Shown: one piece after another, positions 1 to 64,000 of the stretch
How the letters are laid out: each line of letters begins with the position of its first letter
How positions within the stretch are numbered: position 1 is the first letter of the stretch
DNA from: Styela clava
Lineage: Eukaryota; Chordata; Ascidiacea; Stolidobranchia; Styelidae
DNA length: 64,000 bases
Assembly (NCBI RefSeq): GCF_964204865.1
Contig: NC_135262.1
Location: 744,001 to 808,000, forward strand
Direction: 5' to 3'
The notes under the pieces: model-generated
Databases searched by the model: none
The model's input: only the letters and a program-made list of their open reading frames with translations
What the model was told of the DNA's origin: nothing
Translations under genes and position numbers: made by a program

Positions 1-2599
1 CCAATTCATGTTGGGGATTGAATAGCCAGGTATTTGTTTCAGATGCATGAGCTTGATGATGGAGGAAACCGGCTTGTGGCATGAACCATTGAAATTTATG
101 AAAATTGGGAGGGGGGGGGGGCAGTTGAGATAAATATTTTGATTGATTCAAGGCTTTTCTATGTCCAACCATCAGATGTAAAATGTGCGAAATAACAAGT
201 TTCTAAATTAAAGCATTTTAAATAATTCATGAAATCCAGAATGCAATAGAGTGGCCATAAAGTTGTGTGCTAACGTAAAGCTCACAATCTATTTTGACAC
301 CGATGTGTGTGACTACGGTTATTTTAATTTCAGAGAGTTATCAAAATGAATCAGTTGGGACTGTGCATCGAGATCGAATGATTCCAAGAGTTTGTTGAAT
401 TCGACTATTCGTTTAGTTTTGGACATCCCTAGTCCAAATATAATCATCAGGAAATAAAGACTGAAAGGACATGAAAAGAATCAGGCACTTTAGAAGGGTT
501 GATTTTAAATGGGTAAAACAAAAACTAAAATACATGATAGGCCTGGGGTAGGCAAACCATGTGACGTATGGGGCCCGCCATTTGTGCAGTCCCCTGCTGT
601 TGGAGAAAGTTGTAAATATTCCTTACAAACATTTAAAATTGTTGATGTTGCCTTGCCCACCCCTATGCTGGGCCGAATCAAACCCCATAATTCTCCAGCC
701 CCAAGTTTAAAAATTCCGAAAATTCCAACAAAGACATAAAAAATTATCATAAAAAGTACCAAACGCTATTTCATTTATAAACACTTAAAATCAGCTTTCA
801 GAAAGGAACATACAAGCGAAAAAATAAACAGACAAAAAATTTCCTACTTTTTGACACATTTTAATTAAGTACAAATAAAAATAAATGAAAAACATTTTGG
901 GGAATAAACATAAAATGATGATTTTATCAACGTGCTTAAAATTTCACTGGTTTGGCCTCTGAGAAATTTTTGGATTCACAACTAAGAGGCGAAACTGATG
1001 TCAATACCTTTTAGACATTTCAAAATAAAACACTGAAAAATGCTGAATAGAAAACACCTCATTAAGACTTTTTGTGCGGACTTCCTTATGCAATTTCATT
1101 TGCTTAACATGAGCTCAATCAGATAAAGACATTCCCAAAGAATACAGCTAAAGTCGCTTAGATCGCATAACAAAGTAGCACAAACTTTTTTTAGATTCCA
1201 TTTTTATCATAAAAATATACAGGGTGTCACAAAAAAGTCTCTCAACAATTTCAATTTTGTTATGAAGTCAGTTCTCAATATATCTTTAACCAGATTTGTT
1301 GTTTTTAATTTTTTAAGTATTTTTATTTCATTTAATACGTCTGTGAGGGTCAAAATAATATATCAAATCGATGAATTATCTTTGCAATTTAAAAAAATTC
1401 TAAAACGATATGGACACCGTATATATATATATAGCCACATAACATTTCCAGTAAACTATCCTGATTTATTTAATGAACATAAAACATTTTTCAAAAAATG
1501 AGGCTCAATAAATAAAAACAAAATGTGTCTATATTTAAAATATTCAGTTTGATAAGATCAATGTTGCAATTGGAATGTTTTTTGGCCATTGGGGAATACA
1601 TCTCCCATTAAAATCAAACCAGCACAATCTGGTTTCCAACACCTCTATTTAGTCATAATAAAGAGGTAGATTAACTATGATTGTCACAATATATTCTCAG
1701 GGAGGTGGGGGGTCATGAAAAAACTAGTTCTTGAGATTCTCGTTTTTTATTTCAAAAACTCTTTCTCAGTATTTATCATATGGAGGCTGATAAGCAATAT
1801 ATTATTCACAATCCCATAACTCAAAAAAAAAATCATTTATTTCTAATATTTGAGGCACCAGAAATCTTTAACACAGTTTGGCAACCTTTAACATTAAAAG
1901 AGACATTTAGCATCTTTTCCGTCAAACTCAAACCTACTAGAGCCCGCAACATCTACTCTAATCAGTAAGTAGTATTCGACTTTCATTGAATCCCCACTGT
2001 TTCAACAAAAAAGTGCTGTAGCCACTTAGATTCCCGGGAGCCAGAGCTCCGAAAACAAAGTGCCGCGTGAGGCTCCGACGACGCAGGTTGCCGATCGCTG
2101 ACTTATAATATAGTTTCGGAAGCTTTTTTGTCATTTCAGCGGTCATTCGTATTCTGCTTTGCTACTGTGTGAGCACGAGTTATGATCTTGAGAACTCAGT
2201 TGCTGCCCGTAATTTAACTTGTCTCCTTTACTTATGAGTGAGTTTCCATAATATTGATCGATATATTATCAGTAACTCATGATATTTCATTGATCGCCCG
2301 TAAGGTTTCAAAGTGAGTAACATAAGGACCCATAAATCTAGGTGGAAGACCATAACTGTCACTTTGAATAGTAACGAGTCTCCTTGACTTCTGAGTGAGT
2401 GCGAGTAATGCTCTCAATTTCGGTGGTAACTTTGTTCGGAAATGAGTCTCCTTTACCTATGAGTGAGTGTGTGGGTATCATACCACCATAATTCTATATA
2501 GTTCAGTACACTGAGACGAATTTCTTATTCCAAAGTTGAGTACGTGTGGCCTTTCTTTACGAAAATTCTCTTATGAAACAAAAAAAATGGAAAAACTGA
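1..2599. other. Intergenic, no gene seen
   Basis: No convincing coding sequence. Bases 1-90 match the reverse complement of the SINE family's middle part. Around 539-680 there is an inverted-ended fragment (ends resembling GGCCTGGGGTAGGCAAAC) like a hAT-type miniature element. Bases 2190-2480 hold minus-strand copies of the 47-bp repeat described at 15.4 kb. A run of G lies near 110-121. The remainder is AT-rich with no structure I can name. Confidence 0.6.
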
Positions 2600-5179
<2,580 letters not shown>

Positions 5180-5523
5180 TTAACGAGTGTGTGTGATTGG
5201 TCGAGTGAAGGGGTGTGTATGAGGTGTGTCTTTATGGATGAGTAAGCAACTTCCTTGACGATACTTTCACATTTGACAAGACAATTTACTCAACAACTAG
5301 ACAAACATTTAAACAACTAAAAGGAAAATCTTATATGAAAATTTTTTTTCAACCAATTTTTATGAATTGCTATGATTTTGTTTTAAAAGTCGCCAACCGG
5401 AATGTCTGGCAATTTTATTACAAACTAAGTCGGCGGACATAGTGACAGACCCTTTTTGGTGGGAATATAGTATAGTTAGAGCCATTTAGTAGAGACATAG
5501 CCATTTTATAACCTTTCAATGTA

Positions 5524-5840
5524 TCAGCGGTGTGGCACATCATTCTAAGCTTTAGTAATATGCTCGCCACCGCACCTCTTGATTACCTTGCGTGGATTTG
5601 CGGGGTTAGTTATGTGTGAGAGGATTGCTGGACTCCTCGCCGCAGTAGGGTGGTTCACGTAACCGCTGATCCATTACAGCTTCCTCCACCATCAGGCACA
5701 TGCTTCCAAAAACAAATAACTAATCCCATACCTGACATGGAATGGTAATCAGACAAGAGGCTGTAGTTCGCCTTATGATCAAGCAGTCTTATCGGCTTCC
5801 TTCTCCCCCGAGATAAATATATAAATCCTATTCTATTCGG
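5524..5840 (+). mobile_element. tRNA-derived SINE (family S), diverged
   Basis: This is the same element as the full copy at 30.06 kb but more mutated. It has the head with degraded pol III A/B boxes, the middle block (GTAGGGTGGTTCACGTAACC), the block GGCTTCCTCCACCATCA in altered form, and the tail ATAAATATATAAATCCTATT. It lies about 340 bases upstream of the SLC66A2 start. Confidence 0.8.
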
Positions 5841-7000
5841 ATGTCGCTGCTCGATAATCAGCTTTGGTTTCCCGTGACTTCCCTCCCCCAGTACTGCAGT
5901 AAAATTGTGTATTTTATTATTTTCTCGTAATATGTGCCTGTGTTATTTATTTATTTTTACCGGTTGGAGAAAATAAACTTGATTTATTGATCCTAACTGA
6001 TTCGATAACCGACATGAATCAGACGAGAAGCCGTGGTTCATCGTACAGTCGTACCGGTATGCTAAAGCCGTCTTGTCTCTGCCCGAATATAAATAGCGTA
6101 AGAAAAAATCCTTCTGAAATCAACAATCTGACAATACTTGCATTTCACACAAAATTCATTATAAAAATTATCCTAAATCTCTTTTTATGTCGAAAACTAG
6201 CCCCCGGAAAAAATATGTAAATACTATCCTATCTTATCAATCTTACAGAGTTTAATGCACATAGGCTATCCCCTCTCCTTTCTTGCCTCTCTGTCTGTCT
6301 GTGTTTAATCATATACGATACTGGTTACACGTACACGCGACAGTCTTAATTCTGATCACTGAATCAAGTCAACTGCCAGACTGCCCTCGGGGCATGAGCA
6401 ACCAACTTCGTTCGGCCTTTAGATTAAACATAAACTTTGCGGGTTGAAAGTGTTACCGGTACCGTACCGGTACCGTAATAAAATAGAAAATACCCTTGAA
6501 GACAGTACCGTGCGGTATCGTACATAAAAACCGGCCATACCGGTAACTCAACAGTAAAACATGACCCTACACAGCTACATCACAAAACTATCCGCCTCCG
6601 ACTCTACAGGGGTGACGACTGACTCTCCAATAAAGTGACTATTTAGTCACTTTACTCTCCATGAAGCAGCGGCTATATCGGATTAACCCTCTTCTTTCAT
6701 CTGAAATTAACTGATACCGGTAACCGGATGAGAGCCGTGGTTTGCCATGTGATTAAGCTGTCTTAGCAACTTTCAAACTTTTCTCCAACGAGTCGTATAT
6801 CTGTATATTAAAATCATAGCGCGAAAAAACGTTTCCCCAGGTGTTTAGTTACCGATTAACACCACGTTTCATAAACAAAACCGATCAGCTGACGAACGGA
6901 AATTGTGACGTAACAAAAGGCCAACAAATTATAAACATCTCGTGATTGTGGAGACTAAGATAACCGATTTCGAGCAATAAATTAAGTTCGACAAAGGCGA
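5841..7000. other. Intergenic, repeat fragments
   Basis: Bases 5835-5985 belong to a repeat (family B) that recurs at 8615-8745 and, shorter, at 25.8 kb; its signature is TCGCTGCTCGATAA followed by a CCCTTCCCC-type block and an AAATAAACT tail. At 6455-6480 there is a self-complementary cluster of TACCGG/GGTACC hexamers. A SINE fragment occurs at 6700-6830. No gene seen. Confidence 0.55.
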
Positions 7001-7003
7001 AAA
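7000..7003 (-). terminator. RNA polymerase III T-run after tRNA-Cys
   Basis: Four T residues on the minus strand begin 7 bases after the tRNA 3' end, the usual position and length for pol III termination. Confidence 0.75.
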
Positions 7004-7009
7004 GATTTC

Positions 7010-7081
7010 AGGGGACACCCGGATTTGAACCAGGGACCTCTCGATCTGCAGTCGAATGCTCTACCACTGAGCTATATCCCC
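7010..7081 (-). tRNA. tRNA-Cys (GCA)
   Basis: The complement strand reads as a complete 72-base tRNA. The 7-bp acceptor stem is GGGGATA with TGTCCCC, with T as discriminator base, typical of cysteine tRNA. The D arm has TAGCTCAGTGGTAGAGC and the anticodon loop CTGCAGA gives anticodon GCA. The T arm has GGTTCAAATCC. All four stems pair, with a few G-T pairs. Box A and box B are intact, so it can serve as its own pol III promoter. It closely resembles vertebrate tRNA-Cys-GCA as I remember it. There is no intron and CCA is not encoded. Confidence 0.97.
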
Positions 7082-7235
7082 GACGGAGAAACAAGCATCA
7101 ACGAGAGAATATATTGGTAAACCGATTCATTCAAACGATTCCTGCAATGACTTTTTCCTCTCTTGCCGTCGTTTCTCGTCGCTTTTGCTTCTCTTCTCTC
7201 TTCCCAAGTGAACTTGCGACTCGCCGATTTAAACG

Positions 7236-7718
7236 GGCGAAAACGTACTTAAAAAAATATGTAGTTTTGCGAGAATGTAGGTTTGCAAGAACGGACTTTT
7301 GTGAGTATGTAGGTTTGCGAGATCATACTTTTACGAGAATGTAGTTTTGCGTAAGCGGACTTTTGTAAGAATGTAGTTTTGCGAGAACGAACTTTTGTGA
7401 GAATGTAGCTTTGCGAGAAAGTACGTTTGTGAGAATGTAGTTTTGTGAAAACGCATATTTGTGAGAATGTAGGTTTGCGAGAATGTAGCTTTTCAAGAAA
7501 GTACTTTTGTGAGAAGGTAGGTTTGCGAGAATGTAGTTTTGCATAAAGCCGTAAACGAACTTTTGTAAGAATCTAGTTTTGCGAGAACGGACTTTTGTGA
7601 GAATGTAGCTTTGCGAGAAAGTACTTTTGTGAGAATGTAGTTTTGGGGAAACGTACTTTTGTGAGAATGAAGTTTTGGGAAAACGTACTTTTGTGAGAAT
7701 GTAGTTTTGTGAGAACTG
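7236..7718 (+). repeat. Minisatellite, 16-bp half-units in 32-bp dimers
   Basis: About 480 bases are built from two alternating 16-bp units of the types GAGAATGTAGTTTTGC and GAGAACGTACTTTTGT. They are mutated from copy to copy, with a few insertions (for example near 7545). It starts about 155 bases from the tRNA gene. A 179-codon minus-strand reading frame through the array (7323-7862) has a matching periodic composition and is best explained as a by-product of a repeat poor in stop codons. Confidence 0.88.
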
Positions 7719-8955
7719 AAAAGTATTCAAACTTTTGAGAACTATAACTACTCGAAAAGCCTTAAGAGTGTATTTACGAGACGAATAAACATACATGTAT
7801 GTATGTTGAAGCGAAGTTACCTGGACTTCGAAAAAAAAAACACATTCCCTAACTACCAGCAAAAAAACAGCGCCACATATCTGGTTCGGATATTTATTTC
7901 CATATTCTACACTCGTTGTTATCTGAATGAGAAACTATGATTGAAATAAGAAAACCAACTTCCTGAAATATGAAAATATCCTGTTCCCACACAAATTTAT
8001 TCAGTGTTCACATTGCAGCAGTTATTCTGTATTCCAAACTTGATTGATTAGTGAAATAACATTGGTACAAAAATACAAACACACAAAGCTGAAATTCAGG
8101 AATATTGCCAAAGCTTGAGGTTTAAAACACGAGACATTTTAGTTTAGGACGCCACCAACAAGGGCAAAGCCCGGGGAGAGAACATGTAAGGCAATTCAAT
8201 TTCTCGAATATTGCAAGCATTGAGACCCACTAGCTGTTATGGTTTAACTTGGCAATTAAAATTTAAGAATCCCCTCCCCCCTTTGAAAATTCCTGGCTAT
8301 CAAGTCCACGAACCTGAAGTGAATTACATAACTAAAAAGTACATACGGTAACTATTTTTATATCCACCCTAAACTTGTGACCAGACAAGAGACCGTAGTT
8401 CAAATTATCCATTAAAAGAATTCTCTCAAAAGTAAAGAAGACTCGCCTCTGAGCGAAGTCATGTGCAATCGCAGAAAGCGACCACTAAAAATATATAGAA
8501 TCATGAAGCACTATGCGCACTCACCAAAAAGTAAAGTGGACTCATCTCTGAGTGAAGTTATGTGCAATCACTAAAAAAGTCAAAGCTACTGGAACAATAT
8601 AGAATCATAATGTCGGGTGTCGCTGCTCGATAACCATTCCTGGTTCCCCGCGACTTCCCTTCCCCAGTAAAAATGTGTTTTCAGTTTTGTATTTTGTTAA
8701 TTTCGTATGTTATTTTTTACTGAATGGGAAAAAATAAACTAGACTATGACTATAATGGTGCATTATGGGCACTCAATCAGAGGTAAATGAGACTCAACTT
8801 TGAATGGTTATTTAGCAAAAAAACTAATCATGAATCGAGCCACGAGCTAGTGGTATGTGAATAAATAATCAAGTCAACTTATCAGACAAGAATTTCTTTC
8901 AGTAACCACACAAGAATGACTTGTAGTAGTTTCTCCTCCAAACAGACACATCAAA
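7719..8955. other. Intergenic, repeat fragments
   Basis: Degenerate copies of the 47-bp repeat (sense CTCTGAGCAAAGTTA) occur around 8420-8580 and 8765-8800. A family B copy is at 8615-8745. A SINE tail fragment may lie near 8380-8410. No gene seen. Confidence 0.5.
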
Positions 8956-8969
8956 TTGATTCCCCTTTA

Positions 8970-10302
8970 TCACTCTTGGGGTTTGGGTCTTTGTGGTTTT
9001 TTCCCTCCCTGGCCTCCACGTCCTCCCCCTTGTGACCTTCCACGACCTCCAAATCCACCTCTATTCGGGCCTCCTCCACGGCCCCTTGGACCTCGCCCTC
9101 TTCCGCGACCTTTAGAGAAATTTTCTTCTTTTACCATGTCGATAATTTCATCGGGAATTCGTAGATACTTGATTGTGCTGCCTCGTATGTAACACTCCGG
9201 CATTTTCCAAAAATGGTCGCCGTCTCTTGAAGTGCAGATGACTTCCTGAGACATGAAAAGATACATGAAAAATTAAAAATAGGGAGAGCTTTCATGTAAC
9301 GCTCCGTCATCAATTTTCTGATCTGTTTTGTTCTGTTAATTTTAGGCAGGGGAATTACCAGGGGGGGGGCTTCGGTGTGTGGTAATTTGTGGGTTGAAAA
9401 GTCTATTTCACATCGGCCCTGGATTGAACATTTTACGAAACAGAAAAATCATTATCCGATGAAAAAGTTCATTTCAACTTAATCACGGCGCCTGTTTTAG
9501 AAGCTGGTGTGTTTATTCCCAATTTCAGAACCGCCCCCTTTTGAAAACCTGGCCCCTGATCTTAGGATAGGTTTGATGAGATTTGCCTGGAAGTTTAATA
9601 CTTCATTTGCATCACCAAACATGTTGTTATTTAGTCAGATAACTTGAACACTGCATTGAAATGTAAAAAAAAAACAATCATTCATATGAACAAGCTCTTC
9701 GTATCATTTCAAACTTATAGCATTGTTCTAAGCTTTAGAATATACTCGCCACCACACCTCTGATTACCCTACATGGGTGTGCAGGTTCGAATCCCATTTG
9801 GGGATGGCTATGTGCAAGAGGATTTCTGGACTCCTTGCCCAATAGGGTGGTTTACGTAACCGCTGGTCAGTTACGGCTTCCTCCACCATCAAGTCCATGC
9901 TTCCGAAAACAAATAACTGACTAATCCCATACCCGACTTGGAATGGTAACCGGACGAGAGGCCGTACTTCGCTATACGACTAAGCCGTCTTAATGACTTT
10001 TCTCTCGCCAGGGACGAATATGTAAATCTTATTCTATCTCCCAGAGGATTCAACCTTCGAGGGGGAGGATCACCCAGTGTTGTGCCACGCCAAGCATCTC
10101 AACCCTGCTTCATAGAAATTTGATGAAATAACGATTCCAAATTTGAATGATCAAATCCATAACCAAGAGCAAAACCTACCCTCAGATTAATATTCATCCA
10201 ATTATCACAATTAACCAGATGTCCGTTATACGTTTCTCCATTCTTCAATTCCACCAGCATGGGATGGTTCACAGCTGTCTTTAATAAAGATAAAGGTAAC
10301 AT
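8970..10302 (-). CDS. LSM4: LSM4, U6 snRNA-associated Sm-like protein
   Basis: Two exons, 10180-10302 and 8970-9245, give 132 residues. LSM4 is a subunit of the LSM1-7 ring (cytoplasmic mRNA decapping) and the LSM2-8 ring (nuclear U6 snRNA binding). Exon 1 carries Sm motif 1 and starts [16 protein letters not shown], then [13 protein letters not shown], nearly identical to vertebrate LSM4. The join is [15 protein letters not shown] at a GT-AG intron, followed by Sm motif 2 ([20 protein letters not shown]). The C-terminal tail is rich in RGG/GRG, a known arginine-methylation and P-body feature of the family, and ends in a short [10 protein letters not shown]. An AG lies only 2 bases before the ATG, so the 5' leader may be added by splicing. 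A SINE fills part of the intron. Confidence 0.97.
9720..10040 (+). mobile_element. tRNA-derived SINE in LSM4 intron
   Basis: Nearly full-length family S copy, antisense to LSM4. It keeps the B box (GGTTCGAATCCC), the GGCTTCCTCCACCATCAAG block and the tail TAAATCTTATTCTATC. The A-box region is damaged. Confidence 0.85.
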
Positions 10303-10705
10303 TGCTAAAATTGCTTTGTCTAAGATTTACAATAACTGAAATAATAAGGAAAATTTGTTATATTTAGTACAGTTGTTTTGATACAAAAGCATATTTAGTA
10401 TTCGGAATTACTTGATATAAACAATTAATGAAGGAAATTTTTATTTAAAACTTTATCATCAGCCGATAAATGAAAAGGTAGCATTGCTAAGGGCATATGT
10501 CTTACTAAGACTGAAATAAAAAAGAAAATTTGTATAGATAAGTAATTTATATATATTTAAAACAGTTATTCCGATACAAAAGCATATTTAGAAACACTTA
10601 TGTTAAACAATTAATGAGAGAAATAATTAAGAATATTTTATCTATCTGTAATCAGTAGTTAGTTTTTTCACCATATTGTGAATAATTTTTACATACAGAA
10701 CGAGG

Positions 10706-10931
10706 GGTGCTCCCGAAGTATGCGAACCAAGATGGCGGACATCGGAACGTAACATGGGTAACAGGTTAGGGTCAGGCGATAATTTTTTTCCAATTTTCCT
10801 TATTTTAGTCCTATTATCAGTTCGAAGAGCCTCCCGTAGTATTCATACCTAAAATTATGGCCTAACCCTAACCTAGTACACATATTACATTCCGATGTCC
10901 GCCATCTTGGTTCGCATACTTCGGGAGCCCC
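10706..10931. mobile_element. hAT-like MITE, family M1, foldback type
   Basis: The terminal inverted repeats exceed 35 bp: one end reads GCTCCCGAAGTATGCGAACC and continues into AAGATGGCGGACATCGGA, and the other is its complement. Flanking octamers gaacgagg and aaacgagg match at 7 of 8 positions. The interior contains GGTTAGGGT and CCTAACCCTAACC near the opposite ends. Confidence 0.9.
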
Positions 10932-11647
10932 AAACGAGGTGAAAAAAAAAGCCTTTTTGGGTGAAAAGGGGAAACAATAAACCTGTGCTGGTTATCGAGC
11001 AGTGACACCTAGGAAAAGTCTAATATTAGGTCATACAAGAGTAAGAAGCCAAAATGATTAAAAACTAAAGCGAAGAGTGAATACTGTAATACTACGAATA
11101 CTTCCTGAAATAATATTTTTGAATTTAAAATATCGAATACATTCTGAAATGAGTCTCTTCAAAAGAAGAAAATTGTAGATTCATAAAATCAAACTTGGTT
11201 AAGCGGAATAATTGGGATAAATACCGTTTTAATTGGTATTCTCCATTTTATTCTGTGAGAAGTTACTAATTTTTTGTCTGTCACAATATAATAAATGCTC
11301 AAAAAGACATTTTCAAAAGAAAATATTCAAAATTATTCCTGAATTCAAGAATTACGGCTTCCTCCACCATCAAGTCCATGCTTCTGAAAACAAATAACTA
11401 ATCCCATACTCGACATGGAATGGTAACCGGACGAGAGGCCGTGGTTCGCCATATGGTTAAGACGTCCTATCAACTTTACTCTCTCTCGGAATAAATATGT
11501 AAATCCTATCCTATCCTAATTTACTAAATCGAATATAACCAATATCTGTTTTGAACGTCCCTGTGTGAAATTAATATTGATTGAAATCAAAAGTAGTTCC
11601 AAAGACATAATACAGTATTTAAAAAAATATGACACACTCGGAATTCT

Positions 11648-11957
11648 CAGCGGTTCCCAATCGGGGGCCACAGAGAAGTTGGAGGGAGGGCCACAATGCT
11701 TGGCACAAAACTGATTTAACTTTTCCCTTCACAAGAAAACCTCTCGTTCTTCCTAGTTTTATAGCCTGATAAGGTTATTTCACAGGGTGTTTTCGTTGCT
11801 TTTTTGTGCATGATGTTGTTTGAACATACGGTAATAGGATTTGGAATCGACCAATCAAAATAACGCTATAAATACCATTGGAATGATAAACAGCAGGCCA
11901 TGTGTGTTAAGAGCCCTCTGAATGGGACCATGATCAATAGAAGGTTGGGAACCGCTG
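11648..11957. mobile_element. hAT-like MITE, family M2
   Basis: The ends are CAGCGGTTCCCAA and TTGGGAACCGCTG, a perfect 13-bp inverted repeat of the hAT type. The interior contains the M2 block GATTTGGAATCGACCAATCA and a CTTATCAGGCTATA-type segment shared with the 26.15 kb copy in diverged form. I do not see a matching target duplication. Confidence 0.8.
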
Positions 11958-12255
11958 CTCTAAGCTATAGTTTTTCTTAATTCGAGGAAAACTAAGAATT
12001 TTATTATAAAGTAATGAAATAGTAAATGGGTAAAGAGACAACGCAGCGTTATATATAGCAGCTATTTATGTACTGATGAAAAGAAATACAGATTTTTCAC
12101 AAAAACGAAATGAAAATATTGCAATTTTATTGCTATTTACGAAAATGAGAACATTATTATTTCTCAACAATTCTAGAATGAATTTTAACCGAGAATTAAT
12201 TCATGATTTAAAAGAAAAAAGATTAAGAACCACCTCCAAAAAAAAAAAATATATA

Positions 12256-12789
12256 TTACTCCTCAAGTTCTTCGGGGTAAATATAAATCGGTATATTTTT
12301 ATTATTCTGGTCTTCGAAAAGTTTTTTCAGAGATCTCGTAATTGACGTTGGTAGCTCAAGACAGTCAATCTCTTGAAAAATATTTTCCATCCGGGAGTAA
12401 TTTGATAATATATTCCGGTGGATTGAGTTTAAACACGACTGTTGTAAAGTTAATAAAGGATTCGAAACCCTGATTGTTTGGTATTCACGTTCGTGACTTG
12501 GTATCGGGAAATAAACAGAATGCCTTCCTGGAATTACCACTAGAGGGTGACGAGAGTTTGTTTCACAAAACACCCAGTAATGGCCGACGTAAGTAACAAT
12601 TGCAACTGCTTTTCCTGGACGTAATTGTTTTATATAGCAAACTCGGTCACCTGCCAAATCAATCCACTCTATTGTGACATCATATTCAGTTTTGTTTGCA
12701 ACCACTAAGTTCGATCTTGACAGTGAATCATGTGAGCATAGCTTTATCATTCTGGCAGGGGGTTCCCCCTCCTCCTCAGGACTTGACAT
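12256..12789 (-). CDS. VHL: VHL tumour-suppressor homologue
   Basis: One uninterrupted 177-residue reading frame. pVHL is the substrate receptor of a Cullin-2/Elongin BC E3 ligase that recognises prolyl-hydroxylated HIF-alpha. The beta domain is at about residues 26-110. The hydroxyproline pocket aligns as Y52, T66, H70 and W72 (motif TYVGHYWVF) with human Y98, S111, H115 and W117, so the serine is replaced by threonine. The alpha domain starts at T114 with TLQQSCLNSI, the Elongin C-binding box (human TLKERCL). The short acidic N-terminus (SSPEEEGEP) resembles the start of the human core. Human VHL has three exons; here the frame is intronless. An acceptor-like TTGTATTTAG ends 22 bases before the ATG. 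A minus-strand AATAAA lies about 125 bases past the stop (12126-12131), a plausible poly(A) signal. Confidence 0.9.
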   Translation of the reverse strand: MSSPEEEGEPPARMIKLCSHDSLSRSNLVVANKTEYDVTIEWIDLAGDRVCYIKQLRPGKAVAIVTYVGHYWVFCETNSRHPLVVIPGRHSVYFPIPSHEREYQTIRVSNPLLTLQQSCLNSIHRNILSNYSRMENIFQEIDCLELPTSITRSLKKLFEDQNNKNIPIYIYPEELEE

Positions 12790-12866
12790 GGCCTTTGCTA
12801 CGAAGTGTTGTCTAAATACAAATGTTCAATGTAACATTACAGAGGTATTTTTATACGATGCCAATT

Positions 12867-13158
12867 CAGAGGTGGGCTAAGTTTATGGGTCAGGGGCCGA
12901 AAATTTTGCCCACGTTGACTGGCGGGCCACAAAAAGTTATTTTATGAACAATATTCACAGCTTTACAAAAGAAAAAGTGGAGAACAACAGGCTTCGCGCA
13001 AAAACTAAATTTAACTGCAATCTCAACAAATTTTTTGAGCTATTTTTAGCTTAACATCAAAATTTGGTTTTGGTTTGGTTGTGGCAGCATCAGGCGGGCC
13101 AGATTGAATCACTCAACATGTCAGATTTGGCCTGCAGGCAATACTTTGCCCATGTCTG
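12867..13158. mobile_element. hAT-like MITE, family M3
   Basis: Ends CAGAGGTGGGCTAAGTTT and the complement of ACTTTGCCCATGTCTG form imperfect inverted repeats. The flanks tgccaatt and cgctaatt match at 6 of 8. The inner part (GCGGGCCACAAAAAG; TTGAGCTATTTTTAGC) recurs at about 55.37-55.64 kb and 63.70-64.00 kb. It sits about 80 bases upstream of the VHL start codon. Confidence 0.75.
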
Positions 13159-15169
13159 CGCTAATTCATGCCTTCTGCTCTGAACATGGCCTCGCATAAG
13201 CAGTCATTAAAGCTTATTAACAATATGCATTATACAGGGCGGTCGCTAGAAAAGCAGAAAATTTGAAGGTCAGATGAGTTTACGAATAAAATAGGTATAA
13301 TTGGAACGATATAAAGGGACTGAAACCTATGTGCAGGGGGTATATTCACTTGGCTAACACAGACAGTCACTGAAGTCGTAATAGAACTAAAATAAGGAAA
13401 ATCGGAATAAAATTAGGGCCTTACCCTAACCTGGAATGGGAGTACCCTTATTTATGTACACATAATGCACTAATTAATCTGCACAAAAGGAGTCTGGCAT
13501 GCTCATAACACTATCTAAGGATCGATTAAAGACTGAATAACTAAGGTAGTTCATATGGGTAGTGAGGGAGAAATAAAAAGTTAATAAGTAACGAGAGGAA
13601 TTTAACGAACTAGGTTGGGCACCACTGTCCAAGCGTTGAAACACGCATATCATCAAACCACTGGAGGGATGCATGGAGAGTTAAGTGAAGTCCAACGCTA
13701 AGGACCCATTGAAGCCGTGATTGCCAATCATTTATGGCTCCTGGCCAGAGGCTTTCAGCACTCATGTCCCTCCATCTCATCATGTTCAAACAATTCCTGC
13801 TCAACAAAGTGAAACACTCTGTGAAATAACCTTATCAAGCAATGAAACTAGGAAGAACTGTGAGTTTTCTTGTGAAGAGAAAGGCAGAATCAGTTTTTCC
13901 AACTGATCTGTGGGCCACAGCCCCTTGATGGGAACCGCTGCATTGAAGATTGAATGATAAATTCATTTTATGCAATATAGTTTAAGTGAACTCCAACATT
14001 CTTACTGCCTACTTGATTTACAAACAGAATGAAAATAAACTCACCAGGTTTAATTTTAAGTAGGTGGTTCCCCCTCCTTTTGTTGAAGAAAGTAAATTAT
14101 TTTATCTAGAATCTGAATTTCTAAAAATACATGCAGTGATTGATAATACAGATAATATTACAATAATAAAAAGTACATGAAAATAATAAGCAGGAAAGAT
14201 TAATACCTGCGCTCCAGAAGTATGTGTACCAATATGAAAGTAACTAATTTTGTTCGCTTACTTCACATCATGTTGTGTGAAGGGACTGAAACCTATTGGC
14301 AGGGGGTATATTTACTTGGCTAATACAGACAGTCCCCAAACTCGTAATAGAACTAAAATAAGGAAAACCGGAATAAAATTATGGCCTAACCCTAACCACT
14401 AGATATTTTGGTAAGCATGGCTTCAGCTACAACAAAAGGTCAATTGGACCCCGAAAATGCTAATTGAATTGGATTACGTTTGTATGAGGAAATATGATTT
14501 TGGTCAAACAAAACGGTACAGAAATATATTTATATTAGTGTGCAGTGAGACTCTTGAATAAAATAGATAGTTTTTTCACTTCTTGTAATATATACACCTG
14601 CACAAAACATAGAGGAAATATAAATAGCAGGTCTAACAGCAGAAACTCAATGGTATAGCATATTTTGGAAAAAAATGATTTTTAAAAGAGCAAAATTTGA
14701 TAAATGAAGCTGCTAACATTATTTGAAACCTGTGGGCAAATAATATGGCATAGAAGAATATATAAGTAACAAATTTGAATATTCACGTCATAAAAATGCT
14801 TGGTTGATTAATGCTTTTGCAAAATCATGTGAAATGGACACCAATACAGGGTGATTCTCTTAAAAATAAAACAGAATTTTTAATCTACTACAATAATGAG
14901 AAAATTTATTTTGCACTGTGTATGATTATACCCAAAAGTTTCAGAAATCTGGGATACATTCAAATTTTTGGGAGTTCCCCCCTGTCCATGTGAGCCATGA
15001 TATACAAAAACACATTTATTCATATTATTAAAAGCCATTGATTCAATAACATTCTGACACCAAACCTACCTATCAATAGAAATTAGCTTGTCGACACAAA
15101 TAAAAATAAAAAATTTCATTCAAAAATTTGATTGAGTAACCAAAAAATTAATTCAAAAAGTAGATTTTG
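13159..15169. other. Intergenic with transposon fragments
   Basis: M1 fragments lie at 13230-13452 and 14210-14400; both retain the CCTTAACCCTAACC-type interior but have lost one clear end. A diverged M2 copy lies about 13730-13940 (ends near TGGGAACCGCTG). No gene seen. Confidence 0.5.
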
Positions 15170-15560
15170 AAGCAAAGGAGTCTTACCTCTGAGCAAAGTT
15201 ATGGGAAACAACAGAAATAATTACTGAAACCATACAAAAGCATGATGGTCAATTACCTGATTACTCGCTCAGAAGTTAAGATAACCAATCTCTGAGCAAA
15301 GCTTTGCACAATCACTTTGAAATCAACGATAACGAAATCAACGTAGAAAGTTACAGAAAACTACTAATATTGCCAAAGTCTGCTGGAACTATGAACTACA
15401 CGCACTCACTCAGAAGTGAATGAGACTTATCTCTGAGCAAAGTTACAGGCACTCACTCAGAAGTAATGGGGACTCATCTCTGAGCCAAGTTACAGAAACT
15501 CACTCAGAAGTGAAGGAGACTCATCTCTGAGCAAAGTTACAGATAATCACTAAGAAGAGC
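15170..15560 (+). repeat. 47-bp tandem repeat cluster
   Basis: At 15405-15552 three consecutive units align with a period of 47 bases, anchored by CTCTGAGCAAAGTTACAG and CACTCACTCAGAAGTGAA. Looser, interrupted copies extend back to 15170. The same unit is scattered singly or in pairs at about 2.2-2.5, 3.7-3.8, 8.4-8.8, 27.4-27.5, 44.2, 47.1 and 52.4 kb, on both strands. Confidence 0.85.
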
Positions 15561-15792
15561 TATAAAAGCCAGTCAAAAATATCAAAATATTTGTCAGAAA
15601 AAAGGCTATATTTCTGATTTGGGGAGAAAAATAAAAATACAAATATATATAAATATATACAGTGATTGGAATAAAGTGCTCATACAGGACATAATATGTG
15701 CTTCAGGAAAAAAAGTGAGGAGTGTTTTTTTTATACATGTATCACTCTGAACAAATAGCCACTTCTAAGACAGAAGATAATGAATTTTAGAA

Positions 15793-16175
15793 CAGCGTTT
15801 CTCAAACTTTGTTCCGTGGAACAGAGCTTCTTTGGAGCGTTCTGCAGAACAGGCATCGAACGTACGACGAAATTGGTCCCCAAAGCAATCGCAGGGTCGT
15901 AAATTTGTCTTCTAACTGGCAACAAACAGACGACGGACAGCCTAGCTATTTAAACAGGTGCACATGCCTTGTGCTAGTACGGAAAGCATAGAATTTTCGC
16001 TAATAACAATTCAATATCATCAACCAAGTGTACAACAAACAAACCTTTTTAATTTTACCATAGGCTAAATGTTCTGGAAACCACCCATACATTTTACCTT
16101 CTAATTTGTTGGTGTTCCATGAGGCAAGATAAAAAGCATAGGTGTTCCAGGGCAAAAAAAGTTTGAGAAACACTG
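15793..16175. mobile_element. hAT-like MITE with perfect 8-bp target duplication
   Basis: The ends CAGCGTTTCTCAAAC and GTTTGAGAAACACTG are inverted repeats of the classic hAT form. Identical octamers ttttagaa flank the element at 15785-15792 and 16176-16183. There is no transposase coding capacity. Confidence 0.95.
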
Positions 16176-16454
16176 TTTTAGAAAAACTAGCAAGGATGTC
16201 CCAATAGATTATATCGATAAATAAATCGACTATACCCCATACCATATAAATTTATGATTGGCTACTATGGCGATTACTCAGGTTCAAATCAAGAGCCCAC
16301 CACTTCAAACGGATTGTAATAAATTTGATAGGTAACGCCGAAACCAAAAGATTCTGATTGCTCCACCAAACAGCATATCGGTAGATATCAGTGGTTGCTT
16401 ATATAAAGCCCTGTTTAAAACAAAAGGCGTAATCATTGAATAAAAAAATAAAAG

Positions 16455-16560
16455 GAATTATCACCCCTACTTTGCATCGTTTAACAACATTCTCGTCAGA
16501 GATGAATTTCGAATTGTAAACAGGAAAGATTTCAGTCACTAGATATTTGTGGCCGTTTGC
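16455..16560 (-). pseudogene. Decayed duplicate of the chondroitin synthase 3' end
   Basis: Just past the stop of the adjacent gene, minus-strand sequence repeats the last codons of that gene. One frame reads VYNSKFISDENVV, compared with IYDSKF then PDENVLLNDAR in the gene. A shift of frame recovers LLNDAK followed by a stop. The shared block includes TTGCATCGTTTAA on the plus strand in both copies (16472-16484 and 16621-16633). Deletions and a frameshift show that it is not coding. Confidence 0.7.
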
Positions 16561-16616
16561 AGAAGGAATCATTGAGAACGAAAAGTAAGCATCGTAAAAA
16601 TAATTGTTCGTCACCA

Positions 16617-19250
16617 CTACCTTGCATCGTTTAATAGAACGTTCTCATCAGGAATAACTTGAAGCATAAATTTAGAATCATAAATATTTTTGAACAACAT
16701 TTTAATAAATGAAGAAGTTACAGTTTGTACGTTATCGACTACAGATATAAAGTTAGCTACAGATCCACATATCGGCATGTTTAAATCATTTTTTTCGTCG
16801 CCTTTTTGATACCAAAAACCTGTGTCTTTTTCTGGTATATTATTCGAATCGGATAGTTTTTTACCGGGATGAAGAGCGAACGGTACAGGCTGATAAAGTT
16901 GGATGTGTTTGCCGTTTTGTTCGGAATCGGCTTTTTCTTCTTTGGTTATTAGAGATGATCTTTCGATACATGTGTCTAGCATCGCTTTCGTTAGACTAAA
17001 TTTCATTGAAGATAGCAGCACTACGTCTTTTTCATTATCTTCTTTAGACCTCGTAACTTCTTTTCGAGATCTCGAAATATGTAAAACAGCTTGCATGTAC
17101 GCAAAATCTATATTATGTGAGTAAGTGTTTTGTTCCGCTTGCGAACCAGTGTTCCCTTTCGGAAAAACTTCCATTTTTGAATCGGGATATTTTACACGAA
17201 ACCAGTTTACCACGTCTTGTACGGACGGTGTTATAGAATCCTGAGCATCTGAAATTCCGTTGGATTTACTGTTATACATTGAAATAATCAGCGTAGGAAT
17301 GATATTGACAGAATCTTGAGATCCGAAAGCACGCTGTAAAATTGTGGGTTCGTAATATTTCCGAATGTAGCGTTCTAAATCCCCAGAAGCACTCGGACTT
17401 TCTCGAATCGGCAGAATGATATAAAGATTAACCGTCTCTAGTTTGTTGTCGTATTCTTCAATCGCTGACACTTTCAAATCTTCTAACGGTCGTAAAATAT
17501 GAACTCGCTTCACCTCGTTAGGTTTCCCTTCCTCTTTGCTAGAAAACGAAATATCCAATAGATAGTCTGTGCCTCGTAATGGGTCAGTACGGTAATATCC
17601 CCCCGCTAAATGACTGTATGTTAAGTGTGTAGCGCTGTGATCTATCGCTACGTCGATAGCAGTTTCCCCGATTTGTTTGAGATCAGCTAAACAATCGTTT
17701 GTAATGTCTCGACTGGGAGTCATATACGACAGACCGAACATTGCTTCGACGTTGAACGACTTCCACGATGTAACACCGTTAATTTTTTCAGCTTTGTAAG
17801 GCCGGGGAGGAATTTTTACCGTCGATAGTTGGCGGTGTTTGAAAACTGGAAGGTGCTCGTTCAAAGCTTTTGATTGGTGTCGTAAATACGATATTTCTTG
17901 GGTCGAAGAGTTCAAAAGTAAACTTGTAAAATGTCGATGAATTTTGTACATAATGTACGGTACTTTAACATGGTGGAGGGTGATTGCTTTCTGGAGATGA
18001 ACATTCTCGGCTAAATTCCCTAAAAACGGACGTTCCTCAGTGTATTCTTCTTGGTAGGAATGATAAAATAATTTCAAAGTCTCCCAAGCATGAGTGCACT
18101 CAATATGTAGATGGTTACTCACGCAACGACCTATTTCAACGTCTTCCTCACCAGAGACAACCTCAGCCATACACTCATCGAGATGTGGGCACAGTTTTTT
18201 GAGTGCTTTTCGATTAAACATCACCGTAGGGCCGCCCATACAAAAATTATGTCCGTTTAGTCCAAGTCGGTCCCGCACTTCTGGGACCCCATGCCCCGGT
18301 TGACCCATGTAGATTAGTTTATTGCTGTCAATCAAGCCCAGAAACTCTTTTAGCTCTTCAACGCGGATATAGACGTCATCGTCAGCTCTAATAAACCAAT
18401 CATAATCGTCGATATGGTTCTCGCACATGTGTTTCAACATTTTGAACGCTTTTTTCTGTGGGGGGTACTCCCTATCGCTAACGCCCTCTAGGTTAATCAC
18501 AGGAACGCCATATTTCTCCGCAGATCCAAGCTCGGTGAAAAATGAGAGTTTATCGACTTGGGACCCCCATGTTGAATTCACTGCTATTGCTCGTGATCCG
18601 AGGAAAATTTCAGCAGTAATAACCCCAACAAACACTTTGGATCCAAAATTTATTTCTTTATTTATCGATTTAGGGACGGTCTCTTCAGATGGGAGTTCTT
18701 CAACTACGTGTTTTGGGCTATCAGCTTTTACGACAGGGTAATCTCCCCTCCCTTTTCCAAATTCGGGCTCCATAATCGGATCCTTACCCATCATATTATT
18801 AATTTCTTTTAACCTGACTTCATATGGGATGGTGTGTTGTAAAACGTCATTGAAAAAATATTCAGATTTCTTCGTTTCCATCCCCCCAATCAGAAATCGG
18901 TGCTGGAATAATAAAGCTGTTAGAGTGATCCCGAGAACAACACCCAGAATGAATGAAACAATCGTCTGCGAGGATCGATCTTTCGTCACAATTTGCATCC
19001 ATGAAATGCAACGATGCGCTAAATAAAATACAAATTGAAAAGAATTTTCATCCTCTAGGTGGGGTTTGGTGTTCAAATCTGATCCATGTTTCAAACGCTT
19101 GTCATGGCGCTCATGTTGGTGTGTAATATAAACTTCGGAGTCAGAGAAGTGCTCTTTATCGCCCTCACTTTCATGCCGAGCCGACTGATGAAAGAACTGA
19201 GTTCGCTCTGACGTTGACGCCTCCATGCCAGACTCTAGGATCGTACTCAT
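16617..19250 (-). CDS. Chondroitin synthase, CHSY/CHPF-like, type II membrane protein
   Basis: A single-exon frame of 877 residues. Enzymes of this family build the chondroitin backbone in the Golgi by alternating GlcA and GalNAc transfer. A long cytosolic tail (1-94) precedes one membrane segment at about 95-117 (IVSFILGVVLGITLTALLF). The N-terminal beta3-transferase-like domain (about 205-460) is well kept: VFVGVITAEIFLGSRA, FIRADDDVYI with DDD at 290-292, FCMGGPTVM, and GEEDVEIGRC. The linker GYYRTDPLRGTDYLLDI and HILRPLE match CHPF/CHSY. The second GT-A domain (about 600-870) is weak: at 743-751 it reads VVLLSSMKF where CHSY1 has its DVD motif. So domain 1 looks like a catalytic CHSY and domain 2 like the non-catalytic CHPF. 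A pyrimidine tract plus AG ends 15 bases before the ATG. Family is certain; which orthologue is not. Confidence 0.93.
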   Translation of the reverse strand: MSTILESGMEASTSERTQFFHQSARHESEGDKEHFSDSEVYITHQHERHDKRLKHGSDLNTKPHLEDENSFQFVFYLAHRCISWMQIVTKDRSSQTIVSFILGVVLGITLTALLFQHRFLIGGMETKKSEYFFNDVLQHTIPYEVRLKEINNMMGKDPIMEPEFGKGRGDYPVVKADSPKHVVEELPSEETVPKSINKEINFGSKVFVGVITAEIFLGSRAIAVNSTWGSQVDKLSFFTELGSAEKYGVPVINLEGVSDREYPPQKKAFKMLKHMCENHIDDYDWFIRADDDVYIRVEELKEFLGLIDSNKLIYMGQPGHGVPEVRDRLGLNGHNFCMGGPTVMFNRKALKKLCPHLDECMAEVVSGEEDVEIGRCVSNHLHIECTHAWETLKLFYHSYQEEYTEERPFLGNLAENVHLQKAITLHHVKVPYIMYKIHRHFTSLLLNSSTQEISYLRHQSKALNEHLPVFKHRQLSTVKIPPRPYKAEKINGVTSWKSFNVEAMFGLSYMTPSRDITNDCLADLKQIGETAIDVAIDHSATHLTYSHLAGGYYRTDPLRGTDYLLDISFSSKEEGKPNEVKRVHILRPLEDLKVSAIEEYDNKLETVNLYIILPIRESPSASGDLERYIRKYYEPTILQRAFGSQDSVNIIPTLIISMYNSKSNGISDAQDSITPSVQDVVNWFRVKYPDSKMEVFPKGNTGSQAEQNTYSHNIDFAYMQAVLHISRSRKEVTRSKEDNEKDVVLLSSMKFSLTKAMLDTCIERSSLITKEEKADSEQNGKHIQLYQPVPFALHPGKKLSDSNNIPEKDTGFWYQKGDEKNDLNMPICGSVANFISVVDNVQTVTSSFIKMLFKNIYDSKFMLQVIPDENVLLNDAR

Positions 19251-19656
19251 ATTTTAAATAAATTACTGAAAAAAAAAAAATTAAAATCAATTTTTTCCTT
19301 GTATTGTGACATCTTCATATCTTACAAATTGGAAACAGATTTCGTTTAATAGTAATCAACAGATGGCGTCTTGCGAAGTAAACGTCGTAACTGCTTAAAT
19401 AACACCAAACACAAATGTGATGTGAAAATGAATGCTGTGAGTACTTAAATATTGCCAAATGCAACCCAAATTCGAAAAAAAATAAAATAGAAGTCCGTTT
19501 TGCGCGAATACTATACACTAAACGCAATGTGGCCATGGGACATACGAAAGGCGACAACTCGACTACACAGACAACTTGACTACCGATGGTAAGTTCTCCG
19601 TCTTTTCGCATTTTCTACGGCGATGTCTTAAGTCAAAACGGGTGTTATTTAGATCT

Positions 19657-20012
19657 TAGTTTCTTACCTAACATACTTCTAGTGGGCATAGCATGACAAT
19701 TTTTCACGTATCAATCCTAACCACCACCTGACCACACCATCCAAAAATTACGTCACAGTGACGAACTGTCATCCAAGACGAGCAGACGAGAACCTGAAGA
19801 CGAGATCGCTGACGTTGGTCAGTTCTTTATCTGTTTATCGTTGGCGCCGATGCCATTTCGGGCGATCTTACGAGTATTTGGCAAGCTCTATGATGTGATT
19901 ATGACGTCATAGTGACGTAATTTTTGGATGGCGTAGTCAGGTGAGGGTTAGGATTGGCATGTCAAAGAATGGTTATGCTACGCCTACTAGAAGTACGTTA
20001 GGTACGAAACTG
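19657..20012. mobile_element. Foldback MITE, family F
   Basis: The ends carry about 100 bases of imperfect inverted repeat: TACTTCTAGTGGGCATAGCA on the left and the complement of TGCTACGCCTACTAGAAGTA on the right. Inside each arm is a CCAAAAATTACGTCAC block. A related copy lies at 23.39-23.84 kb. The element lies about 400 bases upstream of the chondroitin synthase start. Confidence 0.8.
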
Positions 20013-20019
20013 AAGGGCC

Positions 20020-20634
20020 CTAATTTATAGCCTAGATAGGATGAAATATTATTTATTAATATTGTTTACTGCAATAATGTTTTATTTTATAAAAATCCAA
20101 AATAAAAGGTATGCATAGTGTGATCTGGAATCGTATTGTTTGTTGATTGATATTGTTTCTCGCAATATTGTTTTATTTTTCAAAAATCTAATGAAAAAAA
20201 GCAAGCGAAAAACAACAATTCAATTGAATTACCCGCCTACTACAAACTAAATTTTTAGCACACACAAAGGCTATCCAAGTGAGAATTAAAGCTATTTATT
20301 CCAGTATATACCAGTCTGCCAGTAGAAGTGCTACCGGTATATCCTGATATCATTTTAAGTTCCCTGTCAAGCAAATCCAGAAATCAATGTACTGGAATTA
20401 TAGGACTACCTCACTAGTTTACAAATAAATACCTATACAGTACCGGTACCGTAGTACTGCACATATCGGTAGCTCATAGCTTTATAGCTGCGCAGATAAA
20501 ATAGATAACTAACGTATCACGAAACCCTACGATGTGATAAAATCCACATAAATTCCAAGTTTGCTAAAGTAAGGAAGGCAAACTGCTTTTCCAACCTTTG
20601 ACCCTAAGAAACTAAAATCTGACAAATGACCTGA
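20020..20634. other. Intergenic, no gene seen
   Basis: AT-rich sequence with scattered TACCGG/GGTACC words (20330-20460). I see no gene or full-length mobile element. Confidence 0.5.
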
Positions 20635-21152
20635 TGGACCTTTCCCCGACCTTTGAACCCCGGAAAATTCTTCCCATACTTTACCATTGCAACATTTTCG
20701 GGGCTATTTTAAGAGTGCTTTTGCGAGCTAGCGCCTGTAGATGGGTTATGTGTTTCAAACCATCATTATGATTCATCGCATACAACAATCTGTTTTTTAA
20801 AAGTACTGTTAAAGAATTTCAGGATAGTGTATCACAGCTATTTCTACACCATTTTTCATTACTGCAATTAAATTAAAACTCCTAGGAAGACGTAATCATT
20901 GAAGAAGAGTAATCATTGAATTATCTGATTTTTATTTAAGTTCGAAATCCGAAACACAACTGAAAACTAACGAATAGAGTTCAAAAACGCGAAAACGAGG
21001 TAATGTTTACAACCACGCTTGAAAATCTGCCTGAGTGAGAAAAGTGTCTGAGCGGATGCGAAAAGGGGGCATTGTTACGTCACTTTATACATCTTGCTGA
21101 TTGGCCAATGTCACGAGGTAAACAAGGAAGTCGATGCTCGGGGAAAGGTCCA
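20635..21152. mobile_element. TIR element, family T, longer copy
   Basis: The ends TGGACCTTTCCCCGA and TCGGGGAAAGGTCCA form a perfect 15-bp inverted repeat. The right 330 bases match, in opposite orientation, the element at 42.35-42.70 kb (for example CTTGTTTAC, ATTGGCCAAT and GAGGTAATGTTTACAACCA). This copy has about 170 extra bases on the left. I could not define a target duplication. Confidence 0.8.
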
Positions 21153-23389
21153 TTACAGTATATCTATATATGTTTAATGCGTTTTCTGGCGTTAACTGCA
21201 ATGTCGTTAAGTTGTCGAAATGCTCGACTGACCAATTTTGCGATAACAAACTCGGATGATTCTGTGTCGTTGGGAGCCGACATTTACCTATCACACTGCT
21301 ATTCATGACCAAAGTTTTGACTGCACCTCTAAATTAATTTCAAATTTTTTTGAGGCTAAATTTGCGTTAACTTGTAAATATACACAGTTAGAATTTCTGA
21401 TGTCCGCTGTCTGATAAGCGGATTCGCTGATTTTGCACGTTTAGCCAGAAATAAATGAGAGTCGGTGCATTGCTCCGCTGTTCTCCTCTAAATTTAATGA
21501 TGATTTACTTCAAGCTCGAATGGCAACAAAACGCAGAAAAGTTGATGCTAAGTGCAAAGGGTTCAATGGCGCTGAAAATATTCAAATGGAATTTTTTGAG
21601 ATGCAATGAGGAAATAAATCTATATTCTATTCGAGAGATGTATCACTGCTTGATTTTTAATATAAAAAGTATCATCCGTTCAGTTTCAACTTTCTAAAAA
21701 TATGTGCGGCCGGCCGCCAATGACTCGCAATCCTTAATTTTGGCCCGCGGGCGACAAAAGTTTGCCGACCCCTGCCGTAGATGTTGCAAATATTCTGTCA
21801 GAGGTGAAGCTAAATTTGCAGGGAAAAAATTTGTATTTAAAAAGAATGTTTGCGATTTTTACGAGAAATGTCTATCGTATATAGAGCTGCACGATGAAGC
21901 CTACAATGCTGCCACACATATTGACAAATTTGAAGAGTGAAATAAACTGGACTGAAGTGTTTGGTCTGCAAAATTGATAAATGATATGTTTGGTTAGCTG
22001 ATCAGGTTTTGAATAGCGATGCACTTTTCGACGAATACTGATAAAGAGATATTTATCTGAGCATGGTTCAAATGCAATTTGACTTACTTTGCCGGTTGAA
22101 ATTAAGTGGACAGAGATGTTTAACGTTTTTTCTAACAGAAATATTAGCATTTCGAATTTGCAGCAAATTGGTTGATTTTGTTTTAAGGAACATCGCCTAC
22201 TGTTAAAAAGATTTTTTCCATTGTTAAAAAAATTTGGTCCGAAAGCAGGTGCAGAATGCCAGAAGAAAATATAAAACCACTCCGTAACCTGCAAATTTAA
22301 TGGTGATGTCTCTTGTTATCAGTTTTATGACAAAATCAAAACAAGAATTTTTGAGAAAGGTTCAATCTGCGGACTAATACTTTTGGTCTAAATGAATAAT
22401 ACAAACTAATTTTTTGTGTTTTTTCTAATTCAATGATCAGTAGAGATTTACAGCCGTATATACCCGCAATGGCACGGTAGACGTTCCAATATTATCAAGA
22501 CTGGCAATCGACCGAATGTTTGCCAAATCGCACCGTCCCGGTTTTTTGTTTCAGATTTATGGCAAGCCTAGTTATCATGTGGATAAAAAGTGATGCGTTT
22601 ATTAATAAAAAAATAAAAAAAAACCAAAATAAAAAAATCACCCTGGCGAGCGTTTTCTGTTTTACTTTTGCGCCTAATATCAAAATCTTTGCGAAATTCT
22701 ACCGTACATAATTAATTTTTGCAAATTGAAAATAAATATGTAAATCTCAATTTTTTTTTGTTCCACAATGTTGACACATGGCGACACTATGGAGCAAATA
22801 AACGATTTTGGCGAAGATCTGGCTGGATAGCATGAGTAAGTAAGTAAGTGTAAGTGTAAGTAAGTAAGTGTCTTTTCTATATTAAATGCCGTACCGTATT
22901 CGAATAAATAGGATTGGATACGCATTGGATAGATTAATAATAATAGGTTGATTATGATTACTTGGATCCGTTGGATGCATGAGTTAATATTATGTATTTT
23001 TATATGTTTATTTCGGCTCCGTAATCAGCATAATTGAAGACGCTACGGTATGGTATTCATATATTCTGTATATTTCTTGGTAAAAATAAATAAAAACAAA
23101 CTGATTACAAAATTAGGACAGCAAACAAAACCCTGAGGAAACCCTGGTTGCCAAAAGAAGTAATAAAGACACAATAAAACAAGAGAGCTACGCCCAAATA
23201 TATGGACACGTCTGTTCGCAGTACAGTACGGTTTACCGTACCGTCAGATCACAGTCTACATATATATTTACACCAAGCGAAGCAGTACCGGTACAGTAGG
23301 ACACAAAATGGGGTCCGATGCCGCAGAACGTTTAATGACGTCATAGCAAACAAAAAACAAATCTCACAGAGCTAACAGAAATAGGGTCT
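21153..23389. other. Intergenic with repeat fragments
   Basis: Bases about 21690-21780 carry an end (TTTGCCGACCCCTGC) of the hAT-like family found complete at 60.75-61.32 kb. A short (TAAG)n-type microsatellite lies at 22835-22870. Open frames here are short and carry no motif I recognise. Confidence 0.5.
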
Positions 23390-23838
23390 GGTATAGTTTA
23401 GTACCGGTACCACATGTACTTCTAGTTGACCTGGCTCAACAATTTTTGCATATGTCAATCCTAACCCCCACCTGACTACGTCACCGAAAAATTATGTCAT
23501 TTCGACGTCACAGTGGCATAATAAGGCCCACCGAAGTATGGGATGGTCGTCCAAAACGCGCAGACGATCACTCGAAATCGAGCAAGCAATTTCTCTCGTT
23601 TTCTCGTCACAACGATCACTATAGAAGAGAGATCGCCGGCTTTAGCAAGTTCGTTATCGGCGGCGCAGATGTCATTTCGGGCGATCGTAATTATACTTTG
23701 GCAATCCCTATGACGTGATGGTGACGTCGTAGTGACGTAATTTTTGGATGGCATAGTCAGGTGGGAGTTAGGAATAGCATATGCAAAATTCGTTATGCTA
23801 CGCCCACTGGAAGTACTTGTGGTACTAAACTATACTAC
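23390..23838. mobile_element. Foldback MITE, family F, second copy
   Basis: The left end reads TATAGTTTAGTACC, then GTACTTCTAGT. The right end is its complement, TACTAAACTATA, preceded by ACTGGAAGTACTTG. It shares AGTGACGTAATTTTTGGATGG and the TCAGGTG-GTTAGGA block with the copy at 19.66 kb. An 85-codon frame inside is not gene-like. Confidence 0.75.
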
Positions 23839-23854
23839 CCCAGAAATATTTAAA

Positions 23855-24045
23855 ATGAATAAAAGTAATAGCCTTCTGGGGAAAAAATTTATCTTCAACC
23901 ACTGAAAATTTCAAAGCAATTGGTCCAGTATTCGAAGAGAAAAGCGGTTTTTTAATATTTCCACTAGGTGTGTTATTCTGTGTCAAACAACAAGAAAAAC
24001 ATAATATTGAAACGATCGTTATGTCCACTACGTGTCCAATAAGTA
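23855..24045 (-). repeat. Dispersed repeat, family R
   Basis: The complement of this stretch matches 40995-41215 over about 180 bases, with key words CAATTGCTTTGAAATTTTCAG and ACGATCGTTTCAATATTATG in both. A more diverged copy lies at 41225-41420. No terminal repeats were recognised. Confidence 0.75.
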
Positions 24046-24293
24046 AAAGGAGTGAAATTTGGATTTTATAATCTACAAATCTCATTAGAGGAAATTCTTC
24101 ATATTTTGAGAAGAGTCAATTCTATTAGATGATGTCAGTTCACATTACGGTACTTAGCTCACTTTGTTCTGTTTTATGATGTCAGAGGTAGCTTGCAACG
24201 TGCCCTTTCCTTCAAGCGAAATAGAATTTATAAATGCTTGTTATTTTCAGTGACTAATTACTTCAGTAAATTTAATTTTATATTCAAGACAAC

Positions 24294-24971
24294 ATGGAAC
24301 TTCAATTGGACCGGAACGTCAAACTTCGAGATCTTAACGAGCATATAACCTGCTTCGTATGTGGCGGATACCTTATAGAAGCAACAACCATCGTAGACTG
24401 CTTACATACTTTCTGTAAAAGCTGTCTCATCAAACGATTACTCAGCAAAAATTATGATTGCCCGAAATGCGGAAATCAAATTCATCATAGCCATCCGCTA
24501 CAATATATTGGTTACGACAGAACACTTCAAGATGTCGTCAACAAATTAGTTCCGAGCTTACAGCGTCTTGAAACAGCAAGGGAGGAAAAATTTTATCATG
24601 AGCGCGGATTGGACTGCCCTCGAAAAGATGTTGTCGCTATCAAAACGGAAAATTTAACTTCACCAGAAGATCGAGGAAAATCTCAAAACTACCATCGTCA
24701 TGACGAACAAATTCAAATCTCTCTCGTCCGTGGGAGTGACAAATTAAAAACATTGGAAAAACCATTTATGATTTGTTCTGTAAACGCTACGATTAAAATT
24801 TTGAAAAAATTTGTTGCAAAAAATATCGGAATTACGAGCGAACTTGATATTTTATGCAATGAGGAAATACTTGGACGAGATCACTCGTTAAAATTTGTTC
24901 TCGTCACTCGATGGCGCTCAAAAGCACAGCCTTTGTTACTAGAATACAGACCTAGAGTGACTTTGCTATGA
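24294..24971 (+). CDS. PCGF1: PCGF1, Polycomb group RING finger protein
   Basis: A single exon of 225 residues, against about 259 in human. PCGF1 (NSPc1) pairs with RING1 and BCOR/KDM2B in the variant PRC1.1 complex that mono-ubiquitinates histone H2A. The RING finger has all eight ligands: C20, C23, C36, H38, C41, C44, C56 and C59, in the context DLNEHITCFVC and LHTFCKSC. Next come the typical linker LVPSLQRLETAREEKFYHERG and a RAWUL ubiquitin-like domain (about 140-225), containing VRGSDKL, CSVNATIKILKKFV and LVTRWRSKAQPLLLEY. The RFYxxRGLD-like segment and RAWUL point to PCGF1 rather than PCGF2/4. AG acceptors lie 43 and 27 bases before the ATG, so the 5' leader is probably spliced on. The zinc ligands look intact. 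Confidence 0.9.
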   Translation: MELQLDRNVKLRDLNEHITCFVCGGYLIEATTIVDCLHTFCKSCLIKRLLSKNYDCPKCGNQIHHSHPLQYIGYDRTLQDVVNKLVPSLQRLETAREEKFYHERGLDCPRKDVVAIKTENLTSPEDRGKSQNYHRHDEQIQISLVRGSDKLKTLEKPFMICSVNATIKILKKFVAKNIGITSELDILCNEEILGRDHSLKFVLVTRWRSKAQPLLLEYRPRVTLL

Positions 24972-24989
24972 AATGCAGCCATTTAATAT

Positions 24990-25391
24990 ATCTGTTATAT
25001 CTTTAGTTCCAATTTGACCTCTCCTTTTTACTTGAGTAATCATTGAACTGTGACTGGTCAGAATAATCTCTACTTAATCGCCAACAGCGTATTCTGTCAT
25101 TTCATGCTTATTTGATTCTTGAGATGGCTCCTGGGGAAAGCTTATGGTTATCCTCTGACTCCTGATCATTTTTTCCCATATTTTACAACGGTGAAATTCT
25201 AAGAGTATTTCGTGATATGACGCCCAAATATTGAATGAATATAATTGGTTTGTCTCGATGAATAACAAATTGTATAATTGAACGCATGAGGGATTATGAG
25301 TCGAGAGGGGCATATCGCATATAAGCTGAGTTTACAACTCAAAAAAAAGATGCCAAACTAAGTGGTCGGCTTATACTAGCATAACTCAGAT
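24990..25391. other. 3' flank of PCGF1, no gene seen
   Basis: AT-rich sequence without recognisable coding content. I see no canonical AATAAA close to the PCGF1 stop. Confidence 0.45.
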
Positions 25392-25638
25392 CAGGGGTGT
25401 AGCCAGAAATTTTTAAAAGGGGGGGGGGGGGGGGGTTCTGAATTATTTTTTCGCAAAGTTAGATCGAAACTGCTAGCGGGCCCGATCGAACGCTGGAATA
25501 CACGTGTTTTTAGTAGTCTTGGGGGTCTAATAAGCATTTCAAATTGCTATCTATAATACAGAAGAATGATTTTATTTTTTTTAATTTTGAAAGGGGGGGG
25601 GGTTGACCCGCAAAACCACCCCCCTGGCTACGTCACTG
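25392..25638. mobile_element. hAT-like MITE with G-runs and perfect 8-bp duplication
   Basis: The ends CAGGGGTGTAGCCAG and CTGGCTACGTCACTG are imperfect inverted repeats. Identical octamers actcagat flank it at 25384-25391 and 25639-25646. Two long G homopolymers sit just inside the ends. Related fragments occur near 28722 and 47795-47990. Confidence 0.9.
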
Positions 25639-25639
25639 A

Positions 25640-26150
25640 CTCAGATTGCACTAAATTTTCTTCCGAACCAGCGTGTTCTGATTCGTAGTTTCAGCTTATG
25701 TGCGACACTTTTAATTGAAACACGATTGTGCGATGTCCCTCTTGACAAATATGAACACTGCCAAAATAATTCAACAAATTCAAATGAACAACACGAAGAA
25801 TGCATTCGGGATAATGATATCCAGTTTTGGTTCTCCGCATTTCCTTTCCCCAGCAAAAAGTGTGCTGATTTTATTAATTTTTTTTCTCAATTTTGTATGT
25901 TGTTAAACTTGACAATGACTTTTTGATTTGGATGATCAACGAACAAATTTTTGTATTTTTATTGCAATATTTTACTTTCTTTTTATTATAATTTTTTTCA
26001 TTGACTCAGGTTTTATGAAGCTCTCTAATTAATCTGTGAAATATGTCTGCGCAGAAGAACCTAATCCTAACTCAGAAACACATTGATGAAATTTATTTCT
26101 GAGTTGAGCATAACCTATGTTGAATATATTCGATGTTTCATATTCTATAA
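25640..26150. other. Intergenic, family B fragment
   Basis: Bases 25815-25870 resemble the family B repeat (a CATTTCCTTTCCCC block). The remainder is T-rich. No gene seen. Confidence 0.45.
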
Positions 26151-26406
26151 CAGTGGTTCCCAACGTTTCACAGCTCGAGGCCCCTTCAGGCGGCTTTTGG
26201 CACTCATGTTCATCATCCCAGTGTTATTTTGATTGGTAGATTCCAAATCCTATTATGTTCAAACAATTCATGCTCAACAAAGTGAAAACGTCCTGTGAAA
26301 TAACCTTATCGAGCAATGAAATTAGGAAGAACGAGGAGTTTTCTTGTAAATTGAAAAGTAAAATGAGTTATGCGCCTGCCACTGTGGCTCCGGTCAGGAA
26401 CCGCTG
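26151..26406. mobile_element. hAT-like MITE, family M2, with perfect 8-bp duplication
   Basis: The ends are CAGTGGTTCCCAACG and GGTCAGGAACCGCTG. The target duplication ttctataa is identical on both sides (26143-26150 and 26407-26414). The interior includes AACAATTCATGCTCAACAAA and ACCTTATCGAGCAATGAAA, also seen in the decayed copies at 13.8 and 43.4 kb. Confidence 0.95.
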
Positions 26407-26644
26407 TTCTATAATATGGATTTGGATGCGAATCAGTATATATCAAATTTTTTTAATACTCATAACTTAATTATGTGTTTGTAGCAATAGATTACCTGTA
26501 GTTCCACTCTAAATTCCCTTGCATTTATCACGGCTAAGTGCTAATCATGGGTAACATTTTTACTGCTTTTTGAAAAAAATTTGGAGCTAAATTCAGCAAT
26601 TCCATAACACAGGTTTTTAATATTTATTCTGAGAGGAGAGAAAA

Positions 26645-26815
26645 GTCGATGATACAGCTTAACCATATTATGAACGGCCTCTTGTCCAGTTACCGGTCCA
26701 TATCGGGGATGAGATTAGTTAGTTATCAGTTTCATATGCATGGACTTGATGGTGGAGAAAGCTGTGACTGACCAGTGGTTTCGTGAACCACTCTACAGTG
26801 GCAACGAGACTAGCA
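26645..26815 (-). mobile_element. tRNA-derived SINE, partial
   Basis: The reverse complement matches the middle of family S (GGCTTCCTCCACCATCAAG in altered form, the GACCGGTAACTGGACAAGAGG-like block). The tRNA-like head is missing. It ends about 70 bases before the MRPS6 leader. Confidence 0.75.
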
Positions 26816-26899
26816 ATTCTTTTGCGCAGTGAAGTGTAGCAAATAATTTTATACTCGGTTTCAACTGTTTTTTTTTTACTTTTTAGAGAAATAATAAAA

Positions 26900-27325
26900 A
26901 TGCCTCGCTATGAGATCGCACTCATAATGAAAGTTTTAGAGAGACCCGAGACGGTGAGCACCATGAAAGGACTTTTGAAGAACGTCATGAATAACGGAAA
27001 CGTGGTTCGAAAAATACAATGCCTTGGCTCGAGAGGGTTGCCAGCTTCGAAAAGATCTGAAGGAGAGACGCACAGAAACGGAATGTATTTTATTTTAGAC
27101 GTTCATGCACCCACTACCCAAGTTCAGCCAATAAGGAAATCATTTTTGAACGATAAAAATGTTCTTTTTACGAAAGTGAACGATTATTATTCCGTTTATA
27201 AACCTGAGCCACCGTGTGGCGGAATGAACGAGCCAGATTATGAAAAACTTTTGGAAGAAAAACCGAAGCAAATGATGTCGCATCCTTACTCAAATGATTG
27301 GTCGACAGGAGTGACCAACTTATAA
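26900..27325 (+). CDS. MRPS6: Mitochondrial small ribosomal subunit protein bS6m
   Basis: A single exon of 141 residues (human about 125). It is a structural protein of the mitochondrial 28S ribosomal subunit, homologous to bacterial S6, which binds the platform of the small rRNA. The start MPRYEIALIMKVLERPET is almost that of vertebrate MRPS6, followed by the S6 fold elements NVVRKIQCLGSRGLP, NGMYFILDVHAPT and a basic segment. The last 35 residues, from EPPCGGMNEPDYEKLL, extend beyond the bacterial-like core. A T-rich tract with TTTTAG ends 13 bases before the ATG, so the leader is likely spliced. ATTAAA at 27364-27369, about 40 bases past the stop, is a plausible poly(A) signal. Confidence 0.95.
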   Translation: MPRYEIALIMKVLERPETVSTMKGLLKNVMNNGNVVRKIQCLGSRGLPASKRSEGETHRNGMYFILDVHAPTTQVQPIRKSFLNDKNVLFTKVNDYYSVYKPEPPCGGMNEPDYEKLLEEKPKQMMSHPYSNDWSTGVTNL

Positions 27326-27363
27326 GGCGAGTGGCATGGCTTATTCATGAGAATCATATTCTT

Positions 27364-27369
27364 ATTAAA
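27364..27369 (+). promoter_or_regulatory. Candidate MRPS6 poly(A) signal ATTAAA
   Basis: The most common variant poly(A) hexamer, placed about 40 bases after the stop codon of MRPS6. Confidence 0.55.
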
Positions 27370-27379
27370 GCCTTGTTTG

Positions 27380-29005
27380 ATGACTTAGTCAAGAACATCA
27401 TGATCCAATAATTTTGTTGTGAGATTCATTTTTCGTGAAAAATTTGCTCTAAGCAAGGTCACGCGCACTCTTCACGTAGACTTATCTCTGGGCGAAGTTA
27501 CAAAGACCACTGAAATGCAAAGAGCTATGGCTGACTGTTCTGAGAAGGATTTAATTACAAGGATCCAGGATTTTGAAAGTAGGCTATTTCCACACAAAAC
27601 CTTGGGGCTTTTGATAATGTTTATGGATTTTGCCTCATTTGCATATTCCTTCTGTACTGTTCAAGATGATGATATAACTTATATTTATAGGGTACCAATT
27701 CTGGGGGCTGAAACTGGCTTATACCATACTGGTCCTGGTAAGCCAAGAAGCGCACATTCTTCCTCTGACATTGAATTTAGTTGGGTCTGTCCCAATGTTG
27801 TAGGTCAGACACTCGAAAGGACGGAACTAGCTTTGGTGAATTCGGAAAATGTTCCAAACTTGTAATGAGAAATCGCTGCAGCAAATTGTTGGTGTTTAAA
27901 AAATTTACCTGAATGTGTTTTGTAGCAAGTCATGAAATACAAGGTTTTGTTTAGCTGCAGTATTGTCTCAATTTTCAGAGTGGATGAATTGCAGAATTTG
28001 TTGAATGTAAACTAAAGCTTTGAATTGCTGCTAAATTTTGCGCTTCAATAGCCAGCAAGCTTCGAGCTTTCGTTAGTTTATGAGGCCAGCAATATCCTCG
28101 ACAGGAGTGATGACCATACATTGCATGGGCTGTTTTATTTTTAATTTCATAATAAATCTTGTGGTTTCAAATTTGTTTTTATATTGTAGTATACGAAGGA
28201 ATAGTTTTTTTCGGGTGGGGTTGCTGCCCTTGCAGCTTCGAGTAGGTTTGACTGAAAGGATGCCTAATGGATCTTTCAATGCTAAAGGTTGATGACCCGA
28301 GCCTAGTAGTTGAAGCGTTTAAATTTAGCCCTGTTGGTATCAAAGCTTACACATGTCGGGTCCAAACCCATGTCACCCACTAGGCGTTCTTATGCATCTG
28401 GATCCTGGCGAGCAGAGCTTGAAATAGACATTTATTACCACGCCCAGGTTGTTGTGATCGGTATAGGTCAGCGTTTCTCAAACTGAGTCCTAACTATTCT
28501 GCTGCGATGTTCTCAGGGGTGTCAAAAACAGATGACACATAAAACAACGGCAACACAAATCTTCCATGATAGTAGCGTGTCTGTAACAAAAATACCTGGT
28601 CTGACAACCAACTGAGGGAGACAATGCATAGAAAAATCACTTTATTAAATTCATCTAATTAAATTTGATATTCAAATATCTGCACATGCTTCTGTAAACT
28701 AACAACTCTTTGACTTGTATCAGGGGCGTAGCCAAGAAATATCAGAGGGGGGTTTAAGTTTTTTTCTTTTTACATCTCATTTCCGACCCACAAAACCAAG
28801 GCCCTAGGTTGCATGCACAACTTATAGACTGAAAATCACAATTTTAGTGGTGTGATAGATTAGGTGGGGAAACAGTAGCTGCCTGTACAGAGCCTTCTTC
28901 GGAGCGAAAGGCATGGATAGAAGCCGTGAATAATTTAAAAAATCATTGAATATGCATCGACTTCCACACATTCTCTGTTGTCCATATCACGATAAAGTCA
29001 TTTCA
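27380..29005. other. Intergenic, repeats
   Basis: A 148-codon open frame at 27419-27865 begins inside a degenerate 47-bp repeat and shows no family motif. A fragment of a 'GGGGCGTAGCCA'-ended hAT-like element is at about 28720-28800. A hAT-type end (CAGCGTTTCTCAAACTGAG) is at about 28470. No gene I can support. Confidence 0.45.
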
Positions 29006-30633
29006 TTAGTTCCTTGACACTTCGTCATTATTATAGTTTATCGCTTGTTCCTGTGGTTGTGCGACAGGCAGCGTTCCCTCGATGAATTTTAATTTTCTCT
29101 CTTTTCTTCGTTTGAAAATTCTGAAAAAATGAAAACATTACTGATTGCAAAAGAATCACTAACATATGGGGCTAGGCAGTGGCATATTTTACGTAAAATT
29201 AAGACTACGGCCCAATTTAAAAATTACCCTGTCCAAACAGCGCTCATTGCACGAGCCATGGTTGCCATACCCTAGATACGCCACTGGGTTTGGTGTCGAC
29301 CTATCTATGCCTGAGGACCCCTTCTCACTCATGGGCAAAGGTGATGAAATTGGGTACTCATTGTCGAGCGGGAAAGCATCACATATCTGCAGCTGCTCGG
29401 TTGGAGCTTTTTTCAGGGTCTCACAGTTAACACAAATTTTGTTGATAAAACAGTAGATATTTGCAACCAGAAAGATTATTTTCCAGAGACAAGCGCTGGT
29501 TGCGCTATCTAGAAACCCGAAAGCCTGTACCAGGGCTACTCAACTATTTTTACCCAAGATCCACATACAAAACTTCAAAATTATTTGAGTCCGGTCTTTC
29601 CAGAAATTATATTTCGGCATCCTTCCATCGGCTAATGATTATTGGATAATCAAGATTGTTTATCCTGGTGTTATAGTTCTTTTCATATTTATTTAAATCT
29701 ATAATAATGGTTTTATAAGAGGAAACTTTAAAAGTGGGGCTAATGATCCAAAATAAAGAATTAGATGCAGTACGAATCAAATACTCGAAAGGTCCCGATT
29801 TGGACCGCGGTCCGCCAGTTGAGTGACCCCGATCTATAACATACCGTAGGTTCTGAAAGTGCTCCATTAGAGTAACCTAAGGGCTCCCCAAGTTATTCGT
29901 TAACTTATTAAAACACTGACTTGGCGAATTTTATAGCTTTGCAAAAGAGCAATAACGGTATCAATGAAATTTCACAACGGCAGCGTCGAAATGTGTCAAC
30001 AAGGCGGTACGGTAATTCAAATATGACATTATCTATAAGCTCCAAGGAATTTTAATTCTGGCGCGGCGGTGTGGCTCAACGGGCTAAGCGTTAGGAATAC
30101 GCTCTCCACCGCACCTCTAATTACTCTGCATGGGTTCGCAGGTTCGAATCCCATGCAGGGATGGTTATGTGCGAGAGGTTGGGTGGTTCACGCGGTTACG
30201 GCTTCCTCCACCACCAAGTCCATGCTTTCGAAAACAAACAATATAACTAATCCCATACCCGACTTGGAATGGTAACCGGACGAGAGGCCGTGGTTCGCCA
30301 TATGGATAAGCTGTCTTATCGGCTATCCTCTCCCCCAGGCTAAATATGTAAATCCTATCCTAATTTAGTCACAAATGGGTGAAAAACAATGTTTTTTCTT
30401 TATTTCAAATTTATTGTGAGAATCCGTAAATAATAATCAATCTTTTCACGGGCTCCATAACATCAAAAGTTTGAGAACCCCTGTTCTAAAACACACCATG
30501 AAAATTCAACTTACTCATAAACAATATTCCCAAGAAACACGCTGCCGACGACCGTAGTGATTATTAAACTAGAGGAAACCAATTTGTATCCTCTATCCAT
30601 CCAGATCTCACGAGATTTCCAATTCCAACCCAT
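29006..30633 (-). CDS. COX14-like cytochrome c oxidase assembly protein
   Basis: Two small exons, 30515-30633 and 29006-29120, join at a GT-AG intron (donor GTAAGT, acceptor TTTTTTCAG) and give 77 residues. COX14 is a short mitochondrial inner-membrane protein that couples COX1 synthesis to complex IV assembly. Residues 13-45 (DRGYKLVSSSLIITTVVG, then a hydrophobic stretch ending NIVYE) match the COX14 pattern of 'DIGYK-x-S-S-hydrophobic-YxY', and a basic run follows (IFKRRKERKLKF). Human COX14 is 57 residues; this one has a longer acidic tail ending DEVSRN. The leader is 14 bases after an AG (TTTACAG). A full SINE lies in the intron. Family assignment rests on a short domain and is moderate; the exon structure is firmer. 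Confidence 0.65.
30062..30365 (+). mobile_element. Full-length tRNA-derived SINE (family S reference copy)
   Basis: The head carries a pol III A box (TGGCTCAACGGGCTAAGC) and B box (GGTTCGAATCCC), so it derives from a tRNA with a long spacer between the boxes. The body continues with GTGGTTCACGCGGTTACGG, GGCTTCCTCCACCACCAAG, CCATACCCGACTTGGAATGG and AACCGGACGAGAGGCCGTGG. It ends in a short tail TAAATATGTAAATCCTATCC. It lies in the intron of the COX14-like gene, antisense to it. Confidence 0.93.
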
Positions 30634-30649
30634 TTTACTAGGTTTTGCT

Positions 30650-30930
30650 GTAAACAACCGTTGATAAACTAGAACTGCAGTGAGAAATCAAATCAATAAA
30701 AATATACTGTAAGCGGTTAGAGATAAACTAGAGTTGTGCTGAGATAATAAATCGATGGAAATAAATAATAACGAAAGTAACCATCAACAAAAAAATAGAA
30801 TGAAATGATGCCTGATCCAACAAAGCAAGGTGACACTGACTGAATGAGATAAAGGGGAGATATCGATACCACTGACTTAATAATCGATTTTGCTCAAAAC
30901 GAGGAGTTATTGCCAGTTGATGAACTAAGC
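30650..30930. other. Intergenic, no gene seen
   Basis: AT-rich sequence upstream of the COX14-like gene. A possible short internal repeat (AAACTAGAAC-TGCAGTGAGAAATCAAT, repeated in altered form about 60 bases later) is present at 30665-30760. Confidence 0.4.
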
Positions 30931-31371
30931 CAGTTGTTCCCAACCTTTTAAGGCTCGTGGCCCTCTTTCAGTACTTGTGGCCCCGATTTATTTGCCCTAA
31001 GAAATTGATACAGATAAGTCTATGATGTATTTACGACTGTTCATGGTATACAAAAACAAATGGAAAGCCAAAGAGTCGAGGGTGTTTAGTATGCGACCAA
31101 TCACAAATATTAAAATTCAAAGTGTTTGAATATGTTTATATTGGTAATTTGATTGGCAGGTTCCAATATTATCAAACAATTTGTGCACAAAAAAGGGAAA
31201 ACGCTATGCCACTGAAAATGATTTACAGAGAAAGAGAAATGTTTTTTTAAAGGGAGAAGTATTGAAACAAAATTGCATTAATTAAAAGCAATTCAGCGTC
31301 CAGTATATTGGCCACTCTTAAACTGTACTGTGACCCCTTGGGGGCCATGGGCCCTCAATTGGGAAGCACTG
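30931..31371. mobile_element. hAT-like MITE
   Basis: The ends CAGTTGTTCCCAACC and TTGGGAAGCACTG are inverted repeats. Flanking octamers aactaagc and aactaagt match at 7 of 8. The 441-base interior has no transposase. It includes a block (GATTGGCAGGTTCCAA, then CAAACAATTTGTGCACAAAA) that recalls family M2. Confidence 0.88.
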
Positions 31372-31374
31372 AAC

Positions 31375-31944
31375 TAAGTGATGTTTTAGATTTACCAAAT
31401 GTTATATGTAAAAAAAAGGAAACCAACCACCGATGAAAATATTTCAGAGTTCGGGACAGATATGTAATTAGGTATTAGATAAAATATGAGCCATAAACCA
31501 TAAAAGCATCACTGAAATAGGACACTCCTGAATTCTGCCAATACAGACTGGGATTATATAAACAACTGACCAACTAAAGCCGACATAAAAATACCTAATT
31601 CTTCGATTCACTCCTTGAATATAATAGATAAAGATAAGTAACTATTAATATTGAAAATGAAACATTTTTTTAAATGAATGGGATTTAAAACAGAGACGAT
31701 AACCTGTAATGTTATAAACACTTTACCCAGTGGGCCACCGCACCAATGAAACTACACTAATTGCATGAGAAAATCTAAGGTTACGAAGAATACTGTTGCC
31801 ACAAGCACATTTACTCAATATAATATATCGAGAGCTTCAAGTGAAAACTTAAAATAGCTGTTTTAAGTTGACATCTTCAACTTTTATTCTTGAAATACTT
31901 CAAACTAGGATTAGATATCAGCTTGAAAGCATTATTAATTTTTT
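31375..31944. other. Intergenic, no gene seen
   Basis: AT-rich, no recognisable gene or full element. Confidence 0.45.
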
Positions 31945-31945
31945 G

Positions 31946-32153
31946 GGTATTCCTGTAGTATGTGTACCAGGTTAGAGTATAATTTTATTCCGATTTTCCC
32001 TTATTTTAGTTCTATAACGATTTCGGGGACTGTCTGTGTTAGCCAAGTGAATATTCCCCCCAACATATGTCTCAGTCCCTTCACACAACTTGATGTAAAG
32101 TAGATGAACAAAATTAGTTACCTCCATATTGGTACACACACTTCTGGAGCACC
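31946..32153. mobile_element. hAT-like MITE, family M1
   Basis: GGTATTCCTGTAGTATGTGT on one side and ACACACTTCTGGAGCACC on the other are the family ends. The interior block with TAGCCAAGTGAATATTCCCC is in the reverse orientation to the copy at 4.27 kb. Flanks attttttg / atttttgt are T-rich and only partly matching. Confidence 0.8.
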
Positions 32154-32159
32154 ATTTTT

Positions 32160-32770
32160 GTAATTTCAAATGTGTTTTTTTTTTATATAATTTCAATATT
32201 CATCCCTTTGTCAAAAAGCTCATGAGGCTTCCACATTAAATGAACACTGTGTAATATTTAAAAAAATAAGATTGCACAAAAATAACCGCTGTCTTAAACC
32301 ACCAACAGAACTTCAAAAAATAAATATCAATATAAGGTGTTCTCATTGAGAACAGACTTCATAACAAAATTGTAAAGGGATTTTATGGACAACCTGTATA
32401 AATCAAGAAATATTTACAATATACCAGATTAATTTTTTTTAAATCTCAACTCCGATTTTATCCGATTGCATAATTTCAAAGAACCTGCTAAATTCTCCTC
32501 TGCAAAAGTTTTCTATTCAATTTCTAGTCAAATATTTAATGTGTCTTGTTTTTAACCCACTTCAATTTATTGATCCTTTTTAGGCCAAACCCTTGTGGGG
32601 TGGCCGACTAGATTGTTTAAATAAAGACTTTTTCCTATATTGTTCAACAATTCCATGTGGCTCAAAGTAGCCGTTCCATTTTTTTTTAAATTTTAAAATT
32701 AAAAAAGTTCGAAGACATGGTTAGACGAATATCAATTTAAATTTTTGTTTCCGAATTCTAGCCAGCGAGG
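32160..32770. other. 3' flank of C7orf25, partial duplication of its coding region
   Basis: Minus-strand AATAAA (plus TTTATT at about 32567-32572) lies 200 bases past the stop of the next gene and may be its poly(A) signal. Bases 32440-32520 (CTCCGATTTTATCCGATTGC and nearby TCTGCAAAAGTTTTC) resemble plus-strand bases 33838-33905 inside that gene (CTCTGATTTTATTCGATTGC; TCTGCAAAAGTTGTC), so this looks like a decayed copy of part of its 5' coding region. Confidence 0.55.
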
Positions 32771-33973
32771 TTACAAATTTTTCTTCGAATCCAGGCATTT
32801 TGCACTCTTCTCCTTTCTTTCTGTCAATGCTCTTGCTTCATGGATAAAGACACTAAACCTTACATCACATTGCGAGGCCGCTCGCACAAAACCAGTGTTT
32901 GCTGTCACAGTGACTGCTTTGAGGCTATCTCCCGTACCAAATATAACCTTTGACCTCTCATTGATTTTTCCACTATTCTGTAGAAACATTGTTCTTTCAG
33001 ACGGGTTGTCATCGACAACGATAACCTTTTTTAAAAGTTCATAGGAGCGTATTTTTTCTTTCTCACCCCCAACAGTTTGCACAATATCGTTGAAACTTTT
33101 TATCGCAGTTTCGCAAGCGTAAAGCGTTTTATTTTCAATAAATTTCTCAATTTTTGACAAAACAGGGGAATTCTGTTCCTCAATTGCTTGCTTTGTTAGC
33201 ACAGGGACTGCAAATTCGAAATTATTTTTTCCGTGGCACAAGTTGGACACTAAACATAATAACGCAGTAATGTCTAAATTTACAGAAGTTGTTTTGTGCT
33301 TTTTTGATTCCAATTTTGGGCAAATTAATTTCGAATTATTCAATAAATTCTCTGTTTCGAAGTTTTGGTCGTCGACTATATTTCCTTTGACTGTGATCCC
33401 AATTTTTTGTAAACCATTTGCGATGGTTAACGGAACACCTTTATAAAACACAAAATGTATTTCTGGAGGGTGGAAATTGTTTAAATTTGTGTTCGCTGTA
33501 GCCAATAAAAGTTCTGCTTGAGTGATGATGCTCTTCTCTCCGAAGCCTCCCCTCCCTTCCCAAGCTGTAAGAAGCGCTTTCGCATTGCGAGCAACTACCT
33601 TCATCCAAGTGCTCCCGTCGTTGCAAACAATGTCAACAATAACTTTTCGCTCTTGGTCGAAAATTTCTTCCTCGTCTCCATTTTGAATACCAACATGGAA
33701 TGGACACAAGATGGCGCTGATGCACTTCGTATCTTCAATACAAGTAACGAGCGCTTCTAAGCTTGTTAAATTCGAGCTGCTAAGATGATCATCTTTAAAT
33801 TCAATTTTTCCGCTTATTATTTTTTTCAAAAATCGTAACTCTGATTTTATTCGATTGCTCAATTTCATAGAACCCGTTAAATTTTCATCTGCAAAAGTTG
33901 TCGATTTTTCAAACAATTTTTCCGCAATGTCAATTCTTTCTTGAATCTTTTCCCGCCAATTTTCATCATCCAT
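32771..33973 (-). CDS. C7orf25-like UPF0415 protein (DUF1308)
   Basis: A single exon of 400 residues from the first ATG (MDDENWREKIQERIDIAEKL). The frame is open six codons further upstream, but that start would be TTG. Human C7orf25 has about 421 residues. Matching blocks include NRIKSELRFLKKI, SSNLTSLEALV, VIVDIVCNDGSTWMKVVAR, GRGGFGEKSIITQAE, VNLDITALLCLVSNL and the C-terminal IFGTGDSLKAVTVTANTGFV then FSVFIHEARALTE. The C-terminal half is a DUF1308 region with a predicted PIN-like nuclease fold in related proteins; I do not assert activity. Cellular function of the family is not established to my knowledge. An acceptor-like TTTTTCTGCAG ends 46 bases before the ATG. Confidence 0.93.
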   Translation of the reverse strand: MDDENWREKIQERIDIAEKLFEKSTTFADENLTGSMKLSNRIKSELRFLKKIISGKIEFKDDHLSSSNLTSLEALVTCIEDTKCISAILCPFHVGIQNGDEEEIFDQERKVIVDIVCNDGSTWMKVVARNAKALLTAWEGRGGFGEKSIITQAELLLATANTNLNNFHPPEIHFVFYKGVPLTIANGLQKIGITVKGNIVDDQNFETENLLNNSKLICPKLESKKHKTTSVNLDITALLCLVSNLCHGKNNFEFAVPVLTKQAIEEQNSPVLSKIEKFIENKTLYACETAIKSFNDIVQTVGGEKEKIRSYELLKKVIVVDDNPSERTMFLQNSGKINERSKVIFGTGDSLKAVTVTANTGFVRAASQCDVRFSVFIHEARALTERKEKSAKCLDSKKNL

Positions 33974-34019
33974 TGTGATATAATAATCCAATAAAAATTA
34001 GTTTGATCTACTAATATAT

Positions 34020-34882
34020 CTGCAGAAAAAAAACAACAGATTGAAAAAATGTCAAAAAGTCTTTAGAGTAGAATGATTGAATAATAATAATTGTTGAGTA
34101 AAGTTGTAAACAGATTTGAATGAAATCAATTTATTTTTTGTTGTTAGGAGCAAAAACAAATTCCCAACTGGAAATAATCTTACAGACATGCACTGACATA
34201 ATTACTCATAAACCAATCATATACGTAATCACCTCCCTACTATCCCAAAAAAACTGATATCAAAATAATTTTTGGTAACAGTTCGGAAACATAGTTTTAT
34301 TATTATGAAACTAGCAAAGTAGGCCATTTTAGTTTTATTCAAAAATGCTAAATTTGAATTTTCAAATTCGTAAATTTACAGCAATGGAACCAAATAAACA
34401 TTTACAATTTGAGTCCCTAAAGAGTAATCAATGTGGAACAGAGCATGTCTGTTTAAGTGAAACTACATTCCCACAGAAAATCGTTTTTAAATTAGCATGT
34501 CCTTGAAAGTGTCTTTTGCGAAAAACCGCAACAGAGTTTCAGTAACTGTCTGCATTTAGCGTTCTAGAAATGAGAGTTTGGGCTTTATGGGTCATCTTTA
34601 CTCTTGCTATGGTATCCTTGCATTATAAACATACGCATATTCACCAGCATAAAGGCATAGAAAATAAGTAGGTGGTCACACAGATTGTATTTGTGTTATT
34701 ATGCAGCAAGACTCTAAGATCCCTTAGAGTAGTTGACTTTATTCTTGTTACAGTATCCTTGCATCATGGGCATTCACCAGTGCAAAAGCATAGGTGCTAA
34801 TTCGTTAGTTCTGCAGAAACCCAATTGACAGGCTAAAAAACAGAGTTCTACTCTAGAAGACTTCTTGAATTTCTTCAAATCT
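34020..34882. other. Intergenic between PUM3 and C7orf25
   Basis: No gene seen. A minus-strand AATAAA (plus TTTATT near 34738) lies about 140 bases past the PUM3 stop. Two blocks, 34590-34680 and 34735-34800, share phrases such as TTGCTATGGTATCCTTGCAT / TTGTTACAGTATCCTTGCAT and CACCAG-AAAG-CATAG, suggesting a local tandem duplication of about 145 bases. Confidence 0.55.
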
Positions 34883-36655
34883 TCATTTTGACAATTTTTC
34901 AATCAGTAATTCTGTCGACTTCACTTTTTTATTCTTCTTCAAAAGCTTCAAATTCTTTTTCAGCATCTTCGCAGATTTTGAAGCAACTTCTTCTATCGGG
35001 CATTGTATGAGACTCAACAGAACTTGACTTCCTCTGTTACAAGAACACCAGGAGGAGATATTTTCAGAAGCAACAGTCTCTAACAAACTTTTAGCAAACG
35101 AAACTGATGTATTATCGTCAGGTTTATGGGAGATTAGTCGTTTGACAAGTAGATGTCCAGCAGCGTCTTCCACAAGATGTAATTTACCGTTGCCATCGGT
35201 AACGCCAGCTTCGAAAGGTACCGACAACAATTCTATTAACGCTGAAATTAATTCAGAAACATCTGTAGAGCAGTGGTTAATTGCAGCCTCGACTAACATA
35301 AATAATGACTTGTCTCGAGCAAGGGTGCTGATGTTGTCTTTTAAGTAGGAAACAAGTCCAGGAGAAATAATGGCAGTTAGCTCTTTATGTCTTGTTTCCA
35401 TTGGTTTTTTACTGTGTTTATTTCGATCCCCTTGCGACAGAAACGTGACGGTTTCTGGCAAAAAATGTGACTTGTTTCGGGGAGAGATCAAGTACAAAAG
35501 GACTTTTCTTGCATATTTGTTATTTATGATTTCAGGAATCATTTTCACAATGGAAGCAATCAAAGCTTTATTCATGAAAACTGTGTCGTCGACAGAATCG
35601 AACGCAGCCAGAAGAGCTAGATGTCCGTATTCTTCTTGGCACAGTTTTCTAATGAACTCTTTCATCGTTCTAACAATGACTTTTCGGTCTTTGGCCGTTC
35701 CATGCCATAGACACTGCATAGCGACGTGAGCACCATCTCTCGTGTGCATCAAATGAATCACAGAATCCCTCAGAAGTTCGATCGCTTCCGAACGCAACTG
35801 CTCCTCATCACAAAACGTGAAAAATTCGTTAAAAACACGATGAACGATTGTGTGAGTAATAACCTCCTTATCAACCAACGGAGTCAGACACTGCTTAAAA
35901 TTGCCGAGAATCATCGACTTTTTCTCTGGCTGTTCTTTAAAAACATCCTCAAGTGTCGAACTGTCGTTTGATTTCGTCACGTTGAATGTATTCCCGTACA
36001 ACTGCTGAACTAGAAAGTTCCTTTGTTCCTTATTGGCGTAAATATTATACGCAAACTCAATCACACTCGCTGGTCCTGGTTTTCGAATTAATTTCGGAAC
36101 CAATCCAGCAAACGCATGAATGATTTCATCTCTTTGTTTTGATGATCCGTATTTTAAAAACTTCCACACCATATTTTTCGAATATCGATTTTTCGACATG
36201 TTTACGATCTCAGATTTTAATTCATCGTAAATAGACTGTCGCTGTTCCTCGTTACCTTGTTTTAAACAGCTTTGTAGAACTCGTGATGTGTCGTGAGCGT
36301 ACATCAAATCCACCAACTTTTTGTCTTGTTTCTTAACAGTTTTCATCAATTCATCTACAAGATCTACTTTTTCCGCTTTCGTCATTTTATTCTTGTTTCT
36401 TCGAAGCTTTTCCCATTGCTTCAAAGTCTCTTTTGATAACTCATAATTAGGTTTTTGCATTTTTCGAGTCATTTTTCTATCTTTTCTCGTAGCAGCTGTG
36501 TCCTTTGACAATTTTTTTTCTGTTTTATCATCATTTTTAGCTCCGTCACTTTTGGCAATATTTTTAGGTGGTCCAGCGACTTTTGCTTTTTTTGCTTTAA
36601 CGACTTTGTCAGATTGGTCTGACTTTGAAATGTCACGCTTTTTACTCAACGTCAT
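34883..36655 (-). CDS. PUM3: PUM3 (Puf-A/KIAA0020), nucleolar PUF-family protein
   Basis: A single exon of 590 residues from the ATG at 36655 (MTLSKKRDISK). The open frame runs further upstream, but an intron-like CTTTGTTGCAG ends 15 bases before this ATG, so upstream codons are not used. The family works in ribosome biogenesis and 7S-to-5.8S rRNA processing; yeast Puf6 is the counterpart. The first 100 residues are Lys-rich, then KQWEKLRRNKNKMTKAEKV, typical of PUM3. PUF-type helical repeats follow: MYAHDTSRVLQSCLKQG, VNMSKNRYSKNMVWKFLKYG, EFAYNIYANKEQRNFL, HTRDGAHVAMQCLWHGT and INNKYARKVLLYLISPRN. The C-terminal CPL-like part (about 430-590) ends in a basic helix. Human length is about 648, so this is a slightly short member. 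Confidence 0.96.
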   Translation of the reverse strand: MTLSKKRDISKSDQSDKVVKAKKAKVAGPPKNIAKSDGAKNDDKTEKKLSKDTAATRKDRKMTRKMQKPNYELSKETLKQWEKLRRNKNKMTKAEKVDLVDELMKTVKKQDKKLVDLMYAHDTSRVLQSCLKQGNEEQRQSIYDELKSEIVNMSKNRYSKNMVWKFLKYGSSKQRDEIIHAFAGLVPKLIRKPGPASVIEFAYNIYANKEQRNFLVQQLYGNTFNVTKSNDSSTLEDVFKEQPEKKSMILGNFKQCLTPLVDKEVITHTIVHRVFNEFFTFCDEEQLRSEAIELLRDSVIHLMHTRDGAHVAMQCLWHGTAKDRKVIVRTMKEFIRKLCQEEYGHLALLAAFDSVDDTVFMNKALIASIVKMIPEIINNKYARKVLLYLISPRNKSHFLPETVTFLSQGDRNKHSKKPMETRHKELTAIISPGLVSYLKDNISTLARDKSLFMLVEAAINHCSTDVSELISALIELLSVPFEAGVTDGNGKLHLVEDAAGHLLVKRLISHKPDDNTSVSFAKSLLETVASENISSWCSCNRGSQVLLSLIQCPIEEVASKSAKMLKKNLKLLKKNKKVKSTELLIEKLSK

Positions 36656-36679
36656 TGTGAAGTTTCTGAACTGCAACAA

Positions 36680-38495
36680 AGACTATTTAATTTCTTTCTT
36701 ATTATATTTTCTGCGAATTAAAAAAGGTAAATATGTTTTCCTTTTTTGGTCTTTTGAAGAAGAAAGGGATAAGACGGATAAATGAATGACGAACTATATT
36801 TATATCGGAGGAGACGCACCTCTGATTACCCTGCATGGGTTCACATCCTACTGTCAGGAATAATTACAGTATGGCACACTATACAAATCGGGTGACATTG
36901 TCCCGTTTCAGAGAAACCCATCTTACAGATGATCAGACACCCCTCCTTTGGAAGACGTCTGGACATTGTTGTCCATCAATATCGGTAATAATAGTTTAAC
37001 GAAGTTGCGCAAAATGCTACAAAAAAGCGCAATCTAGTAACGTCATCATTGAATTCCTTGGGAAAAAATAATCTGATTTACCAAAGGAAAAAAAAATGTT
37101 ACCGTGGTATTCGAGAGTTTTTAGCAAAAAACGGCAATTTTGGTCATGTGACGGCCGCGATTAATTTGGATTATTATTGAGACAAGCATGGCGCGATATG
37201 AAGCATCTGACGTGGTCCCAGACGCCCCTCGTTTGCGAGACACATGAAGTGTTTGTTTTATTGAGCCAAATGGAGGGAAATTCTTGGAATTTGGATAGTG
37301 CTGTACTGAATTATGTGCGAGAGGGTTGCTCGACTCGACCTTAGCGCGGTTCATGTTATCGCTCGTCGCTGACTAATCTCTTAAGTTATCCAACATGGAC
37401 TGGTAACTGGACGAGAACCCGTGGTCTGCCATATGGTTAAGCCGTCTTATCGAATTTCTTCTCCCCGGAATAAATATGTAAATCATATCCTAATAGGCCG
37501 GCTTAATCATGAAATAGAATCTACAGTGTTTGTCCTGGCAGCCTGGAGAAGAGAAAACCCAAGGGGAGGGCTTAATGATAGAGTGGAAGTGGTGACTCCT
37601 CTACGACCCACGGCCTGCCTATCAAGTTGTGTAAGTGGACTATTTACATGGCTGAAACAGACAGTCTCCAAACTCATAATATAACTATAATGTGAAAAAT
37701 CTGAACAAAATTTTGTCCTAACCCTAACCTGGTACACATACTACAGGAGTATCCTTTTTTGTTGCTTGGTATTTTGCTTCATTTTTATATAAACGCTTAT
37801 CGTAAGAAAAAATTCAAAACATAGAATTACTGAATTAGACACCTACCGTACCGTACCGGTACCGTATACAACTAGTCTACACGTGGGGTCTTTTGCTGTC
37901 GACTAGGGCGCATGATCCCATAATAGATTTCAAAACGATCCACATATATTCGTATATTAAGAAAATACGCATTGTTTTTCCTTCCCTCAATCGTGAAAAA
38001 CGTGCATTCGTTCCTTGACCTCTCTTTACAGCCTCGCTCAATTCATCTGCACTTGCCAGATTTTAGAATTATACAAGAACCTAAATTTACTTCATTAGCA
38101 TTGTAAATATTTGGTCTGCACATTTAAAAAAAATTAATGCAAAATATTACAGGTACAGTGCATAAAAATTGCTTCCATATATTATACATTGATTAACTTC
38201 TATGGGAATATTTCAACGTCACAAGTAATTACTATCAATTCTACAAGTCCGGTACACGGCAGTGTTAATAAGAACTGAGCGACCTTTGACCCAATGTTTT
38301 CCCCTCAATTTTTAAAGTGTGCGAGGCAGGAAAGGAAGAGATTTATTGTTTTGTCAGAGAAACAAAGACATAAATTAAATATAACGAGAAAAACGTATAA
38401 TGTATAAAAGCGCAACGTACGAGTGACGCCGTTCTACAGGCAGTAAAAATGAACAGTCGCATTTTTAGTGAGCTCAGATTTCAATTTAATTGCAA
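36680..38495. other. Intergenic, repeat fragments
   Basis: SINE pieces lie at about 36800-36850 and 37312-37495 (plus strand, tail half). An M1 fragment covers about 37620-37755 and ends GGGAGTATCC-like. A TACCGTACCGGTACC cluster is at 37843-37866. TATA-like TGTATAAAAG at 38400 is followed by no evident gene. Confidence 0.5.
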
Positions 38496-38850
38496 AAAGA
38501 TAGGATAGGGGATAGGATTTACATATTTATCCCGGGGGAGAGGAAAGCCGGCTTAATCATATGGAGAACCACGGTCTCTTGTCCGGTTACCAGTCCAGGT
38601 CGGATATGGGATTAGTTAGCCAGTTATTTGTTTTCGGAAGCACGGACTTGACGATGGAGGTGGTAGAGGAAGCCGTAACCGACCAGCGGTTACGTAAACC
38701 ATCTTACGGCGGCGAGGAGTTCGGCAATCCTCTCGCACATGATCATCCCCGCATGGGATTCGAACCTGCGATACCACGAAGGGTAATCAGAGATGCGGTG
38801 ACGAGCGTATTCCTTAACGCTTAGCACGATACGCCACACCGCCGAGCCCT
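38496..38850 (-). mobile_element. tRNA-derived SINE, near full length
   Basis: Minus-strand copy of family S: the tail GGATAGGATTTACATATTTA comes first on the plus strand, and the B box (GGGATTCGAACC) and A-box-side head (TTAACGCTTAGC, GCCACACCGCC) come at the right end. It is slightly longer than the 30 kb copy because the middle is complete. Short direct repeats TATGGTATTTC lie just outside the head. Confidence 0.9.
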
Positions 38851-39529
38851 ATGGTATTTCATAGCTATGGTATTTCAATTTTTTGGACGAAGATGGGGTC
38901 GTATGTATTTATTAGTATATGAAAAATGTTACGATGCGAGGGAAAGATGTATTATTTCGTCAACCAAAATAAAATAGCAGTCATCGTAATAATAATAACA
39001 ATAAAATAATTTGGTATAGACAGGAGGGATGATACGACCAGGCGGTCATCAAAGTCAACTACCCGCTCACACTATTATTTTTAAGATTTACAAATTCAGA
39101 TGACTAAATATAAATGTAGAACATTCTAGAATTTTATAATGATCAATTTTTTGTTTGCAGAGTGTTGTGTCGTGAACTCGAAGAATAGATGATGTTTGTA
39201 GATATTCAAAATGTATTACAGAAACACACAGTCATCGACTGAAGCATCAACAAAAGAAGAAAGTAAGATATGAGACAATTAAATACCAAATAAGAAATGT
39301 AATTTACATCAAAATACAATGCAGAGATGAAGTCCATCATTTTCATAAAATATGAATATAAAGAGCCACCACCGGTGAGATGAAAGAAAGATTTGTAAAC
39401 AATCCCGAATATGAGTTCTAGTAAGATATATCAAGTGGAGGGATATTATTGTAGGAAAAAATTCGTCATATATGATATTTTGGAAAAATGGTATTTTTTT
39501 TTTGGACAAAGGAGAAAATTATTTTTGTG
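38851..39529. other. Intergenic, no gene seen
   Basis: AT-rich. No repeat family recognised. Confidence 0.45.
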
Positions 39530-40260
39530 TATGATGTTTCTTTTTCTTGTCTCTCATCCTTTTTTACTTTTCTTCTGAGCCTCTCTCGCTCGCTTATTTC
39601 CTACTTTTTTCCGACCACCTACTTGGAGTATTCGCTACCCCACTTTTCACTTTGTTTGATTTATTTTGAATTTTCCACCTATTTTTTCACAGCCTGCTTT
39701 CTCCGTCTTCATTTTCGCTGACTGACGACGGAGACTTACGGCTGGCTCAATGTTCTCAATTATCCACTCCATCTTAATGTTCTTTCGTTGCTGCTGCTCT
39801 CTCGGTTGGTTGGTTTCAGGCCCAGGCTCTATTCCCTCTCTGGGGCTCTCAGTCTACCTGCCCTCTGTTTGGTCTCTTGCTCGGTGGTTCCCTAACTACC
39901 AACGAATGATGCTGGATCACATCCATTCTGCTGTAGGCTACTTACCCTTATGCTGGATTCCCCCCTATGTCACCTTTCTGACCTGTTCTTTTCCCCTGGC
40001 TCTTCGGTCTAGCTGCCTTCGTCTCGCCCACTTACTCTGGACCTTCGTCTATCACCCGTCTATCTTGCTTTTCCATCACCTACCACTAAGGTCGACCGAA
40101 TCGAACCTGGTCTGATGTTTGACCACCTGTCACTGCGCTACTGACCAGAATCGAGTTGATCAGAATTTTGCGTAATTACCGTCATGCTTAGCTGTCTATA
40201 CCTCCCCGTCTGTTGGTTTCCCCACTCCCTTATACTTGGCATGATTTCATTTGACTACCG
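39530..40260 (+). other. Pyrimidine-rich strand-asymmetric island
   Basis: The plus strand is strikingly C+T rich for about 700 bases (TCTCTCGGTTGGTTGGTTTC, CCCTCTCTGGGGCTCTC). It contains open frames of 77 and 121 codons, but their products (rich in L, S, P, F, W) are what such composition gives by chance. I see no family motif, start context or splice pattern. It could be a repeat I do not know or a non-coding transcript. Confidence 0.35.
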
Positions 40261-40479
40261 TCTTATTTCGGGTTTACTTCATAAAAACATATTAGAAAAA
40301 ATGTTAAAATTTTGCGCGGCGCTATTGCCACGGACCATAATGCCCGTGTTTGTATTGTATTGGTATTTCTCTGTATGTTATTTTGTCAGACATTTTATTA
40401 GGGCAGTTTCGATCGGATCTGGACTCCGACCACCCATTACACGCACGAGAGAAAAAAATCTCTCGCTCAGGCCATAATT

Positions 40480-40636
40480 TCAGGTACAAATATTACGAGA
40501 GTCACGTGGCTAGTCTCCGAACTTGTAACAGAACTGAAAGAAGGAATATTTGAATAAAATTATGGCCTAACCCTAACCCGGTACGCATACTACGTTCCGG
40601 TGTCCGCCATCTTGATTCTTATACTTCGGGAGTACC
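40480..40636. mobile_element. hAT-like MITE, family M1, one end
   Basis: It keeps the M1 interior (TGGCTAGTCTCCGAACT; TTATGGCCTAACCCTAACC) and the right end GTCCGCCATCTTG ... CTTCGGGAGTACCC. The left end is gone. Confidence 0.75.
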
Positions 40637-40994
40637 CAATAAACGACCAATCCGGAAACGATATCATACACACTGAAAATAAAATGAAAAGTACACCGAG
40701 GACCAAGCAATCGTTTCCAGGATTATTGTGAAATAAAAGTAGGCTATGACCAGGGGTGGGATTCAGCCGGTTCGCACCGGTTCTATAGAACCGTCTCACG
40801 GAATTTTAGGAGATCAGCGAAGTGGTTAGCATTACTGAAAAAAACATGACTTTTTGTAACAGAACCGGCTGAAAAAATATGTGATGAAACCGGCTGACAA
40901 AAAATTTGAATCCCACCATTGGCTATGAATAATCGTTTGTCTTTTCTACTAAAAAAGTGGTATTCTATTGCAGGTCAACTACAGTATTGTCTGT

Positions 40995-41465
40995 GGTGCC
41001 CTGGGCTTATTGGACACTTTTAGTGGACATAACGATCGTTTCAATATTATGTTGTTATTGTTATTATTTGTCTCCATCATTTTTAAAAAATCGCTTTTCT
41101 CTTCGGATACTGGACCAATTGCTTTGAAATTTTCAGTGGTTAAAGATAAAATTTTTCTCCAGAAGGCTATTTTTTTTTCGCTATGACGTCATCAAAATTA
41201 TTGCCATTGGGTGGCGCTACGTGTCCATATATTTGAGCATAGCTCTCTTGTGTTGTTTAATGATTTATCCAGCACTGTTTATTGGACACGAAATGGGTCT
41301 ATGAATCGTTTTGTTATCGTGTTCTTGTTTATGTTGGTCATTTGCTCCTTGTTGTTCCAAAAAAATCACTTTTCTCATTAACTACTAGACCAATTGCTTC
41401 AAAATTGTCAGTGGTTGAAGATGGTATATTCCGCTATATTTCATACAAAATTCCGCTGTATTAAT
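40995..41465 (+). repeat. Dispersed repeat, family R, two copies in tandem
   Basis: The first copy (40995-41215) matches the complement of 23855-24045. The second (41225-41465) repeats its order of words in a more diverged form (TTATTGGACACGAAATGGGTC; CTAGACCAATTGCTTCAAAATTGTCAGTGGTTGAAGATG, broken here by mutations). Confidence 0.65.
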
Positions 41466-42349
41466 TTTTAAGCGGTTTCGCAATCGAATATAAGGTCTAC
41501 AGTTACGGGTAAGTTACCGTACCGCTTATGATTTTCTGGGAATTAATGATGAAATATTTTGTTTTGCCTTCCGTGTCCATAAATTTGAGCATCGCTCTCT
41601 TATGTTCATGTACTATCATAATGTTTCTCAGCTCAAAGTCTGAGACGAGAATGTTTCATCGTGGTGGTTTCACTTATTTTATATGTCAAGGGTTCTCAAA
41701 CTTTTGGTGTTATGGAGCCCGTGATGAGGTTGACTATCACAATAATTTATAAAAACAAAAACACATCATTACTTACGGATTAATTTTCATGAGCTAATTG
41801 AAATTACTTTAATTAATGACTCGGATGTATTTAAAAATATTCAGTATTTTGATAAATAAACGAATAGCTCGCGGAGCCCCTGGGCCTAGTATAGAGCGCG
41901 TTGAAAATCTATGTTCTATGTAACAAGATGAGATTGACCATATAACACTCTTTAGAAGTGTTGACAAATTTGCCGAAATTTTGTAGCCTAGGCCTACTAT
42001 GTGCCGCCATTTTACGTACCACTGAGGAGTTTAAAATAAATTATCTTGTGTATGTTTCCCGAGCATACCTTCCTTGTTTATTTCCGTAAAAATAACCAAT
42101 CAGCAATGAGTCAACAACGGTGTGTAGGTGACCAGTCACTCAGAACGGATCGTCGTACGGATTTTAAGCGTAAATCCTGTAAACATCATTAAGTCTGATT
42201 GGGAGATGCAATAAGTGTTAGTATTATCGCCATTTTTGGTAAAAAAATGATATAACTTATGTATTTGACTTAATGAAAGGGTTAATTGAGCGTTTGATAG
42301 TTCGATTTCAGGGAAACGATATTAAGAAGTTTGGGAGCCACTGATCTAA
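41466..42349. other. Intergenic, transposon ends
   Basis: A hAT-type end GGGTTCTCAAACTTTTGG at about 41691 has a partner-like end (complement) at about 30446-30487. An older relative of family T occurs around 42058-42130 (CCGAGCATACCTTCCTTGTTT; ACCAATCAGCAATGA). No gene seen. Confidence 0.45.
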
Positions 42350-42695
42350 TGGACCTTTCCCCGAGCATAGACTTCCTTGTTTACTTCGTGACATTGGCCA
42401 ATCAGCAAGATGCAAAAAGTGACGTAACAATGCCCTATTTTCGCACCCGCTCAGACACTTTTCTCACTCAGTCAAATTTTCAGGCATGGTTGTAAACATT
42501 ACCTCGTTTTCGCGTTTTTGAACTCTATTCGTTAGTTTTCAGTTGTGTTTCGGAAACTTGAATAAAAATCAGATAATTTAATGATCCCTCTGTCTTTCTA
42601 GGAGTTTTAATTTAATTGCAGTAATAAAAATTAGTGTAGAAATAGCTGTGACAGACTAGGCTAAAATTCGGGGGTTAAAGGTCGGGAAAGGTCCA
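42350..42695. mobile_element. TIR element, family T, shorter copy
   Basis: Ends TGGACCTTTCCCCGA and GTCGGGAAAGGTCCA. It is in the opposite orientation to the 20.6 kb copy, with which it shares almost the whole interior. A CCAAT box-like ATTGGCCAATCAGC occurs in both. Confidence 0.85.
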
Positions 42696-42699
42696 TACG

Positions 42700-43900
42700 A
42701 TCATTAAAAACATACGATAATTCCTACATAACTCAACTTATTAGACATTTACTTGAATTGTCGTCTTATATTTGTTAATTTATCAGCTCATCACCACATG
42801 ACGCTCAAATACCGCCCTCGGGTCTCGAATTTTCTGAAATCTGATATAATAATGACAGAGTAGTGCGTCAGCGTGCTGAGAAATTGTCATAGGAAATTAC
42901 TACGCATGCGTAAATAATCTTTATCTATGTCGTCAGAATACTAACCGGATAACAAATATTTGTCTAATAATCAATTTTATGACAAAACAAATAAATGGTT
43001 GTCGTCAAGTGATTATGACATCATGTATACAAATATTGCGATGATGACATTACAGACTACCGGTATATTCGATGTATGTCTAATGCTAAACCAGTATTTT
43101 GAAAAATTTCGAAATTATGGTAAGATATTTATTATTCTTCCAAGGGATAGGAGAATCAATAAGACAGGCTATGTGTGTGCGACACAAACGAATATTATCA
43201 TAATAACGTATTTTATCATATATTCTATCGCAAGGGAGTCCATGCTGTACTTCCATATTTTAAACGAAACTTTTCTCTGAATTTCTGTCTCTTTGCGTAG
43301 TTCAATGAGGTTTTTACCGCTCACAAGTCGAAAGTTCGATTAGAGAGTTGTTACCCAAACTGTTATGGCTTGACCTTCCCCCCCTCTTGGTTATCATGAA
43401 ATGATATATTTCATTGTTATTTTGATTGGTAGATTCCAAATCTCAAAGTGATAACAACCTGTGAAATACCTCAAGCAATACAACGGAGAGTTTTATTGTA
43501 AAGTGAAAAGTAAAATGAGTTTCGCACCTAGCATTGTGGCGCCATCCTTTCCCAGGATCATATTTGAGTAACATTGCAAGGAACTGAATATATGCCCCGT
43601 AAATATTATGAATTTACTAACAAATCCCAGGATTCTATCTTTTGTTATAGAATACGTCCTCATAACGGGTCGAAGTATTTGAACACCCAACACGTAATAT
43701 CGTAGTCCTGGTGCACAAAACTAAGCCAGTTATAAGATCCATTAAAATAAAAATCCATTACAGCTGGGAACCGCTGGATTAGAGAGTATTTCATTGTTGT
43801 AAAATGAGTGGTTTATGTCGCTTCTTATAAACCTATTTCCAACAAGCAACAGATAAGGCCATTTAATTCAGAATCTAAACGATGGCAGAAAAGAAGTTTT
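42700..43900. other. Intergenic, decayed M2 copy
   Basis: A 106-codon plus frame at 42960-43280 has no motif I recognise. Bases about 43360-43775 look like a decayed M2 copy (TTTTGATTGGTAGATTCCAAA; AACCTGTGAAATACCTCAAGC; ending GGGAACCGCTGGATTAGAGAG). Confidence 0.45.
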
Positions 43901-44016
43901 GGACCTCCAGAAGTATGCGCACCAAGATGGCATAGTATGTAACCTGAACATAATATGTGTGTACCAGTTAGGATTCAGGTTGTGCGACATCTTGGTGCGC
44001 ATACTTCTAGCGCATC
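43901..44016. mobile_element. Short foldback M1 MITE with perfect 8-bp duplication
   Basis: Two arms of about 45 bases: GGACCTCCAGAAGTATGCGC then ACCAAGATGG, and the complementary CCATCTTGGTGC-like arm. Flanks gaagtttt are identical (43893-43900, 44017-44024). The M1 interior has been deleted. Confidence 0.92.
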
Positions 44017-44671
44017 GAAGTTTTTTTTTAAATTCGGTTGATATTTCGCAAACTGAAATTATCCAGTGCGCTACGACGGAAAGTTTGTGTCATGGAAACT
44101 ACTTCAATAGATTTCTTACGGAGGCACATTTTACGGTATCAATATCCGGCAAAATCTCCTGCGTTGGTAAATTTTTGCTAAGAGATTGCTCAGTGAGTGT
44201 TTTTTACTTCTGAATGAGTATACCCGTAACTCAATCGGAGATGAATCTTTTCAATATTTGAGTGAACGCGTGTCCTTCGTTTGAGCGAATCTTTTTGAGA
44301 AAGAAAAAAGTTTTTGGGAAAACTTGTCATGCGCAAGTTTGTTACAAACATGGCCGACTGTTTATAAATATTTAATATTTTTCAACCACACCTCGAAAGA
44401 TATCACGTCTTCGGCTCGTGGGTTGTGACGACACATTCGTCACAAGACCAAACGATGATCACGCCACAATCTACCTCGGATGATTTCCGTGTCACGTGTT
44501 TTAAAATTCCCCAACCGATGAATTGGCTTCGCGGTAATCACCACTTGTAATGGCGTATGGCTGGATTTTGAAATATGGCATGACCGTTTCTTTCGGCTCT
44601 TTCTATGAACAATACTACGTACAAGTAGTCAATCACGTCACGAGTACGGAGTAGGGTTTTAGATAACAGAG

Positions 44672-44701
44672 ATCTCTCCCCACCTTACGTGGGGGAGAGA
44701 T
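44672..44701 (+). other. Strong 12-bp hairpin
   Basis: ATCTCTCCCCAC pairs with GTGGGG(G)AGAGAT around a CTTAC loop, with one bulged G. A TATA-like TTTATAAACC follows about 5 bases later. It matches no repeat family here and no RNA family I know. Confidence 0.4.
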
Positions 44702-45045
44702 TACTTTATAAACCAGTGTGATTGAAACTTTTTTCATCACGAGTCACTTAGCACGGCCAAATTTTTTCGCGACCTTCATGAGTTAAAATAAAGCGAAGTT
44801 ATAATACTTCGAATGAGACCGACGTGGTTGTATATTATCAAACAAAATATCGAATCTTGCCTCTATATCAGTGATGTGGGCCCCATGACTGATTACAAAT
44901 TTGAACATAAGTCAAGTGTCGATTCAAGGTCACCGGAACCTTTGCGTAGCACCGGGGGTCGGGCCATAATTTGAACAGCCCATGAACGGACTCAAATTCT
45001 CTCTCTCTATATATATTAGTTCAACATTACGAGACGAGTAAGCAT
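44702..45045. other. Intergenic, no gene seen
   Basis: No recognisable gene. It ends in a short (CT)n/(AT)n run at 45000-45015. Confidence 0.4.
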
Positions 45046-45434
45046 TAGCGCTGGGCATTTTCGAATACCTTGTGAATTCAGAATCGAATCGAATAATTTT
45101 TTCGAATCGAATCTCGAATACTTTGAAATATATAATTGTAAGCGACTTTTTTATATTGATTGGTCCTCTTGACAAATGAATTACTGAAGACATAGAATAC
45201 ATCACTCAGATAGATTACTGAGCGTTCACACACAAAATAACAAACACGTTTTATCAGTAACTCACTAGAAAAAATAGACATATGTTAGAATTGCGTTGAA
45301 AAAATATGAATTCAATGAAAACAAAATTGGGGAATTCACCTCGACCATTGGCAAAAAGAAGAAAACAAGATGGCGGCGATTCGAAATTTAGCTCTGAACC
45401 GATTCGAATATTCGATTCGAAATGCTCAGCCCTA
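45046..45434. mobile_element. hAT-like element with TAG...CTA ends and perfect 8-bp duplication
   Basis: Ends TAGCGCTGGGCATTT and AAATGCTCAGCCCTA, with subterminal TTCGAATACC / GATTCGAA. Flanks gtaagcat are identical (45038-45045, 45435-45442). The left part holds ATTCGAATCGAAT-type internal repeats. Confidence 0.92.
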
Positions 45435-45814
45435 GTAAGCATACACCTGCCTGCGATCCTATCATAGTTCATTTATCATAGAATATGATATTTCACACCT
45501 ATTACGGAAGATACTATTTTAGTGGTCACCCGTCACTTTGCTCAGAGATGATGCTTTTGGGGGAATTTGGATGACCTTGCTAAACGCGGAATACACCATA
45601 AGTGGAGACGCAGTTCTTACCCCTTCATGGCAATTCCTGTCAAGAACGAACCGCGGCGTCTCTTGCCGTGATTTTATGGCGCTATTCAGTAATCAGTATC
45701 ACAGGTATATTCACAAAGTCATGTACCAGATTTTAGTATATCATGAGGAATTATATCCACTCAAGCCTGAAATCTAACCTCGAATCCATCGTATTTGTAT
45801 CTATAAGAAAAATG

Positions 45815-45911
45815 GGTACTCCTGAAGTATGCGCACCAAGATGTCGCACAACCTGAACCCAGACCTGGTACACAACATGCGCCATCTTGGTGCGCATACT
45901 TCAAGAGGTCC
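45815..45911. mobile_element. Minimal 97-bp foldback M1 MITE with perfect 8-bp duplication
   Basis: Arms GGTACTCCTGAAGTATGCGC and the complement GCGCATACTTCAAGAGGTCC surround a few tens of bases. Flanks gaaaaatg are identical (45807-45814, 45912-45919). Confidence 0.93.
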
Positions 45912-46169
45912 GAAAAATGTACTAACTTACCCAATATTTGTCACCATCAGGGGCAGCCCTGCCATTACAGCCGACATGCCTTGGTCACGACAGCAAAATT
46001 TTTCTCGCCATTGGTTTGTGACAGATAAAAGTCAATCGCCGTGGTTTGCCCATAGAGGCCATGGTTTGGAAATCTCGCCATGATTTTGCGGCAGCTTCAG
46101 ACGCCACAAAATACTTGAAACTGCACTTGCACAAGTATGTAGGCTACTGTACGGGGGTCTCTCATAACT

Positions 46170-46390
46170 GGGTCAGGTTCCCATCGCGTCTGGAGGGCCT
46201 GGTGTGGACTTCTTGACAATTCCGTCTAATCTGACTTCATCCATTTTTCTGACACTGCATTCTACTTTTTCTTCTCTTTTCTTAGTGTGTGTATGAGATG
46301 AGTTCGTGAGCTTGGGTGATTGTCTTATAATTCGATCACCCGGTTGATTCCCACTAGCGCTTTCCCGAGGTAGTTTGAGCTCTTTGCTCA
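46170..46390 (-). CDS. Possible exon of an unidentified gene
   Basis: Minus strand: an acceptor-like GTTATTTCAG is directly followed by an open stretch of about 72 codons ending in TGA at 46173. The product is hydrophilic and charged (SKELKLPRESASGNQPGD, HTHTKKREEKVE, VRKMDEVRLDGIVKKS, ending GPPDAMGT), unlike the hydrophobic noise of most chance frames here. I find no partner exon upstream, where an M1 fragment sits (46677-46734), and no family I recognise. It may be a lone terminal exon or chance. Confidence 0.25.
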
Positions 46391-46399
46391 CTGAAATAA

Positions 46400-48640
46400 C
46401 TCCACTGATCCATGGGCTCTAAATTTATTTGATTGTATTTTATTCCCACTCCCGCCACTTATCTCCACAAATTCACGCTGGGCAATAGGCATGGACCACC
46501 ATATATATAGATATATATAGTAGTTTTATACCGCTCGCCCCCATTATCCCAATTTTAATTTTCAGATTTATCATATGTCACTAAATTACAATTTTGGTCA
46601 ATTGTCTTTAGATTTTTTTCTTTCTGCGACCACTTCACACTTTTCTTCACCTCAATTCGGTCGATTATTACACATACTGTGTTCAGGATGTGCGCCATCT
46701 TGGTGCGCATACTTCTGGAGGCCCAGGCAAGCGGTACAGTCGTTTTCATCTTTAGTTGCCGAGTTGGCCAACCCTTCGAAGCAAGATTAGCGGGTTGGCC
46801 ACGACTGGCGTTGATTCAAGTGTTATATATAAACTTCAATTATATATTCACCAGATCGCGAGTTACTTGACGATCATCCGTCATTTATTTCATATTTCTT
46901 TGGGGGGCTGGCCCAGTTAGATAGGCCGCAATATTTACTTTTATGATGACATTTGTTATTTTCATTACATGCTTAATTAATTTCTTATTTAGGTTAAATA
47001 TCATTTGTATAAATACTGTTTTAGCCCGCCCGTGTGGGGGAGGCCAGGGTTACTGGCGATGTACCGCAATGAAAGTACTCATGGTCAAAAAAATGTATGT
47101 ATGTTTAGTAGTCGACCGTATTTCGCTCAGAGATGTATGAGTATACATAACTTCTGAGCAAAACTTTGTCATTTCAGTGACAGCCCGTAAGTTTGATTAG
47201 AGATCACATTATTCTTAAAACCGAACTAAAAAAGCGCGAAAATAAATTCCAGCCATGACGTAAACTCACTTAACCTTGAACTCATTCCGCACGAATGAAC
47301 CCGAATCAACTTTGTTTCCCGCCACTCGAAGATTATCGAGGGCGTTGAGCATAATTTACGGATCATTCGAACTGAAAGAAATACCTAGCTAGAATACATT
47401 CCTTAAACTTTGTTTTCGCCACTTCTAAGAGGCCACGTATGAACGTTATGAGAGAAGACTTCCACTTGGTACCATTCAAAGCAATAATTCAAGTAGGACA
47501 GGATTCACATATTTCAACCTGGGGGAGAGGAAAGCCGATTAGACGGCCTAATCATATGAAGAACCACGGCTTCTCGTCCGGTTACCATTGACTTTGATTT
47601 GTTTGAGTTTTGACTACAATGCGTTCATTATTTTGCTTTCCTCTGTTGAATTTTAGCATTCGACGAAATGAATACAATATCTTATCAAAACTCATTAAAA
47701 GCAGGACAAGGAGTAAGGGAGCCACAAGTATTCAGGGTCTTTAAAAAGGCACAAAAGATGAAAGTCTGGAAACCACTGGCGTTATAATATTTAAGCCTGG
47801 CCGTATAGCCAAGAATTTTCTAAAGAGGGAGGGTTTTGACGTTTTTAATTCAGGATGGAAAACGTAAATTTTCATGAGTCTTGAGTGTATATAAATCGTT
47901 TCAAGGTACGAAAAATTGATGTTTATGATATGCTTTTCTTACATTATAAAAGGAGGATGGGTCCGCCCTCAGCGCTACGTCCCTGCACTGGAGGGTATTT
48001 CATAGAGACTGAGATGCCAGAAAAAGCCTCTGACACGAGACAACAATTCAATTTAACACGGACAGGGGAACAGTTAAGTTAGCCCTTCGAAATAAATCCA
48101 CAAATTTTTTCGAATAAACCTAAAACACAGAATAACAATTTCTTTTAATAGCGCAACTGAACCGGCACCGCCCACGTACCTCGGGGCGAGGAATAAATTC
48201 GGCATAAAATATGCGAAGAATTTTCTCTCGTTTCGCCAGGATTTTGTGGTATTTCATCGAAAATAGGCAGTTCGAGACAAGCTTAAAGTCTTGCGTCAAT
48301 GGGTACTTACTGGCGCCTAATGCACCACCCCTTCACTGAATACTAGCATCATTTGAGTATGACTCAGACGATCAGCCGCAAATACGTAGCTGTAAATGTT
48401 GTTCCCACACAGATTCGTGTTCGTATTACAGGGGCAGTGGCGTATCTAGGGTGTGGCAGCCATGGGCGCTGTTTGAAAAAGGCGCAGAATCGGTGAAGTC
48501 TTTTATTCGTAAACAATTTTAGCAAAATAATTTCAACTTGGAAATAATTGAAATTCGTATTTCTAGAGTATAACGTACAAGTGATTTGGTTTCTGCGAGA
48601 CTAACTACTTATCCTTCTTCTATTATTTTGTGCCGGTGGA
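46400..48640. other. Intergenic, repeat fragments
   Basis: M1 one-ended fragment at 46677-46734. A 47-bp repeat copy is at about 47125-47170. A SINE tail fragment (minus) is at 47495-47590. A 'CGTAGC'-ended hAT-like fragment is at 47795-47995. A GGCGTATCTAGGG-type end lies at about 48433, with a partner-like fragment at 29165-29290. No gene seen. Confidence 0.45.
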
Positions 48641-48649
48641 TCCGTATGC

Positions 48650-49008
48650 GTATGACGTAATAATGCTGTAGCAAGAGTAAAGACGAGAATATCGGTTGGA
48701 AACCGAAGACTTATCGATCGATAGTTAGGGGATCCCCCAAAACAGAAACTGCAGTTTCGATTCATCCGCTCTTGTAACTTGCGCACTACGCATCGCACAC
48801 ACACACTCGGCGGGTTTCAAAATTCTCTCGCTTTACAAAAATCTAGATTGCTATATCAATAATTGATTGATAACTCGCTAATTATACGACATAATTCGCC
48901 CAAAATCAATAGACTTCTGGTCCGAGATAAGATGAATGCACATGCAAAATCTGGAGCAGATTCAATCTCGCTTTCGTGAGATATCGCGTGCATCTAACAG
49001 ACACACAC

Positions 49009-49043
<35 letters not shown>

Positions 49044-49095
49044 TACAGACAAATACCTATCAATATACTTACCGATCTTAAGATCGATAAGTAAT
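48650..49095 (-). mobile_element. Repeat element, family A, with (CAGA)n tract
   Basis: Matches, in reverse orientation, bases 63001-63291 over most of its length: GATCGATAAGTCTTCGG, GGGGATCCCC, GCATGTGCATTCATC, GCGAGATTGAATCTGC, TTGATAGGTAT and ATTACTTATCGAT all occur in both. An ACAC/ACAG microsatellite (about 48995-49045) sits in this copy. It ends with the near-palindrome ACTTACCGATCTTAAGATCGATAAGT. Confidence 0.85.
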
Positions 49096-51091
49096 AACTA
49101 TCCTAAGTGATACAAGAGTCCTACTGCACACTAACACAAATATATTTCCGTGACGATTCGTCTGACCAAGGTCAGACTTCTTCAGACATACATAGTTCAA
49201 CTATAACATGTCTGTTGTCCTATTATAACGCAGCAGTCCTAAACTGCAGTTCTACTTGTTGGGGTGCATGTCGGACATCTGTGTCTTAGGCCAAAAAGGT
49301 CTTAATAAACATGTATCCCGTCTCTCTTATACTGTTTAATTATTATGCAGATACTGTTACAGTTTTGAGGCAAATAAACATACAAATCCATATCCCGAGC
49401 AGGTTGAATAAAAATACAATACCTTTTTTAGTATTGGGATCCCTACGTGGGACACCCTGTAAGTGCGAGTGAACTGAATTTAACATCTGCCCGATACTGA
49501 TCCCATAACGGCATGACCGACATAGACTGGCAAATGGACGAGAGGCCGTGGTTTGCCACACGTTTCATCGGCTTTTTTCTCCCCCGGGATAAATATAAAA
49601 ATTCCATTCCAGGATTAAGCCGTCTGATCGGCTTTCCACTCCTCTGGATAAATACGAAAATCGTATAGTGAGCTCATTTCCGACGCAATCACTACGTCAT
49701 ATTATACATTGTTTTGTAAGAAAGCCACGTACCAATCGATTATTCGTTAACAGAGGATTTATAAACCGCCATTGATTGGTAATTGAGTCGTCATAATCGA
49801 TACTTTTTGTTTTGACATCTGTCGAACGAGAGATATGTAGAAAGAGGAAATTCGTTAAATATACTTGAATTTTACAGTAATTGTATTTACTTTTTTGGAT
49901 CAAATAAACGACTATTTTAATAAAGATATTCACGGGCTCCGAATAAGCCTTTCCACGAGAAAACACATTGATATGCAATAACTCATTTTTATTTTGGTGA
50001 TACGAAATCTTTCCGATTCGGTATTGTTCACGCAACATATTACACCCTTGATGGGGATGATTGGTGGGTGAGAGGGGCTGGCATGGGATTTGAACATCGT
50101 CAACATATTTAACCCCACTCAACGCCCCCCCCCCCCCCATTTCTCCCCCAAACTATGCATAAAAAAACGAACAATTTTAATTCTATTTAAGCCAAGAGAT
50201 CTTTATGATTACCATAAAATGCAAGTTAAATTGACTGTTTTTGTACGCTTATAATAAATCAACCACGGAATTCGATTTTTCATTGGCGAGTGCTTTGGGA
50301 TTCATGCTTTCAAAAAGTGTGTCATCTGAGACAAAAGAGTAGGAAGGCTTTGAGCTGCCTTATTGACAGCAGGTTCGGAATAGACGGGTAGGCAGCAGGT
50401 TGAGAATGAAATGGGTACGTGGCAGGAATCGCCTTTTCAATGGCGTCAAATGGTACCTGCGCGACATATACCCTCACAAGTATAATAACAGTTAATCTCT
50501 CAGTACATGTCAATGACCTGCCGATTAGTAAGAAAGTTTATTTTGTCACGTGGAATATATATTTGTGTTCTTGGAATCAGTATTGGATACAAGTCCATAA
50601 ACCCTGACTCGCGAGTCAACTCGAGACACGGCCACGGGCCATCTTAGTCTATGGTTAAGTCGGTGATCTTTCAAATTGGAGTGATAGAAAAAGTGTAATG
50701 TATAAGTATAGGTGAACTTTTCAATCTTTTTTTAAATGCAATTTTGCGGCATTTCAAGTAAGACATATTTTTACACGCTTTTTTCAACACCATTCAGCTC
50801 TAAGGAAATTGGAAGTGTGATGGCAAGTACATTCCCAACGCTTATCCCAATTGTCAACGGCAGAGTCCAAATACGGAAGTTGTTATTCAGGACTTTCAGA
50901 CTATTTTTCAAATCTCGCACTAACAAAGAAGCCGAAACTACGCTATAAAGTTGTCAATAGTACTATTGTATCGCCTTCCACAAAATCGGATATACTTGCG
51001 CGTCATATAGGTACTTTCTGTTGTGCAATTCATGAAAAGGCTTTCCCTTATCGATGACCGAATACGATCGAAGTAGTGCAATCTCTTACGA
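49096..51091. other. Intergenic, SINE pieces
   Basis: Diverged SINE tails at about 49500-49605 and 49610-49665 (plus). A C homopolymer lies near 50126-50139. ORFs present are short and unremarkable. No gene seen. Confidence 0.45.
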
Positions 51092-51300
51092 CAGCATTTT
51101 CCAACCTTTTGTTTGTGCATGCCCAGGGGGGAAGATTCACACGAAAAAAAAATGCTGCTCAAAAATAAAACTCATTTTGTGTTTGTTAATGTGTACTTTA
51201 TGCCTTTGAAAGTTTGTAAACATGTAGGCAGGAATAAAGGTCAACTCTTCTTTTGCATCTCTGCCTGATTATTCCTCAGCGCACCTTCCGGGGACCGCTG
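51092..51300. mobile_element. hAT-like MITE
   Basis: Ends CAGCATTTTCCAACC and CCGGGGACCGCTG-like (complement CAGCGGTCCCCGG). Flanks tcttacga / tcttatgc match at 6 of 8. The 209-base length is typical of a MITE. Confidence 0.65.
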
Positions 51301-54300
51301 TCTTATGCGCTTACACTTTATTTAAGCCGGCGTTCAGTTCATTCCGCATCGCCAATCCTGTTTACCAAGAGTGCCCACTCACTCCTGGGCACTCACGCCC
51401 GACTCGACCTAAGCGAGCCGTCGTCTTACCAATTTAAGTTTAAGGATAAGTTGGCAGCGTTTATTTTGCATAGGTGAAGGCACGCCACGATTTCTCAAAG
51501 CTCGCTGATTGCAAACAAGCGCAGCTTTCGGATTAGCGAAACTTATGAGTAATTACTGGTAAAAAATTCTATGTGAAAATGATTTTTTTTGCATTGGTAA
51601 TCAAAATATGCGGCCATAAAATCACTACATGTGGTTTATTATGCAAGCAAATTGTTACGTCGCGAGATTTCACCAATTTCATTAAAATATGGGTTGCTTG
51701 AAAAAAGGTGGCAACCGCTGCTATATATTACCGGCGAAGTCGTAAATCGCTAACGACCTGTTCGCCTGAATAGCTATTTAACCATTCCGTGTTCCGACAT
51801 GTACCGGTACCGGACGAGAGATGGTGGTATTGGTATGCCATATTATTAAGCCGTCTTATTGTCGACTTATTTCCTCCCTAAACAAATATATAAACCCTGT
51901 GCCACAATGAAGTCATCTTATCGGCTTTCCTCTCCGTTTTGTAATATAAACCCCCCACTATAATGCCGGCGTGGATCGCTAACAGCGTGGATCAAACATT
52001 CCGATGTTTACTTCGTCGACTACTACAAAGTTTTATTACGTCATAAATACATCGTGGAACGAACTTTAGATCGTCGTACTTTGGTCGGACTCGCGTGATT
52101 CTCTGGAATGTTATTAATGTTAAAAGTTGGAAAACAAATTAAATCTATTGGGAAGTTTTCGGAAATCGAAATTAAATGTTGTCGAATCGTTTATTTGTGG
52201 ATATCTTGGTGGATGTTGGATGATTTACATTGTGAGATCACGGCATCCGTCATTTTTTTTTGTATATAATGACGTGAAACGTCGCTTACACGTGTCAGTT
52301 ATCTCTCACTGCAAATGCTGCAAAGTTGCAATTAAACAAACATTATTAAACAATCGGATAATAAAGATTTCACTAGAAAAGATTTTATAGCGATTTCGAA
52401 GGAATGATTATTTTCAAAAGAATTTACTCTTAACAAGATCACGCGGTGACGCATTTACTATTGAAGAAGACTCGTAGCTTAGCAAAGTTACTGGAACTGT
52501 GTAGATTTATTGTGGTGAATCACGCGCCAACCAATGGCACGAGACTTTTAACAGTTTTAAGTAGTTCAGTCAACATCTATGAGGTACAACAGCCCGGAAG
52601 TTCTATACAGTCGCGTCTTTTTTGTGTGTGTTATTTCTGGCCAAAGCCTCGTCTTACAAGGTTTGTGTTTTTTTGTGAGTGTGTGCTGTAGAGCGGGCAC
52701 ATGATATTTCTTATGTTTTAAACATTTTTAAAGATTTACTCGCTCTCAAGAATTCTCCATTTTTGATTTGTGCGTATTATGGAGTTTTCAAAATAATTTA
52801 ACTACCTATCTTTGGGTAGTGCGTCCCGAAAACTGATTCGGGTTTGCTTTCGATTTCTTAGTATCACGACTCGAAGCGGGCTATATATAGATGTATCTTA
52901 ATTAAAAGTAGAGTACGATACGATACTTGAAGATTTACGTAAGTGAAGAGCGTGACGCACGCTCACGTTACGACAACAGAAACGAGAGAAAATCGCTCCT
53001 CGCTATTCGAACGTTGTCAGTTTATGAGAAATAAAAATAAATTTCACAATCATTTTGATAAAAAAATGCCAAATAAATAGATTTTGTTTGACTTTATTTG
53101 TATTCATTATTTTGTACGGCATCATCATTTTCCATGCGATTAACCCATTTCATAGGCTTTCTCGCTTCATAGGCCCGTCAAAATGAATTTTGAAACATTT
53201 ATGAATTTTAAACGGTAAACTGGACGGTTATTTTTATTTATCGCAAATGCGTCTAAAACGAATGACTGTTTAACTATTACCGCATCCGACGTTCGCTGAT
53301 AACTAAACGATAAATCTTGATTCGCCGAATCAAGCCGTTTCCCTTCCATCAGAGACAATGCACAACAATATTGTTATATACCATTTATGCTTCCATGTAA
53401 TAAAAAAAAAACAGTCAAGTTGATTCTATAAAACCTTTTTTGAATTATATTTCTTCGGTGGACCACCAAATATGTATTTTTACTTTCTGGATAGATCCAA
53501 AAACTCATTTTTAAAACAGAATCGAATTCTTAATGGCAAAATACACGCATAGCGACATACCGTAGCAACGAGAGAGAAATTGTCACCGGCGTTTTTAAAT
53601 GACGTAATCCCAAACAAGCGATCTGATTGGCTGATAAAAAGTGGCCTGATTTTGAGCCGACACCCATGCGATGCGCTTCGAGAATTTTATTTAAATTTCA
53701 AACATGATCGTTCAGAATTATGTTATATTCGAGTGCTTATGTATGAGTTAAGCGCGATTTAGATTACGGAATTTGGAAATTTTTGAATGGAAAAAAAATC
53801 TCCGGAATATCTTCGAGGTGTTACTTTTTATGGTGAATTTCTTCGACTCTCGGTTAGTTTGTGAGTGAGGCGTGGGGCGCAAGGTTTCTTATTTTCATAA
53901 TAGTCTTGAGGTAGGTTGGCTTGTGTTTTTGATTATGTTTGAGGTTTCAGAATTCTAATAAGTTTGATTAGTACCGCCGGGACATCTACTACTGACTACC
54001 GGTACCTGAAACGGTATTATATCAGTATATTAACCGTAAGCCAATATACCGGTACCGGTACCGTTCGTTTTGAACTTTCAGACTTTCGCAAATCAGAAAA
54101 TCGTAATGTCAGTAATGTATCACGGTACCAGATGTTATTTCATCCAAGTCAGTAAGCACTGTATCGATTAGAAGATTATTACTGTATTAAGACAGGATTT
54201 TATGGTTGAGTATTTAAGTATTGCTGTATTGTGCCGCAATGATATATTGATATTAGATATCTAGATATCGCAAATAAATTCAAAAATTGCTATTCCTTTA

Positions 54301-55784
54301 TTCCAATTATTAAAATGTTTTCCGTAAATTGGTCTGTTGATATAGTGGACAGATTGGTATTATCAAACACAGATAAACACAAATCATTATGTATCGAATA
54401 GTAACCTATGTCTGTATATTCAGTAAGTTACATGCTAACAGGAGATGTTCACTGCCTGACTGCTTAAACTAAAATTTGAAATGTTTGAGGCAGAAAAGTG
54501 AGGTGTTTCAGATTACTGGTTTAGTGTTTTTGTGCGATACTTTTGACAATATTATGTATTCAGCCATTGTATGATTGTTTCTTATTTTTGTTTCATTATT
54601 CTTTTGCCCTGTTAAGCTAATGAGGAAATATTTGATTTGATTTGGACTAAAATTCTCCCAGACGTTGGTCAGATAAGTTTTATTTATTCTGCAATTAAGT
54701 TTTGTTTGTAGGAGATAAATTTAATGACATTCTTGTTTGCTAATCATCAACATAGGTTATACTTATAGTGTTCAAATATTCCCGAAATGATGTCATACTA
54801 TATTTTTATAAAGCTATTTTTACCCTCTAGATAAGCAAGTTTTTTTTATTAGATAGACATTTACCTCAATTCTCAGTTATTGAAGATATTCAAGATTATG
54901 TCTTACTGTCTTATGCTCATGTTTTGGATTTTTTTTTACAAAATTGACCTGGACCTGAACGCTTAGTTTTTGAGAGTAAAAGGTTCCATTTTTGTTGCTT
55001 ATTATGTGTCAGTGGATTTATTTATGCTGGATATGCCTTGTTTATGGGTTATCGGACATTTTTGGCTTTTGGCCACAAAAATGGGTAAATCTGGAAATTT
55101 TCTTTATTAAATATATTCCGGAATTAATTTTTGATATGAAATATTGAATATATTCAATTTGTGTAAATTAAACATAAATTCATAGAAATTGAATTTTGGA
55201 AGCAGAAAAATCTATTTGGCAGTGTTCCGACTTTCCATTTTACAATGTAAGGGGCTAAATGAGGTCTATTTTTGTCTTGGTTGTCAGATATTATATGCAT
55301 TTTCAAATGATACATTGAGTTTGGATCTCCCTCCTAACCCTGTATTGGCAAAATGTGACCCCATTGACCAAATCTGTTGGGTGATTCAATATGCCTGATA
55401 CTACCACAAACCAAATTTAAATGTTTTAGCTAAAAAATAGCTTGAGGAATTTGTCTAGATTGCGATTAAATTTAATTTTGGCGCAATGTTCATTGTTTTC
55501 CATTTTATTTTTGTAACACTGTAAATAAAATTCTGTTCCAAAAATGTAACTTTTTTGTCACACTTGCCTGTCTGTTTCGATGGGCAAAATGTTAGCTCCT
55601 GGTCTAAAATCCTTGCCCACCCGTGTTCTAACATAACAAAAAATCCTGCCTTGTTGCCGCTCGAAACATCCCTTATTTACGTAACCTAGATATGAATATA
55701 ATTGTGAAATCTCTGTTTCTAGGTTCCTTACTGTACAGTTCCATTTCTCATTGTAATTTATTTATTTATTCATTGTCCGCAGAC
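51301..55784. other. Long AT-rich stretch, no gene identified
   Basis: A SINE fragment lies at about 51800-51960. A TACCGG/GGTACC cluster is at 53995-54065. A family M3 copy covers about 55370-55640. A minus-strand frame at 53167-53358 (CpG-rich, no motif) is the only stretch here with coding-like composition, and I cannot support it as a gene. Confidence 0.45.
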
Positions 55785-58700
55785 ATGGATTTAAAAATTA
55801 TACTTGTTGCTATGACGATGGTTGCTATGATTCATTGTGAGGTGAGAATAGTTTTAAATAAATCATGACATGATTTTTTTTGTTTGGGAAACTGCGTAAT
55901 TTACTAATGTAAATTTATTTTCATATCGATTTCTAACATCTTATATATTCATAAATATCAGGAAAGTGGCCATTCTTGTTGTGAAATAAAATCAATGAAA
56001 AATCACTGAAGCACGACTTGTCAGAATAATTGCGCTGTAACAACAGTGTACCCATGCGGTCAATTTTCATTGTAGGATTTTAAACTTATTCAAACTAGAA
56101 GTCACTGAAGCATGACTTGTCAGAACAGTTCCATTGTAACAACAGTGTACCCATGCCGTCAATTATTAATGTAGAATTTTACCCTTATTCAAACTGAAAA
56201 TCACTTAAGCATGACTTGTCAGAACAGTTCCATTGTAACAACAGTGTACCCATGCCGTCAATTCTTAATGTAGAATTTCAACCTTATTCAAACTGAAAAT
56301 CACTGAAGCATGACTTGACAGAATAATTCCACTGTATCAACAATATACCATTTCTGCCCATCCCTGATATCATTTTTTTTTTATTCAGGATTGCAACACC
56401 GAGCTTTCTGAAACTTCTGGAGTGATAGTATCGGGGAAATACGGACATGGCATCAACTGTTCTTGGACAATAACTGCTCCAAAAGGTATTTGGATTTAAA
56501 AACTACCAATATTGGTTTTTCACAACTCTTTTCACCCTGAAATTCAAGATTTCGTAGTTCTTATATGACGGTCATTCCTTTTGCCTTATTCCTTTTGCTT
56601 CAAAAGAGGCTTCATTCAAGCACCAAATTAAATCCATAATGATATTCGGAATTCGGATATTATGCATTCCTTACTAGTTTATTATGATAGGATTTAACAT
56701 ATTTATCCCGGGGAGAGATGAGCCAAATAAGACTGTTTAATCATATGGCGAACCAAGGCCCCTCGTCCGTCTATCAGTACATGTTTGGTATGGGATTAGT
56801 TAGCCAGCTGTTTGTCTCAGATGCAAGGATTACGTGAACCACCCACAAAGGCCAGAATCCAGCGATTCTCCAGTGCGGTGGCGAGGGTATTCCTAACACT
56901 TAGCACAATACGTCACACTGCTGAGCCCGGTGAGATTTGAGGTACGAGATTTGAACCAGAGATGTGTAATCTGCTATGTCGACACAGTCAAGTCTAACGC
57001 TTCATTCGTCAAGCCGTTGTGCCAGCCTAAATGACATCTCCCTTGCTTTTTTTTTCATTTCTGTAGAATATTAATTTTGACCCTTGACCCTTTCCAGGAA
57101 ATTATGTCAAACTGGAATTCAACAAGGAAAAGTTTGATGTCGTCAGCAAGTTCATGTCTTGTAGCCACGACTACGTACAAGTGTTTTACGACTCCGCTAT
57201 CCCGAGCCCACACATCCAAACTTTCTGCAAATCGTTCGGAAATAAATTTGTCCCGAAAGACGTGATAACAAGCACGACAAATGTTCTTGTCATTAGACTT
57301 ATCAGCGATACGTTTTTCAAAAACGGGGAGGGATTTGAAGCAAAATACACTGTTGTGGATGAGTTTGGTAAGTTTCTTTTGATTTTATCTAATAGAATAG
57401 TAACAATGGGGATCTCTTATTTATTCCAAGCTGAGGAAAGCTAAGCAGGTGGCTTAATCATAGGGTGGAATTTTTCATTTGTCCCGGGTGAAAGGAAGGT
57501 ACTCCCGTAGTATGTGTACCAGGTTAGGGTTAGGCCCTAATTTCAATCTGATTTTTCATGATTTTAGTTCTATTACGAGTTTGGGGTCTGTCTGTGTTAG
57601 CCGAGTGAATATACTTCGTGCCCATAGGTTTCATTACCTTTATATAACTTGATGAAAAGTAGACTAACAAAATTAGTTACCTCCATATTGGTACACATAC
57701 TTCTGGAGCGCCGAAAGGAATAACTACATGATGGTTTTATCATAAGATAGGATTTTAGTATTTATCCTTCTGGAGAGAAAGCTGACGCGATGGCTTAATT
57801 ATAGGATAAAATTTTCCTATTTACTCCGGGGAAAGGAAAGCCAATTAGGGTGGTTGTTTCTTATGGTGAACCGTGGCTTCTCATCTTGCCAGTCCATCTT
57901 TGGTTTAAATTCCATGCCCATCCTGTGTGTAATAGATTGGCAATGTTTAACGAAAATATCCTGGTTCATCTAAATCAGCGGTTCCCAAACCGCGGCCCGT
58001 GGTAAAGATTTAATATGGCCCACTGAACTTGGGTGAACTAGTTTAGCACTTGTGTTTTTATCTTTTTGCTATCTACATATCGCCAATTGTTATGTCATTA
58101 TCACAGTTTAAGTGTATATTTGTGTAACAATTCAATTATACCAGTATCTTAGTTACATGTATTGGTATCGGCCCCTTGCGAGCTTTCCCTTCTCCTGGGC
58201 CCCGAATAATTTTTGCCCCTGGTCAATCAACTGTGGAAACCACCATTGCTCTAAAAAAAATAGCTCAGCGTTTGCTTGTTCAGGGCCATGTTCTGAGCGA
58301 AATGAGCATCATATAACAAAATATTTCTAGCCAGTTTTAATTAACTAGCTTTTCCACAAACATTGACGATCTTATTCCACTTACAGGCGAACCGATTGTA
58401 CCTGAAGAGACAGAAGGAGGTTTTGATGAAGATGACTGGGGGGAGGATACCACGGTTAGTTTGGATACATTTTTTTTTGAGGTAGTGGGGAGGGGGGAGA
58501 TTTAGGGGTAACGCATTTTCGGTGGTTAATTTTGAGGAAATTTGGCGTATTTTACGGGGGGTTACTTTTTAAAGTAAGCTGGATACTTTAAATGTGGCCA
58601 TGAGTTGCAGAATTAATTTATTGTTCGCATTTTCTCGTTTCGAGTTACCAGACAGCGTGGCAATTTTTAAAATACCTTTTATGGGATGTTTCTTTCCAGA

Positions 58701-61700
58701 GAATAAATATGAAAATCTTATCTTTGGAATCTGGCGTTGCTAGGTGTGGTGATTAAATAATCTCTGATAGAAATTGTGACCCTTAGAAATGCTAGTCCTG
58801 GATATTTGGTGTTGCTTTATAATTTTATTTTAATTATTCTTGTGTTTATGTTTTTGATCGTTTTTGCATGTTTTGTTTGGTTTGAACTAATTTTAACCCT
58901 AATTGGTTTGAATTTACGGTAATAACTGTTTTCCGGAGCGAGGTTTGCATTATTGCTTACGCTTTTATAGTAAGTTACTCAGTCACACTCTCGCACGCTC
59001 CGAGAGTCTCGAACTCTAACAGATCGATCGCTCAAATAACCAAACTCAAACGTAGAAAAACCAATGAGAATTCCCAACGTAAACTGACTGTTAGTGAGCC
59101 TTGCTCAGAGTGAAATTGTAATTGGCTCGTCAATGGAACCACCATATAGGTAAATTCGATTTTTTTGTCTAAATTTTGATTGGTAATTTCGGTTTTTCTG
59201 AATGCTCTATCATCAAGGATAATATGGTTAGTCTATAAATTATTCGCTCCAAGGTTAGTAGAAATGACATTGGCAAATTCAACTAAAACGTTTTCATTTA
59301 AATTCTGGATTGTTTTACTTCAAATTATTATTGAATCGGAAATCGGATGGAATGCTACGAAATTGTGTTTCTCTCACAAAACTTGCAAAAACACACAAAA
59401 TTTGCACTTTTCAAAATTTTGAATTACATGGGGATTCTCATCTGGTACTAGGGTCGACTCGTCGCTGGAAAATATGGACTACCTATGAAAGATGAAGGCA
59501 AAAACAAGGTTGAAAAAGATTGGGATGGAAAAAAAGTGCCCACATTGGGATCGAAATCAAAGGATAGCAAAAAGAAAAACAGAAAAGGAAAGAAACGTCG
59601 GGGTAAGAAGGAAAAGAAGAGCAAAGAAGAGAGAAAACTGGAACGTAAACTTCAACGACAAAAAATGAAAGCGCTCAAGCGTAAAGCAAGGAAAGCCGAA
59701 AGAAGACGCAGATCAAAATCAAAAGCTTAAAATGGATTTTAACTCTTTATCTACATATAAAAAAAACTTCATTAACCCTCATACTGCTACTAACAACTCA
59801 TGGTTTACTACGGCAACCATCTTTGCAGTGTCCATCCAACCTGGACTGGTAATCACATGGAGAATTGCATATGATAAGGTCGTCTTTTCCGATGGTCTGA
59901 ACAACTTTTTTATACCCCCTTATAATAATGTCGTAATTTTTTTTTCAAACATGCGACAATTTTTTCTTAAGTATCGTTGGGAAGCTTGTTTTAGCCTTTT
60001 CCCACTCACTGTCACACATAGGCTTAATCGTTCTTATCGGCTTTCCTCGTTGCTGAGACAGAGACTGAAATCCTATCCTGTCTTACCCGGTTCCGACAAA
60101 ACAAATTTGCTGGTGAGCATCATGAAAGCAATCTTGGTGTTTTGAAAAGTCAGCGCTCGCATTTTAAACGCTCTGCACATTGGTTGTTATGTATATATAT
60201 TACGGGATTCGGAATTGATTATTTTGTTATTCAATCGGAACCCTAAATATCGAAATTTGAATTTGTATTTCAAATTTACTGATCAATTAATTTTAATTAT
60301 TTTGAAATATCTAATCTTAATATTTTTCCAAATGTTGAAAAAATCATGTTAATTTCTACATTTTTACGTTTCAAATATTACTAACTTATGTCAGTCTTTG
60401 TTGCATTCCTCAGGTTTCCCAATTTTCATTATCTCTGTTTGAAATAATTTTTAATTTGAATGCTGAATACCGGTACGGTGGTATCACAATTTGATTTGAA
60501 TTTGAATCTCGCAAGTTCATAATTCATAATAAATAATTCAATAATAAATTCAATTTTATAATTAAGAATTGATTAATAAGTTTAATATTTATAGATTGAT
60601 TAATTTTATCAGAACTACTCTACTTAACTTCTAAAACCAAAAGTTGAGGGCTTTGGACCTTTTTTTTTGAGCAAATTTGCAACAAATTTGCAACTCTTCT
60701 ATCGGTACTCTTTCACTTTGAGTTAAGTGCTCGGGAAAGCTATTTACTAGGGGTCAGCAACCTTTTGTCACTCGCGGGTCAAAATTAGGGGTTGCAAGTC
60801 TTGGCACATATTTTTAGAAAGTAAAAAACCAAGATGGCCAATGACTCGAAATTTTTTCACACAGATTAGAAGAAGAAAATTAAGGAGACTGCGACAACAT
60901 GTGAACTCATCCTAGTCGTCTTACTAAAAGAAAAAAAAATTGTGAATGACATTTAATAATGTGATAATTATTGTTGATTAACATCAGTGAGACATCTCTC
61001 TAATAAATATGGATTTTATTTCCTTATTGCATTGAATATTTTCTGCGCTATTGAACCTGCTGCACCCAGCATCAACTTTTCTGCGTTTTGTTGCCGTTTG
61101 TCTAATTATAATTAAATTGTAAACTCGTTGAATGAGTAGCTGTCTGTTCACTAAATTGTTAGGTTATAAATAATATAATTCAATCTACAAGTTCTCACAA
61201 TAAAGTCTCTCACGTAAAGAATATAGTCGTAGAAACATTTTTTTTTAAAACATTGGTCGCGGGCCGGATTACTTTACTCTACAGTCCGGATCTGAGCCGT
61301 AGGTTGCAGACCCCCTGCTACATACCTTCGTTTGAGCAAGCTTGCTAAAAACTTACTTTCGTTAATATCTATCCCTCGTTCTGAACTGTTATATTTTTTT
61401 ATATCCTTATCTTATCAACTGTATCTGTGACTCTTATCAATGTGATATTCATTCCGTAGCTTTCTGTTTCAAGTTCAAAGGTCATTGTGAGTTACCTTTC
61501 TGCTTCATATATCCTGTGTTTATCTGGTGCCAATCTATGCTTTCTCAAAATCACTGCTTTTTATGTTTATCCAATGAATCTGTAATAAATTGATTTTGCA
61601 CTGAGATATATTTCTAATTAATGGATTTATTTGGGGTCTGTGTGATTTAAGTTTAGTTCTCACTGTATGTTATTGTGGGCAAGTTGATCCAGCGTTGAGG

Positions 61701-63085
61701 TCTCGAGATGAGATGACTTGATTCTGACTTTAATCGCCATTTATTAAAGTTTGGGGTGTACTAGGGTATTGTGTATTGAACTGCAGGTTCTTTCTCCTCA
61801 TTTACTTCCTATTCTAGATCCGTATGTTGCTGTTGCCACAAGGATGCGTGACTGAGATAAGTAATATAAAGATAAATAATCTCTTTCCACGAAATATCGA
61901 GTATATTTATGAGCTTTCGTTAGATCATAGTCTAACTTCTTCAGATAAAACAAGATATGGCTGCAAATAATAAAGATCAGTAATTAGTTAAAAATTGTAG
62001 GATTAAAATTACAGAAATACATTGGTCGGTTAGGTCTATCTCTACTGTGCGGATTCAGAGATTGATACTGGGGGTTTCCAGGTTTGTCCATTTATATGTG
62101 TTCCAATGTTTGCATTTGCCGTTTGGTCGGCAAGTTTTATATACTACTGGACCGCATTTGGCCCGTTTGCCGACTCTTGCTCTAAGTGCTCAGCAAACAA
62201 ATCCAAGTTCAATGAGCAATGGCTGCTTATATACAGCTTTGTTCAAATTATTTAAAGTGTATTAAAAAAAGCAAATCTGAAAAGGCTATCTCAAGTTGAA
62301 AAAGGGTAGCTAGTTTGTACTACCGAGGGGAGTTCTTCTCAGCATTTTAATGGTTGCTCCTTTACTTCAGGATTGTTTGCGCATGAGCATGGTGATTTGA
62401 GGTGATTTTTTGGTGCTGCCGTAGTATGTGAACCAAAATGGAGGGAAATGGAACGTAGTATGTGTACAAGGTTAGGGTTAGGCCTAATTTCAGGTTCAAT
62501 TACTACAGGTGTCACTTGGCTAGTGCTTACCAAACACGTAATAGAACCAGAATAAGGAAAACTGAGATAAAATTATGGCCTAACCCTATTCTGGTACACA
62601 TACTACATTCGGTGTTTGCCATTTTGGTGCACATACTACGGTAGCTCCGATTTTTTTTATAAAAAAGATTTTGACACCATACAAGGCTTTCGATAAGCAG
62701 ACACTTTAAAAGTGAGAGGCCATTGCATCTTGCAAAGACTTGATCCAATTATTTCTTTGTTCAGAGCTCAAGCACAACAACTACCGCACCCACGACGACG
62801 CCTACAGCATCTTCAACCACCACAACTGCTAGTACATCTGCAACAACTACCTTGATAAGCAAAATCATTTCTTCAACTACCGCTAGTACCAAGGGAGGGG
62901 AAAGTGCCTCTAAAAGCTCAACATTGCCAAGCGGTGGTGATGACGGAATATCCGGAAATGCAGGTACCACTAAATTATTATTGATATTTAGTTTTATTCT
63001 TTATTACTTATCGATTTTAATCGGTGAGTGTGTTGATAGGTATTGTCTGTTAGATACACGCGATATCTTACGAAAGCGAGATTGA
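55785..63085 (+). CDS. CUB-domain protein, mucin-like stalk and membrane anchor
   Basis: Five exons with agreeing phases: 55785-55841, 56389-56485, 57098-57367, 58387-58454, 62765-63085, giving 270 residues. Exon 1 is a signal peptide (MDLKIILVAMTMVAMIHC). One CUB domain occupies 20-136: C21-C43 and C73-C95 are the four CUB cysteines, with NCSWTITAP, CSHDYVQVFYD and GEGFEAKYTV in the expected order. N42 is in an N-glycosylation sequon. Exon 4 encodes an acidic linker (EETEGGFDEDDWGED). Exon 5 encodes a Thr/Ser-rich stalk suited to O-glycosylation (TTTAPTTTPTASSTTT), then a short hydrophobic segment (KLLLIFSFILYYLSILIG) that could be a membrane anchor or GPI signal. CUB domains bind proteins or glycans outside the cell. 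The acceptor CCGCAG ends 2 bases before the ATG. A donor-like GGTGAGTG at 63024 could lead to further exons. No named orthologue recognised. Confidence 0.82.
56000..56345 (+). repeat. 99-bp tandem repeat in CUB gene intron 1
   Basis: About 3.5 copies with starts at 56003, 56102, 56201 and 56300 (TCACTGAAGCATGACTTG) at an exact 99-base spacing. Copies 2 and 3 are nearly identical over CAGAACAGTTCCATTGTAAC and CAACAGTGTACCCATGCCGT. It ends 43 bases before exon 2. Confidence 0.95.
56692..56930 (-). mobile_element. tRNA-derived SINE in CUB gene intron 2
   Basis: Antisense family S copy: tail GATAGGATTTAACATATTTA first, head side with AACACTTAGCACAATACGTC at the right. Part of the middle is deleted. 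Confidence 0.8.
57498..57712. mobile_element. M1 MITE in CUB gene intron 3, perfect 8-bp duplication
   Basis: Ends GGTACTCCCGTAGTATGTGT and the family's ACTTCTGGAGCGCC end. Flanks gaaaggaa are identical (57490-57497, 57713-57720). It lies inside a decayed SINE (about 57440-57850), so it is the younger insertion. Confidence 0.93.
57975..58260. mobile_element. hAT-like MITE, diverged
   Basis: Left end CAGCGGTTCCCAAACCGCGG. The right end is a weak complement (GTGGAAACCACCATTGC). No clear target duplication. Confidence 0.5.
59452..59730 (+). CDS. Candidate alternative 3' exon of the CUB gene, basic tail
   Basis: An AG at 59450-59451 is followed by an open frame in phase 0, the same phase as the donor of CUB exon 4 (58454). 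Joining them appends 92 residues after DTT: GRLVAGKYGLPMKDEGKN, then a strongly basic run (KKKNRKGKKRRGKKEKKSKE; RKARKAERRRRSKSKA) and a stop. In-frame TAG occurs right at the acceptor, so the frame opens exactly there. The result would be a secreted CUB protein with a Lys/Arg-rich tail of heparin-binding character, in place of the stalk and anchor from 62.8 kb. The pyrimidine tract before the AG is weak. Alternatively the 81-codon frame from the ATG at 59485 is an independent small gene or chance. Confidence 0.5.
   Translation, partial: GRLVAGKYGLPMKDEGKNKVEKDWDGKKVPTLGSKSKDSKKKNRKGKKRRGKKEKKSKEERKLERKLQRQKMKALKRKARKAERRRRSKSKA
59735..60745. other. Intronic or intergenic, SINE remnants
   Basis: A diverged SINE is split over 59840-60080. 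The rest is AT-rich with AATAAA words near 60528, a possible poly(A) site for the basic-tail exon. Confidence 0.4.
60747..61316. mobile_element. hAT-like element in CUB gene intron 4
   Basis: Ends CTAGGGGTCAGCAACC and GGTTGCAGACCCCCT are inverted. Flanks gctattta / gctacata match at 6 of 8. GGGCCGG and CGCGGGTC words next to the ends are typical of this family; a partial copy is at 21.7 kb. No transposase. Confidence 0.7.
61317..62411. other. CUB gene intron 4 sequence
   Basis: No exon or complete repeat recognised. Bases about 62125-62175 contain a hAT-like end (TTGGCCCGTTTGCCGACTC). Confidence 0.4.
62412..62648. mobile_element. M1 MITE in CUB gene intron 4, perfect 8-bp duplication
   Basis: Ends GGTGCTGCCGTAGTATGTG and CACATACTACGGTAGCTCC. 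Flanks gatttttt are identical (62404-62411, 62649-62656). It ends about 115 bases before exon 5. Confidence 0.93.
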
Positions 63086-63291
63086 ATCTGCTCCAGATTT
63101 TGCATGTGCATTCATCATATGTCGTACCAGAAGCCTATTGATTTTGGGCGAATTATATCGTATAATTGGCGAGTTATTAATTAATTAGTGATGGGACACA
63201 AGGTGTCACTATGGAGTAAGAGCGCTGTTTTGGGGGATCCCCTAACTTTCGATCGATAAGTCTTCGGTCTCTGACCGATATTCTAGTTTTT
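63001..63291 (+). mobile_element. Family A repeat copy, overlapping the CUB gene's last exon
   Basis: Matches the complement of the copy at 48.65-49.10 kb from TTATTACTTATCG onward. It therefore contains the last 27 codons and the stop of the 62765-63085 exon. The M1 element at 63292 interrupts its far end. Confidence 0.85.
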
Positions 63292-63527
63292 GGGCTCCTG
63301 AAGTATGCGAACCAAGATGGCGGACATCGGAATGTAATATGTGTACTAGGTTAGGGTTAGGCCATAATTTTAGGTACAAATACTACGAGAGGCACTTGGC
63401 TAGTCTTCGAACTCATAGTAGGACTAAAATAAGGGAAATTGGAATAAAATTATGGTCTAACCCTAACCTGTTACCCATGCTACGTTTCGATGTCCGGCAT
63501 CTTGGTTCGCATACTTCAGGAGCACCC
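63292..63527. mobile_element. M1 MITE nested in family A repeat, perfect 8-bp duplication
   Basis: Ends GGGCTCCTGAAGTATGCGAA and TTCGCATACTTCAGGAGCACCC. Flanks tagttttt are identical (63284-63291, 63528-63535). The arms contain AAGATGGCGGACATCGGA, as in the 10.7 kb copy. Confidence 0.95.
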
Positions 63528-63699
63528 TAGTTTTTCTATTGCTATGAATATTTATAGTGTCAGTGGCTTGATCAAGAGTCGTGAGTTATGAAAAGCATTT
63601 CAAGCAACGGAAAACTGCTATGTATGGTGCTGAAAAATGCTTTTTTTACATTTTAAAGAGGGGTCCGACCTTTCAAAACCCCCAGTCTATGCGATGCCA

Positions 63700-64000
63700 A
63701 CGTAGCTAGGGTTGGCCACTCTGGCTCAAATCTTATTCAGATTCTAAAACTGAAATGGGCAGACTATGGCCCGTTGAGTAATTCATTCTGGCATGCCTGA
63801 TGCAGCCATAACCAAACTAAAACAAAATTTTGATGTTGAGCCAAAAATAGCTCAGGAAATTTGTTGAGATTGCGATTGAATTCAGTTTTGGCGTGAGGTT
63901 TATTGTTTTCCACTTTTGTAACACTGTAAATATTGTTCCTTAAATGTAACTTTCTACTTCACACTTACATGACCCGCCAGTCTAGCTGGGCCAAAATTTT
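63700..64000. mobile_element. M3 hAT-like copy cut by the window end
   Basis: Shares AAAAATAGCTCAGGAAATTTG and TTATTGTTTTCCACTTTTG-type interior with the copies at 12.87 kb and 55.4 kb. It runs past the last base. Confidence 0.6.

Follow-up and report, generated by a model that had tools for sequence, protein, structure and literature searches.

A CUB gene of Styela clava with a predicted membrane-anchored product and a candidate alternative last exon encoding a basic tail

Exon structure of the CUB gene and its membrane form

The window analysed is a stretch of 64,000 nucleotides from Styela clava (assembly GCF_964204865.1, contig NC_135262.1, positions 744,001 to 808,000 of the forward strand), to which all coordinates refer. 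It contains the first five exons of a CUB gene, the last two exons of which lie past the window end, and an open frame rich in lysine and arginine codons in intron 4 (Table 1). Exons 1–4, when joined, give 492 nt (164 codons) free of stops, so that exon 4 ends in phase 0, as the original prediction had stated, and the linker that it encodes has a net charge of −10.

The gene product is a CUB domain protein by the Pfam criterion, with a match to PF00431 above the curated cut-off (E=1e-12, 48.8 bits vs 21.4) that covers the whole domain (profile positions 1–110 of 110). The CUB part matched 20 PDB sequences, including cubilin, PCPE-1 and neuropilins. In Pfam scans of the two proposed forms, CUB alone exceeded its curated cut-off; a PDGF/VEGF domain was absent from both, placing the gene outside the PDGF/VEGF family. 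The gene is single-copy: a genome search with the 164-aa CUB part (12 candidates) yielded four matches, corresponding to its own exons 2–4 and one decayed fragment of exon 3. One further paralogue search was confined to the best 150 of 350 candidates, a set that is incomplete, since the gene's own CUB exons are missing from it. As a separate observation, GH6 was found in the genome, a family whose presence points to a tunicate.

Table 1. Features of the CUB locus and of intron 4, in window coordinates
Feature	Position	Strand	Remarks
Exon 1, start codon and signal peptide	55785–55841	+	MDLKIILVAMTMVAMIHCE; donor GAG/GTGAGA; signal peptide judged by eye
Exon 2, beginning of CUB domain	56389–56485	+	phase 0 to 1
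Exon 3, remainder of CUB domain	57098–57367	+	phase 1 to 1
Exon 4, acidic linker common to both proposed forms	58387–58454	+	ends in phase 0; donor ACG/GTTAGT
AG-free zone upstream of acceptor 59452, candidate distant-branch-point region	59262–59449	+	0 AG (9.3 expected), 9 GA (9.3 expected)
Exon 5a, proposed alternative last exon, Lys/Arg-rich tail	59452–59730	+	open frame; 92 codons and TAA stop (59728–59730)
Rival 81-codon ORF of a putative nested gene	59485–59730	+	ATG at 59485; composition segment starts at 59487
Exon 5b, Ser/Thr-rich stalk	62765–62963	+	phase 0 to 1; donor CAG/GTACCA; predicted to continue in exon 6
Dispersed repeat of ~290 bp, intron 5	63001–63291	+	genome matches
Exon 6, transmembrane	64058–64166	+	past window end; in phase with exon 5b
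Exon 7, cytoplasmic tail and stop	64709–64835	+	past window end

The seven-exon model predicts a protein of 308 aa, and its assignment as a type I membrane protein, as judged from sequence and hydropathy, is well supported at this level. The predicted layout comprises a signal peptide, one CUB domain, an acidic linker, a Ser/Thr stalk, a transmembrane helix and a cytoplasmic tail of ~48 residues; splicing of exon 4 to 62765 would bring in the stalk, anchor and cytoplasmic tail of this membrane form. An open frame in phase 0 runs from 62765, residues 165–231 of the protein are 55% Ser/Thr, and the Pfam Mucin family scored 25.1 bits against the stalk, below its cut-off of 34.7. Exon 5b most likely ends at donor 62963; an alternative in-frame donor at 63023 (TCG/GTGAGT) would add 20 residues (TTKLLLIFSFILYYLSILIG), in part encoded by the repeat. 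In a hydropathy scan of acceptors, 2 of 48 candidates passed the threshold for each of two donors (63023, and 62964, one base from 62963). Exon 6 was first recovered with donor 63023, and donor 62963 has the identical phase. The transmembrane segment has a hydropathy of 3.23 over 19 residues and is followed by basic residues. Acceptors 62765, 64058 and 64709 all score well with a generic profile, and AATAAA signals are found at 64851, 16 nt past the stop, and at 64940.

The original prediction had a Thr/Ser stalk opened by 62765 and a membrane-anchored form. The stalk stands and the anchored form is well supported by exons 6 and 7, but the hydrophobic end (62964–63085) in which the anchor had been placed was rejected: the repeat that begins at 63001 accounts for the second half of this end and for its tail and stop, and a far more hydrophobic in-phase exon lies at 64058. 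The repeat has at least 46 matches in the genome, itself included (40 scored of 2477 first-look candidates), and among the listed matches other than itself, 20 of 45 have their start precisely at 63001, and the end falls at 63287–63293 in 44 of 45; one copy lies within the window, on the minus strand at 48.86–49.10 kb. A GPI anchor for the membrane form was also rejected, because the transmembrane and cytoplasmic exons come next in phase.

A lysine- and arginine-rich open frame in intron 4

The original prediction had also described a 92-codon Lys/Arg-rich frame with a stop from 59452, and this description was borne out: K+R account for 42 of the 92 residues, with a pI of 11.2 and a net charge of +31. 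The frame is no ordinary chance ORF. By K+R fraction it ranks first among 972 stop-to-stop ORFs of at least 60 aa in 284 kb (the runners-up, at 0.39 and 0.38, are ORFs of 64 and 60 aa), none of 60 order-3 Markov windows contains an ORF of at least 90 aa with K+R of at least 0.45, and dinucleotide shuffling of the segment gave no sequence in 20,000 that was both open and equally basic; these chance figures are not equivalent to a blind test, since the frame had been selected for its oddness in the original reading of the sequence. The sole stretch of 276 nt in 566 kb of strands to reach a purine content of 73.5%, a threshold derived from the ORF itself, also lies on this frame. The best-scoring composition segment of intron 4 begins at 59487 and ends at 59725–59736, around the stop codon.

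The K+R rank, the shuffles and a unique purine patch that terminates at the stop codon argue against an unlikely reading in which the frame is unused, whether as a chance open frame in purine-rich sequence or as a relic, and the gene makes the membrane form alone. However, several features are consistent with such disuse. Codon-position periodicity, which is present in the CUB exons and the stalk by the same test, is absent from the basic frame (10,486 of 20,000 shuffles reach its value). Its synonymous codon use is unlike that of genes, being closer to the background (P=0.145) than to the gene set (P=0.0145), but this test is not discriminating, because the better-supported stalk fails it as well; CG falls at codon positions 1–2 in 7 of 12 cases (P=0.066). 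No canonical poly(A) signal follows the stop for ~800 nt, the first AATAAA being at 60528 and the nearest poly(A)-like variant being TATAAA at 59756. The basic tail is without relatives in Pfam, NCBIfam or PDB (the NCBIfam matches were below threshold and at chance level), and a search of the genome (8 candidates) found no second copy, the sole match being the tail itself.

The main rival of an alternative last exon is a small independent gene nested within intron 4, with an mRNA beginning at or near 59452, perhaps by spliced-leader trans-splicing, and an 81-aa intracellular polybasic protein initiated at ATG 59485; the CUB gene would then make the membrane form alone. The composition segment begins right by this ATG, and a weak acceptor after a long AG-free stretch, 33 nt upstream of the ATG, could equally serve trans-splicing. 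Tunicates have been reported to have operons and trans-splicing, and a Botryllus locus first taken for secreted and membrane splice forms turned out to be two genes, according to PMC3691228. However, the context of ATG 59485 (TGGACTACCTATGAAAG) does not conform well to the usual rules, and relatives of such a protein were found neither in Pfam, NCBIfam and PDB nor in the genome. Furthermore, no stop interrupts the 33 nt that separate 59452 from the ATG; this stretch keeps the phase of exon 4 and has a relatively high GC content (52%, a value found in just 6% of intron-4 33-mers), all of which would have to be a coincidence. We regard a nested gene as improbable, to about the same degree as an unused frame.

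Acceptor 59452 and the proposed secreted form

The basic frame can be read on from exon 4 in phase 0 with no intervening stop, so that both proposed ends are open in the phase of exon 4. The original prediction had drawn on this match for both acceptors, and the phase holds at 62765 and at 59452; at 59452 it is weak evidence, because the acceptor AG (59450–59451) forms the last two bases of the in-frame TAG by which the basic ORF is delimited upstream. By consensus, acceptor 59452 is weak, as would be expected of an unused frame: it ranks 86th of 206 intron-4 AGs with a matrix built from the gene's six other acceptors, and 17th of 205 with a generic profile.

The zone upstream of this acceptor counts against the frame being unused. 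The AG-free run before 59452 is 190 nt long, against AG exclusion zones of 27–67 nt at the gene's six other acceptors, and runs of at least 190 nt precede only 11 of 27,869 AGs; as a control, GA-free runs of this length were found at 1 of 32,088. The zone was noted post hoc and could be due to chance, because a longer AG-free run in intron 4 (241 nt, ending at 60395) is not followed by any phase-0 frame of 50 aa. Branch-point-like adenines at 59296 (−156) and 59317 (−135), followed within 25 positions by 16 and 12 pyrimidines, respectively, are motif-like only. The combination of a weak 3' splice site with 190 nt free of AG ahead of it is suggestive of a distant branch point, and the use of exon 5a would therefore be regulated rather than constitutive. 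Long AG-free zones mark distant-branch-point exons, and the experimental examples are alternatively spliced, according to Gooding et al. (PMC1431707). The zone before 59452 resembles these in lying ahead of a 3' splice site, but the class was described in human exons, and the rule may not hold in this organism.

A donor at 59602 (GGG/GTAAGA), good by eye and matching exon 6 in phase, raises the question of whether the basic exon might be internal. Joined to exon 6, it would give a second membrane form with a basic stalk in place of the Ser/Thr stalk, with exons 5a and 5b as mutually exclusive internal exons, both of phase 0 to 1. However, the K/R-rich coding that continues beyond 59602 up to the stop would be left unexplained, and we consider such an internal exon very improbable.

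We favour, with moderate confidence, an alternative last exon in intron 4. With exon 4 spliced to 59452, a polycationic tail of 92 residues, closed by a stop, would take the place of the stalk, the anchor and the cytoplasmic tail, and the product would be a secreted CUB protein of 256 aa whose tail may bind polyanions, such as sulfated matrix glycans. On the sequence available, this secreted basic-tailed form is plausible but unproven. We put forward more tentatively, as a doubtful extension, that an AG exclusion zone of ~190 nt with a distant branch point might govern the choice between two fates of one CUB domain, namely surface display by way of a mucin-like stalk together with a cytoplasmic tail, or release with a polycationic tail of 92 residues through which it attaches to polyanions of the matrix, so that a neuropilin-type and a PDGF-A-type switch would be combined in one exon choice.

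If RNA data confirm the exon, the same binding domain would, depending on one exon choice, serve as a cell-surface receptor or as a soluble ligand or decoy bound to the matrix, and an alternative exon outside vertebrates would have been flagged by an AG exclusion zone in bare genomic DNA. Whether or not it is confirmed, the corrected seven-exon model, with its anchor past the window end, helps annotation.

Relationship to known secreted and membrane switches

The original prediction knew of no gene that pairs a secreted basic-tailed CUB form with a stalked membrane form, and none was found in the open-access literature searched. Both halves of the pairing have precedents, in secreted/membrane switches (neuropilin-1) and in alternative K/R-rich retention tails (PDGF-A and VEGF-A), so that switches of this sort are of a known kind.

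Neuropilins have two CUB domains together with other domains. The CUB gene resembles neuropilin-1/2 in its CUB-containing ectodomain and its proposed soluble and membrane isoforms, but it has a single CUB domain, and its proposed soluble form gains a 92-residue polycationic tail. In neuropilin-1/2, splicing yields soluble forms that lack the transmembrane segment, according to PMC7720527, which also describes VEGF-A isoforms with alternative inclusion of the heparin-binding exons 6/7. In the long isoform of PDGF-A, an alternative Lys/Arg-rich C-terminal extension acts as a matrix-retention motif, as stated in PMC3072383. If joined to the CUB protein, the tail predicted here might be an extension of the same type; however, PDGF-A and VEGF-A are growth factors, with a domain not found in the CUB protein, and their alternative form is also secreted rather than membrane-bound.

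The fuhc locus of Botryllus is a warning for the CUB locus, as a tunicate locus initially read as one gene spliced to secreted and transmembrane forms. It turned out to consist of two neighbouring genes, some of whose transcripts are linked, and the membrane one carries immunoglobulin domains (PMC3691228). If the basic frame belongs to a separate transcript, the CUB locus would be another case, after Botryllus fuhc, in which what appears to be one spliced gene is in fact two.

The CUB gene and its neighborhood

Exon 4 of the CUB gene ended in phase 0, as originally predicted, with exons 1–4 joining to 164 codons. A Pfam scan placed a CUB domain at residues 21–135 (full profile, 48.8 bits, E = 1e-12), and a PDB sequence search returned 20 distinct sequences at E ≤ 0.01, headed by cubilin (2.6e-16) and followed by PCPE-1 and the neuropilins. 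The acidic linker of exon 4 has a net charge of −10. A tandem array (99-bp unit, 3.5 copies, 55999–56349) lies in intron 1.

Within the genome (376.6 Mb, 379 contigs), the window occupies C17:744001–808000. Among the matches reported by the genome search, the sole relative of the gene was a decayed exon 3 fragment ~195 kb downstream on the same contig (C17:996496–996576, L016:9496–9576; 85% identity over 67 bp). Clusters of CUB-domain exons were found elsewhere (at least 150 matches; there were 350 candidates, 150 of which were scored), e.g. at C3:8.18–8.22 Mb, C3:15.71–15.81 Mb, C14:13.36–13.41 Mb and C19:9.35–9.39 Mb. The downstream stretch L015 contains a hAT-type transposase piece (761–1924, minus; Pfam Dimer_Tnp_hAT, 3.7e-10) and a frame resembling a C-type lectin (6969–7581, plus; Lectin_C, E = 0.092, below cut-off). 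Other frames of the window match CHGN/Fringe, PUF/CPL, DUF1308/DUF5614, RAWUL/RING, VHL and ribosomal S6 in Pfam, and a 32-bp tandem array (14 copies, 7261–7716) adjoins a minus-strand tRNA gene (7010–7081). The genome contains a GH6 exon (a single match, E = 1.5e-6; 9.9e-11 using the open frame); GH6 is not known from animals other than tunicates, which makes a tunicate the likely source.

Membrane end

The original prediction placed a Ser/Thr stalk and a hydrophobic end within 62765–63085. The stalk was retained, but the hydrophobic end was not, as a dispersed repeat begins at 63001. When the sequence was extended to C17:827000 and scanned for exons that continue the frame and encode a hydrophobic stretch, a good acceptor at 64058 was found to open GAMSGAVIGGIVGIVILIFGILLIVAFVHWKRNKNK, with a peak hydropathy of 3.23, versus 2.17 in the segment first proposed. 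With the donor at 62963, the membrane-form frame comprises 308 aa (exon phases 0-0, 0-1, 1-1, 1-0, 0-1, 1-2, 2-0); the cytoplasmic tail ends in ETTETFPL, and AATAAA occurs twice after the stop codon, at 64851 and at 64940. Given this hydrophobic exon, the in-phase exon 7 and the higher hydropathy, a membrane-anchored form is supported at the sequence level, with its predicted anchor beyond the window end.

Predicted exons of the CUB gene and the adjacent repeat (window coordinates; L014 is a stretch reaching past the window end)
Feature	Position	Strand	Remarks
CUB gene, exons 1–4	55785–55841, 56389–56485, 57098–57367, 58387–58454	+	part shared by both proposed forms
Putative transmembrane exon 6	64058–64166 (L014:1058–1166)		donor 64166, joins 64709 in phase
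Exon 7	64709–64835 (L014:1709–1835)		rest of cytoplasmic tail and TAA; just past window end
Dispersed ~290-bp repeat	63001–63291		from matches of genome search

The repeat is very abundant: a first look gave 2477 candidates, and 40 of them were scored. Among the matches listed, most were 88–95% identical, 20 of the 45 others started exactly at the position corresponding to 63001, and 44 of 45 ended at 63287–63293; the minus strand of the window carries a further copy near 49 kb. Two MITE-like short elements have inverted arms at 63294–63372/63445–63523 (79 nt, 89% complementary) and 62412–62441/62619–62648 (30 nt, 90%), and more related copies are present in the window.

The basic frame of intron 4 and its candidate acceptor

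Intron 4 contains the Lys/Arg-rich open frame with a stop that had been claimed (92 residues, 42 K or R; computed pI 11.2, net charge +31, a single RRRR motif near the end). It ranked first by K+R of the 972 ORFs of at least 60 aa in 284 kb, made up of the window plus 22 further 10-kb stretches (one shares 1 kb with the window), its best 60 residues containing 34 K+R, versus 24 in the runner-up. None of 60 order-3 Markov windows had an ORF of at least 90 aa with K+R ≥ 0.45; when the segment was dinucleotide-shuffled 20,000 times, 359 of the shuffled versions were open in frame, and none was also as basic. Across 566 kb of strands, no other 276-nt patch reaches its purine content of 73.5%, a threshold set from the ORF itself. 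The best purine/composition segment of the intron starts at 59487; its end falls at 59725–59736 according to the weights used, a range that brackets the stop codon (59728–59730). Against a coding role, base composition did not differ across its codon positions (10,486 of 20,000 shuffles deviated at least as much), unlike that of the CUB exons and stalk, codon choice was closer to background than to genes, and no relatives were found in the genome, Pfam, NCBIfam or PDB. On the balance of evidence, the frame is probably coding. Rival readings are that it is unused, or that it is an internal exon spliced to exon 6 from a donor at 59602.

The strongest rival is a nested gene starting at ATG 59485, perhaps trans-spliced at 59452. 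The composition segment does start at this ATG, but its context is poor, and the preceding 33 nt, open, in phase and GC-richer, would then be a coincidence.

For the proposed terminal exon 5a, the predicted phase-0 match of acceptor 59452 holds but carries little weight, because its AG forms the last two bases of the in-frame TAG bounding the ORF, and any TAG-preceded ORF shows such an acceptor in some phase. This acceptor is weak by consensus: 9 of 16 preceding bases are pyrimidines, versus 12–13 at the gene's six other acceptors, and it ranked 86th of 206 intron AGs with a matrix trained on those six and 17th of 205 with a generic splice profile. The closest upstream AG is 190 nt away (27–67 at the others). 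The 188-nt stretch before 59452 contains no AG (9.3 expected) and nine GA (9.3 expected); none of 200,000 base shuffles lacked AG. AG-free runs of at least 190 nt precede 11 of 27,869 AGs in 566 kb of strands, a frequency not to be taken as a P value from a test set up in advance, the run having been spotted post hoc. A chance origin is possible, since a longer run (241 nt) in the same intron ends at AG 60395 with no phase-0 frame of at least 50 aa behind it. In Gooding et al. 2006 (PMC1431707), AG exclusion zones are presented as the hallmark of distant-branch-point exons, and all experimental exons of this type described there are alternatively spliced, some mutually exclusively.

Proposed switch and known systems

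Two separate sequence features point to a regulated exon 5a, and the interest of the locus lies mainly in these. Splicing of exon 4 to 62765 would yield the membrane protein and splicing to 59452 a secreted CUB protein with a basic tail, expected to bind polyanions and possibly trimmed by proprotein convertases at RRRR; a weak 3' site combined with a distant branch point would put this choice under regulation.

The history of Botryllus fuhc, at first taken for a single gene spliced to give a secreted and a membrane form but subsequently shown to comprise two genes (PMC3691228), is a warning for a locus at which one gene with two forms is proposed. No gene combining both switches on a single CUB domain was found in the open-access literature searched. 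Soluble and membrane isoforms are established for neuropilins (PMC7720527), a pair like that proposed here, as are the K/R-rich retention tail of PDGF-A (PMC3072383) and the heparin-binding exons of VEGF-A (PMC7720527), to which the basic tail may be likened. Each half of the proposed switch is therefore already known.
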